Source: a virus
DNA length: 64,000 nucleotides
IMG/VR virus record: IMGVR_UViG_3300026478_000749
Location: 1-64,000 of that record
Reading direction: 5' to 3' (one strand)
Within the stretch, counting starts at the first letter, position 1, and every line of letters starts with the position of its first letter. The translations under genes were made by a program, and so were the position numbers. Of this stretch, positions 1 through 64,000 are shown in pieces. Under the pieces are notes generated by a model. It had not been told where the DNA came from and made no database searches. It saw nothing but the letters and a program-made list of their open reading frames with translations.

Positions 1-371
1 CTTCGAGATAGAAAAAATAAAGTGGCTGGTCTAGCTTTACCGAATTCATCTAAGCCAACAAGTGTAACGTTATCATCTTTATGATCATATACAAGTTTAT
101 TAAACTCGTTATAAACATTAATGTAACTTACTGGAGAATGTCCATAAAGCTCCATCGGATATTCAATGTATTGAAAATAATCCTTTTGCTCTTTTGATTG
201 AAATATAAAATGATTGGAAAGATCTTGATTTGTAATTGGCTCAACTACCTTATAGTCAAACTTATCTTCGCTTGCATCAACATCTACATCAATGTATGCA
301 TTTTCATAATGATAGTGAAATCTATTTATGAAATTACGTAAAACCCCATCTATTGAAATGTATATATTCAT
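1..371 (-). CDS. HAD-like protein, 3' part cut off by window edge
   Basis: An open frame of 123 codons starts at the ATG at 371 and runs off the left edge, so the C-terminus is missing. It begins MNIYISIDGVLRNF, which looks like the first motif of the HAD hydrolase fold (DxDGxL) as found in small phage 5'-nucleotidase-like proteins. The first Asp, normally the nucleophile, is Ser here (S-I-D-G). Near the cut end LVGLDEFGKARPATLFFLS resembles the later HAD region, where a beta strand leads into substrate handling. It lies 43 nt downstream of phoH on the same strand and is probably co-transcribed with it. A nucleotidase role would fit the dUTPase nearby, but the missing Asp argues against ordinary catalysis. 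The family assignment is an inference from short motifs. Confidence 0.6.
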   Translation of the reverse strand, partial: MNIYISIDGVLRNFINRFHYHYENAYIDVDVDASEDKFDYKVVEPITNQDLSNHFIFQSKEQKDYFQYIEYPMELYGHSPVSYINVYNEFNKLVYDHKDDNVTLVGLDEFGKARPATLFFLSR

Positions 372-414
372 ACTTCAAAAGATAGGGTTAAAATTTAATA
401 AAGTAAATATCTAT

Positions 415-1128
415 TTACTCGTATCTCTTTAAAATTTCGCTAATAATTGGGTTTCTAACAATATCATCATTACCAAATTCAAATATACCGATTCCTCTAA
501 CGCCTTCTAATCTTTTTTTAGCGTCATATAATCCGGTTTTGGTTTTATCTTTGAATTTATCAGATTGTTCTAAGTCTCCAGATAAGAAAAATTTAGAATT
601 GAAACCAATACGTGTTAAAAGTAATTTTATTTGCGCTGGTGTTGCATTTTGAGCTTCCTCAAAAACAAGGATAGTATTGTCGACATTCCATCCTCGCATA
701 TAAGCCAAAGCAGCCACTTCAATATAACCTTCGTCCTTCATTCTTTCTCTGGCCTCTTTTCCTATTATTTTATTTAACAAATAATAAGATGGATAAATGT
801 ATGGATCTAGTTTTTCCTCTAAACCACCAGGTAATGAGCCTAATTTTTCTTCAGCCTCAACTGCGGGTCTAACGATGATTATTTTTTCATATTTGTTATC
901 ATCGTCCCAAAGTAAATCAATAGCTCTTTTCATCGCTATATATGATTTACCTACCCCAGCGGGCCCAAAACATAATGTTATTTGATTTTCACCCAATATT
1001 CTCCAATACTCTTCTTGTGATTGTGTTAAAAATTTCTCCTTGGGTTTTTTAATGATTTCTCTAATTCTTTGTTTATGCGGTGTTTTCTTCTCCTCTATTA
1101 CGGCGGCTTTGTTTTTTCGATTTATCAA
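415..1128 (-). CDS. phoH: PhoH-like ATPase
   Basis: A 237-residue P-loop ATPase of the PhoH family, widespread in T4-like phages, with an RNA-related helicase/ATPase role suggested but not settled. Walker A is GPAGVGKS at about residues 55-62. Walker B is ILVFEEAQ at about 153-160, followed by the PhoH signature QNAT at 160-163. A sensor-like LSGDLEQSD lies near 182-190. The N-terminal 35 residues are a basic extension. No ATG is available before the Walker A segment, so translation most likely starts at TTG (1128); an in-frame stop lies 27 nt further upstream. A TATTTATA motif in sense orientation sits 37 nt upstream, over the end of the dUTPase gene. The family is certain; the start is only probable. 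Confidence 0.93.
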   Translation of the reverse strand: MINRKNKAAVIEEKKTPHKQRIREIIKKPKEKFLTQSQEEYWRILGENQITLCFGPAGVGKSYIAMKRAIDLLWDDDNKYEKIIIVRPAVEAEEKLGSLPGGLEEKLDPYIYPSYYLLNKIIGKEARERMKDEGYIEVAALAYMRGWNVDNTILVFEEAQNATPAQIKLLLTRIGFNSKFFLSGDLEQSDKFKDKTKTGLYDAKKRLEGVRGIGIFEFGNDDIVRNPIISEILKRYE

Positions 1129-1165
1129 AACTTTAAATTTTAAAATTAACAGTTATTCTCACCCA

Positions 1166-1173
1166 TATAAATA
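1166..1173 (-). promoter_or_regulatory. TATTTATA motif upstream of phoH
   Basis: TATTTATA read on the minus strand, 37 nt before the TTG start of phoH and overlapping the dUTPase stop. It is the same motif and orientation as at many virion genes in this window. Its role as a promoter is inferred. Confidence 0.4.
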
Positions 1174-1791
1174 TCACTTAATTCCACTAGAATTAAAGCC
1201 ACCCTCACCTCTTGTTGTATCGTTAATTTGGTCTGATTTAGCTAATGTGATCTTACCCTCACCAAATACTGGCATTATAACCCCTTGAGCGATTCTATCA
1301 CCCTTTTCAATCTTAAAAGGTTCCTCACCTAGATTGATTAAAGGTACCTTAACCTCACCTCTATAGTGGCTATCAACAGTACCCGGACTATTTAAAACTG
1401 TTATTCCGTGTTTAACCGCTAAACCACTTCTTGGTCTAACCTGTATTTCAATACCTTTAACTAATTCAAAATATAATCCAGTTGGTATCAATGCTCTTTT
1501 AAATGGTTGAATTATAATTGGTTCCTCAATATCTGCTCTAAGATCAAATCCACTATCTCCTTCATATGCAAATTTTGGGTCTTCGTTTGTTGATTTATTG
1601 ATAAACTTAACAGAGAATGATGATAGCTCTTTTGCTTGCGCTGAATAAACTTCTTCATTTAGTTCATCAAGTGTTTGGTTAATTTGTTTAACCAACTCTT
1701 CATCTAATTCAGAATCATCATCTTTGGAAAGTAACGATTCGTATTCTTTTAGCTTATCTAAAATGCTTAAAAAATTGTTATTTGTTTCCAT
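1174..1791 (-). CDS. dut: dUTPase (trimeric type) with N-terminal extension
   Basis: Hydrolyses dUTP to dUMP and pyrophosphate, keeping uracil out of phage DNA and feeding dTMP synthesis. All five motifs of the homotrimeric family are present: DSGFDLRAD (about 79-87), RPRSGLAVKHGI (119-130), GTVDSHYRGEVKV (137-149, with the catalytic Asp region), GDRIAQ (164-169) and the C-terminal glycine-rich arm RGEGGFNSSG (194-203). Typical members are about 140-150 residues. This one is 205 because of an acidic, helical, probably coiled-coil N-terminal extension of about 58 residues. The start codon overlaps the upstream HD-like gene by 14 nt, which suggests translational coupling. It belongs to the minus-strand block with phoH. 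Confidence 0.95.
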   Translation of the reverse strand: METNNNFLSILDKLKEYESLLSKDDDSELDEELVKQINQTLDELNEEVYSAQAKELSSFSVKFINKSTNEDPKFAYEGDSGFDLRADIEEPIIIQPFKRALIPTGLYFELVKGIEIQVRPRSGLAVKHGITVLNSPGTVDSHYRGEVKVPLINLGEEPFKIEKGDRIAQGVIMPVFGEGKITLAKSDQINDTTRGEGGFNSSGIK

Positions 1792-2347
1792 ATTTTTCTT
1801 CTATTAGTGCTAATTCAAAACCATGTTTTAGTATCTGTGATAAGATTGATGAGTGCCACTTTGCCATTTTATCATCAGCGTCTTTATCAACATTTATTAT
1901 TGCTTGGTATTCATCATCATCTAAACTACACCCATATTTTAAAGCGTAGAAAGCACTTCTTTCACCTGCTTTCATTGCAACCATATTTTCAGTTTGGTAA
2001 ACATACATTTTACCTTGATTGATCCTATGCCATTCGCTTGGGTTTGGTTTAAATAAAAATACTTTCCCAATTTGTGATAAAAAAACAGTTTTTACTATTT
2101 TATTTTTTTCGATTTTTATTTTTTCGGGTAGTATATCATTTATGTATAGTGAAAATTTACAAACTTTTAATAAATGATCTAATAACCCACCTGGATACGC
2201 GCCATATAAATCAAGAGAAGGAGAAGCTGGGCAATGAAAAAAATCATCACCCAGAAACTCTTCTAACTCTTTTGTAAAAATGCCGTAAGTTTCATTTACT
2301 TCAAGAAACTTCTTTTTATTTTTTTCGATTTTTTCTTTCGAAATCAT
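1778..2347 (-). CDS. Degenerate HD-domain protein
   Basis: A 189-residue protein that resembles phage HD-family hydrolases. It has the helix AYPGGLLDHLLKV (about 50-62), which carries the first conserved His of that family, then KTVFLSQIGKVFLF (about 86-99), where active enzymes read LLHDIGK or LLHDLCK. The defining His-Asp pair is Ser-Gln here. A later GERSAF (128-133) matches the family's HGEKS motif, with Ala-Gly in place of the His. So the fold appears kept and the metal site lost, and the protein may bind nucleotides or act as a subunit rather than hydrolyse. It overlaps dut by 14 nt and sits 1 nt after the next upstream gene, so it is part of one operon. The family call is an inference from motifs. 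Confidence 0.7.
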   Translation of the reverse strand: MISKEKIEKNKKKFLEVNETYGIFTKELEEFLGDDFFHCPASPSLDLYGAYPGGLLDHLLKVCKFSLYINDILPEKIKIEKNKIVKTVFLSQIGKVFLFKPNPSEWHRINQGKMYVYQTENMVAMKAGERSAFYALKYGCSLDDDEYQAIINVDKDADDKMAKWHSSILSQILKHGFELALIEEKYGNK

Positions 2348-2348
2348 T

Positions 2349-2579
2349 TTACTTGTAATATTCCGGCGTGTTTTTCTCGTCTATTACACATTCGATTGGC
2401 ATTTTTACTACACTCAAGCTTTCGCTACCTCTAATGTCACCAGCCCTATATTTGGCAGCAACCATAGTAGCTTCTTCAACAGATTCAGCCTGAAGCACGT
2501 ATTTAACTTTTTTGATTCTAGGGTTACCCTCTCTGTCCATTTGTTCGGTTTCGTAACCGATAGTAATTAAATAATACAT
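2349..2579 (-). CDS. Small protein, DUF4494-like (tentative)
   Basis: A 76-residue protein with predicted beta-alpha-beta character: YYLITIGYETE, a charged turn, KVKYVLQAESVEEATMVAAKY, then SLSVVKMPIECVID. The layout (two strands, 'AESVEEA' helix, closing strands) recalls small Bacteroidota/phage proteins of the DUF4494 type, but I cannot confirm this by eye. It is the first gene of an apparent operon with the HD-like protein and dut. A Bacteroidota-style promoter can be drawn immediately upstream. No catalytic motif is visible. Confidence 0.65.
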   Translation of the reverse strand: MYYLITIGYETEQMDREGNPRIKKVKYVLQAESVEEATMVAAKYRAGDIRGSESLSVVKMPIECVIDEKNTPEYYK

Positions 2580-2603
2580 AATTTTTGATTTTAATGTTAT
2601 TAA

Positions 2604-2635
2604 CTAATATAACTCTTTTTTTTCGAAAAACCAAA
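2604..2635 (-). promoter_or_regulatory. Bacteroidota-type promoter (tentative)
   Basis: On the minus strand, TTTG (2635-2632) is followed after 20 nt by TATATTAG (2611-2604), close to the -33 TTTG / -7 TAnnTTTG layout of Bacteroidota housekeeping promoters. It would start transcription roughly 15-20 nt before the ATG at 2579. This is a sequence resemblance only. Confidence 0.35.
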
Positions 2636-2637
2636 AA

Positions 2638-3864
2638 CTATTTGTTAACAATGGATTTAAAGAATTGAACGCGGTCTGCACACACCTTTTTTAAAGAATA
2701 TTTGTCTTTAACTGTTTCATATAAACGATTACCAAGGTCTTCAATCATATTTGGGTTATCTATTAATCTTTTCATGTGCTTTGCCCAATCTTTATGATTT
2801 TTTCTTGGCGATACAAGTAATGCGTTACCGGCATCGTTAAATTTACCTTCATTAACAGCCGATACTAGATCCATAGTATATGGCATTGTTTCACTAGCAA
2901 TTATGGCTTTTTTATGGAAACCTGCCTCGATCACTTTTAATTGAGATTTACATGAGTTAAAATGTGATTCAAGCAGTGGTGCTAATGAAACATCAAAGTA
3001 GTTGTAATTTAATGCATATTTGGTAATATCCTGTGTCCATCTTCTAACATACGGAACATCCATTGATGGGTAATCTGACTGAACATAAGAAAGTAAAAAA
3101 TTTCTATAATTTTCGTCTAATGCTTTATATCCAGAAGTAAAAATACTTTCATATTTAGACCATACAGTTTCATGGGGTTGTATTGGTCTTTGTGTAATCT
3201 CTCCAGTTGTTTTGTTGATCTCATGAACACTGCCTCTTAAATCAAAACCACATAAAACAAATTGAGTTTTATTTTTATATTCATTTTGAATACTTTCTAT
3301 ACCGCTTTTCATTAACTCAATATCATATAAATGTGAAGACCCACCTAACCAGCCAAACCTAATCTTGTCAGACTTTAACGGGGTTGGCTTGAATTGTGGT
3401 TCTTCTTCATCTACAGCGTTTGGAAACACAATTACATTTTTAACCCCCAATCTTTTTTTGATTTCATTAGCAAAAAATTCTGTTGTACAGGTAACATAAT
3501 CTGCTGCTTTTAAGAAAGCTACTTTTTTTTCTGCAATGTTTTGTTTTTTAATTTGTTCAAACATCGGATGTCTTTGGTCAACGTTCCAAAAATCATCAAT
3601 ATCCATAATAACTTTGATGCCTCGTTTTTTTAACCAATCGATTCTTTCCAAATTTCTTTCGAATGGCACCATGTGTATAAAACTATGAAAGAGAACAATA
3701 TCATAGTTATCGAACACACTATCATCATCTTCTAGATTCATAACAATATCAACATGGATATCGTCAGAATGATTATTTCCAATAAATTTAAATGGGTCTA
3801 GTACTCTGTATTTGCCAACACCGTGGCCATCAGATGGGATTGCTAATATTCTTATTTTAGACAT
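2638..3864 (-). CDS. Glycosyltransferase, GT4-like (GT-B fold)
   Basis: A 408-residue protein with the architecture of GT-B glycosyltransferases. The N-terminal Rossmann half opens with IRILAIPSDGHGVGKYRVLDP and contains VIMDIDDFW (about 85-93). The C-terminal half holds KVIEAGFHKKAIIASE (about 309-324), matching the EX7E-like donor-binding region of GT4 enzymes, and ends with the usual helix that crosses back (EDLGNRLYETVKDKYSL). It probably transfers a sugar from a nucleotide-sugar donor. The acceptor (phage DNA base, virion protein or host glycan) cannot be read from sequence. It is followed downstream by the small DUF4494-like gene, separated by 58 nt that contain the latter's putative promoter. 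Length is normal for the family. Confidence 0.85.
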   Translation of the reverse strand: MSKIRILAIPSDGHGVGKYRVLDPFKFIGNNHSDDIHVDIVMNLEDDDSVFDNYDIVLFHSFIHMVPFERNLERIDWLKKRGIKVIMDIDDFWNVDQRHPMFEQIKKQNIAEKKVAFLKAADYVTCTTEFFANEIKKRLGVKNVIVFPNAVDEEEPQFKPTPLKSDKIRFGWLGGSSHLYDIELMKSGIESIQNEYKNKTQFVLCGFDLRGSVHEINKTTGEITQRPIQPHETVWSKYESIFTSGYKALDENYRNFLLSYVQSDYPSMDVPYVRRWTQDITKYALNYNYFDVSLAPLLESHFNSCKSQLKVIEAGFHKKAIIASETMPYTMDLVSAVNEGKFNDAGNALLVSPRKNHKDWAKHMKRLIDNPNMIEDLGNRLYETVKDKYSLKKVCADRVQFFKSIVNK

Positions 3865-3916
3865 TTTTTGTAATCTTATATGTCTATTATAAAGAATTTT
3901 AAAATAAAAGTGAACT

Positions 3917-4474
3917 TTACTTGGCTTTATTTACGCCAGTGATTTTACCCTTAAAAACTGAATCACCAACTTTTAAAACTAAGTTTTCATTAATTGAAGT
4001 TGTTTGTTGTGCAGTAAGAATCTGATTTAATTTTTCATCCATAACTTTTCTAACTGTATTCTCAATTAATGTGGCAATCGCACTCATATCAATATTTGAG
4101 CTTGCTGTTGTGCCTGGGTTTTTTTGTTGTGGGGTTGGTTTTGATAAACCTTCTCTTTCCATTAACTTTTTAGCTCCTTTAACGAAATCCATATCTAAGG
4201 TCTCGTTTAGAGAAATCTGTGGAATTGGATTATCAATCATAGCTTTTTTAATATGGTCTGGTAATTTTGATTGTTGTATTCTATCAACACTTGGTGTTGC
4301 CATTTGTCTAGTTGGTGGGACAGATTGTTCAGAAATATCTTCTGGGGCACTTCTTAAGATGTCTTCATTAATGTGACCTCTTTCAAAATTACCGCCATCA
4401 ACTTTATTCATTACTTTTTTTGCTTGCACTAATTTGTGCATTAAGTCGTTTTCTGATATTGCTCCGTTTCCCAT
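3917..4474 (-). CDS. Hypothetical, probably virion-associated protein
   Basis: A 185-residue protein of unknown function. It has a polar N-terminus with a heptad-like stretch (DLMHKLVQAKKVMNKV), a Pro/Gln-rich low-complexity linker (about 50-125), a helix (IATLIENTVRKVMDEKLNQIL, about 133-153) and a C-terminal beta module (LVLKVGDSVFKGKITGV). The gene has the TATTTATA motif 5 nt before its ATG, as do many structural genes here, which suggests late expression. I recognise no family. Confidence 0.75.
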   Translation of the reverse strand: MGNGAISENDLMHKLVQAKKVMNKVDGGNFERGHINEDILRSAPEDISEQSVPPTRQMATPSVDRIQQSKLPDHIKKAMIDNPIPQISLNETLDMDFVKGAKKLMEREGLSKPTPQQKNPGTTASSNIDMSAIATLIENTVRKVMDEKLNQILTAQQTTSINENLVLKVGDSVFKGKITGVNKAK

Positions 4475-4479
4475 AATAT

Positions 4480-4487
4480 TATAAATA
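4480..4487 (-). promoter_or_regulatory. TATTTATA motif, 5 nt from ATG
   Basis: TATTTATA on the minus strand, ending 5 nt before the ATG at 4474. It is one of the close-spaced examples of the putative late signal. Confidence 0.45.
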
Positions 4488-4513
4488 TATTTGTTTGTTT
4501 GATTAAAATAAAG

Positions 4514-5515
4514 TTAAAAATATGAAATAAGTTTTTTTACTCTATTTACAAATCCTTCATTTAAATCATAACGATTATCTTCTGGTTTGTTTGTTGGTTT
4601 TTGTTTTTTAGGGACCTCAGGTAATTTCTTTTCTTTATCCACTGGTTCCTGATCTTTTTGATTCGGTTTTTTAGACGGTTTTTCTGTTGGTGTCGGAATT
4701 AATGTTTCTGGATCTTTCTTCTTTGCTGAAACTCTTCTAGTAAAGTTACTTATTTTACTTTTATCTTCAGGTTTAACATTTTGACCAATATTTGCAATAG
4801 TGTCAGCAATTTTATTTAAAAGATCATCTTTTTTCTTGTTGAGATCCTTTAATTGTTGAATATACTTTGTTTCTTCTGGCTTACCTTTGTTTACTTTGTA
4901 ACCATCTAAATTTGTTTTAATGTCTTTTTCAATTGTATCTAATTCAACATCGAATTTTTTTAACTCAGCGTCTACATTTCTTGCTTGTTTTGTGATGGTT
5001 GCTGGTTTTGGTCTTTCTGGTTCTACACTTGGTGTTTTTGATGGCTTTTTTGTGTCACCAATTCTTGGTTTAGGTGGGGTTTGAGAAAAATCTGTGCTCA
5101 CATATGTAACGCTCATTGATTTATCATCTCCTCCGCCATTATATTTTTCTCTAATAGTGTTAAAAGTTTCATCTTTAACAACTTGAACGTTTGACATTCT
5201 AGCCGCTAAAAATGTTCTCCAACCATAATTAGATTTTTCTTTTCCAACTTTACCTGGTGTTCCTCTTTTTGATGTTGATGGATCATCAATGTATGCTCTA
5301 ACCAATAAGTTACCGGTGCTTTTGTGTGCACCAAGCGCTACTGGTTCCGCTTTTACTCTATACCCCGCTTTAACGCTTTTCTTTTTTGGCTTTCTTGGGC
5401 CACTATAATAAAAGGTAATAGGATGTCTATTTACAATAGCATCCACTAGGGGTTTATTTTTAGTTGTTTTTAATATCCCTTCGTTTTGTTCCTCAATAAT
5501 TTCTTCTAATTTCAT
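4514..5515 (-). CDS. WYL-like domain protein with Lys/Pro-rich tail
   Basis: A 333-residue protein. Residues about 24-115 read like a WYL domain (SH3-like barrel): LVDAIVNRHPITFYYSG, then YRVKAEPVALG, LLVRAYID, and WRTFLAARMSNVQVV. That is the order R-x-EP-x-x-L / YL-x-A / RxF-x-L-x-R-I found in WYL proteins. No HTH precedes it, unlike WYL transcription regulators. The remainder is a long Lys/Pro/Glu-rich, probably disordered region with a helical segment (about 180-265). The stop/start junction with the next upstream gene is not overlapping (1 nt apart from the repeat protein). Role unknown: WYL domains bind ligands or nucleic acid in many defence and regulatory proteins, but here a virion-linked role is equally possible. 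The domain call is an inference. Confidence 0.75.
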   Translation of the reverse strand: MKLEEIIEEQNEGILKTTKNKPLVDAIVNRHPITFYYSGPRKPKKKSVKAGYRVKAEPVALGAHKSTGNLLVRAYIDDPSTSKRGTPGKVGKEKSNYGWRTFLAARMSNVQVVKDETFNTIREKYNGGGDDKSMSVTYVSTDFSQTPPKPRIGDTKKPSKTPSVEPERPKPATITKQARNVDAELKKFDVELDTIEKDIKTNLDGYKVNKGKPEETKYIQQLKDLNKKKDDLLNKIADTIANIGQNVKPEDKSKISNFTRRVSAKKKDPETLIPTPTEKPSKKPNQKDQEPVDKEKKLPEVPKKQKPTNKPEDNRYDLNEGFVNRVKKLISYF

Positions 5516-5516
5516 A

Positions 5517-6170
5517 TTAAAAATCCGGATACCTTTTTGTTTCTCCGTATTTGTTTCTTGCTACCGATTCTATTCTATTATTAATATCCACAGAAGAACC
5601 TATTTGTGTATTAACTTCTCCCTTTCCTTTCACATCTCCGTCAGATAATGCATTTGGGTGAACGCTTGAATAACGATTTTCTCCGTTATAAACATTTTTG
5701 TTTACTAGTTCTGTTCTAGTGTTTATATCTGTTAATGAACCAACCTTTCCATTATTTTCTCCTTTACCTTTTTCGTCACCATCAGAAACTGCATTTGGAT
5801 TTGTTGCACTATACCCTTTAACATTACTATACGTGTTTTTGGATAGTAATTCAGTTCTGGTGTTTATATCTGTTTTAGAACCTATTGTTAGAGTTTCACC
5901 TTTACCTTTTTCATCACCATCAGATAATGCATTTGGGTTATTTGAATCATAACGATTGTCGCTAGAATAAGTGTTTTTAACTAAATTGTTTATTCTAGTT
6001 TGAATATCTGTCGCTGACCCAATTGTATTTGTCTCTCCTTTACCCTTATCATCTCCAGTAGATAACGCATTTTCATGGGTTGTTGCATAACCGTTTTTAT
6101 CGATATACGCATTTCTAGATAAATGCTCTTGTCTCTGTTTTTCTGCGATTATTTCTAATTGTGTTGGCAT
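5517..6170 (-). CDS. Tandem 46-47-residue repeat protein
   Basis: A 217-residue protein made almost entirely of one repeated unit: residues about 10-55, 56-101, 102-148, 149-195 and a truncated fifth copy 196-217. Each unit has INTRTELxxKNTY, then a variable Tyr-containing stretch, the core NPNALSDGDEKGKGE, and IGSxTD. The core is acidic and glycine-rich. Lys/Gly spacing is conserved, with no Cys and no hydrophobic core, so each unit may be an extended binding element rather than a globular domain. It lies in a tight minus-strand run (1 nt and 3 nt gaps) with hypothetical genes that look virion-related. I do not recognise the family; a head-internal or portal-associated structural role is only a guess. 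Confidence 0.85.
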   Translation of the reverse strand: MPTQLEIIAEKQRQEHLSRNAYIDKNGYATTHENALSTGDDKGKGETNTIGSATDIQTRINNLVKNTYSSDNRYDSNNPNALSDGDEKGKGETLTIGSKTDINTRTELLSKNTYSNVKGYSATNPNAVSDGDEKGKGENNGKVGSLTDINTRTELVNKNVYNGENRYSSVHPNALSDGDVKGKGEVNTQIGSSVDINNRIESVARNKYGETKRYPDF

Positions 6171-6173
6171 ACT

Positions 6174-6668
6174 TTATAACATTAATTTTTTTATTCTTTC
6201 GATCTCTTCAAAAATACCGACAGAAGTTATTGGTGATATTGATGTTTCGTCTGAATTAGATTTTAGAAAATTTTTATATGATGGTTTTTCTTCCGCTTTT
6301 TTATGAGTAGATAAAAAAGGGTTTTTTCTCATGCCGTTCATTCCGGTCAAATTATTTATTTTTTGAGAAGATTGTTTTTTTGATTTAACTAACCCTCGTT
6401 GTCCATCTAAAAATTGTTTCGCCCATTTTTCCATCAACTCTCCGCCGTATAACTCGTATCTTAGTTTATCTTTTTCTTTGTCAATAGTCTTTATATCGTG
6501 TATAATTCTTTTTAATTGGCCATAGGTTACTTTTTTCTCTGAGCAAAGCGTTTTAGCACGTTGAACCCCATGTGAGGATTCATCATTAACCGAAGAAAGT
6601 ACCGAATTGATTTTTTCTAAAATATCATTTGGGACCTCGTAAACATTATCTTTTAGTTGATTATTCAC
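6174..6668 (-). CDS. Hypothetical protein
   Basis: A 164-residue, mostly helical, basic protein. The first half has a regular helical pattern (NDILEKINSVLSSVNDES, VTYGQLKRIIHDIKTIDKE) followed by YELYGGELMEKWAKQFLDG. The middle is polar and Lys/Ser-rich, and the C-terminus ends in a short amphipathic helix (IFEEIERIKKLML). Its start overlaps the end of the next upstream gene by 8 nt, which implies coupled translation. No catalytic motif or known family is visible. Position beside other probable structural genes is the only functional hint. Confidence 0.75.
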   Translation of the reverse strand: MNNQLKDNVYEVPNDILEKINSVLSSVNDESSHGVQRAKTLCSEKKVTYGQLKRIIHDIKTIDKEKDKLRYELYGGELMEKWAKQFLDGQRGLVKSKKQSSQKINNLTGMNGMRKNPFLSTHKKAEEKPSYKNFLKSNSDETSISPITSVGIFEEIERIKKLML

Positions 6669-7392
6669 TTTTAAGGTGGTTTACAATTTTTTCTACTGGT
6701 ATATTATTACTCTTTAAGGTTTTCTTTAAAGAATCGATTTGCTTCTTAACTAGTGGATTTAATTCACTTTCACCCTCTTCTTTTGCTATCACCTCTTTAT
6801 CGTCACCTTTTTTTACAAGAACACTTTCAATATAATCTTGCATAAATTTTTTTGGATTTTCAACCAATCTAACTAATTCTTTTTCTCCAGGAATATATCC
6901 CATAGCTTTTAGTCTTTCTTTAGCTTCCTCATCGCTTAAACCTAATTTTTTAGTAAAATGAGAATATGCTTCATCATATGTTGCATCGTCACCAAGGGTA
7001 TCATCATATCCTAAAGCGGCGCTCATATCAGATTCTGCCCAATATCTTAATGAAGTGTGTGTACCGTGAACACCATGAATACCCATAGCACCAGCTCCGG
7101 TCTTAACCACCTTATCGGTTCTTCTTTTAGCGCCTACTGTACTTTTTTTCATGGCTAAAGGAACCTCACTTCTCTTAATATTACCCTGATCATCTACAAT
7201 TTCTTCGATTTCTTCTTCTTTTTCCACTTTTTCTGGGATTTTTTTGAAATCGGTGTCTGCTGAAAATTCTTTAGCCCATTTAGCCCACTTTTTACCCTTT
7301 TTGCCACCTTTTCCAGCCTGAGCATAGAAAAATCTTTGCTGAGCTTTTGATGCAAACTTTTCTTCGATTACTTGTTTAATAAAATTATTCAT
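6661..7392 (-). CDS. Hypothetical, SKAQQRFF-type phage protein
   Basis: A 243-residue protein. Its N-terminus (FASKAQQRFFYAQAGKGG) carries the 'SKAQQRFF/M' signature seen at the start of many phage proteins of unknown function (DUF3008-like), followed by a Lys/Trp-rich stretch (KKGKKWAKWAKEFS). A central segment (GAMGIHGVHGTHTSLRYWAES) is rich in Gly/His. The C-terminal third is helical with charged repeats. It is the first gene of the minus-strand run 7392 to 4514. Its promoter region is the 32-nt divergent intergenic gap, which carries TATTTATA 15 nt before the ATG. Function unknown. Confidence 0.78.
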   Translation of the reverse strand: MNNFIKQVIEEKFASKAQQRFFYAQAGKGGKKGKKWAKWAKEFSADTDFKKIPEKVEKEEEIEEIVDDQGNIKRSEVPLAMKKSTVGAKRRTDKVVKTGAGAMGIHGVHGTHTSLRYWAESDMSAALGYDDTLGDDATYDEAYSHFTKKLGLSDEEAKERLKAMGYIPGEKELVRLVENPKKFMQDYIESVLVKKGDDKEVIAKEEGESELNPLVKKQIDSLKKTLKSNNIPVEKIVNHLKSE

Positions 7393-7407
7393 CTAAACGC
7401 TTTTTTA

Positions 7408-7415
7408 TATAAATA
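7408..7415 (-). promoter_or_regulatory. TATTTATA motif in the divergent gap
   Basis: TATTTATA read on the minus strand, 15 nt before the ATG at 7392. Read on the plus strand the same bases are TATAAATA, the T4 late-promoter word, 9 nt before the plus-strand gene at 7425. The gap between the divergent genes is only 32 nt. Confidence 0.45.
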
Positions 7416-7424
7416 TCAAATCCT

Positions 7425-8894
7425 ATGAAAGATATTTATCTACATATGAATAGCCAGAATATTTTAAAGTTTTATGGTAGTAGATTGAATTCTAAATTAG
7501 ATAGTTCAGAATTTTATGATTATGAGATAAGTAAAGTAACAGATGATTACAATACTGATGTATTAGATTTGTCCACACCAATTACTTACCAAACACTAAA
7601 AATAGACCAATCTTTGGCTAATTTTAGTTGTTCAAGGAACACGATTAGCTTAAACGAGTATAATAATACCGTTAATGATCCAAATTACAAATATTCTGGA
7701 TTAACCTTAACTGTGCCATATTCCAATTTTGTAAACCACGTATCAGCAAATTACCAACACACCATATTGAATAGCGATGTTTACAAGTACACAGGTTTTA
7801 CTGGAGAAACGCACTATTTTACAATATCAGCATTTAACCAACCTTTAGCTAAAGATATTAGGTTTACTTCACCAGATGAAATATCCGTAATTACGGGATT
7901 TACAACAGGAACAACAAATGTTTTAAAATGTACATTACGTTTGGCTGATGAAGATGCTTGTTGCGGCTTACCTAATAAACTAAGTAACAAACCTTGGGCT
8001 TATCAGTTTAAAGAGCCCTTTTTAGATTGTCCTTCAACAATTGAAAGAAGAGCAGCTAGTGGGTGGACTTTGGATTTTATTTTTAATAGGGAGGGGTTGC
8101 CATGGTCTAGCGGAGGTGTTTTCTATTATTTTGGAACTAGAGGATCAAATAGCCCATCCGATTATGCTGACAGTAATTTATCTTTTCAGTTTACTTCTGA
8201 TGGAAGAATAAAATGGACCGCTATTCGTTATTCGGGTTACTGCGCTAACGACGCCTATACAGAAACATATTATACAGATATGGGTCAAACCCCAACATTA
8301 TGTGCAACTGGTTTGACTAAAGATTTTAATATTACTATTGTTTTTGATAGATACAAGCATTATGATAATTGCGATATTGAAAATATGGGTGGATGGAATG
8401 ATATGCTTGGTTTTAAAATATCTGACTATTCTGACACAGTGATAACTGCTGTTACCTCAAATCAGCTAGCAACATATGAAGAAAAATATGAATTTTTAAA
8501 TAAAAAGTGGGCAGACGAGAGACAGAGAAGGTTGGGGACACTTAAAATATACTTAAATGGTAGACCAATTTATAAAAAAGAAAATTGGGAAGAGGTTGTT
8601 GCTTCTAATAGGGGAGCTCAACCATTTATCCAATCGTGGGGAGGAGGAACTGGATTAATGAATAGTGTTCATTCTGGTGTTTCTTGTTTTAATATTAAAT
8701 CAATAAAATATTATGAAGAGCCACTAGACTTTGTACATGTTAGACACAATTTCTTAACAAGAATTAATAATTATGACTTCTTTATATGCGGAATTGATTG
8801 TGATGACGATTTAATATCATACGTTACAAATGGCCTTTTGGCTGAAAACGGTGAATATTTAATAACAGAAGACGATAATATGGCTTTATACTAA
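7425..8894 (+). CDS. LamG/concanavalin-like virion adhesin
   Basis: A 489-residue protein. The middle and C-terminal parts look like a concanavalin/LamG jelly-roll: GWTLDFIFNREG, FYYFGTRGSN, LSFQFTSDGRIKW, then ITIVFDR, LKIYLNGRPIYK and SCFNIKSIKYYEEPLD, the usual ending with a 'decorative strand plus Y-x-x-L' pattern. Such domains bind glycans and are typical of tail-fibre or baseplate adhesins. Cys residues are clustered (CCGLPNK near residue 180). The start may be the ATG at 7425 or the in-frame ATG at 7446. The second has TATTTATC 5 nt upstream, so 7446 deserves consideration. Next gene starts 14 nt downstream. Confidence 0.82.
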   Translation: MKDIYLHMNSQNILKFYGSRLNSKLDSSEFYDYEISKVTDDYNTDVLDLSTPITYQTLKIDQSLANFSCSRNTISLNEYNNTVNDPNYKYSGLTLTVPYSNFVNHVSANYQHTILNSDVYKYTGFTGETHYFTISAFNQPLAKDIRFTSPDEISVITGFTTGTTNVLKCTLRLADEDACCGLPNKLSNKPWAYQFKEPFLDCPSTIERRAASGWTLDFIFNREGLPWSSGGVFYYFGTRGSNSPSDYADSNLSFQFTSDGRIKWTAIRYSGYCANDAYTETYYTDMGQTPTLCATGLTKDFNITIVFDRYKHYDNCDIENMGGWNDMLGFKISDYSDTVITAVTSNQLATYEEKYEFLNKKWADERQRRLGTLKIYLNGRPIYKKENWEEVVASNRGAQPFIQSWGGGTGLMNSVHSGVSCFNIKSIKYYEEPLDFVHVRHNFLTRINNYDFFICGIDCDDDLISYVTNGLLAENGEYLITEDDNMALY

Positions 8895-8896
8895 AA

Positions 8897-8904
8897 TATT
8901 TATT
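8897..8904 (+). promoter_or_regulatory. TATTTATT motif, 3 nt from ATG
   Basis: TATTTATT separated from the ATG at 8908 by only TAA. If it acts as a -10 element, the mRNA would be leaderless or nearly so. Confidence 0.4.
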
Positions 8905-8907
8905 TAA

Positions 8908-10887
8908 ATGGCAGGATTAAAAATTTCCGAATTATCTAGTTCACTAGCACCAAGTTTAACGGGTGTTACCCCGGTTGTATTGGGTAGTACAACATATAAA
9001 TCTACACTTCAAAGTCTTAGACAAGTTCTTGTTGATAGTGGTTCGCACGTCTTCACTGGAAGTCAAGTTATTAAAGGTGACTTAACAATAAGTGGTTCTA
9101 TAACCGCACAACAATATATTTTAAGTTCGTCAATAACAAACATCACTACAGAAACAATTAGTGGGTCGTCAAATTTTGGTAATAGTATTGATGATAAACA
9201 TACTTTTACTGGGTCCTTATTTGTGTCTGGGGCAGTTATGTCTGAAGGCATATGGGATAAAGGAAACTTATACGTTTCAGGTTCTGCAATTATTGGAATT
9301 GACACGATTATTAGTGGGTCAAACTCACCAAAACTTCACGTAAGGAATTCTGGTAGTCTTAATATCGCACATTTTGAGGGTTATAATGATTATTATGCTC
9401 AAGTTTACATTACGAATACTAATTCTGGAAGTTTAGCCAGTTCTGATTTGGTTTTAACTGCAGATAATGGAAATGAAACTGTTCACTTTGTTGATTTGGG
9501 TATTAACTCAAGCACATATAATGGTGGATATGTTGGATATGAAAACGACGCATATCTTTTAAATGTTGGTAAAGATTTATATATTGGTACTGTTGGTGGA
9601 ACAAACCACCCAGCTGAATTAAAACTATTTGCAAATAATAGTTGGGAAAACCCACAAATTATTATTCATACAGGAAGCCAGGTTACCTTTAATACTGGTT
9701 CTTTTTCTGATGGTTACACATATGAGTTCAGCGGAAGTATTAAATTACAAAATGAATTAAGTGTTGATGGTTCTGTTACTGCTTCCTATTTTGTTGGTGA
9801 CGGTAGTCATTTAACAAATTTGCCCGTTCAAACAACGAATGTTTCAATGTTCTTGTCATCGAGTACATTTAATACATTTACATCATCATACAGCACTACA
9901 AGCGCATCTTTTGATTCTAGAATTATAGCGGCAACAAACGAACAAGATCTATCATATTTCGCAACGACAGGGTCAAATATATTTGTTGGGAACCAAATTA
10001 TTAGTGGTAGTAAATATTTGGCAGTAGATACAATACAAAATTTAAGTGGTAGTATAAACTTAATAACCGACGGTGACACCGTACAAATTTTAGGAAGTAA
10101 TTTATCTGTTGTAAATGGTGGTATATTAACAAATTTTAATGTTTCAGCATCTTCATTAACTGGATCTATTGATTACTCTAATCTAACAAATGTACCAAAT
10201 CCAACACTAATTAGTAGTGGGCCAACAGCACCTGGTAGTGCGGTTGTTGCTAATGATACAGATGTTGATATTAATTATTCAGGGTATGGAACTAGATGGA
10301 CTTTTACAGTAACTGGTTTAACTTTTCCTGATTCAACAATTCAAACAACAGCGTTCACTGGATTCACAGCAGGATTAGTATCAGGTAGCTCTCAAATACA
10401 ATATAGTGGATTAACAGGAATACCTTCAGGACTAGTATCTGGTAGTTCACAAATAAGTGGTTTGGGGTATGCAATAACCGGTTCAAATACATTTAATGGT
10501 AACCAAACAATCAATGGTTCATTAATTATTGAAGGTGTTAGCGAGGTTATTACAGTTGATGGCGGATTTAATGGAAATAGAACATTTGATTATACATCGG
10601 GATCAATATTCTACTTAACAGGTTTAACGGGAAATGGTGTATGGAATGTTAATAATGTGCCAACCACAAACAATAGAACATTAACACTTACATATGTTAT
10701 CGAACAAGGTGTAACACCATATAGTGGTTCACAATATCAAATAAACGGTTCAAACGTAACAATTAAATGGGTTGATAACACAATACCAACGGGTAGTGCA
10801 AACAATACAGAAGTAATTGGCTTAACCGCATTTAGAGTTGGTTCATCTTGGAATGTTATCGGCTCATTATCAACATTTGGTGTATAA
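8908..10887 (+). CDS. Long tail fibre-like protein (SGS-rich)
   Basis: A 659-residue fibrous protein, Ser/Thr/Gly/Asn-rich with many repeated short beta motifs. It has SGSSQI and SGSxxI elements, FxGNQxIxGSL elements (for example SNTFNGNQTINGSL), and a paired segment GLVSGSSQIQYSGLTGIPS / GLVSGSSQISGLGY. The N-terminus MAGLKISELSSSLAPSL is a probable virion-attachment region and resembles the start of the truncated gene at the right end of the window (MSIVRISELQRL). These patterns are typical of trimeric beta-structured tail fibres that contact the host. It is followed by the lectin-like gene with a 1-nt stop/start overlap. Host receptor unknown. Confidence 0.82.
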   Translation: MAGLKISELSSSLAPSLTGVTPVVLGSTTYKSTLQSLRQVLVDSGSHVFTGSQVIKGDLTISGSITAQQYILSSSITNITTETISGSSNFGNSIDDKHTFTGSLFVSGAVMSEGIWDKGNLYVSGSAIIGIDTIISGSNSPKLHVRNSGSLNIAHFEGYNDYYAQVYITNTNSGSLASSDLVLTADNGNETVHFVDLGINSSTYNGGYVGYENDAYLLNVGKDLYIGTVGGTNHPAELKLFANNSWENPQIIIHTGSQVTFNTGSFSDGYTYEFSGSIKLQNELSVDGSVTASYFVGDGSHLTNLPVQTTNVSMFLSSSTFNTFTSSYSTTSASFDSRIIAATNEQDLSYFATTGSNIFVGNQIISGSKYLAVDTIQNLSGSINLITDGDTVQILGSNLSVVNGGILTNFNVSASSLTGSIDYSNLTNVPNPTLISSGPTAPGSAVVANDTDVDINYSGYGTRWTFTVTGLTFPDSTIQTTAFTGFTAGLVSGSSQIQYSGLTGIPSGLVSGSSQISGLGYAITGSNTFNGNQTINGSLIIEGVSEVITVDGGFNGNRTFDYTSGSIFYLTGLTGNGVWNVNNVPTTNNRTLTLTYVIEQGVTPYSGSQYQINGSNVTIKWVDNTIPTGSANNTEVIGLTAFRVGSSWNVIGSLSTFGV

Positions 10888-11564
10888 TGATTAATAGATT
10901 ATCGTCTCGTAGTGGTTCAAGTAATAGATTTGGTAAAAAAAAATTACCTAAAGTAAATCAAATTATACAAGAATTTGATTATCCTAATTTCGCATCAACA
11001 TCGGGCCTTACTTATTTGGGTAATGTTTCCGTTACATCAAATATTCTTTATTTAACAAGCGCACTAAACAACAGAATTGGTAATGTATATAGAACAAGTG
11101 CAATTAAATATAATAGAAACTTTTCTGTAAATTGGTCAACATTTATTGGCGGTGGGACGGGTGCAGATGGATTTTGTTTACAATGGACTTCAACCAATAA
11201 TACAAATGGTTCTACGGGCGGTGGGGTCGGTTTAGTTAATTCGGTTAATACAATAAATGCCATTACATTTTTAACTTGGTCTAATAATAGTTATAATTGG
11301 TATAAAAATATGTCAATTCAATCCAATAATTCAGTTTCTTCAGGATTTTGGAGACAAACATTATATTTTTGGGGTGATTATAACCATTCTACACAAACTT
11401 TCTCACTTTATTGGAATACAACAAATACTAAGCCCGGTTCACCAAATAAAATATTTACAGGTTTTTCATTTGACAATGGTTCCTATTATATAGGATTTGG
11501 TGCTGCGACAGGAGGTGGAAACGATAATCATCAATTACTAAGTTGGGGTTTGATTTTTAATTAA
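10887..11564 (+). CDS. L-type lectin-like protein
   Basis: A 225-residue protein starting at the ATG at 10887, which overlaps the fibre gene's stop (TAATG). A longer frame from 10848 would lie inside the fibre gene and is less likely. After a basic N-terminus, the sequence follows the legume-lectin/L-type fold: YLGNVSVTSNILYLT, RTSAIKYNRNFSVNWSTF, GGTGADGFCLQWTS, GGGVGLVNSVN, and FWRQTLYFWGDYNHSTQTFS. In this fold the 'GADGF' turn supplies the conserved Asp of the sugar-binding site, and a Gly-rich loop follows. It is probably a glycan-binding tip or accessory fibre protein acting with the preceding fibre. The fold call is by motif. Confidence 0.8.
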   Translation: MINRLSSRSGSSNRFGKKKLPKVNQIIQEFDYPNFASTSGLTYLGNVSVTSNILYLTSALNNRIGNVYRTSAIKYNRNFSVNWSTFIGGGTGADGFCLQWTSTNNTNGSTGGGVGLVNSVNTINAITFLTWSNNSYNWYKNMSIQSNNSVSSGFWRQTLYFWGDYNHSTQTFSLYWNTTNTKPGSPNKIFTGFSFDNGSYYIGFGAATGGGNDNHQLLSWGLIFN

Positions 11565-11587
11565 AAAACAAAATATAGACAGTAAAC

Positions 11588-11595
11588 TATTTATA
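11588..11595 (+). promoter_or_regulatory. TATTTATA motif, 4 nt from ATG
   Basis: CTATTTATA followed by AAAT and the ATG at 11600. Same orientation and spacing as at 17911. Confidence 0.5.
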
Positions 11596-11599
11596 AAAT

Positions 11600-11968
11600 A
11601 TGGAATTTTTTATCAGACAGGGGGCAAGTGACCCAATTTTAAAACTTAGATTGATTGATGATGGTAAAAATGACAAATCATCATTTAATGATTTATTGGA
11701 AAATTCCGATATTACTTTTGAAATGTACGATTATAAAACCGAAGAACCTATAATTCTTAACGGAACAGCTCTGATCACAACCAGAACAAAAAAATATAAT
11801 CAAACAACCGATGAATATTATATAACATACAGATTTACAGAGGTTCAAACTGTAAAACCTGGTAAGTATGAAGGTAAATTTATTGTTCAATTTTTAGATA
11901 CTAATTCTAATCCAACCACAAAACTCATATTACCAGTAAAAGAAAAATTATTCATTAACATCATTTAA
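11600..11968 (+). CDS. BppU-like baseplate/fibre-attachment protein (tentative)
   Basis: A 122-residue beta-rich protein. It begins FIRQGASDPILKLRLIDDG, then ITFEMYDYKTEEPII, YYITYRFTEVQTVKPGKYEGKFIVQFLD, and closes KEKLFINII. This order (RQGDxxP-x-L-x-L-x-D, F-x-M, Y-x-F...GxYxGxFxVxF) matches the N-terminal Ig-like domain of phage baseplate upper proteins (BppU family), which anchor receptor-binding proteins. It sits directly after the fibre and lectin genes, which supports that role. It has its own TATTTATA motif 4 nt upstream of the ATG. The following 91 nt carry the polymerase promoter/leader. Confidence 0.72.
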   Translation: MEFFIRQGASDPILKLRLIDDGKNDKSSFNDLLENSDITFEMYDYKTEEPIILNGTALITTRTKKYNQTTDEYYITYRFTEVQTVKPGKYEGKFIVQFLDTNSNPTTKLILPVKEKLFINII

Positions 11969-12002
11969 TTTTTTTTTATCCATAATTTTATGTATATTTA
12001 CA
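11969..12002 (+). promoter_or_regulatory. Possible polymerase-gene promoter
   Basis: TATATTTA (11993-12000) resembles the Bacteroidota -7 box TAnnTTTG (7 of 8), but the -33 position about 19 nt upstream is TTTT rather than TTTG. Transcription would start near 12004-12007, at the foot of the hairpin that follows. Tentative. Confidence 0.3.
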
Positions 12003-12047
12003 GGGTAAAGGCAAATTACGGTTTCCCCGTAAGCTAATGTGTCACCC
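12003..12047 (+). promoter_or_regulatory. Structured 5' leader of the DNA polymerase mRNA
   Basis: Outer stem GGGT (12003-12006) with ACCC (12044-12047). Inner stem GC (12011-12012) with GC (12033-12034), an AAA bulge (12013-12015), then TTACGG (12016-12021) with CCGTAA (12027-12032) around a 5-nt loop. It ends 12 nt before the polymerase ATG. T4 and RB69 DNA polymerases repress their own translation by binding a hairpin at this place; an analogous operator is inferred here, not shown. Confidence 0.45.
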
Positions 12048-12059
12048 AAAAAATAAAAT

Positions 12060-14966
12060 ATGCAAGAGATTATATCTCAAGAAGTTATCGAGAGCTTCTT
12101 GAACGGTTCTGACCCGGAAAGCTACATTGTTGGTGTTGAGTATGATTACATGGCCAACAAAATTTACAAAATTATACAAGACCCCATAAGAGGAAAATAC
12201 GTCACTGAAGACACCTTCATACCATTTCTTTGGGCGGGTGATTTAAGTGAGTTCAATTTCTATGGAGGTAGTAAAGCCCTTCAAAAAAAGAAAATGGGTG
12301 AGTATGGTATTTTAAGCACCAAACTTCAAACTGGCGAAAATGAAAGATTGGAAGCCGGCTTAAAGTACATGGTTAAAAGTACCAAGGGTTACCAAGAACT
12401 TATTAAATTTTTTAAAGATGGTGGTATTGATCCTTGGGGAGAAAATTTCAAATCTCAGTTTATTATTTTAACGCCGGTAGAACAATACCTTATTCAAAAG
12501 AAAAAAAGATTATTCAAAGGTATTGAAGATTATAATGAAGTTCATAGAATGGTATTCGATATTGAGACAACGGGTCTTGATCCGTTGAATGATAAAATCA
12601 TTTTAATTGGAATCAAAGATAATCGCGGTTATAGAAAACTATTGGATGCATATGGTGAAGATGGTGAGAAAAAATGTATCGAAGAATTTTTCAAAATTAT
12701 AAAAGACCTTAAACCAACGATTATTAGTGGTTACAATTCTGCAGCATTTGACTTACCATTCATAATGAAAAGAGCAGAGTTACTTGGTGTGGATATCAAA
12801 AAAGCTACTCAAATTTTTACAAAAAGTGGTATCAAAACAAAAGAAGGTGTTTTAAAATTAGCAAACGAAGTTGAGCCATATACACAATATGTTTTATGGG
12901 GATTCAGCATGGTTGATATTGCACACTCTGTTCGTAGAGCACAAGCGATTAATTCTGAAATTAAATCTTGGGGATTAAAGTATATCACAAAGTATCTAGA
13001 AAAAGAAAAACCAAATCGTGTGTACGTTGATGGTGCTTTCATTTCTAAAATTTATTTGGATAACGAAAGTTATTACATAAACCCTAAGACAGGAAAATAT
13101 AAAAAAATTGGCGAGCCGGGAACAGATGGTTTATTAGAAAAATACCCTGGTAAATATGAAGTTTGGCCGGGTAGAAAAATTGTAGAACAATATCTTGACG
13201 ATGACTTGTATGAAACAATGATTGTTGATGATTCATTTAGTCAATCTACGTTTTTACTTTCTAAAGTGATCCCAACAACATACGAAAGGATCGCAACAAT
13301 GGGTACAGCAACTCTTTGGAAAATTCTAATGTTAGCTTGGTCTTATGAAAATGATTTAGCTGTACCACTTAAAGATGAGAAGAGAAGTATCACTGGTGGT
13401 TTATCAAGATTATTGACAGTTGGTTACTCAAAGAACATTGTTAAGTTTGACTATGCATCACTTTACCCGTCAATTCAACTTGTGTACGATGTATTTCCGG
13501 ATTGTGATATTATGGGTGTACAGAAATCAATGTTAAAGTATTTTCGTAACATTCGTATTTTATACAAAAGATTAGCCGCGGAATTAAAAGATAAAGATCC
13601 GGTACAAGCTGAGATGTATGATAGAAAGCAGTTACCAATTAAAATTTTTATCAACGCGTATTTTGGATCGTTGTCAGCACCACAGGTATTTCCATGGGGA
13701 GATATGAATATGGGTGAGATGATTACCTGTACTGGTCGTCAGTGTTTAAGAATGATGATTATGTTCTTTATGAAAAAAGGATATAAACCTCTTGTAATGG
13801 ATACTGATGGTGTTAACTTTGAAACACCTGAAACTATTAACGAGCACAAATATATTGGTAAGGGTAATAACGAATTAGTTGAGGCTGGTAAGGAATATAG
13901 TGGTGTTGAGGCAGACACTGCAGAATTCAATGATTTGTTTATGAGAAATGAAATGGGCTTGGACATTGACTATATGGCGCCGGCTTGTATTAATGTTTCT
14001 CGTAAAAATTATATTATTAAGCTTATCAAGAAAGGTAAAGAAAAAATAAAACTAACTGGAAATACAATTAAATCTAAAAAGCTTCAGCAATATGTTGTTG
14101 AGTTTTTAGATCAAGGATTAGTTCATTTACTTAATGGTGACGGTGTTGAATTTTTAAACTTGTACTATGAAACAATTGAAAAAATTTATAACAAGCAAAT
14201 ACCATTAACAAAAATTGCAAATAAGGCGCGTGTTAAACAAAGTGTAGAAGATTATAAAAAGCATTGTAAAAAAGTAACTAAATCTGGTGCTGCAATGTCA
14301 AGACAAGCTCACATGGAATTGGTTCTTGAAAACAATTATCCAGCAACTTTGGGTGAAACAATTTACTATGTTAATAATGGTACTAAAAAAGGCGATGGGG
14401 ATGTTCAAAAATTAACAAAGCCAACAAAAAAACAACAAGAGGAATATTTTGCAAAACATGGCAAACCTCTACCAGCTGATTATATTCAAATTAATTGTTA
14501 CATGATTACGGAACGTGATTTGGTTAACAATCCTGATATGACAGGTGATTATAATTCTGCGAGGTATATCAGTATCTTTAATAAAAGAGTTGAGCCGTTG
14601 TTAGTTGTTTTTAAACCAGAGATTAGAGAAGATATATTAATAGATGACCCATCAAAGCGAATCTTCTTTACAAAAAAACAATGTGAATTGGTTTCAGGAT
14701 ATCCATTAAAAACAGAAGGTCAAGATAGTCTAGATGAAGTAATGACATTATCTGATGGCGAAGTTATGTTCTGGAATAGAATTAACAAAGACCCGTTTTT
14801 TATGTATGTTGAGGACAGCTTAAAACATGTTGATCAGAAGTGGATAGAATACAATAGAAAGGTTGTTTCTTTCCAGGCTGAAAGTATCAAAGAGAAGCAC
14901 GAGGAGGATGAAATGATCGAAAGAAACTCTCACGATTATGCATTACATGCTGCTATACCAGATTAA
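12060..14966 (+). CDS. 43: Family B DNA polymerase, T4 gp43-like
   Basis: A 968-residue replicative DNA polymerase with 3'-5' proofreading. Exo I is VFDIETTG (D167, E169), Exo II is GYNSAAFD (N226, D231), and Exo III is the YLDDD region before 400. Polymerase motif A is FDYASLYPSIQ (D464), motif B KIFINAYFGS (around 528-537), and motif C MDTDGVNF (D581, D583). Motif C ends in Gly where most family B enzymes have Ser (DTDS); both catalytic Asp remain. Length is slightly above T4 gp43 (about 900). No TATTTATA motif precedes it. It overlaps tail-to-tail by 4 nt with the minus-strand neck gene. It would work with the gp32-, gp41- and UvsX-like proteins encoded at 38.9-43.8 kb. Confidence 0.97.
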   Translation: MQEIISQEVIESFLNGSDPESYIVGVEYDYMANKIYKIIQDPIRGKYVTEDTFIPFLWAGDLSEFNFYGGSKALQKKKMGEYGILSTKLQTGENERLEAGLKYMVKSTKGYQELIKFFKDGGIDPWGENFKSQFIILTPVEQYLIQKKKRLFKGIEDYNEVHRMVFDIETTGLDPLNDKIILIGIKDNRGYRKLLDAYGEDGEKKCIEEFFKIIKDLKPTIISGYNSAAFDLPFIMKRAELLGVDIKKATQIFTKSGIKTKEGVLKLANEVEPYTQYVLWGFSMVDIAHSVRRAQAINSEIKSWGLKYITKYLEKEKPNRVYVDGAFISKIYLDNESYYINPKTGKYKKIGEPGTDGLLEKYPGKYEVWPGRKIVEQYLDDDLYETMIVDDSFSQSTFLLSKVIPTTYERIATMGTATLWKILMLAWSYENDLAVPLKDEKRSITGGLSRLLTVGYSKNIVKFDYASLYPSIQLVYDVFPDCDIMGVQKSMLKYFRNIRILYKRLAAELKDKDPVQAEMYDRKQLPIKIFINAYFGSLSAPQVFPWGDMNMGEMITCTGRQCLRMMIMFFMKKGYKPLVMDTDGVNFETPETINEHKYIGKGNNELVEAGKEYSGVEADTAEFNDLFMRNEMGLDIDYMAPACINVSRKNYIIKLIKKGKEKIKLTGNTIKSKKLQQYVVEFLDQGLVHLLNGDGVEFLNLYYETIEKIYNKQIPLTKIANKARVKQSVEDYKKHCKKVTKSGAAMSRQAHMELVLENNYPATLGETIYYVNNGTKKGDGDVQKLTKPTKKQQEEYFAKHGKPLPADYIQINCYMITERDLVNNPDMTGDYNSARYISIFNKRVEPLLVVFKPEIREDILIDDPSKRIFFTKKQCELVSGYPLKTEGQDSLDEVMTLSDGEVMFWNRINKDPFFMYVEDSLKHVDQKWIEYNRKVVSFQAESIKEKHEEDEMIERNSHDYALHAAIPD

Positions 14967-16078
14967 ATAACGTTAAATGGATTTGTCATAGGTCTGAACT
15001 TGAGGGCCTTATTAAGGTTCTCAGCTTCATTGCCTTTTCTTTCAAGCATTTTGTCTGGACGAAGTCTTTCAAGTCTTAACATCAATTCTTCATTTAGCTT
15101 AAGTCTCTCATCTTTAGCTTCTGTAAGAAGAGATGTGTAGTCTAATTTAACATCGCTATCTGGTACTTTTAAATCGCCAGAGAATTTACCATAGATTCTA
15201 CCTAACGCTTCTTTGCAATAAGTCATTAGATATTTTCTAACCCAGTTTTGCGCCGGTCTATTTAATTCGTCCCATTGAAGTTGATCCATCACAACGTCTG
15301 ATGGCAATCTAACTACATCTTTATTTTCTTTTAAACAGGTGTCTCTATCGAAAGTATCATAATACCAATACCAAACTTTAATATTATTGTTTTGTATCGA
15401 ACCAAAATCATATTTACCGCCTGGTACGTTCATTAAGTGTACATATTTTATACCATTTGGTCCAGCTGTTATTCTATATGTTAAATCCCCGCCAATTAAA
15501 CGGTTTTTTATATTTCTATCTTGCATTCTTAATAACAAATCAAATGCTGGCAATAAGAAGTAAGACCCTGAAGCGCCAACTTGGGCAAAACCACCCACAC
15601 CACCAAAACCAACACCACCAAGACCACCAAAACCACCTAAGAATGGGTCAACAATTGAATCAGTTAGCTCAGCTCTTGAAAACCAAAGTAATTCATTTAT
15701 TTCTCTTCCGGCTGGTATTTCATAAATTTGTTTATTGCGCTCTAGGGTTATATAATCTTTTTTTAATTCCCACGGCCCCCCTGCTTGTAGACCAACGATT
15801 TTCGAGTAAGAATAGGTATATTGAGTTTCGTAATTAATATCTCTAGTAGTAAAAGCTTTTGTTAAAGATTGTGTGTCTACATCTAATCCAGCTAACGCTG
15901 ACCATTGAGATTCGATAAGCCAATCATTAACTAGTTGCTCATATTCACTTACAGATATTTCAAGGAACGAGTCCATTTGCTCTTCTGTTAATTCAACACC
16001 TCTAACTGGCATACCCAAAAGGTGTAATATCTGACTATAAAGTTTTTCTTTTTCTGGTGCGCTTATAACAGTACTCAT
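14963..16078 (-). CDS. Neck protein, gp13-like (tentative)
   Basis: A 371-residue virion protein. It is placed with the gp14- and gp15-like genes and followed by sheath and tube, as in the T4 order 13-14-15-18-19, which suggests head completion (neck). Features include an N-terminal helical region (KEKLYSQILHLLGMP, TEEQMDSFLEISVSEYEQLVNDWLIESQWS), a tight glycine-rich insertion (GGFGGLGGVGFGGVGGF, about 146-162), an aromatic segment (IKVWYWYYDTFDRD), and a C-terminal helix pair (LLTEAKDERLKLNEELMLRLERL). It lies on the opposite strand to the other neck genes and overlaps the polymerase stop. The assignment rests mainly on context. Confidence 0.72.
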   Translation of the reverse strand: MSTVISAPEKEKLYSQILHLLGMPVRGVELTEEQMDSFLEISVSEYEQLVNDWLIESQWSALAGLDVDTQSLTKAFTTRDINYETQYTYSYSKIVGLQAGGPWELKKDYITLERNKQIYEIPAGREINELLWFSRAELTDSIVDPFLGGFGGLGGVGFGGVGGFAQVGASGSYFLLPAFDLLLRMQDRNIKNRLIGGDLTYRITAGPNGIKYVHLMNVPGGKYDFGSIQNNNIKVWYWYYDTFDRDTCLKENKDVVRLPSDVVMDQLQWDELNRPAQNWVRKYLMTYCKEALGRIYGKFSGDLKVPDSDVKLDYTSLLTEAKDERLKLNEELMLRLERLRPDKMLERKGNEAENLNKALKFRPMTNPFNVI

Positions 16079-16094
16079 TAAAATAGCTTTTACT

Positions 16095-16116
16095 AATAAA
16101 TACCAGATTATAAATA
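16095..16116 (-). promoter_or_regulatory. Two TATTTAT motifs upstream of the neck gene
   Basis: On the minus strand TATTTATA (16116-16109) and TATTTATT (16102-16095) lie in tandem, the nearer one 16 nt before the ATG at 16078. Confidence 0.45.
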
Positions 16117-16119
16117 AAA

Positions 16120-17871
16120 CTATAATAAGTTCTTAAGTAATTCGCTAGCAAACGTATCTCCATATTCGCCATCACCCATTACTTGGTCAATAATATTCTT
16201 CTTTTTCTGAAGTATGTTGTACACTTGGATTTCAATCGTGTTGTCGAACACTGGATAATAAACTAAAACGCTTTTAGTTTGTCCATGTCTATAAGCCCTA
16301 TCCTCGGCTTGTGAATGGTGGGCAGGTACAAATGACAGATCGTTCATTATAACCCCCTCAGCCGCCGTTAAAGTAATCCCTACACCACCTGCAACTATGT
16401 TGGAGATAAAGACTTTTATTTTATCATTTGTTTGAAATTTATCAACACTTTCTTGTCTTTTATCTTTACTCATTCTACCATCTAAAATTACAGAGTTCTT
16501 TTTGTATTTTTCATGTAACGCGTCTAGGCTTGCAGTAAAATTTGTAAACACAATGACTTTTTTATTTTGCTCAATAAACTTATCAATCAATTCACAAGTG
16601 TATGGTATTTTTTCCATGGCAATTAATTGTCTAATATTCATTAAACGATTAAGTGTTACCGATATACTTTCTTTTTGTTTGTTTTCAGAAGATATTCTTA
16701 TAAAGTCTTCTAATTCATTATCATAAAATTTACTTTGAAGCTCTAGATAAACAGGGGTAATTATCTTTTCTGGTAAATCCAAGATGTCAGTCTTCATTCT
16801 TCTTAAAACAAGATTTTTAGTCTTTTCCCTTAATTCATCTAGATTGGATGCTCCGCTAGTATTCCAAACTTTTCTATTCCCAACTCTAAATTGATATCCG
16901 GCGCAATATCTTCTAACATAACTCTGCCAGTTAAGAGCCAATGGTGATTCAACAATTTTTAATAAGTTATAATAGTTAATAGGTCTAGAGGTCATTGGTG
17001 TACCTGTTAGTAACCAAACTTTAGGAATTATACCTAATATATCGTTTAACAATTTTGTTCTTTGTGCAGTAGCATTTGAAATATAATGTGCTTCATCTAC
17101 AATAGCTAAATCAAAACCATTATTTGCTATTAACTTATACGCTTCGCTATCTTCACTTTTATCTGTTGTGTGAAAGTTTTTAAGGATATCATAATTGATA
17201 ATGTAGAAATCAAAAGTGGAACCCCACTTTCTACCTTCAATTACTAATATCCTTCTGTCAGTATAATTTTTTATCTCCCTTTCCCAGTTTATTTTTAATG
17301 TTGCTGGACAAACGATTAAGATTTTTTTAGCCCCACTTTCTAAAGCAGCAATAACCGCTGCGGTAGTTTTACCAAGCCCCATATCATCAGCAAGAATGAA
17401 CTTATCGTTTGCTAATAACTTTTCAATGGCTTCTTTTTGGTGGTCCATTGGAGGTCTATTGTCATATGGGCTATAATCAATAGTTCTATTTAATTTTTTC
17501 TCTTCCGGTATAATAGCAATTTTAGGAACCCAAAAAGCGTGAAGTATATCACCGTCTACAACCTTACCCCATATATGATACGCTTTATCTGTTTCACATA
17601 ATAATTTTTCAACCCATATTTGTTCGGGGGCAACAGGTAACAATCTATCTTCTCTCATTTTTTCAGCAAAAGAAGAAAAGACCTTAACCCATTTCCTAGC
17701 AACCTTAGGTATTACTTTTTCATATTTTATAACATAATCTGCTTGAGGTCTACTCAAGGAATAGTTTTTAAGTTCTAAAACTTTTCTTTTTAAATCTAAA
17801 AGATGGTTGTTAGAACCCGCATATGAAAAAAGTATCTCTCTCGCTACAATTTCTGGTATTTTAGTTTCCAT
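16120..17871 (-). CDS. SNF2-family DNA helicase/translocase
   Basis: A 583-residue superfamily 2 ATPase. The core begins PMDHQKEAIEKLL (Q-motif-like), then Walker A DDMGLGKTT (motif I), ILIVCPATLKINWEREI (Ia), VDEAH (II, DExH box), LLTGTPMTSRPINYYNLLKI (III), VIVFTNFTASLDAL and LDGRMSKDKRQ (IV), VGITLTAAEGVIMND (V), and QAEDRAYRHGQTK (VI, arginine finger region). Motif VI and its surroundings are typical of SNF2/SMARCAL1-like annealing translocases rather than T4 UvsW, though length and likely role (fork remodelling, recombination-dependent replication, R-loop removal) are comparable. It is transcribed toward the gp13-like gene, 41 nt apart, and divergent from the gp14-like gene. Confidence 0.93.
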   Translation of the reverse strand: METKIPEIVAREILFSYAGSNNHLLDLKRKVLELKNYSLSRPQADYVIKYEKVIPKVARKWVKVFSSFAEKMREDRLLPVAPEQIWVEKLLCETDKAYHIWGKVVDGDILHAFWVPKIAIIPEEKKLNRTIDYSPYDNRPPMDHQKEAIEKLLANDKFILADDMGLGKTTAAVIAALESGAKKILIVCPATLKINWEREIKNYTDRRILVIEGRKWGSTFDFYIINYDILKNFHTTDKSEDSEAYKLIANNGFDLAIVDEAHYISNATAQRTKLLNDILGIIPKVWLLTGTPMTSRPINYYNLLKIVESPLALNWQSYVRRYCAGYQFRVGNRKVWNTSGASNLDELREKTKNLVLRRMKTDILDLPEKIITPVYLELQSKFYDNELEDFIRISSENKQKESISVTLNRLMNIRQLIAMEKIPYTCELIDKFIEQNKKVIVFTNFTASLDALHEKYKKNSVILDGRMSKDKRQESVDKFQTNDKIKVFISNIVAGGVGITLTAAEGVIMNDLSFVPAHHSQAEDRAYRHGQTKSVLVYYPVFDNTIEIQVYNILQKKKNIIDQVMGDGEYGDTFASELLKNLL

Positions 17872-17910
17872 ACAGTATATAATATAAGTAATTCTAAATA
17901 CTTTATAAAC

Positions 17911-17918
17911 TATTTATA
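17911..17918 (+). promoter_or_regulatory. TATTTATA motif, 4 nt from ATG
   Basis: CTATTTATA, then GGGT and the ATG at 17923. The intergenic gap to the divergent helicase gene is 51 nt. Confidence 0.5.
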
Positions 17919-17922
17919 GGGT

Positions 17923-18435
17923 ATGAGCAATAAACTACCCATAACTAGATTAAGTAAATTCTTTTCAGAAGAAGACTTTAATTTACAAGTTCAAATAGGT
18001 CAAGAATACCTACATGGTGATTTAAATCAAAAACTTGTCCTTTATAGAGTCGATAGACAGAAAACAGATAAGGACGATGTTTACGGGGAAGTTGGGCAGG
18101 ACGAGATAAAATATTTCCCACCTATAGAATTTAATGCACTTGTTAAAGTTGAGGCACCCAAAAACTCAAGTTATAAAGGTGGTATGTTAAGATACCTAGA
18201 ACCAGGTAATCTAATATTGTCTGTTTACATTAGACATTTAGAGGAACTTGGTGTGGATATAAAATATGGTGATTATATTGGTTATCCAGAATCGGAAAAT
18301 AAAATAAGATATTATACTGTAACTAATGATGGTAAGGTCACTTCGGATAACTCACATCATTTATTTGGTTATAAACCATATTACAGAACTATTACTTGTG
18401 CTATAGCACAAGATCAAGAATTTAGAGGAGTATAA
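17923..18435 (+). CDS. Neck/connector protein, gp14-like (tentative)
   Basis: A 170-residue beta-rich protein: KLVLYRVDRQKTDKDDVYGEVGQDEIKYFPPIEFNALVKVE, then MLRYLEPGNLILSVYIRHLEELGVDIKYGDYIGYPE, and IRYYTVTNDGKV...YRTITCAI. The sequence 'DD-YGE' followed by 'G-x-L-x-x-S-V-x-x-L-x-x-x-G-x-x-I-x-x-G-D-x-x-G' resembles the T4 gp14 / head-closure type of neck protein. It starts the plus-strand tail block and is separated from the gp15-like gene by 1 nt. The family call leans on synteny. Confidence 0.75.
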   Translation: MSNKLPITRLSKFFSEEDFNLQVQIGQEYLHGDLNQKLVLYRVDRQKTDKDDVYGEVGQDEIKYFPPIEFNALVKVEAPKNSSYKGGMLRYLEPGNLILSVYIRHLEELGVDIKYGDYIGYPESENKIRYYTVTNDGKVTSDNSHHLFGYKPYYRTITCAIAQDQEFRGV

Positions 18436-18436
18436 A

Positions 18437-19672
18437 ATGGGAATACCTAAAAGAAAAACAGACATTCAGATTTACAAAGGTAAAATCTTAACAGAAAGAA
18501 GAGAAGAGTTATTAGACAAAATAACAAAATCAGATTCTTATCTCCCTGATTCTGTTTTACATGACGATTTGGATGCTGGTATGTTAGAATTCGTAAAAAA
18601 GAATTTTGTTGTTATATCTGATGGTAAGAAAATACCAGTAATTCCAAAAATCTTAACTATACAAAGATGGGCCCAAATTATGAACACTTGGGAGTTTTCA
18701 GATTCCGATGGTAACTTACAAGTACCGTTTGTTGGGGTAATTAGAAGACCGGACGTTCAGCCAGGCACAAACCCGTCAATTGTTAGGACAATACCTGAAA
18801 GGTTACAATTTCATTATGCGTCTGTTGCAACATGGAATGGTAATCAAATGGGGGCAGACATATATAAAATACCACAACCTGTTCCTGTTGACATCACTTT
18901 TGAGGTTACGATTGTATGTACAAAGCTTAGAGAATTAAATAGATTTAATAAAATTATACTTCAAAAGTTTGCTTCTAGACAAGCCTATACTATGGTTAAG
19001 GGACACTATATTCCAATTATTATGGATAAGGTGGAAGACAATTCGCCAATTGAACAGATAGATGGACGTAGATTCTATCTTCAGAATTATCAATTTACAA
19101 TGTTGGGATTCTTAATAGATCAAGAAGAATTTGAGGTTAAGCCGGCTGTTAGTAGATTTTTCTTAATGACTGAATTTGCTAAAAATACAAATTTCCAAAA
19201 GAAATATATTAATAAAAGAATTGATATTACCGTTGGTACCTTTATTGCAGATGGTATGCAAACCGCATTTAGCGTTGGTGAAAGTATTAGTATGTTGTTT
19301 AATGTTTCGATTAACGGTTTATTACAAGAAAGAGATGTTGATTTTTTTCACATAGCAGGTACATCTAAAATAACATTCGCATCACCACCTTTGGAGGGGA
19401 GTACTGTTACTATAACATATTTTAAAGGTAGAAATAGTGTTTTTGTCGATAGCTATGGTAAAACATTACAGGTAGCTACCGAATATTTTAACTATGACGG
19501 CAGTTCTTTAATTTTTACTTTAAATAACGCGATTGACAGTATTGTAAGTTTGGATATAAATGGTCTAGTTGAAGAAGAGGGTCAAGGCTTTGATGTTAGC
19601 TCCGCCACTCAGGTTAAATTGAATTTCTCACCCACATTGGGCTCTAAGATAGGGGTTACTTACGTATATTAA
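18437..19672 (+). CDS. Tail completion protein, gp15-like, with two C-terminal beta repeats
   Basis: A 411-residue protein. The N-terminal 250 residues look like T4 gp15 (tail terminator/proximal sheath stabiliser, about 270 residues): WAQIMNTWEFSDSDGN, VPFVGVIRRPDVQPG, VPVDITFEVTIVCTKLRELNRFNKIILQKFASRQAY, GRRFYLQNYQFTMLGFLIDQEEFEVKPAVSRF. Beyond it are two related modules of about 60 residues: one FIADGMQTAFSVGESI...VSINGLLQERDVDFF...ITFASPPLEGSTVTITYFKG, the other EYFNYDGSSLIFTLNN...LDINGLVEEEGQGFD...LNFSPTLGSKIGVTYVY. Such modules are common decoration domains in phage structural proteins. It would cap the tube and join tail to neck. Its stop overlaps the end of the opposite-strand small gene. 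Confidence 0.85.
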   Translation: MGIPKRKTDIQIYKGKILTERREELLDKITKSDSYLPDSVLHDDLDAGMLEFVKKNFVVISDGKKIPVIPKILTIQRWAQIMNTWEFSDSDGNLQVPFVGVIRRPDVQPGTNPSIVRTIPERLQFHYASVATWNGNQMGADIYKIPQPVPVDITFEVTIVCTKLRELNRFNKIILQKFASRQAYTMVKGHYIPIIMDKVEDNSPIEQIDGRRFYLQNYQFTMLGFLIDQEEFEVKPAVSRFFLMTEFAKNTNFQKKYINKRIDITVGTFIADGMQTAFSVGESISMLFNVSINGLLQERDVDFFHIAGTSKITFASPPLEGSTVTITYFKGRNSVFVDSYGKTLQVATEYFNYDGSSLIFTLNNAIDSIVSLDINGLVEEEGQGFDVSSATQVKLNFSPTLGSKIGVTYVY

Positions 19673-19827
19673 TCCTCTCCGTAAATGTCAGTTTTTTTGG
19701 GTTTAACGATTTCTTCAATCATTTTTTCCAAAACTTTATAAATTTTTAAGCCTTTCTTATCACAATAGTTTTTTAACATTTCGTGGTGCTTTTCACTGAT
19801 TTTTACGTTTTTACTTTTCTTTTCCAT
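19669..19827 (-). CDS. Small ribbon-helix-helix-like DNA-binding protein
   Basis: A 52-residue open frame with ATG at 19827 and TAA at 19671-19669, the latter overlapping the gp15-like stop on the other strand. The sequence starts MEKKSKNVKISEKHHEMLKNY, then CDKKGLKIYKVLEKMIEEI, and ends KPKKTDIYGED. This is a short basic beta strand (KNVKIS) followed by two helices, the layout of ribbon-helix-helix (MetJ/Arc/CopG-like) proteins, in which the paired strand reads DNA bases. A TATTTATC motif lies 7 nt upstream, and inverted AGATA/TATCT repeats sit just beyond, so it could autoregulate and affect the divergent sheath gene. The frame is too short to be found by length alone; the fold call is by pattern. 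Confidence 0.72.
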   Translation of the reverse strand: MEKKSKNVKISEKHHEMLKNYCDKKGLKIYKVLEKMIEEIVKPKKTDIYGED

Positions 19828-19834
19828 GGTTAAA

Positions 19835-19842
19835 GATAAATA
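19835..19842 (-). promoter_or_regulatory. TATTTATC motif upstream of the small RHH-like gene
   Basis: TATTTATC on the minus strand, 7 nt before the ATG at 19827. Confidence 0.35.
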
Positions 19843-19889
19843 ACTATCTAAAAAGATAAATTAGGATATAAATACGAAAAAATCCAGAA

Positions 19890-19910
19890 ATCTTTGCTGA
19901 AAACAAAGAT
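19890..19910. repeat. Inverted repeat in the sheath gene leader
   Basis: ATCTTTG (19890-19896) and CAAAGAT (19904-19910) form a perfect 7-bp inverted repeat with a 7-nt spacer. The right arm touches the TATTTATT motif (19910-19917) upstream of the sheath gene. It could be an operator or an mRNA hairpin. Confidence 0.5.
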
Positions 19911-19917
19911 ATTTATT
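19910..19917 (+). promoter_or_regulatory. TATTTATT motif upstream of sheath gene
   Basis: TATTTATT 36 nt before the ATG at 19954. The spacing nearly equals that at the tube gene (37 nt). Confidence 0.45.
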
Positions 19918-19953
19918 TGATAAGAATAAAATTAATTAACCAAACATTTATCA

Positions 19954-22797
19954 ATGGCAAATTCAAACAGAGTATTCGTTTCTCCAGGTGTGTATACATC
20001 AGAGAAAGATTTAACATTCGTAGCTCAAAGTGTAGGTGTTACAACATTGGGTCTGGTTGGTGAGACTTTGAAAGGTCCAGCATTTGAACCAATTCTAATT
20101 TCAAATTTTGATGAATTTAGAACTTATTTTGGTGGTACTAGCCCCGCAAAAGATGGTGCTGGAAATCCAAAATATGAACTTCCATATGTTGCGAAATCTT
20201 ATTTACAAGAGTCAAACCAATTATTTGTAACCCGTGTATTAGGACTTACTGGATATAAACCAGGCAGAACTTGGGGCATCAAAGCCCTAGGTGGCGTAAC
20301 TCTTGGTTCACTAAGCGGATCAACAGCAGGTATTTCATTAGTACCAACAGCATTAGGCATAACAGGTAGCACAATCTATGCTGAATTATCAGGAAAAACC
20401 TCAACAGAAGGTTCTTCAATTACTGACTACTTGGTAGCAGCAACTAATTCTGGCGGTGTTTACGCGCACAACGAATGGTTCACAATCGGAGAAGTTCCTG
20501 AATCTGCTACTAGCAGTCTTACAGGGGTAGAATTGGTTTCACCAATTGGCTCAAATAACAATAAAGAATGGTACAACGTTTACTACACTAAAACAGGATC
20601 AACTGATTCAACAATTGATGGTGTATATTCATACCTTTTTGTTTACTCAACAGGTACATCAGCTTTCACTGTAACAAGATTTAAGTATAATGCATCATTG
20701 AATACCGATTATCATGATATGCAAGTTTGCCTATTGAGATCTAGAGGTAGCTATATTCAAAACGTATTAACACACAGAGTAACTGGCACAACTGTTAGCG
20801 TTAGTGGATCTGGATTATCAACTAATCCTTTAGCTGACTTTACAATTCAAGTAACTGATATCGATAGTGATGTTAGAACATTTAATTGTTCTTTAGATCA
20901 AACTTCCACAAAGTACCTTACAAAGGTAATTGGTGCAGATGTATTTGATAAAGATAGAATTGAATATCCATTATATGTACACGAAGCATATCCAAACTTA
21001 GTTTCAAATCTTTTTGAACAAGGTTTAATTAGAGGTTTAAGCACAACAGTTGTAAACGCAACTGAAGGTGATAACTTTATGACTCAGTGGGACATGGCCG
21101 GATCTTCAACCATCGTTTCTGAGGTTAGAGGTGGTAAGGTATTTGACCTATTCAGTTTCTTAACAATATCTGATGGTGACGCATCTAACTACGAAGTTAA
21201 AGTAACCGTTCAAAATATTGATTTAGATACAGGCGAATTTGATGTTCTTGTTCGTGATTTCAACGATACAGACGCAAATCAGGTTGTATTAGAAAAATAC
21301 AGCAGATGTACTATGAACCCAGATCTTCCTGGCTATGTTGGTAGAAAGATTGGTACTTCTGATGGCGAATATGAATTAAGATCTAAGTACATTATGTTGG
21401 TTATGGCAGATGATGCTCCAACAGATGCTATCCCAGCTGGTTTCAAAGGTGTAACAACAAAAGCTAACGTTGGTGGTATTCGTTTCAAAACAAAATACTA
21501 CGATGCTGGTGATGTTTTATACTACAATGTAGATGGTACACCTGTAACAACAAATGGTGATAAAGTGAAGAAAGTTACTTTAGGTTTATCTACAGACGAA
21601 CACTTTATTTTTGATAGAGATATGTTCAAATTTAAGGGTACCGATGCAACTGATTCATCTTTTGGTTTCCACTTGTCTGTTAACGCAGCAAATATTACAG
21701 GTACTACTGGTGAAAAATTATTTAAAACAACTTCATACGATTTAGAAGGTACTAATAAAGGTAAATTAGATGGTGTTAACTTCCGCAAATTTACATTACC
21801 AGTATTTGGTGGATTTGATGGTTGGGATATCTACAGAAATGTTAGATCAAACGGAGATGGTTTCATTTTCGGAAAGACAACTTATATAAGCGGACACACA
21901 ACTAATGGTGGTGTATTCAATAGTTTAGTTGGTAATTCAGATTACTACGCATTTTTACAGGGTATTGAAACATTCAAGAATCCTGAAGCTGTTGATATTA
22001 ACATTTTTGCTACACCAGGTATTAACTGGAACGACCATAGCTCACTTGTAAATCAAGCGGTTGATATTATTGAGAATGATAGAGCGGACTCTCTTTATAT
22101 CATCAATGCTCCTAATTTTAGCGGCACAACGGGTGCTAACGAAGTAATTGGTGCTTTAGATGATTTAGGATTCGATTCTAACTACTCAGCAACTTACTGG
22201 CCTTGGATTCAAGTAAGAGATACAGATAACGCTACTCAGCTTTATATTCCACCAACAGGTGAGGTATTAAAGAATATTGCATTAACTGATAATGTATCTT
22301 ACCCATGGTTCGCAGTAGCGGGTTACTCAAGAGGTCTTGTTAACTCAATCAAAGCAACTAAGAAGTTGACTCTTGATGAAAGAGACGAACTTTATAAAGC
22401 AAGAATTAACCCAATTGCAACATTCTCTGATACAGGTACTATTATTTGGGGTAACAAAACGTTACAAGTTAGAGAATCAGCACTTGATAGAATCAACGTA
22501 AGAAGATTGTTATTAAGAGCAAGAAAGTTAATCTCTGCAGTAGCTGTAAGATTATTGTTTGAACAAAATGATGATCAAGTTAGACAAGAGTTCTTAAGAT
22601 TGGTTAACCCAATTCTTGAATCAATTAAGAAAGAAAGAGGTCTTTATGATTTCCGTGTAACAGTATCAAACGATCCAGAAGATATTGATGCTAACACATT
22701 GAGAGGTAAGATTTACATCAAACCTACAAGAGCGTTAGAATTTATTGATGTTGAGTTTATTATTACACCAACAGGAGCTTCTTTTGAGAATATCTAA
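19954..22797 (+). CDS. 18: Contractile tail sheath protein, gp18-like
   Basis: A 947-residue major tail protein whose contraction drives the tube into the host. The N-terminus SNRVFVSPGVYTSEKDLTFV and GLVGETLKGPAFEPILISNFDEFRTYFGG are diagnostic of the gp18 sheath family. The C-terminal domain keeps the conserved core, with WGNKTLQV, INVRRLLLRARKLI, LFEQNDDQVRQEF and the final strand RGKIYIKPTRALEFIDVEFIITP, which makes the inter-subunit handshake. It is much longer than T4 gp18 (659), the extra mass lying in the central surface domains. Two in-frame stops end it (TAA TAG), followed by a 15-nt palindrome and a strong terminator. It is transcribed with, but separated by terminators from, the tube gene. 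Confidence 0.96.
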   Translation: MANSNRVFVSPGVYTSEKDLTFVAQSVGVTTLGLVGETLKGPAFEPILISNFDEFRTYFGGTSPAKDGAGNPKYELPYVAKSYLQESNQLFVTRVLGLTGYKPGRTWGIKALGGVTLGSLSGSTAGISLVPTALGITGSTIYAELSGKTSTEGSSITDYLVAATNSGGVYAHNEWFTIGEVPESATSSLTGVELVSPIGSNNNKEWYNVYYTKTGSTDSTIDGVYSYLFVYSTGTSAFTVTRFKYNASLNTDYHDMQVCLLRSRGSYIQNVLTHRVTGTTVSVSGSGLSTNPLADFTIQVTDIDSDVRTFNCSLDQTSTKYLTKVIGADVFDKDRIEYPLYVHEAYPNLVSNLFEQGLIRGLSTTVVNATEGDNFMTQWDMAGSSTIVSEVRGGKVFDLFSFLTISDGDASNYEVKVTVQNIDLDTGEFDVLVRDFNDTDANQVVLEKYSRCTMNPDLPGYVGRKIGTSDGEYELRSKYIMLVMADDAPTDAIPAGFKGVTTKANVGGIRFKTKYYDAGDVLYYNVDGTPVTTNGDKVKKVTLGLSTDEHFIFDRDMFKFKGTDATDSSFGFHLSVNAANITGTTGEKLFKTTSYDLEGTNKGKLDGVNFRKFTLPVFGGFDGWDIYRNVRSNGDGFIFGKTTYISGHTTNGGVFNSLVGNSDYYAFLQGIETFKNPEAVDINIFATPGINWNDHSSLVNQAVDIIENDRADSLYIINAPNFSGTTGANEVIGALDDLGFDSNYSATYWPWIQVRDTDNATQLYIPPTGEVLKNIALTDNVSYPWFAVAGYSRGLVNSIKATKKLTLDERDELYKARINPIATFSDTGTIIWGNKTLQVRESALDRINVRRLLLRARKLISAVAVRLLFEQNDDQVRQEFLRLVNPILESIKKERGLYDFRVTVSNDPEDIDANTLRGKIYIKPTRALEFIDVEFIITPTGASFENI

Positions 22798-22798
22798 T

Positions 22799-22813
22799 AG
22801 TCAGAATCTGACT
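22799..22813. repeat. Perfect 15-nt palindrome after the sheath stop
   Basis: AGTCAGA-A-TCTGACT (7-bp arms around one base) begins 2 nt after the sheath gene's TAA and lies 6 nt before the terminator stem. It may be a second RNA hairpin protecting the 3' end, or a protein-binding site. Confidence 0.55.
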
Positions 22814-22819
22814 GAATAA

Positions 22820-22846
22820 GGGGTGGTTTTTAACCATCCCTTTTTT
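22820..22846 (+). terminator. Rho-independent terminator after sheath gene
   Basis: Stem GGGGTGGTT (22820-22828) and AACCATCCC (22832-22840), 9 bp with one G-T pair and a 3-nt loop, followed directly by six T (22841-22846). Confidence 0.9.
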
Positions 22847-22861
22847 ATTAGTATAAAGTAG

Positions 22862-22980
22862 TAATTAAAGAATATTAGTACATTGAAAATCAGTACATTA
22901 GAAATAATAGAACATAGAAATATTAGAATAAAGTAAAATAGTACTATTAGAACATTAGTATTTTAGTAACGTAGTAGCAA
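22862..22980. repeat. Degenerate ATTAG-type reiteration, 119 nt
   Basis: A gene-free stretch that repeats variants of ATTAGTAC / ATTAGAAC: for example 22874-22884, around 22892-22902, 22922, 22938-22951, 22953 and 22962. There is no ORF and no hairpin. Spacing is irregular, roughly 8-18 nt. It lies between the sheath terminator and the tube promoter region. It could be an array of protein-binding sites or simple-sequence drift. Confidence 0.5.
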
Positions 22981-23046
22981 AAAGCTAACGATTTTTTTCC
23001 AAAAAGTCAAGTATTTTGAAAAATAAATTTATTTCTAATATTGATA

Positions 23047-23054
23047 TATTTATA
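23047..23054 (+). promoter_or_regulatory. TATTTATA motif upstream of tube gene
   Basis: TATTTATA 37 nt before the ATG at 23092. The resulting leader is A-rich and unstructured by eye. Confidence 0.5.
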
Positions 23055-23091
23055 AGGAAAGAAATAAACAAAACAATATAACACAAACACA

Positions 23092-23580
23092 ATGGCAGAT
23101 TTATTAATGAAAATGCCGGTTCCATATGAACCGAAACGTAAAAATAGGTTTATCCTAAGATTTCCATCATCTTTGGGTATCAACGAGTGGTATGTAACAT
23201 CTACATCCCGTCCTAGTGCTAAAATTAATTCAACTGAAATTCCGTTTTTAAATACTTCAACATATGTAGCAGGTAGATTTACCTGGGACCCAATTAAGGT
23301 TACTTTTAAAGATCCAATTGGTCCATCTGCATCCCAAGCATTGATGGAATGGTTCCGTCTTCATGCTGAATCCGTAACTGGTAGAATGGGTTATGCTGCA
23401 GGTTATAAAAAGAACGTAGAACTTGAAATGTTAGATCCAACAGGGGTTGTTGTTGAGAAGTGGATTTTAGAAGGCTGTTTCTTAACAAGTTTAAACTTTG
23501 GTGATCTTAGCTATTCAGAAGATGCTTTAGCTTCAATTGACGCTGAACTAAGAATGGATAGATGTATCCAAGTTTACTAA
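23092..23580 (+). CDS. 19: Tail tube protein, gp19-like
   Basis: A 162-residue tube subunit matching T4 gp19 in length (163). It has the family pattern: MPVPYEPKRKNRFILRFPSSLGINEWYV near the start, the RPSAKINSTEIPFLN and YVAGRFTWDPIKVTFKDPIGPSASQALMEW segments, and a C-terminal LEGCFLTSLNFGDLSYSEDALASIDAELRMDRC. Hexamer rings of this protein stack to make the tail tube inside the sheath. It is flanked by its own terminator and upstream motif, consistent with high separate expression. Confidence 0.97.
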   Translation: MADLLMKMPVPYEPKRKNRFILRFPSSLGINEWYVTSTSRPSAKINSTEIPFLNTSTYVAGRFTWDPIKVTFKDPIGPSASQALMEWFRLHAESVTGRMGYAAGYKKNVELEMLDPTGVVVEKWILEGCFLTSLNFGDLSYSEDALASIDAELRMDRCIQVY

Positions 23581-23601
23581 TATTCAAATAGTTTTATTTA
23601 T

Positions 23602-23638
23602 AATCCCATATTCGTAAAAAACGGATGTGGGATTTTTA
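23602..23638 (+). terminator. Rho-independent terminator after tube gene
   Basis: Stem AATCCCATATTCG (23602-23614) and CGGATGTGGGATT (23622-23634), 13 bp including two G-T pairs, loop of 7 nt, followed by a T-rich run. Confidence 0.9.
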
Positions 23639-23639
23639 T

Positions 23640-23658
23640 TTAATTGATAATCAATTAA
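23640..23658. repeat. 19-nt perfect palindrome next to parS-like site
   Basis: TTAATTGATAATCAATTAA: arms TTAATTGAT (23640-23648) and ATCAATTAA (23650-23658) around one A. It lies between the tube terminator and the parS-like site, ending 10 nt before the latter. Possible protein-binding site. Confidence 0.6.
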
Positions 23659-23668
23659 TTATATCAAG

Positions 23669-23684
23669 TGTTCCACGTGAAACG
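23669..23684. promoter_or_regulatory. parS-like centromere site
   Basis: TGTTCCACGTGAAACG matches 15 of 16 positions of the chromosomal parS consensus TGTTNCACGTGAAACA bound by ParB/Spo0J. Only the last base differs. It lies in non-coding DNA between the tube terminator and the gp26-like gene. No parA or parB gene is seen in this window, so host ParB would be the binder. Confidence 0.7.
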
Positions 23685-23745
23685 CTGGTCTATTGATTTT
23701 TAATTATTTTATAGTTATATTAAAAGAAAAGAATTCAATACTATT

Positions 23746-24486
23746 ATGGAAAATATTAACCCAATGGTTGCGTATGATGTTGTTCAACTACCTTCTCAAG
23801 GTGTACATTATTCCAACGGAAAAAAATCATTAAGAGTTGCATACCTAACCGCATCAGACGAAAATATTTTAATGTCTCCAAACTTGATTCAATCTGAAAC
23901 GGTTGTGGATGAATTATTAAAAAGAAAAATTTTAGATAAAGATATTTCTTTTGACGAGATTGTAGAAGAAGACAGACAAGCAATATTAATATTTTTAAGA
24001 AATACTGCATTTGGAACTGAGTATACTGTAACAATTACTGACCCAGGAACAAAAAAACAATTTGAAGCAGTAGTGGATTTATCTGTTTTAAAGGTTAAGG
24101 ATTTTAAATTAACAGCGGATGCTAATGGTGAATATACATTTAGCCTTCCAGTATCAAAAAAGAATGTAACTTTTAAGTTTTTATCAAACACACAAGAAAA
24201 AGAATTACAATTAATTAAAGAAACAAGTGGTACAAATGTCGCACCTGTTAATACAAAGAGATTGGAGATGATGATAAAATCAGTAGATGGTCAAAGAGAC
24301 CAAATGGCTATTTATCAATTTATTCAAAATCTACCAATTAAAGATTCTTTAGAATTTAAAAAATTTGTATCAGAAAATAAACCAGGTTTAGACTTAATAG
24401 TAGATGTAATCGCCCCGTCAGGAGAAAAAGTCCCAGTTTTGGTTGACTTTGGGGTGGAATTTTTTCGTCCCTTCTACGGAATATAA
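23746..24486 (+). CDS. Baseplate hub assembly protein, gp26-like
   Basis: A 246-residue protein of the T4 gp26 type (T4 baseplate protein family). It has the characteristic opening VVQLPSQGVHYSNGKKSLRVAYLTASDENILMSPNLI, then VVDELLKRKIL and FDEIVEEDRQAILIFLRNTAFG, a beta region, and a C-terminal helical part ending LVDFGVEFFRPFYGI. It acts in hub assembly or as the tail assembly chaperone paired with the tape measure protein encoded next. Near its end a +1 reading frame opens that encodes a gp51-like tail; see the next entry. No close TATTTATA motif, but TATTTTATAG lies about 35 nt upstream. Confidence 0.85.
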   Translation: MENINPMVAYDVVQLPSQGVHYSNGKKSLRVAYLTASDENILMSPNLIQSETVVDELLKRKILDKDISFDEIVEEDRQAILIFLRNTAFGTEYTVTITDPGTKKQFEAVVDLSVLKVKDFKLTADANGEYTFSLPVSKKNVTFKFLSNTQEKELQLIKETSGTNVAPVNTKRLEMMIKSVDGQRDQMAIYQFIQNLPIKDSLEFKKFVSENKPGLDLIVDVIAPSGEKVPVLVDFGVEFFRPFYGI

Positions 24487-24610
24487 AAAAAGTCAAATAG
24501 AAACTATACTATTTCTTGTCTCAAGAGGATTTAGTTATCAAGATATCTTAATCCTGCCAATTCACGAAAGAACAAGCATGATTAATGCTATATTACAAAA
24601 AACTGAATAA
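24473..24610 (+). CDS. gp51-like tail reached by probable +1 frameshift
   Basis: The +1 frame relative to the gp26-like gene is open from 24408 to the TAA at 24608-24610. From 24473 it encodes STEYKKSQIETILFLVSR then GFSYQDILILPIHERTS and ends INAILQKTE. The pattern 'F-x-x-x-x-GFS-x-x-D-I-x-x-x-P-I-x-x-R' resembles T4 gp51 and the C-terminal parts of tail assembly chaperones made by programmed frameshifting (lambda G-T, P2 E-E'). No ATG exists in this frame before residue 10 from its end. CGT CCC TTC at 24466-24474 offers a CCC-T slip, giving a 287-residue fusion. The tape measure gene follows 30 nt later. Frameshift site and product are inferred. Confidence 0.65.
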   Translation, partial: STEYKKSQIETILFLVSRGFSYQDILILPIHERTSMINAILQKTE

Positions 24611-24613
24611 AAC

Positions 24614-24621
24614 TATTTATA
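24614..24621 (+). promoter_or_regulatory. TATTTATA motif upstream of tape measure gene
   Basis: CTATTTATA, 19 nt before the ATG at 24641 and 3 nt after the frameshift-frame stop. Confidence 0.5.
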
Positions 24622-24640
24622 ATATTATAGCACTAGTAAT

Positions 24641-26596
24641 ATGGCAGACATAAAAAAAGATTTTTACGACTTTTTAAGAAGTTTAGGTATCGATGATGAT
24701 GATGCAAAAAAAGCATCAGAAAAACACGCTAGTGCGATTGCTGATACAGCAGCCAAAGCCTCTAAATCAACGTCAACAACCTCAAGTGGTGGTAATAGTG
24801 TTGCAAGTGCACTAGGTGCTGCTTTTATAGATCAACAAGCTCAAACCTTAGCTAGAATTAATACAGAAACTGGTAAAAAAATACTCAATACTGTAAAGGG
24901 GATGGCGACATTTAATCCTTTAGAATTAATATCAACGGTTTTCGATGCTGGACTTGCAACAACCGAGGTTTTGTTAGGGGATATAGCTAAATTAAATGCT
25001 GAATTATTAGAAAAAACAAGGGGTGCTGGTGGGTATGTCGGCAGAATTGCAACCGAAATGATGGATACAACCAGATTCGCTATGATTGAAGCTCAGCGAT
25101 TTGGTGTTACAACAAACGAAACAATAAGCGCTGTTGAGTCTTTAATGGTTAATTCTGAGAGAATGGCAACATATAATGACAAGACCATATCAAATAGCAT
25201 GGTTGCGTCGTTAGCATTCACAAAGAATTCAAAAACAATATTAGAGAACGCTGAAAATTTTAGAAATGTTGGTATTGGCCTCGATGGTGCTGCAAAATCT
25301 ATTGAACAAATTGGTTCAAGATCAATAAAATTAGGTCTTAGTGCAAAAGCTACATCAGAAACCTTAATAAGCCAACTCGGTAAACTAAACGCATTTGGAT
25401 TCCAAAACGGAATAGCTGGTTTGGGTAAAATGGTTCAAGAAGCTCAAGCTTTAAAAATAAACATGGAAAGTATTTTTACCGTTGCAGATAAATTATATGA
25501 TCCAGAAAGTGCAATAAATTTAGCCGCTAATTTACAAGTTGTTGGTGGCGCCGTTGGCGATTTAGCAGACCCAATTAAACTAATGTATGATGCAACAAAT
25601 AATGTTGAATCGTTACAAACAAGTATTATTGGTGCAGCAAGAAGCTTAGCAACATACAATGCAGAACAAGGAAGATTTGAAGTAAGTGGAGCGAATTTAA
25701 GAAGAGCTAAAGCTATGGCAGATTCATTGGGTATATCAATGGGCGAGCTAACAAATATGGCAGTTAAAGGAGCCGCTAAATTTGAAGCAATGAGCGAATT
25801 GAATATGTTCCCATCATTAACAGATGACCAAAGAGAATTTGTTTCAAATATTGCAACAATAAAAGATGGAAAAGTTGGTTTCGATATACCTAAAAATATG
25901 GTTCAACAGATGGGTCTAACCAACGTTAAAGATGGATTTGTTAGTTTGAGTGATTTAACAGATAAACAACTAGCAGAATTACAGGATTTACAGAAAAAAG
26001 CTGCAGATGAAAAGCCAATAGATATTGCTAGAAACCAATTTAATGAAACAACAAAAATATTAAACGTAGCAACAGCAATTTACTTAAGATTAATGGAGGA
26101 TGTGAGAAGTGGACCGGCTGGGGATGCTGCAGCTAATTTAATGAAGAAGGCAGTCGATTTTACTGAAAATATTAACCCAACACAAAATAATACCGCTCAA
26201 ACAGTTAGACAAGTATATGGTGAGGCTACAGGAGCTGCTGGTGAAGCTTTAGATAAAATAATAGATAAGGTAAAAGGAGGAATGCCAAAAGAGGTACAAG
26301 AAACAATTAACTATCTAGAAACAAAACTAAGTGATATAACTAAAGATTTGAATATTCAGGAAAAAGCAACTGAGGTCCTAGAAAAAGCAAAAGAGTTAAT
26401 CGAAAGAGGTATAGAAAAAGGTAAAGATGCTTATGAGAATTTAAAGGGCTTTACAGGCGCCGTAGACATTAAAGTGGATATAAACAGTAATAGCACACAA
26501 TTAGCGGGTATTGTTGTGGATGAATTATCTAAAAATCCACAAATGAGAGCTGAATTTGTTTCTAATATCGTTAAGAGCACTAAAACATTTGCATAG
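24641..26596 (+). CDS. Tape measure protein, gp29-like
   Basis: A 651-residue, mainly helical protein placed right after the hub chaperone gene, where T4 has its tape measure gene 29 nearby (590 residues). It shows long heptad-type helices, Ala/Gly-rich amphipathic segments (LISTVFDAGLATTEVLLGDIAKLNAELL; ALKINMESIFTVADKLY) and a repetitive middle (RNVGIGLDGAAKSIEQIGSRSIKLGLSAKATSE), typical of tape measures. The C-terminal part is highly charged helix (EKATEVLEKAKELIERGIEKGKDAYENL). It sets tail length inside the tube. It ends with TAG, one of few non-TAA stops here. The assignment is from composition, length and synteny. Confidence 0.8.
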   Translation: MADIKKDFYDFLRSLGIDDDDAKKASEKHASAIADTAAKASKSTSTTSSGGNSVASALGAAFIDQQAQTLARINTETGKKILNTVKGMATFNPLELISTVFDAGLATTEVLLGDIAKLNAELLEKTRGAGGYVGRIATEMMDTTRFAMIEAQRFGVTTNETISAVESLMVNSERMATYNDKTISNSMVASLAFTKNSKTILENAENFRNVGIGLDGAAKSIEQIGSRSIKLGLSAKATSETLISQLGKLNAFGFQNGIAGLGKMVQEAQALKINMESIFTVADKLYDPESAINLAANLQVVGGAVGDLADPIKLMYDATNNVESLQTSIIGAARSLATYNAEQGRFEVSGANLRRAKAMADSLGISMGELTNMAVKGAAKFEAMSELNMFPSLTDDQREFVSNIATIKDGKVGFDIPKNMVQQMGLTNVKDGFVSLSDLTDKQLAELQDLQKKAADEKPIDIARNQFNETTKILNVATAIYLRLMEDVRSGPAGDAAANLMKKAVDFTENINPTQNNTAQTVRQVYGEATGAAGEALDKIIDKVKGGMPKEVQETINYLETKLSDITKDLNIQEKATEVLEKAKELIERGIEKGKDAYENLKGFTGAVDIKVDINSNSTQLAGIVVDELSKNPQMRAEFVSNIVKSTKTFA

Positions 26597-26613
26597 TAAA
26601 ATAATAAATTATC

Positions 26614-26621
26614 TATTTATT
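26614..26621 (+). promoter_or_regulatory. TATTTATT motif upstream of the 1603-residue baseplate gene
   Basis: CTATTTATT, 14 nt before the ATG at 26636. Confidence 0.45.
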
Positions 26622-26635
26622 AGATAAAAGAATAG

Positions 26636-29600
26636 ATGCCAAGTTATTTAGATTTTAATTCTACAAAAAAACTTAGAGATGAGTTATTAGCCAAGACCCT
26701 ACAAAAACCAAACGGGCCTCAAACTTTTAACACGTCTAATTATTCTATTCAAAATACCAGAAATATTGCTAATAGAGATTTAGGAGATGTGACATTAAAC
26801 GATGACACATCTAGAGCCGCTCAATTAGTTTCAACAGATAGTAGTAATAGATTCGGACCCGAAAACAGTCAATACGAAGTTTTAGAAAATACAAGAATTT
26901 TAATTGATCCGGCTGGTAATATAGGTTTGTATCCTTATTTTCCAATAGCTGACAGTATATTAGGTAGAAGTCTTATTGGGGCTTTAAATTCTGGTAATTA
27001 CGAGTTTGAATCAACATTAGCAAAATTTGCTAACTATCATTTAACCGAGTCGCCAGATGGTCCAGTTCAATCTAGAATTAGACAAAATTTAAAAACAGCC
27101 ACAGAAGGTAGAGCAAGAATATTAGATGCGGTTAATGGTAACTTATCATCCGCAATTAATATTATAAGAGGTAGAGAAAGATTAATTGAAAAAAATTATA
27201 AGATTACTGTTGCAAAAACCATACCTGGTAAAGCAATAGATTTTTTACAAACAGTTTCTGGTATAGAATTTCCATGGTCAGAAATACCTGGTGATTATTT
27301 AACAAATCCAGCAAATCCTATTGTAAACAGACCAGTACCTAAAACTGAATTAGGAAAAATATTTCAAGATGCTACTGGTGTATTAGGTTCATTATTAGGA
27401 ATACAAAGAAGGCCAACACCAAGTAGAAAACCATCAGATTTAATGATTGAATATTTGAGTGATGGTCAAAAAGATGTTTTATTTGATAATTTATCTTTTT
27501 CAACCTATGCACCAAATTATACAACTAGAGCTAGGTCACAAAACACAAGTAAATTATTCAACTTTGTTGATAGTGTTGCTACCGGCATAAATAAAGTATT
27601 AGGTAGAGAGGCTCCTGAAGGTAAAGCATATATTGGTGATGATAGAGGTGATGACATTAAAAATGTTTTAGAAGATTTCAACCAAAACAAAGTATTAAGT
27701 CCATATTATCTTTCATATAAATTTGATTCAAAGGCAGCGGAATTATTTTCTAACGAAAAAAATATTTCAGAAAGAGGAACTATTCCAGGAAAACTAACTT
27801 GGTTTAGTATTAATTCAAAAAATAGATTAGGGGCTAACAATACTGAGTATTCATCAGAAAGAGGTGTTTTTGAAGATAGCCTATCAACAAAACACGAATT
27901 CAGAGACGATTCAATACTTGGTAAAACACAACAATTATTAAATTCATTACCAAAGAATGGTGGTGAATCTAGATCACATGTTGCAAATGTTATTGATCAA
28001 ACATCAAGAGTTTTCAGAGAAGGTACTAAATTAATATCAAGAGGTTCAGCAATAGCATATGTTGATAAAGCAACAGGTGTACAAGATGGTACTGAATATT
28101 GTAGAGTTTGGACAAAAGATAGAGCTTATATGAACTATAGCGATACTATGAAAAAAACTGGAACGATTAGAAAAATCGAAGACAGTGTTATGAGTACGCC
28201 ATGGAATTTAAACATAGCACCAATGTCAAATGGTAATAGATCTTTTGTTGGATCTACTAACATAGATGGTATAGAAGGTAAAGCTAAAAAATATATGTTT
28301 TCTATCGAGAATTTAGCATGGAAAACATCAAATAAATTTGGATATACTGTTAACGATTTACCAATATGTGAAAGAGGAGCAACCGGCGGTCGTGTTATGT
28401 GGTTTCCTCCATATGATTTAAAGGTAAACGAAACTAATACAGCTAACTGGGATAAAAATAATTTTTTAGGTAGACCAGAACCAATATACACGTATCAAAA
28501 TACAGAAAGAACAGGTACTATATCTTTTAAAGTTGTTGTTGATCATCCAAGTATTCTTAATTTGTTAATTAAAGAAATTTCTGACGAAGAAGCTGAGAAC
28601 TTTTTAAATTCATTCTTTGCAGGATGTTATGATGTTGATTTTTATACTTTAGTTAGAAAATATATTACGTTAGATCCATCTGATCTTCAATTGATAATGT
28701 CTTATCTTGAGTATTATAGAAAAGATTCAAGCGGAAATTTTAAAAGAGAAGATACAACGACATCTCTTGAATTTAATAATGTTGCTGGAGAAGTAATAGT
28801 AAAACCAGGAAGAGAAGAACCTATTGAAAGTCCAGCCGCTGATGGTAGAAATACCTTTGGACAAGTTTTGGCTGATAAAATTATTTATTTCCCTAATGAT
28901 ATCCCTGGTCCAAAAACTAACATTTATGTTGACGCTAAAAGTCAATCATATGATTTAGTATACAATGATTACATTAAAGATAAGGAAAACTTTAAAAATC
29001 AATTAGCTAGTGGACTTAATACTATCTTAACTGTCGATACAAAAGATAATAGAGCAGATAGAGTTGTTATATTTGGAACAGAAGATCCAACAAGCGGAGG
29101 CACAATTTCAATTCAAACATTAATAAATGATAAAAAGGGTTTAATTGATACTGCTTTTACAGAATTACAAACTAACTTTGGTGTAATAAGTGGAGCAACA
29201 GCAACACTTAAATCGGAATTAGAGAAAAAGAATATAAAACAAATAAAACTAACTATCGAGTCGTCAACATCATTTGTTGCGGATGATTCATACAATATTA
29301 AACTTTCACATAGAAGATCTGATAGTTTAATAAAATATATATTAAAGTCAATTTCAAAAGATTCAAATACAATACCAGAGTACAAATGGGATAAAACAAT
29401 TGACCAATTAAATACAGATACAGCACAAACTAATCAAACAATAACAATAGACCTTAAAAAATTAGGTTATGGTGAAGACATTGAAGGTTCTATGGTTGTT
29501 GATTTTATTAACAAGGGTGAGAAAGCGACAGCAAGTGGCCCGGAAACATATGATTGTACCGGTAAAGAAATTAAAAATAAAACTGGTTTAAAAAAATACG

Positions 29601-31447
29601 CCCCAATTACTTTCTATTGTAGATCTGCAAGTGTTGTAATAACTTATGAACAAGTTAATAAAACTGAACCAGAAAAGAAAACTAGATTTATTCCTGGAGA
29701 AACAATAGTAATCCCAGGTAAAACAGATATTTCAGAAATCACAACAACTAAAAAGAGAAAGCCGCCATTAGATGTTGTAAAGAAACTTATAATGAAGGCT
29801 TTATCTGAGTGTTTCTATTTTAAGAAATTAGAAGAAACAGATCCTGTTGTATTTGGTAGTTTAAAAGAGAAGCTAAGATATTTTCATCCAGCTTTCCACT
29901 CAATGACACCAGAGGGTTTAAATGCTAGATTAACGTTCTTACATCAATGTATTAGACCTGGTGATACTATACCGGTTAAACAATTAGGTACAGATATAAA
30001 TGGAACAGTTGTGGATGCAAGAAATACAACATTTGGCCCGCCGCCTGTTTGCGTTTTAAGAATTGGTGATTTCTACCATTCAAAGATTGTGATAACAGCT
30101 ATGAATATTACGTATGAGAATAGTACGTGGGATTTAAATCCCGAAGGTATAGGTGTTCAACCAATGGTTGCAGATGTAACCTTACAAGTTAACTTTATTG
30201 GTGGTCAAGGTATTAAAGAACCGGTGGCTAAATTACAAAATGCTTTAAGTTCAAACTTCTATGCAAACACTGAAGTGTATGATTATAGAGCAGATTCAAC
30301 CGTTGATCAAGACAAGCTTGTTAAATTCAATGTAGACTTTTTAGAAAAACTAACTGGTGGGATCGAGACACCAAAAATAAGTGAAATACCAACTGAAGAT
30401 AAAACTAAAAAAGATGGTACTTGGATTGGTTCACAAAATGGAACTAAAATGACTTACAAAGAAGTTATTCAAAATTTATTTAAATCAACCAATGATTATT
30501 TTACAGCGTTTAAAAACACATATACTAAATTAACCGAATCATATGGTAAAGAATTTTTACCTCTGTTTATATCACAAACCTATAGAACAATTAATCAAGT
30601 TGATGTTCAAAACACATTGTCATCAACAATACAAATTAACTTATTAGGTGAGTATAAACAATTCGTTGATTTTGCAAATCTTTATGGAAGAGTTGAAAAA
30701 GAATTATTAGCTAAAGTTAGTTCATCAGATCACAATGTTGTTTTAGATTTAGGATTTGATTCAGGAACTTCAAAGTATGATAGATCCAGAGAAATAATTG
30801 ACGCGTATATTAAAACAACAGTAACCGAGTTTTTAAATAAAATTAGAGACGAAAAAGCCGCTAAAGAACTGGAGCAAAATAGAAATAAACTTGTCGATTT
30901 AATTGATAGGGTTAATTTTATAGTTAAGACCAATGGTAAAGATGGAAGATTCGATAAAAAGGAAACAACAGTAGCTACATTAGCAAATTTTGATTATACT
31001 AAGTTTTATACACAATATGACGAAGCAATAAATCTTATAAAAGATAAACATTCAATTTTTACTAGCGAATTAGATAACACAATTAACTTTAATTTACCAT
31101 CTTTTGATGATACAGCTTACAAAAAGATATTAGCGTTTATAATAAAAGATAAGGTTTCTATAATTAAAAAATTGTATGATGATTCAAAGGACACAAAATA
31201 TTTTGATCAAAATGCAATAAACAGAATAGAGAAGAATATTGAAAAATTTATCAAAAACAATAAATCTAATTCTGATATTAAGAAATTTAAATATAAAGAA
31301 GCCAAACTTAAAAAAGAAATAAAACCATTTGATTTCAGTTATACTGGAACATTAAGTGGACAAGAAATCGAAATACTTGAAAAAGTACACGCAATAAAAG
31401 GTTCGGCGGGAGCAACTAAATTAAACTTTATAAAACCTAGTACATAA
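26636..31447 (+). CDS. Giant baseplate/tube-initiator protein with OmpA-like segment
   Basis: A 1603-residue protein in the place of T4 gp48/gp54 (tube cap and initiator), after the tape measure. A middle segment (FGPPPVCVLRIGDFYHSKIVIT, then NPEGIGVQPMVADVTLQVNFIGG and PVAKLQNALSSNFYANTEVYD, about residues 1130-1220) resembles baseplate tube proteins that carry 'NPEGIGVQPM' and 'LQNA...YANT'. Inserted earlier, at about 863-905, is a stretch aligning without gaps to the OmpA C-terminal peptidoglycan-binding motif (TSFVADDSYN, LSHRRSDSLIKYI; N887, L890, R893, R894). The domain's key first Asp is Ser here. The C-terminus is long charged helix. The next gene's ATG overlaps its stop by 1 nt. A structural role is sure; the detailed assignment is inferred. 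Confidence 0.78.
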   Translation: MPSYLDFNSTKKLRDELLAKTLQKPNGPQTFNTSNYSIQNTRNIANRDLGDVTLNDDTSRAAQLVSTDSSNRFGPENSQYEVLENTRILIDPAGNIGLYPYFPIADSILGRSLIGALNSGNYEFESTLAKFANYHLTESPDGPVQSRIRQNLKTATEGRARILDAVNGNLSSAINIIRGRERLIEKNYKITVAKTIPGKAIDFLQTVSGIEFPWSEIPGDYLTNPANPIVNRPVPKTELGKIFQDATGVLGSLLGIQRRPTPSRKPSDLMIEYLSDGQKDVLFDNLSFSTYAPNYTTRARSQNTSKLFNFVDSVATGINKVLGREAPEGKAYIGDDRGDDIKNVLEDFNQNKVLSPYYLSYKFDSKAAELFSNEKNISERGTIPGKLTWFSINSKNRLGANNTEYSSERGVFEDSLSTKHEFRDDSILGKTQQLLNSLPKNGGESRSHVANVIDQTSRVFREGTKLISRGSAIAYVDKATGVQDGTEYCRVWTKDRAYMNYSDTMKKTGTIRKIEDSVMSTPWNLNIAPMSNGNRSFVGSTNIDGIEGKAKKYMFSIENLAWKTSNKFGYTVNDLPICERGATGGRVMWFPPYDLKVNETNTANWDKNNFLGRPEPIYTYQNTERTGTISFKVVVDHPSILNLLIKEISDEEAENFLNSFFAGCYDVDFYTLVRKYITLDPSDLQLIMSYLEYYRKDSSGNFKREDTTTSLEFNNVAGEVIVKPGREEPIESPAADGRNTFGQVLADKIIYFPNDIPGPKTNIYVDAKSQSYDLVYNDYIKDKENFKNQLASGLNTILTVDTKDNRADRVVIFGTEDPTSGGTISIQTLINDKKGLIDTAFTELQTNFGVISGATATLKSELEKKNIKQIKLTIESSTSFVADDSYNIKLSHRRSDSLIKYILKSISKDSNTIPEYKWDKTIDQLNTDTAQTNQTITIDLKKLGYGEDIEGSMVVDFINKGEKATASGPETYDCTGKEIKNKTGLKKYAPITFYCRSASVVITYEQVNKTEPEKKTRFIPGETIVIPGKTDISEITTTKKRKPPLDVVKKLIMKALSECFYFKKLEETDPVVFGSLKEKLRYFHPAFHSMTPEGLNARLTFLHQCIRPGDTIPVKQLGTDINGTVVDARNTTFGPPPVCVLRIGDFYHSKIVITAMNITYENSTWDLNPEGIGVQPMVADVTLQVNFIGGQGIKEPVAKLQNALSSNFYANTEVYDYRADSTVDQDKLVKFNVDFLEKLTGGIETPKISEIPTEDKTKKDGTWIGSQNGTKMTYKEVIQNLFKSTNDYFTAFKNTYTKLTESYGKEFLPLFISQTYRTINQVDVQNTLSSTIQINLLGEYKQFVDFANLYGRVEKELLAKVSSSDHNVVLDLGFDSGTSKYDRSREIIDAYIKTTVTEFLNKIRDEKAAKELEQNRNKLVDLIDRVNFIVKTNGKDGRFDKKETTVATLANFDYTKFYTQYDEAINLIKDKHSIFTSELDNTINFNLPSFDDTAYKKILAFIIKDKVSIIKKLYDDSKDTKYFDQNAINRIEKNIEKFIKNNKSNSDIKKFKYKEAKLKKEIKPFDFSYTGTLSGQEIEILEKVHAIKGSAGATKLNFIKPST

Positions 31448-31767
31448 TGAATCAGTATTTCAATAGATATGATTACTTTTTAGAAGATGGGGAACATAAA
31501 ATTGTTCCAGGTATTGAAATACCTCAAAAGTCTACTGATAAGTTTTTTAATTATAAAAAGGGTAAAGATCGTTTAGATAAAATATCACAAGAATATTATG
31601 GAACCCCATTATTTAGCTGGTTAATTTTAATGGCTAACCCTAAATTAGGCTCTGTAGAGTTTGAGATACCAGATAACGCAATCGTTAGGGTACCTTTTCC
31701 TTTGATTAATTCTTTACAAGATTATAAAAAGGGCGTAGAATTGTATAGACTATATTATGGCGAATAA
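31447..31767 (+). CDS. 53: Baseplate wedge protein, gp53/LysM-like
   Basis: A 106-residue protein with a LysM-like core: GKDRLDKISQEYYGTPLFSWLILMANPKLGSVEFEIPDNAIVRVP. T4 gp53 has the same 'LA-x-x-x-YG-x-x-x-L-x-W-x-L-x-x-x-N' pattern, and small P2 gpX-like baseplate proteins share it. It probably binds within the wedge or hub and may touch peptidoglycan. Its start overlaps the preceding gene's stop by 1 nt, and its end overlaps the next gene's start by 11 nt, so the three are translated together. It is shorter than T4 gp53 (196 residues). Confidence 0.8.
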   Translation: MNQYFNRYDYFLEDGEHKIVPGIEIPQKSTDKFFNYKKGKDRLDKISQEYYGTPLFSWLILMANPKLGSVEFEIPDNAIVRVPFPLINSLQDYKKGVELYRLYYGE

Positions 31768-34700
31768 TCAATTAAATCAGAATGAAAACATATTAGTATT
31801 AGTAGATCAACAAAACATAGTACATATTGATCCTAATACCGTTGTTTCTTCATCTGGAGATTTACAGCCAAGATTTGTAGATCACGAAAATTTAGTAATG
31901 TATGCTAATCTTGAAGCCGATTTGGTCCCAAGAAGTGTTTTATATTCTGAATCTCAAACAAATACTTTAACATCGGTTGCACAAGGTAAGTTTAACTTAC
32001 TTAGAAACTCAGACCCAAAAAATGAGTTTGAAAACAACTTTGATACAAACTGGACAGAAACATTTGTTTCAAATAACAATATAGCAACCAGTAGAACAAC
32101 TGGTGAAGGGGTACATTACGACCCAACCGCACAAACATTTGGTATTGATTCAATAAACATTACGGTTAAAGGGGCTAATAATATTCCTCAAGTCGGTATA
32201 AATTTTATTGATGTTAGAGGTAAAACATTATTTGACGCGCCAGACAACTCACCGTATAAAGCATTCTTTCACCAGCCATGGCCAATATTTTATTTAACAA
32301 TTAAAGGCTATTATGGTAAAGCAATAAGATACAGACTTCAATTGGTTGATTTTAAATCCAAATTCAATGGAAGTAATGGTAATTTTGAGATAGCAACAAA
32401 GTTTGTTGGCTCAAGCTATGCGTTTTTAAACGATATCCTTTTACAAAACATTATTAATGCACCGTTTATGTATATGGTTGAAAAACCAGAACCGTTTAGG
32501 GTAAATGAAAAAACAGGTTTTGTTGAAAAAAAGATATCTAAAACAACAAAAGGATATGCGATATTAAAATCTGTTTATAATGAATACATAGCAAAGGGTT
32601 ATATTGATAAAGATTTCCCAGTCAAAACTCTTAGAGATTTATTAATGACTGCAACTGCATTAGACACAATTATAGAGAAAGCTCTTTTTTCTGAAACAAT
32701 CGAACCCGATGTTTTAAGTGATGTAGCACAATATGATAAGTCTCTTGATAAATTTGAAAAAGCAATTATTTCTTGGGGTAATAGATACCTTTCAGCAGAC
32801 AATCCCCCTTATTCTCAAACTTTAAGATTTCCAGGGTCAAGTGTTGATACCACTGTAAATTATTATAGATTAAACAAACCAACAAACGATAGTAGTAAAG
32901 TTACAAGTGGTCCCCTTAATTTTGATATAGTTACAGGGACAACAACCAATAACTCATTAGCTTCTATTATTAAATTTTATACGGATGATCTTGAAAATAA
33001 TAAAGCATTTGGTAGCAAACCCAAAGCCAAATTACAAAATGGTATAGAGACGCAAACAATATCCTTAGACACCGTAAAAAATATTAAAGACTTTTATGAA
33101 ATAAAAGACAGTCAAATACTTGTGTCAAATGAAAAATTAGTAAACTATATAAAATCAATACAAGCTACATTCATTAAGAAAAGAGATGCGGTTGAAAATG
33201 AAGTTGAAAACAAAATGAATGTAGTGATTCAAGACAAAAAAGTTGGCTTTGGTTTCAAGCCTACTATTAGAAATATTTTTGCTGTTATTTTAGCAAACGC
33301 AGATACGTACATTAGATTAATGAAAGATGTACATAACAAATCAATACAAAAATCTGATTTAAGAAAAAAAGAATTATCTGGGTACACATCAAATGATAAA
33401 AATGAAATTGTTTATCCTTGGCCAGAAGTTAAAAAGAATGGTCGAGATGATAAACCAACATTTTTTTATCCCGCTGATCCAGAAATAATAGGATTAACTA
33501 AAGGTAATAATTACAATATCTGGCCAGAGGTTGAATTTGTTGAAACATATAATAGTGTTGCTGTTAAAAGAGTCGATACTGGAACTGGTAAAGAAGTAAG
33601 CCCTGGAGAAATTACTTTTGTATTTGATGATGATAAAGAAACAAGAGAAACATTTAATGTTAGTTCATTATTAAAAATTGCGGTGCCATCACCATACATA
33701 GATAAATCTTTATCAAATATTCTTTACGAAATTTACGAGAGAGCTCAATTAATCACATCTTTAGAGAGTTTTGACTATGGAAAAGGTTTAGACGAAATTG
33801 TTGAAAATGAGTTTAAAAATATTAGTGGGGCAACACAAGGTGATCTTGAAATAAGAGCATTGCTTAGCACAAGAATTAAAAGCATAACAGATTTAACAAA
33901 CAATCTTGAAAAATTCGCAGAAAAGGAAAGATTTCCATATTTCCAAGATGGTCTAACAACAGTAGAATATATTAGAGGGTTACTTGATAGTGATTTTAAA
34001 ATTGAACACTATACTAAGTCTGTTCAAGAAAGTGGCACCAAAAGTAATGAATTTGAGAAGTTACAGTCCGCTTTAGATTCGTTTGTTATTCCAGAATATA
34101 GAACAAAAGAATTTCCTTTTAATTCTGAACTATACGGCTCATATGTTGCAAGTAATTTATTGAGTAACACTTTTGGTGTTGGTTCATCTATCGGTTATAA
34201 AGGTATCTTTAAAGTTAATGAAAATTCTAATTTCATTAGTTCGCCAATTAATCCAAAAGCTTGGGTAAATTCAAGTTACCATAAGAATATGTTTTCTAGT
34301 CAAATAAAGTATGATAACTTTACAAGAAATCTATTAAACACACCATATTTTCATAAGCAGCTATATGATGACTTTATGAAAGGTGGTGTTGAAGGTAGAT
34401 ATGTTGGATCGGCTTATATTTTATTAAATTCTTTACCATATAAAGACCTAGATGATGTTTTAGATTTTGATGGTAAAAAGACATTCATGTTTGCTTTACT
34501 TAAAGAAGTTGGCGCAACACATTACATACCACACCATTTAATCTTAAGATGGGGGGCACAATACCATAGATATAAAAAATATCTTACTGATGGTATTGAT
34601 ATTATAAGTGGGATTACAATTCCTATTAATGCCGCAACATTTTTTGATAATGCAACTAACGCTTCATTTAACTTATCTGGAAACACAACACCAGATCAAA

Positions 34701-37573
34701 CTGGAATGACCAGCACAATAACTGGGGCGACTTATAATAGTAATAGCTACGTGGGATTATATCCATTTTACCATGGTATATATTCTCAGATTGTTAATGG
34801 GTATAGTTTTTATAATCCATCTGGTTTTACAAAAACAAGTGCTAACGCTTCCAATGCCGCAAACCAATATTCTGCTGCAGTAGCATCAGGAATGACCAAG
34901 TTTGTTATTTCAAAACCAACATCAACATCTGGTTATACCTTTACGTGCTTAGTTGATAATTCTATATTTTCTCCTGACGATGTTCGTTATACCGTTTTAC
35001 CTTCATTTAATGGAGGTCAAATAAATGACTTAATCAATAACTTTAACACACTAACACAAGATTCATTTAGACTTATTTATGACTCAAATAATCTAAATAA
35101 TAACCCATCATATAGCACAGCATATTTCCCAACGTATGGCGAAAGATTTGAAAATATTTCTGGCGAATACACATTAAACGGTAACAAAAAACGTGTAATG
35201 GATTTAATTGCGGTCTTTAGTCCTGAAATATTAGACGAGTTTGAAAAAATGTTTATTGATTTTGCGTCATTAGATCTTGACTTAGATACAGTAAAAAAAG
35301 AAATTGACTATAGTTCTTTCCAAAGCTTTTTAAAAGAAATTACCAGTATATCTAAAAATGGTATTAATTTTAATTCTAGTGGTTACGAAGTAAAGATAAA
35401 AGAAAACCAAACAAAAAAGTTAGAAGATTTAACCAATCAACTATTAGATAATAAAGCTTTGGATATTTTAACAATTGGTAATCCTAGACAAATTGATGAC
35501 TATGTAATTCGTGGATATATTGGAAGATCAAAGACATATCGTCTAAATGAATATAATGCTTCTCAGTTAACCCCACAAAACCAAAAATTAATTGAATTAT
35601 ATATTGGCCAAAATATCACAGGTGCAACATATAGTGGCATTAGTTCTAATCTATACCATCACTTTTTTCAAATAAGCGATATTGAGGTTACACCTGAAAA
35701 TATATATGCACATAGAGAGTTAGCAAGAATTTATGCTGGATGGGTTAAAGATCAAATTGTAAACACTCCAGGATTTTCGCCAAACTACACAAATTTTAAA
35801 ACCTATATAGAATCTAGCATATTCCGTCCACAGGTAAACAGATTAAATGATTTTTTAAATAATCTTACCAGAAAATTTTCAGCTTTAAAAGAAGAGCCGA
35901 TTGAAGGAAGAGTCACAATATATCATGGTTTTAACGAAACAAAAACAACATTACTAGACTTATATCAATTTTTTAAATCTTTTAATGATAAATGGATTTC
36001 TGGTAACGCTATTGGGCAAAGGAGCCTTATGGAAGAATTTTTATTTTTAGATAGAGCTAATAGAGACATTGGGAATGAGGCATACATAAGCCTCGAACGT
36101 TTGATTTCTTTAGCGGACGAAAAAAATATTAAAATAGATTTATATAGTGCAGTTTCATTGTTAATTCAAGGTACAAACTTTGACTTAAGACCGTTACCGG
36201 CATATGTGAATTTCTATGGAACTAATTCAACCAATAAGAAAAAAATACTACCTTCTAAAAGTATTGCTCGTACATTATTTGGAACTCACTTAGATGTGGA
36301 CTACCAAGAATCATCACCAAAAATTATACTTCAGTATATTAACAAGACGTCTCAATATCTAGATATGTCTAAAGTTAGTAAAGAATATAAATTTAAAAAT
36401 GATGGGTTTGATATTAAAAATCCAAACAACAATCCGTTATTGATTGAGCCCAAAATATTCATGGATACTGATTTATCAAAATCAAATAGAGTGGTTTCAT
36501 TTGAGATAAATTTTGGAGATCAAGCACAAAATATATTTAAAAATATTTCTCTTGACCAAAGCACATACAAGAATACAACAGAAAGCGCTTTAGCACAAGA
36601 AAGGCTAGCAAGGTCACAAGGTGGAGGAGGTAGTCATTCTGTTGATATAGGTTTATTTGATATTTACAAAACTGCTTCTTATCAATGTAGTGTTACCTGT
36701 ATGGGTAATGCTATGATACAGCCAACAATGTATTTTTATTTGGCTAATGTCCCAATGTTTACAGGGACTTATTTGGTTTTTGATGTGAGCCACGCAATCA
36801 AACAGGGGACGTTTGAAACAACATTTACAGGTGTTAGAATTTCTAATAGTTCACTACCGTCATTAGAAAGTACATTTATGTCTAGTTATAGACCTTTGTT
36901 TAGTAGAATACTTTCAGCAGCGGTTAAGAAAAAACAACAAACAGCTCAAGCTCAAACAACTGCTAAATCAATTACAACTGCAGATAATAAAACCTTTACA
37001 ATTGATCCCGGCGCCCCAGCAAGAGGAGAAGATTTAAATAATATCAATAAAGCGTCAGGTTTTATATTTGGCGATTTAATCCCATATAATGGTCAATTGA
37101 TAAATGGTAAACCAGAGCAGTATATTCAATCTATTAATTACAAGAACGAAAATTGGTTAAGAGCGAGGGTTTGCGTTCTTGGTTCAGGTAAGTATACACC
37201 AATTAAAAACGGATCTCCAGCAGAATTATCTTTAGTTAGTGGGTGGAAAGCATATCCTAATAAACTTGTTAAGTTAGCAGATATCGGTGCGTTGTATGAA
37301 TATTATTCTATAAGAGCAAATGTAACAAACGCAAATAAAGAAATTCTTTTTGATTGGGATACTGTTTTCTATGTTCCTAAGTCGGACACTACATATACAC
37401 TTGAAACAAACGTTAATCCAAATGACGGTAGATTTGATGGCCCAGTTCATAGCGGTCCAAGTATAGATGACCCCACATATGCTCAATATGGGGTTGCTCT
37501 TAGCCCTAGTTTAATGAGAAAATTAAGACTGGTTGAGGGAGATGTTTTATATTTAAGACACGTAAGGAAATAA
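31757..37573 (+). CDS. Giant baseplate hub protein (gp5/gp27 position)
   Basis: A 1938-residue protein, directly after the gp53-like gene as T4 gene 5 follows 53. The N-terminal domain (about 100-235: SINITVKGANNIPQVGINFIDVRGK, FFHQPWPIFYLTIKGYYGKAIRYRLQLVDFKSKF) is beta-rich. A late domain (about 1635-1700: SYQCSVTCMGNAMIQPTMYFYL, VPMFTGTYLVFDVSHAIKQG, FETTFTGVRISN) looks like the closing part of hub proteins of the gpD/gp27 type ('GNP...PGxxV...F-x-G-x-Y-x-V-x-x-V-x-H-x-I-x-x-G-x-F-x-T'). The far C-terminus (YGVALSPSLMRKLRLVEGDVLYL) could be a small barrel of uncertain role. No lysozyme motif like that in T4 gp5 was recognised. A hub role is inferred. Confidence 0.75.
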   Translation: MANNQLNQNENILVLVDQQNIVHIDPNTVVSSSGDLQPRFVDHENLVMYANLEADLVPRSVLYSESQTNTLTSVAQGKFNLLRNSDPKNEFENNFDTNWTETFVSNNNIATSRTTGEGVHYDPTAQTFGIDSINITVKGANNIPQVGINFIDVRGKTLFDAPDNSPYKAFFHQPWPIFYLTIKGYYGKAIRYRLQLVDFKSKFNGSNGNFEIATKFVGSSYAFLNDILLQNIINAPFMYMVEKPEPFRVNEKTGFVEKKISKTTKGYAILKSVYNEYIAKGYIDKDFPVKTLRDLLMTATALDTIIEKALFSETIEPDVLSDVAQYDKSLDKFEKAIISWGNRYLSADNPPYSQTLRFPGSSVDTTVNYYRLNKPTNDSSKVTSGPLNFDIVTGTTTNNSLASIIKFYTDDLENNKAFGSKPKAKLQNGIETQTISLDTVKNIKDFYEIKDSQILVSNEKLVNYIKSIQATFIKKRDAVENEVENKMNVVIQDKKVGFGFKPTIRNIFAVILANADTYIRLMKDVHNKSIQKSDLRKKELSGYTSNDKNEIVYPWPEVKKNGRDDKPTFFYPADPEIIGLTKGNNYNIWPEVEFVETYNSVAVKRVDTGTGKEVSPGEITFVFDDDKETRETFNVSSLLKIAVPSPYIDKSLSNILYEIYERAQLITSLESFDYGKGLDEIVENEFKNISGATQGDLEIRALLSTRIKSITDLTNNLEKFAEKERFPYFQDGLTTVEYIRGLLDSDFKIEHYTKSVQESGTKSNEFEKLQSALDSFVIPEYRTKEFPFNSELYGSYVASNLLSNTFGVGSSIGYKGIFKVNENSNFISSPINPKAWVNSSYHKNMFSSQIKYDNFTRNLLNTPYFHKQLYDDFMKGGVEGRYVGSAYILLNSLPYKDLDDVLDFDGKKTFMFALLKEVGATHYIPHHLILRWGAQYHRYKKYLTDGIDIISGITIPINAATFFDNATNASFNLSGNTTPDQTGMTSTITGATYNSNSYVGLYPFYHGIYSQIVNGYSFYNPSGFTKTSANASNAANQYSAAVASGMTKFVISKPTSTSGYTFTCLVDNSIFSPDDVRYTVLPSFNGGQINDLINNFNTLTQDSFRLIYDSNNLNNNPSYSTAYFPTYGERFENISGEYTLNGNKKRVMDLIAVFSPEILDEFEKMFIDFASLDLDLDTVKKEIDYSSFQSFLKEITSISKNGINFNSSGYEVKIKENQTKKLEDLTNQLLDNKALDILTIGNPRQIDDYVIRGYIGRSKTYRLNEYNASQLTPQNQKLIELYIGQNITGATYSGISSNLYHHFFQISDIEVTPENIYAHRELARIYAGWVKDQIVNTPGFSPNYTNFKTYIESSIFRPQVNRLNDFLNNLTRKFSALKEEPIEGRVTIYHGFNETKTTLLDLYQFFKSFNDKWISGNAIGQRSLMEEFLFLDRANRDIGNEAYISLERLISLADEKNIKIDLYSAVSLLIQGTNFDLRPLPAYVNFYGTNSTNKKKILPSKSIARTLFGTHLDVDYQESSPKIILQYINKTSQYLDMSKVSKEYKFKNDGFDIKNPNNNPLLIEPKIFMDTDLSKSNRVVSFEINFGDQAQNIFKNISLDQSTYKNTTESALAQERLARSQGGGGSHSVDIGLFDIYKTASYQCSVTCMGNAMIQPTMYFYLANVPMFTGTYLVFDVSHAIKQGTFETTFTGVRISNSSLPSLESTFMSSYRPLFSRILSAAVKKKQQTAQAQTTAKSITTADNKTFTIDPGAPARGEDLNNINKASGFIFGDLIPYNGQLINGKPEQYIQSINYKNENWLRARVCVLGSGKYTPIKNGSPAELSLVSGWKAYPNKLVKLADIGALYEYYSIRANVTNANKEILFDWDTVFYVPKSDTTYTLETNVNPNDGRFDGPVHSGPSIDDPTYAQYGVALSPSLMRKLRLVEGDVLYLRHVRK

Positions 37574-37599
37574 ATCCCGAAAAAACATAAAGATTGTAG

Positions 37600-37607
37600 T
37601 ATTTATA
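37600..37607 (+). promoter_or_regulatory. TATTTATA motif
   Basis: TATTTATA 18 nt before the ATG at 37626, after 26 nt of non-coding DNA following the hub gene. Confidence 0.45.
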
Positions 37608-37625
37608 TGTATACATTTTAACACT

Positions 37626-37823
37626 ATGGAAAAGTTAAATAACGCGGTCAATCAGTTTTTAAACCCAAAGGTTACTAAAGCTGTTTCTAATGACCAAATG
37701 GAAAGAGAAGAATGCGATTTGCAGACTGGTGAATGTTATGTCATCAGATCTAAAGATGGTATTGTTGAAAGAATAAATAAAAAATACATTACCGAAGACG
37801 GTAGACAATTATTACAAGACTAA
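37626..37823 (+). CDS. Small hypothetical protein
   Basis: A 65-residue acidic protein: NNAVNQFLNPKVTKAVSNDQMEREECDLQTGECYVIRSKDGIVERINKKYITEDGRQLLQD. Two Cys in ECDLQTGEC could form a small loop or metal pair. The C-terminal half is a short beta hairpin (GECYVIRSKDGIVERIN). It has the TATTTATA signal upstream and is 4 nt from the next gene, so it is likely a real late gene. Function unknown. Confidence 0.7.
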   Translation: MEKLNNAVNQFLNPKVTKAVSNDQMEREECDLQTGECYVIRSKDGIVERINKKYITEDGRQLLQD

Positions 37824-37827
37824 AACT

Positions 37828-38469
37828 ATGTTAGAACAAAAGCTTTTACAAGAGGTAAATAGATTTAGAGAAATCAATAGAAATGCAACAAAGCATTATA
37901 TTATAAAAGAACAGGCTGAGCCTGCAGCTTTACCTCCAGCAGATGCTCCAGCAGCACCGGATGCTTCAGCTGCACCAGAAATGCCAACCCCAGATGCGGC
38001 CGTTCCAGCTGCACCAGGATTACCCGATAGCCCAGCTATGGGTGAAACAGAAGAGGTGGACGTTACGGATTTGGTTAATATGACCAAAAATATTAAAAAC
38101 GAGCTAGAGACCTCAAAAATGGAAAACGATAGCGTTATCCAGAAAATGGATACTGTGTTCAGCAAATTAGACGACTTAGAGTCTAAATTAAGCAATATGG
38201 ATGCTATCATATCTAAGATTGATCAATTGGGTGCTAGAGTTGAAGAAATGAAGCCACAAACCCCACAAGAGAAATTAGAAATGCGTTCATTGGATTCTTA
38301 TCCATTTAATGAAAAACCACAAGAGTTTTTTGCTCATAAACAAGATGAAATGAGAGCTAGCGGTAAAAATGAATATGTTTTAACAAAAAATGAAATTGAG
38401 AACTATTCAAAAGAAGAACTAGCTGGAAGCTTTAACCCTTATCAAGATGAACAACAACCTAAGTTCTAA
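37828..38469 (+). CDS. Hypothetical protein with Ala/Pro linker and coiled coil
   Basis: A 213-residue protein in three parts: a basic N-terminal helix (LEQKLLQEVNRFREINRNATKHYII), an Ala/Pro/Asp-rich flexible linker (about 30-72), and a heptad-patterned coiled coil (NIKNELETSKMENDSVIQKMDTVFSKLDDLESKLSNMDAIISKIDQLGARVEEM, about 88-142), followed by a polar C-terminus. The layout suits an oligomeric virion scaffold or fibre stalk. The Dps-like gene starts inside its 3' end (23-nt overlap). No family recognised. Confidence 0.75.
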   Translation: MLEQKLLQEVNRFREINRNATKHYIIKEQAEPAALPPADAPAAPDASAAPEMPTPDAAVPAAPGLPDSPAMGETEEVDVTDLVNMTKNIKNELETSKMENDSVIQKMDTVFSKLDDLESKLSNMDAIISKIDQLGARVEEMKPQTPQEKLEMRSLDSYPFNEKPQEFFAHKQDEMRASGKNEYVLTKNEIENYSKEELAGSFNPYQDEQQPKF

Positions 38470-38827
38470 TGTAAATTTCTTTTTAGGACTACAAAATCAG
38501 TTTAAAATATTACACTGGCAAACTAAAGGTTATGCTAGACATAAAGCATTTGGTGAAATTTATGAAACTTTAGATAGTCTTATTGATGAATATGTTGAAA
38601 TTTGTATGGGAAAACATGGTAGATTTATATTAGATAATTCTTCAAACACAATTCAAATGACCAACCTAGCTGATCTCAATATAGTTGAATTTTTACAAAC
38701 TGCAAAAAATAGACTTATAGGTTTTAGCGGTGAATTATCACAAGAAAGAGATACCGATCTTTTAAACCTTAGAGACGAAATGTTAGGTTCATTGAATAAA
38801 TTAGCCTACCTACTCACCCTAGAATAA
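38447..38827 (+). CDS. Dps/ferritin-like phage protein (DUF5856-like)
   Basis: A 126-residue helical protein. FKILHWQTKGYARHKAFGEIYETLDSLIDEYVE (about 19-51) matches the first-helix signature of Dps-type ferritin-like proteins, in which 'HW...G...H..F...Y..L...ID...E' supplies the His/Asp/Glu ligands at the subunit-interface iron site. The rest (VEFLQTAKNRLIGF, DLLNLRDEMLGSLNKLAYLLTLE) forms further helices. It is shorter than Dps (about 165). A role in DNA protection or iron handling is possible but unproven; similar proteins in related phages are uncharacterised. Its start lies 23 nt inside the upstream gene, and a strong terminator follows. Confidence 0.75.
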   Translation: MNNNLSSNVNFFLGLQNQFKILHWQTKGYARHKAFGEIYETLDSLIDEYVEICMGKHGRFILDNSSNTIQMTNLADLNIVEFLQTAKNRLIGFSGELSQERDTDLLNLRDEMLGSLNKLAYLLTLE

Positions 38828-38854
38828 TTTTTAGGTATTTTTTAAAATATTTTT

Positions 38855-38883
38855 AGCCCAGATTTTGTAATCTGGGTTTTTTT
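38855..38883 (+). terminator. Rho-independent terminator after Dps-like gene
   Basis: CCCAGATT (38857-38864) pairs with AATCTGGG (38869-38876) around TTGT. The stem is extended by G-T and A-T pairs and followed by a T run. It separates the late block from the gp32-like gene. Confidence 0.9.
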
Positions 38884-38894
38884 GTTTATATTTT
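38864..38894 (+). promoter_or_regulatory. Bacteroidota-type promoter for gp32-like gene (tentative)
   Basis: TTTG (38864-38867), 19 nt, then TATATTTT (38887-38894), 7 of 8 to TAnnTTTG. The start of transcription would lie about 20 nt before the ATG at 38922. Part of it overlaps the terminator hairpin. Confidence 0.35.
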
Positions 38895-38921
38895 ACTATT
38901 GTCAATTTAAAAACAAATAAT

Positions 38922-39770
38922 ATGAGTACAGTAGATGCAGTACTAGCACAGTACGAAAAAAGCAAACAATCCGCAAGCGGAAACAACAACAGAGTATCTA
39001 GCGAAGAAAGACTTAAAAGGTATTTTACAACAGTATTACCTAAAGGCTCTAAAGGGGAAGAACGCAGAATCAGAATTCTCCCTACAGCAGACGGAACTTC
39101 TCCATTTAAAGAAGCTTATTTCCATGAAATTCAAGTAGATGGAAAATGGGTTAAATTATATGACCCAAAACAAGACGGTAAGCGTTCTCCATTAAATGAG
39201 GTGTATCAGAGTTTAATGAATACTGGTGTTGAATCAGATAAAGAATATGCTCGTCAATATCGTTCTAAGAAGTTCTATATTGTAAAAGTTATCGATCGCG
39301 ATAATGAGCAAGACGGACCAAAGTTTTGGAGATTTAAACACAATTCAAAGCAAGACGGTATTCTAGATAAAATTTTCCCATTATTCCAAAAGAAGGGAGA
39401 TATTACAGATCTACAAACAGGTAGAGATTTAACTTTGTTCTTAACATTAACAAAATCTGGTAATGGTAAAGAATACACAACAATTAACTCTATCATTCCA
39501 GAAGATCCATCACCACTTCACTCAGATGATACGGTGGCAAAAGGTTGGGTTAATGATGAGTTAACTTGGTCTGATGTTTATTCTAAAAAACCAGAAGAAT
39601 ATTTAGAGATGGTTGCAAAAGGTGAAACACCTACTTGGGATTCAGAAGGTAAAAAATGGGTTTCAGGTGCAAGTGGAGAAGATGTGATTGTTGGTAAAAA
39701 ACAAACAGTTTCTACACCAATTGAAGATCCACAAGAAGATGAAGATGCAGATGAAAATCTGCCATTCTAA
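38922..39770 (+). CDS. 32: Single-stranded DNA-binding protein, gp32-like
   Basis: A 282-residue ssDNA-binding protein. The OB-fold region contains EERRIRILPTADGTSPFKEAYFHEI and YRSKKFYIVKVIDRDNEQDGPKFWRFKHNSKQDGILDKIF, matching the T4 gp32 core. The C-terminus is strongly acidic and ends ENLPF, the tail that recruits replication and recombination partners. No Cys is present, so the structural zinc site of T4 gp32 is missing. It heads the replication module, runs directly into uvsX, and lacks the TATTTATA signal; a host-like promoter can be drawn upstream. It coats single strands for the polymerase, UvsX and gp41-like helicase encoded nearby. Confidence 0.92.
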   Translation: MSTVDAVLAQYEKSKQSASGNNNRVSSEERLKRYFTTVLPKGSKGEERRIRILPTADGTSPFKEAYFHEIQVDGKWVKLYDPKQDGKRSPLNEVYQSLMNTGVESDKEYARQYRSKKFYIVKVIDRDNEQDGPKFWRFKHNSKQDGILDKIFPLFQKKGDITDLQTGRDLTLFLTLTKSGNGKEYTTINSIIPEDPSPLHSDDTVAKGWVNDELTWSDVYSKKPEEYLEMVAKGETPTWDSEGKKWVSGASGEDVIVGKKQTVSTPIEDPQEDEDADENLPF

Positions 39771-39776
39771 CCCAAC

Positions 39777-39807
39777 GGGCCGGAGATAACGTCAATGGCC
39801 CATTTTT
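39777..39807 (+). terminator. Hairpin between gp32-like and uvsX genes
   Basis: GGGCC (39777-39781) pairs with GGCCC (39797-39801) around a 15-nt loop, followed by ATTTTT. It is weaker than the other terminators and may act as a partial terminator or an mRNA 3'-end stabiliser for the abundant gp32-like message. Confidence 0.55.
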
Positions 39808-39821
39808 AAAAAATTATTATT

Positions 39822-40853
39822 ATGGCTATAAAAAAACAAAACTTCTCGATTTCACAACTTGCTTCTAAGTATTCAAGTAAAACAACATATAAACCAGATC
39901 GTTTTTTGGATCTTGGCGACGCATTCTTGGATGCGACCGGTCTACCAGGCCCAGCATTAGGTCATATTAATATGTTTCTAGGTCACTCAGATACAGGTAA
40001 AACAACAGCATTACTTGGAGCAGCTGCAGACGGTATTAAAAAAGGTATGTTACCGATTTTCATAATTACGGAGCAGAAGTTTGATTTTGATCATGCTGCA
40101 ATTATGGGTATTCCTGTAACAAAAGATGTCGATCAATCAACAGGTGAAGTAACATATTCTGGTGATTTCATTTTCAGAAACGATTTTGAATATATTGAGC
40201 AGATTACAGATTTTATCAACGAGATGCTTGATTTACAGGAAAAAGGTGAATTACCATATGACTTGTTATTTCTATGGGATTCTGTTGGATCTGTACCATG
40301 TAAGATGACATGGGAAGGTAAAGGCGGAAAGCAACATAATGCGTCTGTTTTATCTGATAAGATTGGTATGGGTATCAACCAAAGAATATCTGGCTCTAGA
40401 AGAGCAGATAAGGCTCATACAAACACTTTGATTATCGTTAACCAACCTTGGGTTGAACTTCCTGATAATCCATTTGGTCAGCCTAAAATCAAAGCTAAGG
40501 GTGGCGAATCTATTTGGTTGAATTCAACATTAGTATTCAGATTTGGTAACGAGAAAAATGCCGGTACAACAAAAATTTCTATCACTAAAAACAAGAGAAC
40601 TGTAACTGTTGCAACAAGAAGCAAAATTACGGTTATGAAAAACCACGTAAATGGTATTCAATTTGGTGATGGTAAAATTATGGTAACACCTCATGGATTT
40701 ATGAGAGCAAAAGAAGCGGCAGAGGAGAAAAAATCTAGAGAGGATTATGTAAAGGACAACTTAGATTATATCAGTTCATTATTCGACGAAAAAGTTGATA
40801 ATGTTGAAGAGCTTAAGTTTGAGCCAATCCCAGAAGAAGAGAACGAAGATTGA
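39822..40853 (+). CDS. uvsX: UvsX-like RecA-family recombinase
   Basis: A 343-residue RecA-fold strand-exchange ATPase. Walker A is GHSDTGKT (about 54-61), followed by PIFIITEQKFDFDHA (catalytic Glu region). Walker B is DLLFLWDSVGSVP, and loop residues lie around KIGMGINQRISGSRRADKAHTNTLIIVNQPW. The C-terminal end is acidic. It pairs ssDNA coated by gp32 with duplex DNA for recombination-dependent replication and repair. It ends in TGA, unlike most genes here, and is 27 nt from the exonuclease gene. Confidence 0.95.
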   Translation: MAIKKQNFSISQLASKYSSKTTYKPDRFLDLGDAFLDATGLPGPALGHINMFLGHSDTGKTTALLGAAADGIKKGMLPIFIITEQKFDFDHAAIMGIPVTKDVDQSTGEVTYSGDFIFRNDFEYIEQITDFINEMLDLQEKGELPYDLLFLWDSVGSVPCKMTWEGKGGKQHNASVLSDKIGMGINQRISGSRRADKAHTNTLIIVNQPWVELPDNPFGQPKIKAKGGESIWLNSTLVFRFGNEKNAGTTKISITKNKRTVTVATRSKITVMKNHVNGIQFGDGKIMVTPHGFMRAKEAAEEKKSREDYVKDNLDYISSLFDEKVDNVEELKFEPIPEEENED

Positions 40854-40880
40854 TTGTTTAACTATTAAAGACTAGACTAA

Positions 40881-41900
40881 ATGTCTAATACATTATTGGT
40901 TGATGGAGATAATCTATTAACCATTGGTTTCTACGGTTTAAAAAACCATTTTTATAAAGGTCAACATATAGGTGGATTGTTTCACTTTATTGACACGCTC
41001 AGAAGATCATTTGAGAATTATCAATTAGATAAGATCTGTGTATTCTGGGATGGTAAAGATGGTCATATATCTAGAAAGAAAATATATCATCACTACAAAG
41101 AGAACAGAAAGTCGAGAACAAGGACTGAAGAAGAAGTCTTCTCATACCAAAGGCAAAGATCTAGGATTAAACAATACTTGGAAGAACTTTATGTTAGACA
41201 AGGTGAATTCGAGTATTGTGAGTCCGATGATTGTATCGCCTACTACACACAAAATTCTCCTAAAGAGAAAAAGATAATCTATTCATCTGATAGGGACTTA
41301 GCACAGCTCGTAAATGAGAATGTTACACTCTATAACCCATCACACAGAAAGGTATACAAGAAGAATGACATAATTGATTATGATCATGAGAATATCTTGA
41401 TCGAAAATGTCAAACTAGTTAAAATCTTATGCGGTGATCCTTCTGATAATATCTTTGGGATTAAAAATATGGGCATCAAAAGATTAATCTCACTTTTCCC
41501 CGATATAAAGGAAAAGGAAATCACTCTAAGTGAGGCGAGAGAAAGGGGTAATCTTTTATTTTCCGAAGACAAAGAGAATAAATTGGTACAGAACTTTTTA
41601 ACTGGGGTCACTAAGCTCGGCGTTTTTGGTGACGAATTTTTTGATATAAACAATAAAATGGTTTGCTTGGATGAACCAATTTTAACTGAAGAAGCCAAAG
41701 AAGGTGTTAATTCTTTAATAAAAGAAAATCTTGATACTGAAGGTCGATCCTATAAAAACACTATGAAAATGATGATGGAAGATGGTATTTTCACTGTTTT
41801 GCCAAAGAGTGATGATGCGTGGATAAAATTTCTAAATCCTTTTCTAAGATTAACTACTAAAGAAAAAAATAAACATACAATTAAATTTAAAATTAAATAA
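40881..41900 (+). CDS. rnh: 5'-3' exonuclease / RNase H (FEN family)
   Basis: A 339-residue FEN-type nuclease like T4 RNase H (305), which removes RNA primers and flaps. Visible metal-site features are LLVDGDNLL (first Asp), CVFWDGKDGHISRKKIYHHYKENRKSR (Asp plus basic arch), YCESDDCIAYYTQ (Glu-Asp-Asp), IYSSDRDLAQLV (SSDxD), and the helix-hairpin-helix region KILCGDPSDNIFGIKNMGIKRLISLF (CGDxSDN). All catalytic carboxylates seem present. It lies between uvsX and the helicase, consistent with lagging-strand processing. Confidence 0.93.
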   Translation: MSNTLLVDGDNLLTIGFYGLKNHFYKGQHIGGLFHFIDTLRRSFENYQLDKICVFWDGKDGHISRKKIYHHYKENRKSRTRTEEEVFSYQRQRSRIKQYLEELYVRQGEFEYCESDDCIAYYTQNSPKEKKIIYSSDRDLAQLVNENVTLYNPSHRKVYKKNDIIDYDHENILIENVKLVKILCGDPSDNIFGIKNMGIKRLISLFPDIKEKEITLSEARERGNLLFSEDKENKLVQNFLTGVTKLGVFGDEFFDINNKMVCLDEPILTEEAKEGVNSLIKENLDTEGRSYKNTMKMMMEDGIFTVLPKSDDAWIKFLNPFLRLTTKEKNKHTIKFKIK

Positions 41901-41912
41901 AAACTAAGACTT

Positions 41913-42356
41913 ATGAACATTCAAGAACAAAACAAGTTTGAATTTTTACTTACACTAGACGGCAACATTATCTGCCAGCGATTTTTTAACGTTAAGGACT
42001 ATAATCCTGATACCAGGAAGTCTATGAATCTGCATTATGAAGTAAAAAATATTTGTGAAGAAATTTCGGAAGATTTGAAAATAAAAAGTTCCGAATACCT
42101 AATCGAAAATCAAGGATTTTTTATGAATAACGATGTTGTGGAAGATCCTAAAGAGATGGAAGAACAGTATTTTTTATTGCAAATTAAGCAAGGTGACGAT
42201 GTATTTATTTCAAGAATATTTGCTGCTCACTATTACCATCCAAAGGTTAGGTATGCTGTGGATATTCGACCAAAGTTGAGAAGAATTTTGGCAGATTTAA
42301 CTGAAGTTTTGTCAGTAAGCGATCCAGAAACGACATATCTTCAGTACGAACTTTAA
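41913..42356 (+). CDS. Hypothetical protein with internal duplication
   Basis: A 147-residue acidic protein built from two similar halves. Residues about 8-60 read FEFLLTLDGNIICQRFFNVKDYNPDTRKSMNLHYEVKNICEEISEDL. Residues about 86-140 read YFLLQIKQGDDVFISRIFAAHYYHPKVRYAVDIRPKLRRILADLTEVL. Both have strand-turn-strand 'I-x-x-R-x-F', 'Y-x-P-x-x-R' and a following helix. Located between the exonuclease and replicative helicase genes, it may be a small replication accessory factor. No known family recognised. Confidence 0.8.
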   Translation: MNIQEQNKFEFLLTLDGNIICQRFFNVKDYNPDTRKSMNLHYEVKNICEEISEDLKIKSSEYLIENQGFFMNNDVVEDPKEMEEQYFLLQIKQGDDVFISRIFAAHYYHPKVRYAVDIRPKLRRILADLTEVLSVSDPETTYLQYEL

Positions 42357-42385
42357 TTTATTTTATTTTATAACTTATATATTTT

Positions 42386-43777
42386 ATGACCGAGAAGAAT
42401 TTTGGCCATTTAGGGCAAACGTATCAAATATCACTATTAAAAACTATTATAGAAGACCGAAAATTCGGTGAAACTATTGTTGAGGTCATAGATCAAAACT
42501 ATTTTGATAATAATGGGTTCAAGTTCATTATGCAAAATATTAAGGAGTGTTATGAGAAATACGAAACACTACCTTCTTACACAGCATTAGAACAAAAGAT
42601 ATTGTCAGAAAGCGTTTCAGATACTGCTAGAACCGCTTTTATTGATACTATCAAGAACATACAAGAACATGTTATTGATCAGGGTGGAATTCCTTTAATT
42701 AAGGACAAAGCTATGAACTTCTGTAAGCAGCAAGTTCTTAAGAAAACCATCAAGAAAATAGAGGAGATAACAGCTAAGGGTGAATTTGAAGAGTATCACA
42801 AAATTGAGAAACTAATTCAAGATGCTCTACAAGTTGGTGTTAGTGATAACGATGTAGTAGACATCTTTGATAGTATTAGTTCAGCATTACAAGCTGACAA
42901 TAGAAGACCGATACCAACAGGCGTTGTAGGTATTGACAATTTATTAGATGGCGGATTAGGGAGAGGTGAGCTTGGGGTGGTTTTAGCTCCAACCGGAACA
43001 GGTAAAACAACTTTATTGACTAAATTCTCTAACGAAGCTTTTAATCAAGGGTATAATGTTGTTCAAGTTTTCTTTGAAGATAATGTTAATAACATTAAAC
43101 GAAAACATTTTACCATATGGACAGGCATTTCTCCAAAAGAACAACCATTACACGCAGAAGAGGTTGAAAAAATAGTTACTGAAAGAAAAAGTATTTCAAC
43201 TGGCGAGCTTAGATTATTAAAACTGCCTAGTGATTCTGTTACTATTTCTGAAATTAAATCAAAATTAAGAAAGATGCAAGCAGATGGTTTTAGAGTAGAT
43301 TTACTAACTTTGGACTATGTTGATTGTATCACTCCCGAGAAGACAAATTATAATGAAGAGTGGAAGGGAGATGGTGCAATCATGAGACAATTAGAAGCTA
43401 TGACATCTGAATTTGATATCGCAATATGGACTGCTACTCAAGGTAATAGAGAATCTATTAAGAGCGAAGTAGTAACAACAGATCAAATGGGTGGATCTAT
43501 CAAAAAGGCCCAAATTGGGCACGTTGTATTGTCTATTGGTAAAACAATTGAACAAAAAGAAATGAATCTTGCAACATTAACATTATTGAAATCCAGAATT
43601 GGTAAAGATGGTGTTGTATTCAATAACTGCAAATTCAATAACGAGTTTCTTGAAATTGATGTTGACCATCAGAATACTTTGCTTGGCTTTAAAACCGATA
43701 AGGAAGAAGAAGCAAAGCAGCGCAAGAACAAAATCTACAACGAATATCTAGCACAAAAAGAATTATTAAATAAATAA
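42386..43777 (+). CDS. 41: Replicative DNA helicase, DnaB/gp41-like
   Basis: A 463-residue hexameric helicase. The N-terminal helical domain (1-165) is followed by the RecA-like motor with [23 protein letters not shown] leading into Walker A APTGTGKT (201-208), the second acidic/arginine region [19 protein letters not shown], Walker [12 protein letters not shown], and a DnaB motif 4-like [19 protein letters not shown]. It is close to T4 gp41 (475) in size. It unwinds the fork ahead of the family B polymerase. No separate primase (gp61-like) or loader (gp59-like) gene was seen in this window. NrdB follows 13 nt later. Confidence 0.95.
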
Positions 43778-43790
43778 AAAAACAAACACT

Positions 43791-44768
43791 ATGACCGAGA
43801 AGATTCTAGTTGACAATCCCGGACGCTTTGTCCTTTTCCCAATCGAGCACCATGACCTATGGAAGCTTTATAAACAACAAGAAGCATGTTTTTGGACTGC
43901 TGAAGAAATTGATTTAGGGCAAGACATTTATGACTGGGAGAATAAATTAAACGCAGACGAACAGCATTTCGTTAAACATGTATTAGCATTTTTTGCAGCA
44001 TCTGATGGTATTGTTAATGAGAATATTGCAATGAATTTTGTTAACGCTGTCCAATACACTGAAGCTAAAATGTTTTATGGCTTTCAGATTATGATGGAAA
44101 ATATACACAGTGAAACTTATTCATTGTTAATTGACACATACATTAAAGATAAGGAAGAACAAAATAAATTATTTAATGCCATTGAAACTGTTCCTGCTAT
44201 TAAAAGAAAGGCGGAGTGGGCATTAAGATATATCGAAAAAGGAACTTTTGTTGAAAGACTTATTGCTTTTGCTGCGGTTGAAGGTATCTTTTTCTCTGGG
44301 TCATTCTGTGCAATTTTCTGGTTGAAAAAAAGAGGTTTGATGCCAGGTTTAACTTTTTCTAACGAATTGATTTCTCGTGATGAAGGTATGCATTGTGATT
44401 TTGCGTGCCACCTATTCAATCATCATATTGAAAACAAACTATCACAAAAGCAAATTAAAGATATTATCTGTGGTGCTTTAGAAATTGAGAAAGAATTTAT
44501 TCTTGAGGCTTTACCAGTAAGACTTATTGGTATGAACTCAGATTTAATGGCGCAGTATCTTGAATTTGTAACAGATAGATTATTAGTTGCTTTAGGCGTT
44601 CCTAAGGTTTACAATTCAGAAAACCCATTTGATTTTATGCAAAATATTGCTCTACAAGGAAAAACAAATTTCTTTGAAAAGAGAGTTGCTGAATATCAAA
44701 AAGCGGGTGTTAATAAAACTGCAGAAGCAGAAGATCTAGAATCAGCATTTGGTGATTTGGAATTTTAA
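43791..44768 (+). CDS. nrdB: Ribonucleotide reductase class I, small subunit
   Basis: A 325-residue ferritin-fold subunit that carries the di-iron/tyrosyl radical. The metal-ligand motifs are [54 protein letters not shown] (radical Tyr about Y110 in SETYSLL) and [17 protein letters not shown]. These segments are strikingly like eukaryotic R2 proteins. The C-terminal tail ([13 protein letters not shown]) is the acidic, hydrophobic end that docks on the large subunit. Together with NrdA, 14 nt downstream, it makes dNDPs for phage replication. Confidence 0.97.
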
Positions 44769-44782
44769 AAATATAATTTGAG

Positions 44783-47218
44783 ATGAAAGTACTAAAAAGA
44801 GATGGAACGTTAGAAGAGATGAGATATGACAAGATCACTAAAAGAATTAGTGCTCTATGTGATGATCTTAATATGGATTATGTTGACCCAACATTTATTA
44901 CACTTAAAGTTACTCAAGGAATTTATGATGGAATATCAACTAAAGAGTTGGATGTACTAGCAGCAGAAACTGCAGCATCTATGACAACAACACATCCTGA
45001 CTATGCAAAATTAGCAGGAAGATTAGCTGTCACAAATTTACACAAGACAACACCAAAGAAGTTTTCTCAGGCTATTAAAGAATTACATTCTTTTATTGAG
45101 CCAAAGACTGGTAAAGAGTCAACATTAATTTCTGATGAAGTGTATGAATTTGTAATGGACAATAAAGAAATTATTGACGGTGCAATCAACATTACAAGAG
45201 ATTTTGATTTTGATTATTTTGGTTTTAAAACTTTAGAAAGATCATATCTTTTAAAGATTGGCGAAAGAACAGTTGAAAGACCACAGTACATGTATATGAG
45301 AGTTGCTGTTGGTATTTGCAATGGTGATGTCCAAATGGCATTGAGAATTTATGACGATTTATCACAACATTTTTATACACATGCAACACCAACATTATTT
45401 AATGCTGGAACACGCAGACCACAAATGTCATCATGTTTCTTAATTGGAAACAAAGGTGATGATATCGATGGATTATTTGATACAATCAAAGATGTTGCGA
45501 AAATTTCTAAATGGGCTGGCGGTATTGGTCTACATGTTCACGATGTTCGTGCTAAAGGTGCTTATATTAAAGGTACCGGAGGTATGTCAGATGGCTTATT
45601 ACCAATGATGAAAACCTACAATGAAGTTGCTCGTTGGATTAATCAAGGCGGTAAAAGAAAAGGTTCTTTTGCAATTTATCTTGAGCCATGGCATTCAGAT
45701 GTGTTGGAATTCATCGATCTAAGAAAGAATCACGGTAAGGAAGAAATGAGAGCTAGAGATTTATTCTTAGCTATGTGGACACCAGATTTGTTTATGCAGC
45801 GCGTTGAATCTGATGGCGATTGGTCATTATTTTCACCAGACGAAGCACCAGGACTTTCTGATGCATACGATACACCGGAAGACAAAGCATTTACTCGTTT
45901 ATACGAACAATATGAGTCAGAAGGTAAAGCTAGAAAGGTGATGAAAGCCAGAAAACTTATGGACGCTATTTTAACAGCACAAATTGAGACAGGTACACCA
46001 TACATGTTATATAAAGATGCTGCTAATTATAAATCAAATCAAAAGAATTTAGGTACAATTAAATCCTCAAATTTATGTACTGAAATCATTGAATATAGTT
46101 CACCAACAGAACAAGCGGTGTGCAACTTAGCTTCTATCGCCCTACCAAAATATATTTTAGATGGTGAATTTAATCATCAATTATTATTTGAATACACTTA
46201 TCAAGTTGTTAAGAATTTAAATAATGTTATTGATTTGAATTTTTACCCAACAGAAGAAACTAAAAGATCTAACTTCAAACATAGACCAGTTGGTTTGGGT
46301 GTACAAGGATTAGCAGATGTGTTCTGCATGTTGTCACTACCTTTTGAAAGTGAAGAGGCAGATAAATTACAAACAGAAATTTTTGAAACAATTTATTTTG
46401 CTGCAGTAACATCATCAAAAGATATTGCAAAAGAAGTTGGGGCATATGAATCTATTTCCGGTTCACCAATAGAAAAAGGTATTTTCCAATACGAAATGTG
46501 GGGTAAGACAGATAAAGATATGTCTGGAAGATGGGATTGGAAATCCTTGAGAAAAGAAGTTGTAAAGTATGGTGTTAGAAATTCATTACTTGTTGCACCA
46601 ATGCCAACGGCATCAACTGCGCAAATTTTAGGTAACAATGAAGCGTTCGAACCATTTACAACAAATCTTTATTCAAGAAGAACATTAGGTGGTGAATTTA
46701 TTGTTGTAAACAAACACTTGGTTAAGGATTTAATGAACTTAGGCTTATGGAATGAAGAATTGAAAAAGAAGTTAATTCTTGAAAACGGTTCTATTCAAAA
46801 CATCCCAGAAATCCCTACACCGATTAAAGAAGTTTATAAAACTGTTTGGGAAATGTCTCAAAAGAGAATTTTACAAATGGCCGCTAACAGAAGTATTTTT
46901 ATTGATCAATCACAGTCAATGAATTTATTCATCGACAATGCAACAAAAGCTAAAGTACTTGCTGCTCATTTGTTCGGTTGGAAATTAGGTCTTAAAACTG
47001 GTATGTATTATTTGAGAACAAGATCTGCCGTTGATCCAATTAAAGGTTTAGGTTTAGATACATCAACAGTAAAACCTGTTGCTGAAACACAGCCAAAACA
47101 ACAAACAACATATACTACGCCTCAAAATACAATTATAAGTGAAGAAACACCTGAAGTTGTAATGATGGCTAGTAGACCAGATGATTCCCCATTTGAGTGT
47201 GAAGGATGTGGATCGTAA
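44783..47218 (+). CDS. nrdA: Ribonucleotide reductase class I, large subunit
   Basis: An 811-residue catalytic subunit. It has an N-terminal ATP-cone (MKVLKRDGTLEEMRYDKITKRI..., about 1-90), the first redox Cys in MSSCFLIGN (about C218), and the catalytic loop with NLCTEIIEY and EQAVCNLASIALP (thiyl-radical and second redox Cys region, about 430-450). It also has the PMPTASTAQILGNNEAFEP signature and a C-terminal CEGCGS pair that relays electrons from thioredoxin or glutaredoxin. The overall sequence is of the eukaryote-like class Ia type. It follows nrdB (order B then A). Its stop is followed by a pseudoknotted RNA candidate and a terminator. Confidence 0.97.
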   Translation: MKVLKRDGTLEEMRYDKITKRISALCDDLNMDYVDPTFITLKVTQGIYDGISTKELDVLAAETAASMTTTHPDYAKLAGRLAVTNLHKTTPKKFSQAIKELHSFIEPKTGKESTLISDEVYEFVMDNKEIIDGAINITRDFDFDYFGFKTLERSYLLKIGERTVERPQYMYMRVAVGICNGDVQMALRIYDDLSQHFYTHATPTLFNAGTRRPQMSSCFLIGNKGDDIDGLFDTIKDVAKISKWAGGIGLHVHDVRAKGAYIKGTGGMSDGLLPMMKTYNEVARWINQGGKRKGSFAIYLEPWHSDVLEFIDLRKNHGKEEMRARDLFLAMWTPDLFMQRVESDGDWSLFSPDEAPGLSDAYDTPEDKAFTRLYEQYESEGKARKVMKARKLMDAILTAQIETGTPYMLYKDAANYKSNQKNLGTIKSSNLCTEIIEYSSPTEQAVCNLASIALPKYILDGEFNHQLLFEYTYQVVKNLNNVIDLNFYPTEETKRSNFKHRPVGLGVQGLADVFCMLSLPFESEEADKLQTEIFETIYFAAVTSSKDIAKEVGAYESISGSPIEKGIFQYEMWGKTDKDMSGRWDWKSLRKEVVKYGVRNSLLVAPMPTASTAQILGNNEAFEPFTTNLYSRRTLGGEFIVVNKHLVKDLMNLGLWNEELKKKLILENGSIQNIPEIPTPIKEVYKTVWEMSQKRILQMAANRSIFIDQSQSMNLFIDNATKAKVLAAHLFGWKLGLKTGMYYLRTRSAVDPIKGLGLDTSTVKPVAETQPKQQTTYTTPQNTIISEETPEVVMMASRPDDSPFECEGCGS

Positions 47219-47229
47219 GATAATGGGTG

Positions 47230-47308
47230 GCGCCCTCAAAGTTTAGCTGTCGTCAAGGCGTACCTTGAGCATCCAGGACTTGACAATACAGGGTGCGAAT
47301 ATCAAGTC
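47230..47308 (+). ncRNA. Candidate pseudoknotted RNA after nrdA
   Basis: Three helices can be drawn by eye. S1 GCGCCCT (47230-47236) pairs with AGGGTGC (47290-47296), one G-T pair. Hairpin TCAAGG (47253-47258) pairs with CCTTGA (47263-47268) around CGTA. S2 GACTTGA (47277-47283) pairs with TCAAGTC (47302-47308). S1's 3' strand lies in the loop of S2, so the fold is an H-type pseudoknot. It starts 12 nt after the nrdA stop and is followed by a terminator. It does not encode a protein. It could be a stable 3' UTR, a small RNA or a ligand sensor; I recognise no named class. Confidence 0.55.
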
Positions 47309-47316
47309 ACAATACT

Positions 47317-47342
47317 AAAACCCAACTTCGGTTGGGTTTTTT
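47317..47342 (+). terminator. Rho-independent terminator after nrdA
   Basis: AAAACCCAAC (47317-47326), TTCG tetraloop, GTTGGGTTTT (47331-47340): a perfect 10-bp stem with a UUCG-type loop and a following T run. Confidence 0.95.
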
Positions 47343-47349
47343 ATTTATA
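47342..47349 (+). promoter_or_regulatory. TATTTATA motif, distal copy
   Basis: TATTTATA directly after the nrdA terminator, 30 nt before the ATG at 47380; one of two copies before the gp25-like gene. Confidence 0.45.
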
Positions 47350-47368
47350 TCCATTTTAGTATTGTTTA

Positions 47369-47376
47369 TATTTATT
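47369..47376 (+). promoter_or_regulatory. TATTTATT motif, 3 nt from ATG
   Basis: TATTTATT followed by GAT and the ATG at 47380. The two copies (here and 47342) are 27 nt apart. Confidence 0.45.
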
Positions 47377-47379
47377 GAT

Positions 47380-47835
47380 ATGGCTACAAAATATGGTATA
47401 GATTTTCCTTTTAGAAATAGCGCGTTAGGTGACTATACTAGAATGACATTGAATATAGATGAAGAGGTAAGAGCAAACCTTATTCATTTGCTATTGACTA
47501 GAAAAGGAAGTAGATATTTTTTACCTGACTTTGGCACTAGATTATATGAATACATATTTGATTTAAACGACAGTATTACTTATAGCAGTATAGAGGATGA
47601 GATTAGAGAAACTGTTAAAATTTACATACCAAATCTAGAAATAAACGCAATAAAAATAACTAATCCTGATATAGATCCAGAAGACGGTGCCTCAAGCATT
47701 AGTGAAGATGAAGATACCAGATTATTTAGAGTTGGCGATGGTTCTACTAAACCATATACAGCTAAAATAAGAATTGATTATACAACAAATAATGGAACAT
47801 TTTCCAGTTCCGACTTTGTAATTATTAACATATAA
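47380..47835 (+). CDS. 25: Baseplate wedge protein, gp25-like
   Basis: A 151-residue member of the GPW/gp25 family. It starts MATKYGIDFPFRNSALGDYTRM, then VRANLIHLLLTRKGSRYFLPDFGTRLYEYIFDLNDSITYSSIEDEIRETVKIYIPNLEI, matching the conserved 'I-x-x-LL-x-T-x-x-GxR-x-x-x-P-x-F-G-x-x-L' core. It nucleates sheath assembly on the baseplate together with gp6. I chose the ATG at 47380; the frame extends upstream to a GTG at 47293, but that region contains the terminator hairpin and pseudoknot. It is longer than T4 gp25 (132) by an acidic insertion near residue 105-115. The gp6-like gene starts 1 nt after it. Confidence 0.93.
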   Translation: MATKYGIDFPFRNSALGDYTRMTLNIDEEVRANLIHLLLTRKGSRYFLPDFGTRLYEYIFDLNDSITYSSIEDEIRETVKIYIPNLEINAIKITNPDIDPEDGASSISEDEDTRLFRVGDGSTKPYTAKIRIDYTTNNGTFSSSDFVIINI

Positions 47836-47836
47836 T

Positions 47837-49669
47837 ATGAGCAAAAAGATAGCATATACCAACAGGGATTTTGCTGGGTTGAGACAAGACCTGGTAAATT
47901 TAACTAAAGAATATTACCCAGATATTATTCAAAATACAAACGACGCGTCGATTTATTCTGTTTTATTGGATTTAAACGCGGCTGTTTCTGATAACCTACA
48001 TTTTCATATTGATAGAGTTTGGCAAGAAACAATGTTAGATTTTGCTCAAAAAAGACAATCTTTATTTCATATTGCAAAAACATATGGTATTAGAATTCCT
48101 GGGTTAAGACCTTCAGTAGCTTTGTGTGATTTTAGTATTAATGTACCGGCTAGAGGTGATAAAGATGATGACAGATACGAAGGAATTTTAAGAGCTGGAG
48201 CACAAATTTCAGGCGGAGGACAAGTATTTGAAACAATTGAAGATATCGATTTTTCAAATCCTTTTAATAGTAAAGGCGAACCAAACAGATTAAAATTACC
48301 CAATTTTGATAATAACAACAGATTAATCTCTTACACAATTGTAAAAAGAGAGCCGGTTGTTAATGGGGTAACTAAGATTTTTAGAAAAGTAATTAGTCAA
48401 CAAGATCAAAAGCCCTTTTTAAAGATATTTTTACCAGAAAGAAACGTTCTTGGTGTTTCTTCTGTGATCCATAAAGAAGGAACCACATTTGCTGGTAATC
48501 CAGCTTACAGCGAGTTTATAAGCGATCCTAATAAATGGTATGAAGTTCAATCTCTAGTTCAAGACAAGGTGTTTGTTCCAAGCACAACCGGGGTTTCAGA
48601 TAGACCAAATTTCAAAGCTGGAGAATATGTTACAGTACAAAATAAATTTATTACTGAATACACCCCAGAAGGTTATTTCTTTTTAACATTTGGCTCAGGA
48701 AACGTCGATCCACTTGATAACTTAGACAATTATATTACAGATAAATTAAAAGTAAATTTATCATCATATCTAAACAATCTTTCATTAGGTTCAATCCCAA
48801 AACAAGATACAACACTATTCATAAAATATAGAATAGGTGGTGGTAAAGAAAGTAACATTGGGGTTGGTGTCATCAATAATGTGGAAAATTCGGATTTTAT
48901 CATTACAGGTCCTAATTCTGACACAAATAGCCAAGTTTCACAATCTTTGAGTGTAACTAACGTAACACCAGCTGTTGGTGGAGCTGATCAACCAACTGTT
49001 GAAGAACTAAGAGCAATGGTTGCATATAACTTTGCAGCACAAAATAGAGCGGTGACTCTAAATGATTATAAATCAATGATTGAAACGATGCCATCAACAT
49101 ACGGAGCGCCAGCAAAAGTCAATGTGATGGAGGAAGATAACAAAGTAAGAGTTAAGCTATTGTCCTATGATGAAAGCGGTAATTTAACAAACGTTGTTTC
49201 TAACACATTAAAACAGAACATATTAAATTATCTTTCTCAATTTAGAATGATAAACGATTATATTGATATCGTTAGTGGTGAAGTTATTGACATGGGACTA
49301 GAAATTGACCTTTTATTAGATAAAAATCAAAACCAAGGAGAAGTTATTAGAGATGTGATTTCAGCAACAACAGATTATTTTTCAATCGATAAAAGAAAAA
49401 TGGGTGATCCTTTGTTTGTTGGTGAATTAATGAAAGAAGTTAACAATGTTCCTGGGGTAGTAAACGTTATCGATGTGAGAGTTTTCAATAAAATCGGTGG
49501 CGAATATTCTTCATCACAGGTGTCACAGTCGTACAAAGACCCAGCAACAAAAGAAATTTTGCAAAATGATATGACGATTTTTATGAAAGCTAATCAAATA
49601 TTCCAGATTAGATTTCCTCAAAAAGACATAAAAATCAGGGTAAAAACATTAGGCACGACTACATATTAA
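47837..49669 (+). CDS. 6: Baseplate wedge protein, gp6/baseplate J-like
   Basis: A 610-residue protein of the gp6 / baseplate J family. It begins MSKKIAYTNRDFAGLRQDLVNLTKEYYPD and DASIYSVLLDLNAAVSDNLHFHIDRVWQE, then has the family's central motif QPTVEELRAMVAYNFAAQNRAVTLNDYKSMIETMPSTYGAPAKVNV ('RAVT-x-x-DY'). The C-terminus has VGELMKEVNNVPGVVNVIDVRVF. In contractile systems it forms the wedge heterotrimer with gp7 and the inner ring that binds gp25. Size is close to T4 gp6 (660). Confidence 0.93.
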   Translation: MSKKIAYTNRDFAGLRQDLVNLTKEYYPDIIQNTNDASIYSVLLDLNAAVSDNLHFHIDRVWQETMLDFAQKRQSLFHIAKTYGIRIPGLRPSVALCDFSINVPARGDKDDDRYEGILRAGAQISGGGQVFETIEDIDFSNPFNSKGEPNRLKLPNFDNNNRLISYTIVKREPVVNGVTKIFRKVISQQDQKPFLKIFLPERNVLGVSSVIHKEGTTFAGNPAYSEFISDPNKWYEVQSLVQDKVFVPSTTGVSDRPNFKAGEYVTVQNKFITEYTPEGYFFLTFGSGNVDPLDNLDNYITDKLKVNLSSYLNNLSLGSIPKQDTTLFIKYRIGGGKESNIGVGVINNVENSDFIITGPNSDTNSQVSQSLSVTNVTPAVGGADQPTVEELRAMVAYNFAAQNRAVTLNDYKSMIETMPSTYGAPAKVNVMEEDNKVRVKLLSYDESGNLTNVVSNTLKQNILNYLSQFRMINDYIDIVSGEVIDMGLEIDLLLDKNQNQGEVIRDVISATTDYFSIDKRKMGDPLFVGELMKEVNNVPGVVNVIDVRVFNKIGGEYSSSQVSQSYKDPATKEILQNDMTIFMKANQIFQIRFPQKDIKIRVKTLGTTTY

Positions 49670-49715
49670 CGTCTTTTTTACTTATCTTTTTTCTATAGGA
49701 AAATTGATGAGTTTC

Positions 49716-49723
49716 TATTTATA
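49716..49723 (+). promoter_or_regulatory. TATTTATA motif, 6 nt from ATG
   Basis: CTATTTATA then GTTAAT and the ATG at 49730, in a 60-nt gap. Confidence 0.5.
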
Positions 49724-49729
49724 GTTAAT

Positions 49730-52700
49730 ATGGTACAAAAGCACAGAATTAACACCACTTTAAACGGGGATAAGAAAGTAACTGTTGAATTAAAACAGGA
49801 TTATGATCTTTTAGAAATTTTATCCTTAAAATTCACACAACAAGACGCTTATACGTCATTATGTGCGGATTATGGTGTTGTTTGCGGTAGAGTAACAGCA
49901 AATAATGGCCTAGGTATACCAAATGCTAGAGTTTCTATTTTAATACCAATATCAGATCAAGACGAACAAGATCCAGTAATTTCCACACTTTACCCATTCA
50001 AACTTAGTAGTGATAAAAATGATGATGGTTATAGATATAACCTTTTACCATCTAGACAGCAACATGCTGGGCATACACCAACAGGTACATTCCCAGACCA
50101 AAATGACATTCTTAGTAGAGAAGAACAATTAGAAGTTTTTGAAAAATATTACAAGTTCACGGCGAAAACGAATTATGCCGGCGACTATATGATTTGGGGG
50201 GTACCTTTAGGCGAACAACAATTACATATAGATGTTGATTTATCAGATATGGGTTGTTTTTCACTTAGACCCTATGATTTTATAAGACAAGGCGAAGATG
50301 CTAATAAATTTGAGAGATTTTTTAAATTCAGATCGGATACCGATTTAGATGGGTTACCACAAATAGTTGCTTTCGATAAAACGATAGATGTTTCTCCTTT
50401 TTGGGGGAATATGGATTTGTGTCAAATAGGGATAACCAGGGCAGACTTTGATTTATCTAACTTAGGGATTAAAGTAGATCCTGTGTCATTAATGCTAGTA
50501 TCAACAGTTACCGATGCAGATAGTGATGCTGTTAAAAGAAGTGGTGTAATCAGAAGAAAAAGTGGTTATAAATGTAATCTACAAACTAGCGATGGAAAAA
50601 TTCAAGGGGTTAGATTTACAGGTAAAAAAGTTATAGGCTCAGACGGCGTAACAATATACCCAGAATTAGAATATTTTAATCCAGGTGTTATTGATGATGA
50701 TGGTACAGCTATGGCTGTTATCCCAATGAATCTTGATTATGTTTATACAAATGAATTTGGTGAACAAGAAACAACCAACGATCCAAATAAAGGGGTGGCC
50801 ACATCTACTGTGGCTAGACTTAAATTAGAATTGAATAACTCTAGCGGGGAAGGATCTTCCAGAGGAACATCAAGCGCAACCTATCTGGTTCCTAATATTA
50901 GAGAGTTTAATAAGTATACTAGCGGTGTTGCTAGTGAATATAGTGAGGCAATCATATCTTCATATGTTTTTTCAGATGTATTTGAAGACTACTTAAATGT
51001 TCCCGTTCCAACTGGTGTAACATTAGAACCGCTAACAAACGCAGAAAGATTACATAAAAAAGAATTAATATTAGGCACGAATAATAACGATATACCTGAA
51101 GACTATTTTTATAAATTTATTTACGGGAAAGTATACACACCTACATCGTTTCAAGGATCTCACTATGAAGTGTCTGCAGCCGAAAATTTACTTGGTTTAA
51201 GTAGAAGGGATGCGTTTTTAGGTATAAAAGAAATTAGACCAAATGCTGAAGATGATTGTGCCGGCACCGCAAATTACATTCCAACAAATTTTGCTTTTAG
51301 AAATAGAACTAAATTTGGTTTATTAATATCACAAGTATTATTATTTCTACAATTCATATTTGCATTAATATTGAATTTTGTTTTTGAATTGTTGGGAAGA
51401 TTTTTCATGAGTGTTGGTAAAGCCCTATATTCAATATACTTTGGTTGGCCTTTTAACTGGAGACCATTTGCAAGAATTGGTGAACAGTTTCAAGATATCG
51501 CACATAAATTACAAGTTAATGGTACACAAACATTGGCAATAACAACATATCCAGATTGTGAAGAATGTACAACAGATGATGAAGCGGCTACTCTAACTAC
51601 AGATCTATCAAACACATATTGTTCTGTTGGAGAAATAAAATTTAAAGTAATTGGTGTTGGTGCCGGAGGCGGTTATATATATCTAATTCCTATAGAATTT
51701 AATACAAGCACAAGTACAAATAGCTCAATAGTTTCTCCAGGAAATAGAGCTAGAGATTATGATCCAACCGATCAATACATGAGTGGTAACACTTTCTCTA
51801 TAACTGGCGCAACAAAAGCAGATACTCGAACAATTTTATCTGGGTTAGATGAACAAACAATAACACCAGCAGATCCTGGCGATACAAATAATGCAAGATT
51901 TATTGCACAAGGTATTTCTATTGTTGACGATAGTATATTACCATATTCTCCAGCAGGAGGAGACACTGTAACAAAATCTATATCATTTAGTGATTTTGAT
52001 TTAAATTTTAGTGCAAATACACAGTTAGGTAATCTAGCACAATTTACAACGGGTACAGCAACTCTTATTACCCAAGCACTATGGAATCAAGTCGGAAACT
52101 ACCCGTCTACTAAACTTAATGAATGGATTAACTATGCTGGTCAAAGTGGATCAACAGCAACTGTTTTATTAATGCCGTTTAACCACGCATCTTGGGCAGA
52201 AATAGCCGGTAGTAACTATGAAACGTATGATGGCCCAGATAGTGGTGATACACCAAATGGTAAAGGTAACTTTGGTGATAGAGGTACATATGTTGTCATT
52301 AGAATTTTTGATAGAAGCAAATTAAAATTTGATCCAACTGGGACTTCTACCACTTTTCAAATTGAAGAAGGTTGTAAAAAATATGATAAAGCATATGATG
52401 AGTCAATTTCTTACAAATATCTTTGGTCTACAGGTAACACTTACGGTAGTTCATATGTACCATTAGAACCTCAAAACGGATATCCGGCTGGATTTTCCGA
52501 ATCTACAACAAGTCCCGGATCAGGTTATTCAATTATGGCCGACATTATTGGTGGAGGTGGTAGATTGCCTAGGTTAAGGGTATGGTCAAAAATAGGAAAT
52601 TCATATTATGACAGAAAAACAAAATCGGGATTATCCGAAATCAGAGATGGCGTTTTTACAGTTATTCCGGTAATAGAAGGAACATCTAAAAACGCAAGCT

Positions 52701-54043
52701 TAATTCAAGAATGGTATAGAAGAAAACGTATTGGTATGTTTTTCTGTGGAGGCGTGGTTAATTATTCTTATATTGAAAACTGGTTACACGGTGTATTATA
52801 CTTTTTTAAATTTGATTATAGAATAAGATGGGACGATAAATCAGTAAGAGATTTAAATCAAAGAGGTAGCAAATATCCGAGAGAGCTAATTTTCTTTAAT
52901 GTTTTAGACGGTAAATTTTATTATAGAAGCACCCCATACAACCCAACATCTAAAACATTTATTGGTCAATCATATTCCGGATACAAAGAATTATTACATC
53001 CAACAACCTTTTATGATGTTGGTGTTAGAGATGAATTTTTTGATGAGATCTGTTTTGACCCAGCAGTAGACCCAACATGTTCTGTAATTAGAGATTTGAC
53101 AGTATCAAGTTATCAAGATCCAGCTAATATAATTGAACATGTTATTAACTATAGAATGGATGTTTCGGCTGCAAGAACTAATATTAATGATTTCTTCACA
53201 AATTCTGGATATACATTTAATGGAAGTGTAATGGATGGTGATGTACTTCAGCTAATCTCAATAAATTGCGAGGCAGGTATTGAAGCTTTTGATTTAGATA
53301 GCCCACATTATTTTATGTTTAATGGTGAGTTCTTAGATCCTGAAGACACAACATTTATGTCATATTTTAAAAATGGTTCTTCATGGGGGCCAACACCAAT
53401 TGATTTTAAATTAGATGTCAATGGTAGCTTTGTTAGGTATTGTTTAAATAATAGACTAGGCGACTTTACACAAAAAGTACCTTTTTATTTGTGGGATAAA
53501 AAAGCCAATGGCTTTGGATTAGATGATGATCAATTTTGGGATAGAACCGCAATAGGTGTACAAAAATTACAAAGAATGATTTCGGTATCTGGTGCAACTA
53601 ACACAACAACAAATTATTTAATGGCAGATGGGGAAGAAGAATATTTAATTAAACCAATGACAAAAACACACAACACGTTCTCATTTGTTGGTAACTATCC
53701 AGATTCTTTAGAAAGATTTGAGGCAATAAGATTAACAACACCAACAAGTGCAACAGAATTTGTTGAAGGTGACCTTTGGTTACATGTTTTAACTGGCACA
53801 CAAAAAAATCCATTAACAGGTAACATTTATGTTGTTGTAAACGGGGCTTGGTCTTCTCCAATACCGTATGTTAAAGATAACAATGAAACGTTCATTTATC
53901 AAACAGCATTAAACTATTCTGGAAACAAACAAGTACTCTCAACACCATTCCAATTCTATTTCGGATTAAGACCTGGGAGCACGGCTTATGATAAATTTAT
54001 AAAATATTATGGACCAAAAGGTGCATTCCCGTCAACTGAATAA
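49730..54043 (+). CDS. Giant baseplate wedge protein with hydrophobic segment (gp7 position)
   Basis: A 1437-residue virion protein following gp6, where T4 has gp7. Near the start YGVVCGRVTANNGLGIPNARVSILIP (about 43-68) looks like a carboxypeptidase-regulatory-type beta sandwich ('V-x-G-x-V-x-x...G-x-P-x-A-x-V'), continued by TNYAGDYMIWGVPLGEQQLHIDVD. Unusually, residues about 531-555 form a long uncharged stretch (LLISQVLLFLQFIFALILNF and following), followed by FFMSVGKALYSIYFGW, long enough to span a membrane. Further on, IIGGGGRLPRLRVWSK (about 940-956) and QEWYRRKRIGMFFCGGVVNYSY are conserved-looking. Its stop overlaps the next start (TAATG). The wedge role is inferred from position. Confidence 0.75.
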   Translation: MVQKHRINTTLNGDKKVTVELKQDYDLLEILSLKFTQQDAYTSLCADYGVVCGRVTANNGLGIPNARVSILIPISDQDEQDPVISTLYPFKLSSDKNDDGYRYNLLPSRQQHAGHTPTGTFPDQNDILSREEQLEVFEKYYKFTAKTNYAGDYMIWGVPLGEQQLHIDVDLSDMGCFSLRPYDFIRQGEDANKFERFFKFRSDTDLDGLPQIVAFDKTIDVSPFWGNMDLCQIGITRADFDLSNLGIKVDPVSLMLVSTVTDADSDAVKRSGVIRRKSGYKCNLQTSDGKIQGVRFTGKKVIGSDGVTIYPELEYFNPGVIDDDGTAMAVIPMNLDYVYTNEFGEQETTNDPNKGVATSTVARLKLELNNSSGEGSSRGTSSATYLVPNIREFNKYTSGVASEYSEAIISSYVFSDVFEDYLNVPVPTGVTLEPLTNAERLHKKELILGTNNNDIPEDYFYKFIYGKVYTPTSFQGSHYEVSAAENLLGLSRRDAFLGIKEIRPNAEDDCAGTANYIPTNFAFRNRTKFGLLISQVLLFLQFIFALILNFVFELLGRFFMSVGKALYSIYFGWPFNWRPFARIGEQFQDIAHKLQVNGTQTLAITTYPDCEECTTDDEAATLTTDLSNTYCSVGEIKFKVIGVGAGGGYIYLIPIEFNTSTSTNSSIVSPGNRARDYDPTDQYMSGNTFSITGATKADTRTILSGLDEQTITPADPGDTNNARFIAQGISIVDDSILPYSPAGGDTVTKSISFSDFDLNFSANTQLGNLAQFTTGTATLITQALWNQVGNYPSTKLNEWINYAGQSGSTATVLLMPFNHASWAEIAGSNYETYDGPDSGDTPNGKGNFGDRGTYVVIRIFDRSKLKFDPTGTSTTFQIEEGCKKYDKAYDESISYKYLWSTGNTYGSSYVPLEPQNGYPAGFSESTTSPGSGYSIMADIIGGGGRLPRLRVWSKIGNSYYDRKTKSGLSEIRDGVFTVIPVIEGTSKNASLIQEWYRRKRIGMFFCGGVVNYSYIENWLHGVLYFFKFDYRIRWDDKSVRDLNQRGSKYPRELIFFNVLDGKFYYRSTPYNPTSKTFIGQSYSGYKELLHPTTFYDVGVRDEFFDEICFDPAVDPTCSVIRDLTVSSYQDPANIIEHVINYRMDVSAARTNINDFFTNSGYTFNGSVMDGDVLQLISINCEAGIEAFDLDSPHYFMFNGEFLDPEDTTFMSYFKNGSSWGPTPIDFKLDVNGSFVRYCLNNRLGDFTQKVPFYLWDKKANGFGLDDDQFWDRTAIGVQKLQRMISVSGATNTTTNYLMADGEEEYLIKPMTKTHNTFSFVGNYPDSLERFEAIRLTTPTSATEFVEGDLWLHVLTGTQKNPLTGNIYVVVNGAWSSPIPYVKDNNETFIYQTALNYSGNKQVLSTPFQFYFGLRPGSTAYDKFIKYYGPKGAFPSTE

Positions 54044-55809
54044 TGGAAAAGAAAACAATCATATTACCAGAGTTAAGGTATCATAAAGCCCCGGCCCTTG
54101 ATCTATCAACAAGAATTGGTTTAGAAACAAGTGAAGAATTGCTAAGGGAAGGAGATCGTTCAATTGTTCTAGATCTTGAAGAACACTTTAGCTACGAAAG
54201 AGCACAAAGTAACAAATACAAGATATATGGTAAGCTTAGAATGATATTCAGAAACATGTATGAAGGCGATAGCAATTACCAAAACTTGACTGAATACCTT
54301 TACTTAACTGGCGCAGGTGATATTGGAGACAATACTGGTTACATACCGTATGATGAATTCGCATTTATAAGAAGAGACACGTATAGACAAGACATTAGTG
54401 TCCCTTCAGTTAGTGGTACAACATATGGCACATACACACCAACTTTTTCATTACCAACAAAACCAAGAAACAAGCATCAAAATATATCAAATATGGACGC
54501 CCCATATCATAACTGGAATCTTTATACAAGTTATGTGTATAGCGGCGATACCAATTATCCAATGAAATATACACTCAGCGGAGCGACCAAAGTGGAGGGT
54601 ACAAATATTATTACATTTACTAGCGGTAAAGGAATACCATGTAGAGTAGAAACAACAGCAACAAATTACAAACTAACAACACCAGTTCCACATGGAATAG
54701 GTGAAGATGAGTTTGTTATAATATCTTCGGTTTCAGCTATTAGTGGAAAAACATATTCTGTTTCAAGTCTTGGTGATGACAAATATAATTCATCAAAATA
54801 TGTAATAAATCTAAATAGACAACAATTTAGTGGTGTAACCCTACCAACATTAATCACAATTAAAAGATGTATTAATGATAAAAATATATCAGGAACAACA
54901 TCAACATATTACGTACATAAACATAAAACATTAACCCCATATACCGATTATATTTTAGATAAAGCCGGATTTGAGGTACCAATATTTGAGGAAGAAAAAA
55001 AGATTTTATTTGAAGATAGTGTTGGTAATAATGATGTGTTGGTTGAAAGAAACAGACCAGAATCATTGTTATACGACTTTAGAAATAGTTTTATTTTAAC
55101 TGGTTTAACAAATAATCTTGGTTACACACCAACAGAAGTTTATGTAACTGTTTTATTTAAAAACGGATCTGGGTATTTCGAATATCCGCCAAAGGTTGGT
55201 TATAGATTTCATTTACATGACGGTTGGATAGATAATCATTTTAGTGGTACTACAGCTCAAGAAACCGCACTTAGTGGTACATCTGTTACTATTAGCGGGA
55301 TAACATTTACATCTGGTAGCACAATACCAACTGGAACAATTTTAACTGGTGCATTTGTCGAATACAATCCTTATGAATTAAAAGAAAGAATCATATCTGA
55401 AGCACTTCATAAAATTGTTCACCCAACAACAATTTTTGACCACAATCAAGACCATGATGTTGTAGGTTTTAGCGGTGCAACAGCTAATAATAAATCAGGC
55501 TTATTATATCAGCCACATTATCGAGTAAAATTAAGACAGCTTTCACCATATGTTGAAACATTTAATACCAATAATATAATAGATCTTCCAGATAATGCAA
55601 GATATTTTCCAGATGAAAAATTGTGGAAGTGGAGAGATTTATATGATCATGGTTTTGTTGATGACGAAGGTAACGGGACTGATTTCCCATTTGTAAATGG
55701 TCAACATTATGTTAAAACAGATTTTAATTTTTATTTCATAAACGAAAAAGAATTTAATAATAAATCAGATGGATTTAAAGGATTTGGAAATACAAACATA
55801 AATTGTTAA
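54043..55809 (+). CDS. Probable baseplate wedge protein (gp8 position)
   Basis: A 588-residue beta-rich protein, translationally coupled (1-nt overlap) to the giant wedge gene and 1 nt before the next. The N-terminus (IILPELRYHKAPALDLSTRIGLETSEELLREGDRSIVLDLEEHFSYERAQSNKYKIYGKLRMIF) looks like an extended arm followed by helix. The centre is rich in SGTT/ SGAT turns, and the C-terminus has WKWRDLYDHGFVDDEGNGTDFPFVNGQHYVKTDFNFYF. No family is recognised with confidence. Operon position suggests a wedge or peripheral baseplate part. Confidence 0.72.
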   Translation: MEKKTIILPELRYHKAPALDLSTRIGLETSEELLREGDRSIVLDLEEHFSYERAQSNKYKIYGKLRMIFRNMYEGDSNYQNLTEYLYLTGAGDIGDNTGYIPYDEFAFIRRDTYRQDISVPSVSGTTYGTYTPTFSLPTKPRNKHQNISNMDAPYHNWNLYTSYVYSGDTNYPMKYTLSGATKVEGTNIITFTSGKGIPCRVETTATNYKLTTPVPHGIGEDEFVIISSVSAISGKTYSVSSLGDDKYNSSKYVINLNRQQFSGVTLPTLITIKRCINDKNISGTTSTYYVHKHKTLTPYTDYILDKAGFEVPIFEEEKKILFEDSVGNNDVLVERNRPESLLYDFRNSFILTGLTNNLGYTPTEVYVTVLFKNGSGYFEYPPKVGYRFHLHDGWIDNHFSGTTAQETALSGTSVTISGITFTSGSTIPTGTILTGAFVEYNPYELKERIISEALHKIVHPTTIFDHNQDHDVVGFSGATANNKSGLLYQPHYRVKLRQLSPYVETFNTNNIIDLPDNARYFPDEKLWKWRDLYDHGFVDDEGNGTDFPFVNGQHYVKTDFNFYFINEKEFNNKSDGFKGFGNTNINC

Positions 55810-55810
55810 A

Positions 55811-56644
55811 ATGAATATATTATATAATAGAGATAGTAAATCGTTGGTTTTTAATCCGGAAACAGATTTTAGAACAAATGCTGGATGGGAAAAAAATTTC
55901 CTAGATTACCAGGAAGAAGTTCTAAGGTCAATTATCAATCCGGTTGAAAATTATGAAACGGTTAGATATATTCATGAACCATATGATGTAACAATATCTG
56001 GGGTAACAACTAAGCAGTGTGATATTTGGTATCAATTTTATTTTTTAAACAACCAGAACCCTAGAGATTATGACAATGGCTTTGATTACGATTTGATCGG
56101 TATAAGCCCAAAAGAAAATGCCAAATTGTTAAAGCACACCGTTAATAGTTTCTTTAGGTTAGAATTTTATACAACAAGGGAAAGAGAAACACAAAAACTT
56201 GTTTTTGCTAAAAATTTATCAATACCTCTTGGCCAAAAAGTTTTTGACCTAAACTTAAGAGAAGACATTTTTGTGCCGGTATTTAATGGTAACAACTATA
56301 GAAATACTGAAAACATGTATTTGTTTTGGTTTGGTGACGATAGTGTGTTTAGTGGACTAACCTTTTATATGACAGCTAGATTCTTTAACGCTGAAGACGG
56401 TACTATTACAAGATTCTTAAATAAAGATTTAACTGTAAATAATTCTGGTTTAGTTAATGGTGAAAGAGTGGGAACAACCGCTAATCCTGTTAAGTTTTAT
56501 GAGATGAACTATAGCAATACCGTGGACGAGGTTAATGATGTTTATTATCAAGTAAGATTTAAAAGATCAGATCATAGCTACAAAATAACAAGAGGAATTA
56601 CAAGTGATTGTGATTTTGGTAGTGGCACCGCAACTAAATTATAA
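55811..56644 (+). CDS. Structural protein, baseplate-associated
   Basis: A 277-residue protein in the coupled run of baseplate genes (1-nt and 2-nt gaps on its sides). The sequence alternates beta strands and aromatic turns: WEKNFLDYQEEVLRSIINPVENYETVRYIHEPYDVT, CDIWYQFYFLNNQNPRDYDNGFDY, FFRLEFYTTRERETQKLVFAKNLSIPL, and a last strand CDFGSGTATKL. No catalytic or binding motif is visible. Function is by position only. Confidence 0.7.
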   Translation: MNILYNRDSKSLVFNPETDFRTNAGWEKNFLDYQEEVLRSIINPVENYETVRYIHEPYDVTISGVTTKQCDIWYQFYFLNNQNPRDYDNGFDYDLIGISPKENAKLLKHTVNSFFRLEFYTTRERETQKLVFAKNLSIPLGQKVFDLNLREDIFVPVFNGNNYRNTENMYLFWFGDDSVFSGLTFYMTARFFNAEDGTITRFLNKDLTVNNSGLVNGERVGTTANPVKFYEMNYSNTVDEVNDVYYQVRFKRSDHSYKITRGITSDCDFGSGTATKL

Positions 56645-56646
56645 AA

Positions 56647-57909
56647 ATGAAAAAATATAAGTACGAAATATTGCAAAAAAATATATTATCAGTTGTTTTA
56701 TATAACGCTGGGCAGTATTGGTATGATAACCATCTACAGTTAATACCCTGGTCAGCAACAACAGCTCCAACTAGCGGAACAACAGTTATGGATGTTAAAT
56801 GGTATAGTGACATTACTTATACTGCTGGTGATACCATTTATTACAATGGTAAAATTTACAAATCTTTAGTTGCATCAAATTTAAATAAAATACCATCAAC
56901 ACAAACATCTTTTTGGGTTGAACAACCTGAAGCACTAACCTGGACTGATAAAGGATATTATTACAGGTGGAATGGAACGTCTTGGGTTAATATTGGAAAA
57001 AATAAATCGGCAGCATATCCAGATTATAAATTACCAATACTTTTAAATGCAAAAGTGGATGAATTAGGTATTATGGTTGGATTTGATGGTGAAATCGATC
57101 AAGTAGAACAACTTTGTAATTTCACATATAAAGCGTCTGGTAATACTATAACTGTATATAATACAACAAATACAAATACATTAAAAAGAGTAGTTGACGC
57201 GACATTTCAAATTAATTGGGGGGATTTAACAACTTCCCCAATATCAATTTTAGGTAACGCAACTAAAACATATACAACCTCCGGAAATAAAACTATTTCA
57301 ATTACAATGAATAGTCCGTGGAAAGTTCAGACTTTATCAAGAACAATAAAGTTACCACTAGTAATTGGTGACCCAACTAGTTTAGGTACCCTAGCATTCA
57401 CATTCCCATATACAGATTATGGGGTAGCTGCTTCCGGATCAACACAAACACGATCATCAACAAGTTTAACTTTTGTTGCTGTTGGTAAAAGTAGAATCAT
57501 AGAAAAAAAATTATATGGTCAAACATCGTATACCGGGGTGACATCCACATCATTACCTGGTACAACTTTAAGTTGCTCAAAATATACGGTTGATGGTTTG
57601 GATTATTATGATTGCTCAGACGGTGTTACATATGTTACAGGAAAAGTACCAAATCATATTATAAATGGTACTTCTGGGTTTACAAACGGGAATACCACAG
57701 ATTTTGCAACAGAATATGTGGTAAATAAAATGTTAACCAGAAACGAGCATTTTCTAGGTTTTGTTTCTGATCCATCCGTTTATTCTGACATATTTGTTGA
57801 AAGAGGTAAGATGGGTGTATCTGAATTTAATTTAAGATTAGGAGAAATTGACAATATTGGCGAATTAGACATATATGGAAATGGATTTTTCGTTGTGAAA
57901 AAACAATAA
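56647..57909 (+). CDS. Carbohydrate-binding (CBM5/12-like, PKD-like) virion protein
   Basis: A 420-residue protein. Residues about 55-95 (DVKWYSDITYTAGDTIYYNGKIYKSLVASNLNKIPST, FWV) match the chitin-binding CBM5/12 pattern 'W-x...Y-x-x-G-D-x-V-x-Y-x-G-x-x-Y-x-x-x...P...W'. Around 180-230 QINWGDLTTSPISILGNATKTYTTSGNKTISITM looks like a PKD domain ('WGDG...H-x-Y-x-x-x-G-x-Y-x-I-x-L'). It is therefore probably a surface-exposed adhesion protein of the baseplate or fibre network that recognises host glycans. It is coupled to the upstream gene (2-nt gap). Confidence 0.75.
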   Translation: MKKYKYEILQKNILSVVLYNAGQYWYDNHLQLIPWSATTAPTSGTTVMDVKWYSDITYTAGDTIYYNGKIYKSLVASNLNKIPSTQTSFWVEQPEALTWTDKGYYYRWNGTSWVNIGKNKSAAYPDYKLPILLNAKVDELGIMVGFDGEIDQVEQLCNFTYKASGNTITVYNTTNTNTLKRVVDATFQINWGDLTTSPISILGNATKTYTTSGNKTISITMNSPWKVQTLSRTIKLPLVIGDPTSLGTLAFTFPYTDYGVAASGSTQTRSSTSLTFVAVGKSRIIEKKLYGQTSYTGVTSTSLPGTTLSCSKYTVDGLDYYDCSDGVTYVTGKVPNHIINGTSGFTNGNTTDFATEYVVNKMLTRNEHFLGFVSDPSVYSDIFVERGKMGVSEFNLRLGEIDNIGELDIYGNGFFVVKKQ

Positions 57910-57914
57910 AATTA

Positions 57915-57922
57915 TATTTATT
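57915..57922 (+). promoter_or_regulatory. TATTTATT motif
   Basis: TATTTATT 11 nt before the ATG at 57934. Another out-of-frame ATG at 57929 lies between them. Confidence 0.4.
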
Positions 57923-57933
57923 AATAAAATGCT

Positions 57934-58851
57934 ATGGCAGTAGGAAGTTACGGAACAATAAGACCAGCGGATGTATCACCAGAAGATGTAGAAATACTAC
58001 TTCACTATGCTGCGGATAGGGGTGCAACTACCGATTCAACATTAACAAAGTTGGACTCGGCAGCTATCTTATCACCATTATATCATAATGCAAATACAAC
58101 TGACGACACAAATGCTCCAAATGTGGAGGTTTTGGGTGGTATGTACACATTAAGATTAGAAAGTACCACATTCTCTGAGTTAGGAATTTACACACTTCAC
58201 GTAAGACCAAAACAAATAAGAACACAAATAACAGATTGTGGTGTTTTAGCATCATTATCTTCAGTTAGGGGTATTGTAGTCGATCTTGGAAATGTTGACC
58301 AAGAGGATAGATCTAAATTCACCCCACAGGGCTTAGTTGGTTACAGAGTTGAGTATATAAGTGTTAGTGACAACAAAAAGGTCCCAAATTTTTATAAAAT
58401 TGTGACTTCGTCATTTTATTGTGAACCGGTAACAACAAATCTAACTAACACCACACAAAAATCAGTTAGATACAGATATTCAGATTCACCAACAAACTTG
58501 GTGTTTTTGACTGTTACCCCATCCTCTGCTCCTAGTAACAAACCAAACACTGTTCCATTTATTGGTCAACCACTACAAAAAATTATATTAACAAACAGCT
58601 ATTTTAATCCAACTACGATTGAGGTAGAAATGGTTGAACATGACGCATCTACGCTTGCACTTGCTCTTTATGGTAATCAAAGTAAGGCGGTATCTTCAGG
58701 TATCTACACGATTTATGATGGCTCAAATAACATTTATAAACAGTTTAACCTATACGAAGTTAAAGACGAATTTAATGAGACATTATATGAGATTCGTGAG
58801 GGAAGGACTGATATAGACCAAACGTTAAACTTTGACGATATTACTGATTAA
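57934..58851 (+). CDS. Structural protein, unknown fold
   Basis: A 305-residue protein with an N-terminal short helical segment (GTIRPADVSPEDVEILLHYAADRG), then mostly beta structure: VLGGMYTLRLESTTFSELGIYTLHVRPKQIRTQI, SVRGIVVDLGN, GYRVEYISVSDNKKVPNFYKIVTSSFYCEP, and a C-terminal segment ending REGRTDIDQTLNFDDITD. Small beta modules of this type occur in head, tail and baseplate decoration proteins. The next gene starts 2 nt after its stop, so they are co-expressed. Function unknown. Confidence 0.72.
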   Translation: MAVGSYGTIRPADVSPEDVEILLHYAADRGATTDSTLTKLDSAAILSPLYHNANTTDDTNAPNVEVLGGMYTLRLESTTFSELGIYTLHVRPKQIRTQITDCGVLASLSSVRGIVVDLGNVDQEDRSKFTPQGLVGYRVEYISVSDNKKVPNFYKIVTSSFYCEPVTTNLTNTTQKSVRYRYSDSPTNLVFLTVTPSSAPSNKPNTVPFIGQPLQKIILTNSYFNPTTIEVEMVEHDASTLALALYGNQSKAVSSGIYTIYDGSNNIYKQFNLYEVKDEFNETLYEIREGRTDIDQTLNFDDITD

Positions 58852-58853
58852 TA

Positions 58854-61800
58854 ATGGCAAAAAGAAAAGTTCCGAGTCAGGCGGCTAGTGGTTTTGAAAC
58901 GTTTAGCGATAGTCTCGTTGGTAGACAAATTACCGACGGTACTAGTCAATTGACTAATACGAACTTCGCTCTTGATACAATTGTCCCAGAGAAAGACTCA
59001 AAAAAATTCCAAACTGCGCCATTTTCAGATTTTATTACATTAGAAAATCTTAAGGTTGAGGAAGATGTTCCAACAACGGTTGTACAATCTGATGGTAAAA
59101 AGAGACCAGTAAGATTTAATACAAATAAAAGGGACGCATCTAAATCTCTTTTTGGTTCATTAAGAGAAAGAATTAGAGTCTCTATTGCTAGAATTGCTAA
59201 AAATTTTCCTGGTGCTATTTTTGTTGATAAAGATGCTTTAGCATCAATCACCAGCTACACTGCTGAAAATATATCATATAACCCAACAACTAACACAACA
59301 ACATTTAAAATTCAAGTTGGTAGATTTTTCAATCCTTTTGATATTGTATTAAAAGAGCCAACAGCAAGTCAATTAATTGAAGTTGAAAACAAAATAAGAA
59401 ATTTATTCTCTTCATATACAAAATATTGTATTGTAGTTGAGAATAAAACATATGCTATAACAAGCTATGTACAACCAGATCAGTTTAACCAAATATCACT
59501 TGTTGTTGATGGTAAACCGTTTACCGGGACAACATATTCAGATAGTTTTATTTTAAGACCCAATGATAGTGTTGTTGAAGAATTTTACTTAGGACTAGAC
59601 GATTTAGAGCAAACATTATTAAATAGAGATACCTATCCAATATATCAAGCTGGATTTACGGTTCCTAGAACTAGTTTAGATGAAACAAAAACAGAACTAA
59701 TTTCTATATTAGTTAACTGGCCAACATCAAAAGACGGATATAATATTCAAATTACCGGTCTTAAGTTTGAAGAGTACATAACACGTCTAAGTGATTTAGC
59801 AACTGAAATTGATAACTATAAATCTAACTTAGTTACAAGATTCCTTGTTGCCCCACAATTATTTGAATTTGATACTGAAGACCAAAAAATTGATAAGATA
59901 TTTCAATTATATGGTCAGAGTTTTGATAAGGTAAAATCTTATATTGATAATATTGCGAACATGAGAAATGTTTCTTATGACGCAATCGATAATATTCCAG
60001 ATGTTTTTCTTAAAAATTTAGCAAATACACTTGGTCTTAATACCATCAATTTATTTGATCAAAAAAGTTTAGAAGAACAAATATATAAAGCATCTTCTAC
60101 TGTTTACAATGGACAAGCTATTGGTAAAAATCTAGTAGAAGCTGAACTTGAATTTTACAGAAGATTATTAGTTAATCTAGCATTTATATACAAATCAAAA
60201 GGTACTAGAAGTAGTATTGAATTTTTCTTAAAGTTTATCGGTGCACCAGATCCAATGGTGAAAATAGACGAATATGTTTATAAAGTAACTAGCGCTTTAC
60301 CACCATCTACTTTAGATGATTTAAATAACACATTAAATAATATTAATGTTAGCAACAATGTAACATTTAATAGCGAAACATATACATATACCGTTTCTTC
60401 TTTAACAGGGTTAACAACAAATAGTCAATTAACGGATTATCCTATTGATGAAACAACGTTACTACCTAAAGCCCCAACAACAAACCAAGAAAATGTTTTC
60501 TTCCAAATGGGTTCAGGTTGGTCAAGCGTTACTTTAGATCACAGATCTTCAGATATTCTTGATACAGAAAATTCAGTATTATCAGGGAGAACTAAAACTT
60601 TACTAACAACATCGAAACCATATTCATATGGTGAAGAGTTTTTTGACAACTATAGAACATTACCTGGTTTGGATTATGGTTTTACAATACAAAGTGAAAT
60701 TGATAACCAGCAGGGGCAAATTTTAGAAGACGAAGCTCTTTCAAATTTAATTCTTAATAGAAAAAACATAAACGTTTTTGTATCTGCAGCAAATGCTGTT
60801 AATTATGATATTTGGAGAAAGTCTAGAGAACTTGAAGTGACTTTTGGAACAAATAGTTTACCACCACAAACAGGTGTAACTTTTGCGCAATACTTAGAAA
60901 ATATTTTCTCAAGTCAAATAACTAATTCGAATATAATAAGATATAAGAAAAATTATATCGCTTTAGAGGATGTTTATCAGGATTACATAAATCAATTAGT
61001 AGCGTCTGGATATACAACTTATGATATGATATCAACATCTGATTTTGTTAATCAGATGAGTCCATATTGGTCAAATGTTTTAGAACAAATTATACCATCA
61101 ACAACATTATGGATGGGGGGTAATTTAATTGAAAACAATGTTTTTGGTAGACCTAAGTTTTCATATAGAAAACCATGTAAGCCGTTAGAGATTGTAGAAA
61201 ATTTATATCCAGAATTTGAAACAGTAATTGAAGAAGATCTTGAAACAATAATTGGAGACCCAGATAACTTAAGAGGTTTAATTGAATTTAGTGGTGTAAC
61301 ATTTACTTTACATATTGATATTGATGGAACTGATTATAGTGGGACAACACAGGTAGTTTTAACCGGTAGCACACTATTCGGTACCGGCTTTACCGCAGTA
61401 GAAAACTGTAGTGTACTTACTTCTTCATCATCTAAAATACCACTTATTTGTGAATATAAAAATTGGATCAATTTAAATTTAACAACAATAAAGGCTGCTT
61501 GGAAAAACGCAATAGCCGCGCTTGTTAATCAGATTAATCAAACAGAAACACAATACAGCGCATTTAATACTCCTTCATATGTTCCTGGAAATGCTGTATT
61601 ATCGGGAAAAACACAATTAATATCTTATGAATTTTTCACAGATAATAATGGTGTTGAAAAAGTTAAATTTATTGCACACACAAACTCTTCCGGAGAATGT
61701 TTAGTAAAAGATAATTTAGATTTTTATTTTGATGTTGATTACAAATATACTGAACCTAAATGTCATTTAGATTTATCATTTGATGCGTCTTGTGATGTTT

Positions 61801-63815
61801 ATTCTGGTTATCCAACTTGTAAAGTTGCAACAGATGTTATTGTTAGCTTAACAGGTGTTACAGTTCAATCTGGTAACGATAGTGGATGGGGAGTATACGT
61901 TCAAAGAAATTGTACACCTGGAAATAACATTAGTACAGGATATCACCCAACCTATACAGATACAAGTTTCTTCCAAATTGTTGGAGAAAATTGTAAGTTC
62001 AAACTTACTAATGTAAGAGAAGATGAAGTTATTGATTTAATTTTTACTGATGCAGCAAACTGTGATAAAAAAGTAAAAATTGAAGGATTAGCATTAAGAT
62101 ACGTTGAGTATCCAACTGAAGCACCTGATTTACCATTGGTTGTTAACACCGGTTACACGTTAGTACCAAAAGTACAATATAGAAACACATACAATTATGG
62201 TTTAAAACACAATACAAAAGTTATTGTTGTTAGTGGCGCTACAATTAATTCATCTACAACACCGGCAAACATTACTAGTTATTTAGCTGCAGGTACTCTT
62301 GTTAAAAAAGACGTTAAAGATTTAGTTAATGGAAATGTTATATTAGGCGCAACATACTTATCATGCACTACACTTTCATCAAGCATGTTTGAATATGCTA
62401 GTGAAAACAATGATTATTCTTTTTCATATGATTATTCAACGCATACAATTAGTGATATTGATTGTTTGGGGTCAGTAAAGAAAAGTGAAATAACAGGTAT
62501 GACTTCAAATGGTCAACAGGTTGTTATTGAAGTTTTACCAACAACAAAACTACGTGTTTACACAAATAAAGAGGTTGATGAAGCAACATATAGAGTATCT
62601 AAACGAGATGGTTATTTCTTTGATTCTAGATCTCCAGAGTTTTTGCAATTAAAACCAGAAACACCTGAAGAGCCTTGTTGTTATTATCCATCAGATTACT
62701 ATGATACCGGAGATTTTTTAATTACAGAAAAAGGTGAATTATTAGAGGTCATTGCAGTTAATTTAAATTACTGTGAAAATAATCTTTATTATAACATTAA
62801 TGTAACAGGAACACAACCTCAAAATTTAGTATTATTTAATGGTAATAATGGAACACAAGTTTTAATACAACATTCATATACTAAGTTTAATAGACTTAAT
62901 ATGAATTTAAGTCAATATTATATTGATAATCAATGTTGTAAAACTGAAATTGAAGATCCTGTAAGAAATTATACAACTGAATGTGGTATTATAATTCCAG
63001 CAGTACCTTGTGGTAGCGCATATCCAATAGTTACCCCAACCCCAACATCTACACCGACACCAACAAATACATCTACCAGTACACCAACAGCAACGGGTAC
63101 ACCAACAGCAACGGGTACACCAACAGCAACCCCAACCCCTACTGTAACTCAAACATCAACTAATACCCCTACCAGTACACCAAGTAGTACCGCTACACCT
63201 ACTATAACTGAGACACCAACTAACACACCTACAGTAACAGATACACCAAATTGTGAATTTGTTATTGACACAAATATTGTAATAACAACGCCGACACCAA
63301 CAACAACGTCAACATCAACACCTAATTGTGAATTTATGGTTGATACTGTTGCGGTAATTGCTACCCCAACACCAAGCATAACAATCACCCCCACCTCTAC
63401 TTACACACCAAATTGTGAATTTGTAATAGACACTGTTGCGGTAATCGCCACACCAACACCAAGTGTTACTATAACACCTACATCAACTTTCACATCTAAT
63501 TGTGATTTTATTATTGATACTGTTGCTATAATTGCTACACCTACGCCAACGATCACAACTACACCAACAGTAACTGAAACCCCAACATCATCGGATAGTT
63601 GTGAATTTGTTGTTGATGTAAATGCAACGATTGCAACACCAACACCAACAATTACTACTACACCAACAATAACAACTACACCAACAATTACATTTACCGA
63701 AGGGTCTTGTGATATGGCATATGAAGTGGTTGAAAGTTCAGAGGGGATAATAGTTGAAAATGGTGCAAGTTTTATTGCAGATGAAAATAATACTGATATA
63801 TTAATAGTAGAATAA
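58854..63815 (+). CDS. Giant tail/baseplate protein with Thr-Pro and Cys repeats
   Basis: A 1653-residue virion protein. The N-terminal part contains a helical domain (about 345-480: DQKIDKIFQLYGQSFDKVKSYIDNIANMRNVSYD, FLKNLANTLGLN, EFYRRLLVNLAFIYKSKGTRSSIEFFLKFIGAPDP) that resembles phage tail protein I / 'tail-like' domains that join baseplate to fibres. The centre has many small beta domains. The C-terminus (about 1390-1610) is low complexity: a TPTPT-type stretch including an exact 18-bp DNA repeat, then five units each starting (N/S)C(E/D)F followed by a hydrophobic strand and a Thr/Pro linker. It was probably a surface-exposed, extendable stalk. It ends 22 nt before the next fibre gene. 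Confidence 0.8.
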   Translation: MAKRKVPSQAASGFETFSDSLVGRQITDGTSQLTNTNFALDTIVPEKDSKKFQTAPFSDFITLENLKVEEDVPTTVVQSDGKKRPVRFNTNKRDASKSLFGSLRERIRVSIARIAKNFPGAIFVDKDALASITSYTAENISYNPTTNTTTFKIQVGRFFNPFDIVLKEPTASQLIEVENKIRNLFSSYTKYCIVVENKTYAITSYVQPDQFNQISLVVDGKPFTGTTYSDSFILRPNDSVVEEFYLGLDDLEQTLLNRDTYPIYQAGFTVPRTSLDETKTELISILVNWPTSKDGYNIQITGLKFEEYITRLSDLATEIDNYKSNLVTRFLVAPQLFEFDTEDQKIDKIFQLYGQSFDKVKSYIDNIANMRNVSYDAIDNIPDVFLKNLANTLGLNTINLFDQKSLEEQIYKASSTVYNGQAIGKNLVEAELEFYRRLLVNLAFIYKSKGTRSSIEFFLKFIGAPDPMVKIDEYVYKVTSALPPSTLDDLNNTLNNINVSNNVTFNSETYTYTVSSLTGLTTNSQLTDYPIDETTLLPKAPTTNQENVFFQMGSGWSSVTLDHRSSDILDTENSVLSGRTKTLLTTSKPYSYGEEFFDNYRTLPGLDYGFTIQSEIDNQQGQILEDEALSNLILNRKNINVFVSAANAVNYDIWRKSRELEVTFGTNSLPPQTGVTFAQYLENIFSSQITNSNIIRYKKNYIALEDVYQDYINQLVASGYTTYDMISTSDFVNQMSPYWSNVLEQIIPSTTLWMGGNLIENNVFGRPKFSYRKPCKPLEIVENLYPEFETVIEEDLETIIGDPDNLRGLIEFSGVTFTLHIDIDGTDYSGTTQVVLTGSTLFGTGFTAVENCSVLTSSSSKIPLICEYKNWINLNLTTIKAAWKNAIAALVNQINQTETQYSAFNTPSYVPGNAVLSGKTQLISYEFFTDNNGVEKVKFIAHTNSSGECLVKDNLDFYFDVDYKYTEPKCHLDLSFDASCDVYSGYPTCKVATDVIVSLTGVTVQSGNDSGWGVYVQRNCTPGNNISTGYHPTYTDTSFFQIVGENCKFKLTNVREDEVIDLIFTDAANCDKKVKIEGLALRYVEYPTEAPDLPLVVNTGYTLVPKVQYRNTYNYGLKHNTKVIVVSGATINSSTTPANITSYLAAGTLVKKDVKDLVNGNVILGATYLSCTTLSSSMFEYASENNDYSFSYDYSTHTISDIDCLGSVKKSEITGMTSNGQQVVIEVLPTTKLRVYTNKEVDEATYRVSKRDGYFFDSRSPEFLQLKPETPEEPCCYYPSDYYDTGDFLITEKGELLEVIAVNLNYCENNLYYNINVTGTQPQNLVLFNGNNGTQVLIQHSYTKFNRLNMNLSQYYIDNQCCKTEIEDPVRNYTTECGIIIPAVPCGSAYPIVTPTPTSTPTPTNTSTSTPTATGTPTATGTPTATPTPTVTQTSTNTPTSTPSSTATPTITETPTNTPTVTDTPNCEFVIDTNIVITTPTPTTTSTSTPNCEFMVDTVAVIATPTPSITITPTSTYTPNCEFVIDTVAVIATPTPSVTITPTSTFTSNCDFIIDTVAIIATPTPTITTTPTVTETPTSSDSCEFVVDVNATIATPTPTITTTPTITTTPTITFTEGSCDMAYEVVESSEGIIVENGASFIADENNTDILIVE
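63081..63130 (+). repeat. 18-bp tandem repeat coding for Thr-Pro-Thr-Ala-Thr-Gly
   Basis: ACACCAACAGCAACGGGT occurs at 63081-63098 and 63099-63116, with a partial third copy at 63117-63130. It lies inside the Thr-Pro region of the 1653-residue gene and can expand or contract in frame. Confidence 0.85.
63249..63720 (+). repeat. Five Cys-led coding repeats
   Basis: Within the 1653-residue gene, five units of about 28-35 residues begin NCEF, NCEF, NCEF, NCDF and SCEF, followed by a sixth, diverged SCDM start. Each holds one Cys, a hydrophobic strand such as VIDTVAVIATPTP, and a Thr/Pro linker. Confidence 0.85.
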
Positions 63816-63825
63816 ACAAAAAAAA

Positions 63826-63833
63826 TATTTAAA
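63826..63833 (+). promoter_or_regulatory. TATTTAAA variant motif, 4 nt from ATG
   Basis: TATTTAAA, then TAAA and the ATG at 63838. It is a one- to two-base variant of the putative late signal at the usual close spacing. Confidence 0.3.
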
Positions 63834-63837
63834 TAAA

Positions 63838-64000
63838 ATGAGTATAGTTAGAATTTCGGAATTACAAAGATTAACAACCCCAACAAATGGCGCGTTATTT
63901 TATATGGCACAAGGAAATGGGCCAACATATAGTTCAAGTGCAATCACATATGACGATTTATTTGGTAATGTTATAACGACAGGGTCAACAAGATTTTTTG
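63838..64000 (+). CDS. Tail fibre-like protein, N-terminal fragment (runs off window)
   Basis: An open frame of 54 codons from the ATG at 63838 to the right edge. It begins MSIVRISELQRLTTPTNGALFYMAQGNGPTYSS and continues SAITYDDLFGNVITTGSTRFF. The 'ISEL...' start, followed by 'V-x-x-G...T-Y...I-x-x-x-x-L', is like the N-terminus of the fibre gene at 8908 (MAGLKISELSSSL...STTYKSTLQSL). It is therefore probably a second fibre whose N-terminus binds the same site or a related one on the baseplate. The rest lies outside the window. Confidence 0.7.
   Translation, partial: MSIVRISELQRLTTPTNGALFYMAQGNGPTYSSSAITYDDLFGNVITTGSTRFF

What the first reader, a model, noticed from the sequence alone, without database searches (positions are those of the whole stretch)
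24408..24610. Probable programmed +1 frameshift joining gp26-like and gp51-like sequences
After the gp26-like coding region the +1 frame stays open to 24610 and encodes a sensible gp51-like segment (FLVSRGFSYQDILILPIHER) with no usable ATG before it. A CCC-T slip at 24469-24472 would fuse them into about 287 residues. Tail assembly chaperones encoded just before the tape measure gene are classically made by frameshifting (lambda G/GT, P2 E/E'). In T4, 26 and 51 are separate genes, so a fused arrangement here would be a bridge between both solutions.
Basis: partly seen in the sequence, partly recalled or inferred. Interest (0 to 1): 0.75.

Follow-up and report, generated by a model that had tools for sequence, protein, structure and literature searches.

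The report
Phage tail chaperone made by frameshift
A T4-like phage gene for tail building appears to make two proteins from one message by having some ribosomes skip one base at a conserved slippery site, a trick long said to be missing from the T4 branch of phages, and one that standard annotation overlooks in many genomes.

Summary
Confirmed, with a different slip site. The gp26-like gene (23746-24486) is overlapped by a +1 frame (24410-24610) that adds 41 codons after its stop. Nearly all of about 150 usable relatives from protein-level scans keep this extension (40-46 codons). In 35 independent pairs it evolves as coding sequence only in the +1 frame (pN/pS 0.22 versus 1.1 and 2.0). It also occurs, unannotated or miscalled, in cultured Flavobacterium, Microcystis, Bacillus and Streptococcus phages. 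The invariant site is TTT_CGN (TTT 55/55; CGN 54/55, although CGN is only 6% of arginine codons in these genes), the UUU_CGN +1 motif of influenza PA-X and plant amalgaviruses. The products are a short (246 aa) and a long (287 aa) tail assembly chaperone, the equivalent of lambda G/GT. T4 gp51 is a gp26 paralogue carrying a similar C-terminal tail, so T4 uses two genes where these phages use one plus a frameshift. Cyanophages have the same T6CG site but the tail lies in the -1 frame. Frameshifting itself is inferred from evolution; no peptide or reporter data exist.

The parts
23746..24486 (+). TAC-N: gp26-like short tail assembly chaperone, 246 aa, frame 0
   Evidence: PF12322 T4_baseplate 1.9e-7 above cut-off; phrog_150 baseplate hub 1.7e-10; single copy in 11 records
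23746..24610 (+). TAC-NC: predicted frameshift product, join(23746..24465,24467..24610), 287 aa
   Evidence: extension conserved in relatives and under purifying selection in +1 frame; phrog_150 match extends into the tail, residues 12-268, 3.6e-11
24460..24468 (+). slip site TTT_TTT_CGT; P-site TTT 24463-24465 re-pairs on TTC 24464-24466, A-site CGT
   Evidence: TTT 55/55, preceding TTT 53/55, CGN 54/55 against 6.4% CGN background; only codons in the obligatory shift interval able to re-pair at +1 in all relatives
24469..24472 (+).
   Evidence: CCC in 11, CCT in 43 of 54 clusters
24451..24455 (+). invariant GGGGT just upstream of slip site (SD-like, or 3' arm of a possible stem)
   Evidence: GGG codon 55/55 against 7.8% background, strongest synonymous conservation in the gene
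24412..24425 (+). upstream conserved nucleotide block GCCCCGTCAGGAGA, function unknown
   Evidence: CCCC and GGA wobble bases conserved in 86/87 relatives, fixed 13 codons from GGGG
24487..24610 (+). C-terminal domain encoded only in the +1 frame
   Evidence: related to T4 gp51 C-terminus
24641..26596 (+). putative tape measure protein, 651 aa
   Evidence: position: an ORF of at least 250 codons follows in 154 of 178 loci, median gap 26 nt; no sequence match, so inferred
23092..23580 (+). tail tube protein gp19-like
   Evidence: phrog_4542 5.2e-28

Best explanation
The locus is a tail assembly chaperone (TAC) gene of the T4 gp26/gp51 family whose two products come from one message by programmed +1 ribosomal frameshifting. 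Most ribosomes read to the TAA at 24484 and make the short chaperone (TAC-N). Some pause with tRNA-Phe on UUU (24463-24465) in the P site because the next codon, CGU, is rare in this phage. [quoted passage not shown] The two would coat the tape measure protein and recruit tail tube subunits, as lambda G and GT do. Shown here: conservation, coding selection on the tail, invariant slip site, family homology, single copy. Inferred: that ribosomes slip, the exact tRNA step, the ratio, and the function in assembly.
For: +1 extension in nearly all usable relatives and in distant phages that keep a +1-capable P-site codon: SP-15 TTT_CAC, SagM-GXN1 TTT_CGT, Mel-JY01 and RM378 TTT_TGG, immuto CTT_TGG, LR756508 TTT_CTA. 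pN/pS 0.217 only in the +1 frame. In loci with the shortest overlap the shift must lie within about 8 codons, GAR TTT TTT CGN CCN TTC TAC GGA. CGN is 10% of Arg codons in the window and CGG is 0 of 528, yet CGG is the commonest A-site codon in the wider set (58/133). UUU_CGU +1 slippage was demonstrated for influenza PA-X (PMC3498833) and UUU_CGN is reported for amalgaviruses (PMC5052127). One TAC gene per genome in 11 records, unlike T4's two.
Against: No peptide, reporter or ribosome profiling data. No RNA structure around or downstream of the site better than shuffles in the window (z -0.5 to -1.2). Conservation of CGN, CCY and TTC can partly reflect dual coding of the overlap. PDB fold search found no solved TAC structure as a match.
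Confidence: 0.86

Rival explanations
1. Transcriptional slippage: RNA polymerase drops one U in the T6 run, so a fraction of messages encode the long protein without ribosomal frameshifting; the protein product would be identical.
For: T6 run in 53/55 clusters; cyanophages keep the same T6 run with the tail in the -1 frame, which polymerase slippage could serve in either direction.
Against: Relatives with no T6 run keep the +1 tail: L238 and L278 TTC_TTT_CGC, SagM-GXN1 TTC_TTT_CGT, immuto TTT_CTT_TGG. Six Ts is short for bacterial polymerase slippage (general knowledge). It does not explain CGN.
Confidence: 0.06
2. The +1 ORF is a separate small gene translated from its own start or by reinitiation, as the annotated records imply.
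For: TTG at 24443 in the window; some relatives have ATG 8 nt before or about 13 nt after the stop; GenBank lists small ORFs there in immuto, Mel-JY01 and SP-15.
Against: No start is conserved; 13 of 55 clusters lack any ATG/GTG/TTG in the +1 frame up to 30 nt past the stop. The tail resembles the fused C-terminus of T4 gp51. Strong synonymous constraint sits in frame 0 just before the slip site.
Confidence: 0.04
3. The shift occurs at CCC_T (24469-24472) as first proposed, or by -2 slippage on T6.
For: CCC_T can re-pair at +1; a proline codon is used for +1 shifts in Listeria phage PSA and -2 is known in Mu (PMC5009743).
Against: CCC_T is absent in most relatives. -2 re-pairing is not possible at TTC_TTT sites.
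Confidence: 0.04

Closest known systems
Lambda G/GT and P2 E/E' tail assembly chaperone frameshifts
   Same: Short and long products from one gene between tail tube and tape measure, long form by frameshift near the 3' end
   Different: Those are -1 shifts; here +1 at UUU_CGN; protein family is T4_baseplate PF12322
T4 gp26 and gp51 (Vladimirov, Gautam and Davidson 2022, Virology 566:9; known here only through title and citing papers)
   Same: gp26 = short form, gp51 = gp26 paralogue plus C-terminal tail
   Different: T4 encodes them as two genes on opposite strands; the window has one gene and an overlapping frame
Cyanophage gp26 plus short 'gp51' ORF (S-SSM7 and IMG/VR relatives)
   Same: Same protein position and same T6CG nucleotides at the end of gp26
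   Different: There frame 0 reads TTT TTC and the tail lies in the -1 frame (77 of 78); in the window frame 0 reads TTT TTT CG and the tail is at +1
Influenza A PA-X UCC_UUU_CGU and amalgavirus UUU_CGN +1 sites
   Same: UUU P-site codon and CGN A-site codon, +1
   Different: Eukaryotic RNA viruses; here a DNA phage with bacterial ribosomes and UUU in the E site
Listeria phage PSA and E. coli prfB +1 frameshifts
   Same: +1 direction in bacteria; prfB also has a G-rich element just upstream (general knowledge)
   Different: PSA uses a proline codon; [quoted passage not shown]

Membership tests
Frameshifted tail assembly chaperone (G/GT type) | Gene lies between tail tube and tape measure genes | tested here: met
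   gp19-like tube upstream; long ORF downstream in 154/178 loci; tape measure identity is inferred
Frameshifted tail assembly chaperone (G/GT type) | Overlapping second frame conserved and under coding selection | tested here: met
Frameshifted tail assembly chaperone (G/GT type) | Conserved slippery sequence | tested here: met
   TTT_CGN
Frameshifted tail assembly chaperone (G/GT type) | Long product made in minor amount and required for tail assembly | not testable with these tools
   needs proteomics and genetics
T4 gp26/gp51 family (PF12322) | Match to T4_baseplate above the curated cut-off | tested here: met
   31.4 bits against 24.5
T4 gp26/gp51 family (PF12322) | Tail homologous to the gp51 C-terminus | tested here: inconclusive
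   weak direct scores (hhalign 0.025; hmmsearch 0.0014-0.014 for three gp51s against best shuffle 0.036); indirect link through phrog_150 and phrog_634
T4 arrangement of two separate genes | Second gp26/gp51-like gene in the genome | tested here: not met
   one copy in own record and in 10 records up to 310 kb, which may be incomplete
UUU_CGN +1 frameshift class | UUU P-site with C next, CGN A-site | tested here: met
UUU_CGN +1 frameshift class | Measured +1 product | not testable with these tools
   no reporter or mass spectrometry

The most novel reading that the evidence does not exclude
The chaperone slip site of T4-family phages is one ancestral T6CG site used with opposite polarity in different lineages (+1 in the window clade, -1 in cyanophages) and replaced by gene duplication in T4. 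The window clade is also a bacterial case of the PA-X-type UUU_CGN shift, aided by a new upstream element (GCCCCRUCAGGAGA...GGGGU) in hosts that do not rely on Shine-Dalgarno initiation.
Probability: 0.35. Interest if true: 0.75.

Novelty: new variant of a known kind. Interest (0 to 1): 0.62.

Why it matters
A 2016 review states that G-T frameshifting is widely conserved in long-tailed phages except T4 (PMC5009743), and a 2022 paper proposes separate short and long genes for T4-like phages. Here the T4 protein family itself is found with the frameshift solution, in a large uncultured clade and in cultured phages, so T4's two genes look like a derived replacement. The site gives a simple bacterial system for UUU_CGN +1 slippage and shows that the long chaperone is missing from many phage annotations.

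Tried and rejected
Sequencing error: rejected, same offset in over 100 distinct assembled sequences. CCC_T site: not conserved. Stimulatory RNA structure: no signal in the window. Stem between the upstream CCCC and GGGG: complementary in 87/87 but invariant, so no covariation, and the next pair fails (57%); left unexplained. Shine-Dalgarno stimulation by GGGG: doubtful, since only 1 of 39 window genes has an SD-like core before its start. Phage tRNAs: none in the window. PDB fold search: no meaningful match; the viral fold library matched gp26-like baseplate hub proteins. Tape measure homology to immuto: none. Conservation counts from the motif scan were not used as evidence for the motif, because that set was selected by it.

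Full report
What is in the window. Between a tail tube gene (23092-23580, phrog_4542 5.2e-28) and a 651-codon ORF in the tape measure position (24641-26596) lies a gp26-like gene, 23746-24486, matching PF12322 T4_baseplate and phrog_150. Its stop codon is overlapped by a +1 frame open from 24410 to 24610.

Is it real? Protein-level scans of IMG/VR gave 160 loci; 152 were usable, 107 distinct, in 55 clusters at 85% identity. The +1 extension is 40-46 codons in every cluster except L249, where the reading stops at 13 codons near a contig end. L033 lacks roughly 250 nt present in the otherwise near-identical L031 and is probably defective or chimeric. In 35 independent pairs, pN/pS of the tail is 0.217 in the +1 frame and 1.10 and 2.01 in the other frames; changes fall 257:152:539 on codon positions 1:2:3. 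No start codon is conserved, and 13 of 55 clusters have none in the +1 frame to 30 nt past the stop.

Where is the slip? In the shortest overlaps the +1 frame opens only 8 codons before the stop, so the change must happen in GAR TTT TTT CGN CCN TTC TAC GGA. Of these only TTT_T and TTT_C can re-pair at +1 in all relatives. TTT_C is in 55/55, TTT_T in 53/55. L238 and L278 (TTC_TTT_CGC) and L270 (TTT_CTC) narrow it to TTT_C. The A-site codon is CGN in 54/55 although CGN is 6% of Arg codons in the rest of the genes; in the window CGN is 10% and CGG is never used in 528 Arg codons. In distant cultured or named phages the P-site codon is again one that re-pairs at +1: TTT_CAC (SP-15), TTT_CGT (SagM-GXN1), TTT_TGG (Mel-JY01, RM378), CTT_TGG (immuto), TTT_CTA (LR756508). 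The motif equals the UUU_CGN class shown for influenza PA-X, where a sequenced peptide and codon re-pairing favoured P-site slippage from UUU to UUC (PMC3498833), and reported for amalgaviruses (PMC5052127).

Upstream signals. The GGG codon of FGVEFF is used in 55/55 clusters against 7.8% background; in loci with short overlap this wobble base is not dual-coded, so it is likely a cis signal. A second block, GCCCCRTCAGGAGA, lies a fixed 13 codons upstream, with wobble C and A conserved in 86/87. CCCC and GGGG could pair, but invariance gives no covariation test, and both arms would be inside or behind a ribosome at the slip site. Only 1 of 39 window genes has a Shine-Dalgarno core, so SD-type stimulation is uncertain. 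No function is assigned.

What the tail is. T4 gp26 and gp51 both match PF12322 (8.8e-64, 3.9e-52), and their families match each other in profile comparison at 1.2e-21 over 185 columns: gp51 is a gp26 paralogue with about 45 extra residues. Those extra residues match phrog_634 'baseplate hub assembly catalyst' (7.9e-8) and the C-terminus of phrog_150. The short cyanophage ORF called gp51 matches phrog_634 at 5.3e-25. The window fusion aligns to phrog_150 through position 262 of 282, into the tail. Direct tail-to-gp51 scores are weak (0.025; 0.0014-0.014 for three gp51s against a best shuffle of 0.036), so this homology is likely rather than proven. AlphaFold gives a confident model of a relative's fusion with three helices in the tail (mean pLDDT 85), and its nearest viral models include gp26-like baseplate hub proteins.

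Comparison with T4 and cyanophages. T4 genes 26 and 51 are divergent; several other Straboviridae keep two genes, divergent or in tandem. The window record and ten relatives' records up to 310 kb hold one copy each. In cyanophages gp26 ends TTT TTC G and the tail is in the -1 frame in 77 of 78 distinct loci, most with an ATG just after the stop, so reinitiation is possible there. The nucleotides TTTTTTCG are the same in both groups, with the two frames exchanged. This polarity exchange at an aligned site (G-x-x-[DE]-F-F) is an observation here; common descent is not tested.

How it most likely works. By analogy with lambda G/GT (PMC5009743), the short form coats the tape measure and the long form also recruits tube subunits; this is inferred from family and position.

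Novelty. Programmed frameshifts in chaperone genes, and +1 shifts in phages, are known (PMC5009743). PRFect summarises Vladimirov 2022 as some T4-like phages carrying separate short and long genes. Another paper credits the same work with polyT -1 signals in T4-like TAC-N genes (PMC12846349), so frameshifting in some T4-like phages may already be described; the full text was not available. I found no report of UUU_CGN +1 shifting in phages nor of a frameshifted chaperone in Flavobacterium phages in the papers held.

Noticed in passing
24412-24425 and relatives: A nucleotide block GCCCCRTCAGGAGA is conserved at wobble positions in 86/87 relatives at fixed distance from GGGG; function unknown.
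   Followed up: partly
L213, L302-L381: Cyanophage gp26 genes end in TTTTTTC with the short 'gp51' ORF in the -1 frame (77/78), probably a -1 frameshift or reinitiation pair rather than an independent gene.
   Followed up: partly
L082:5712-5976, L083:5728-5964, L085:5715-5916: GenBank records of Flavobacterium immuto, Microcystis Mel-JY01 and Bacillus SP-15 annotate the +1 tail as separate small ORFs or only in part.
   Followed up: yes
L033 about 3740-3760: About 250 nt including the chaperone tail and the start of the next ORF are missing compared with L031; chimera or defective phage.
   Followed up: partly
window, all genes: Only 1 of 39 genes has an SD-like core 5-20 nt before the start, as in Bacteroidota; host not determined.
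   Followed up: partly
L298-L301: Distant gp26-like genes sit in contigs of Prevotellaceae, Bacteroidaceae and Gastranaerophilales genome bins, a hint of host range.
   Followed up: no
19954-22797: Tail sheath protein is unusually long (947 aa), about 450 residues longer than the phrog_23 profile.
   Followed up: no
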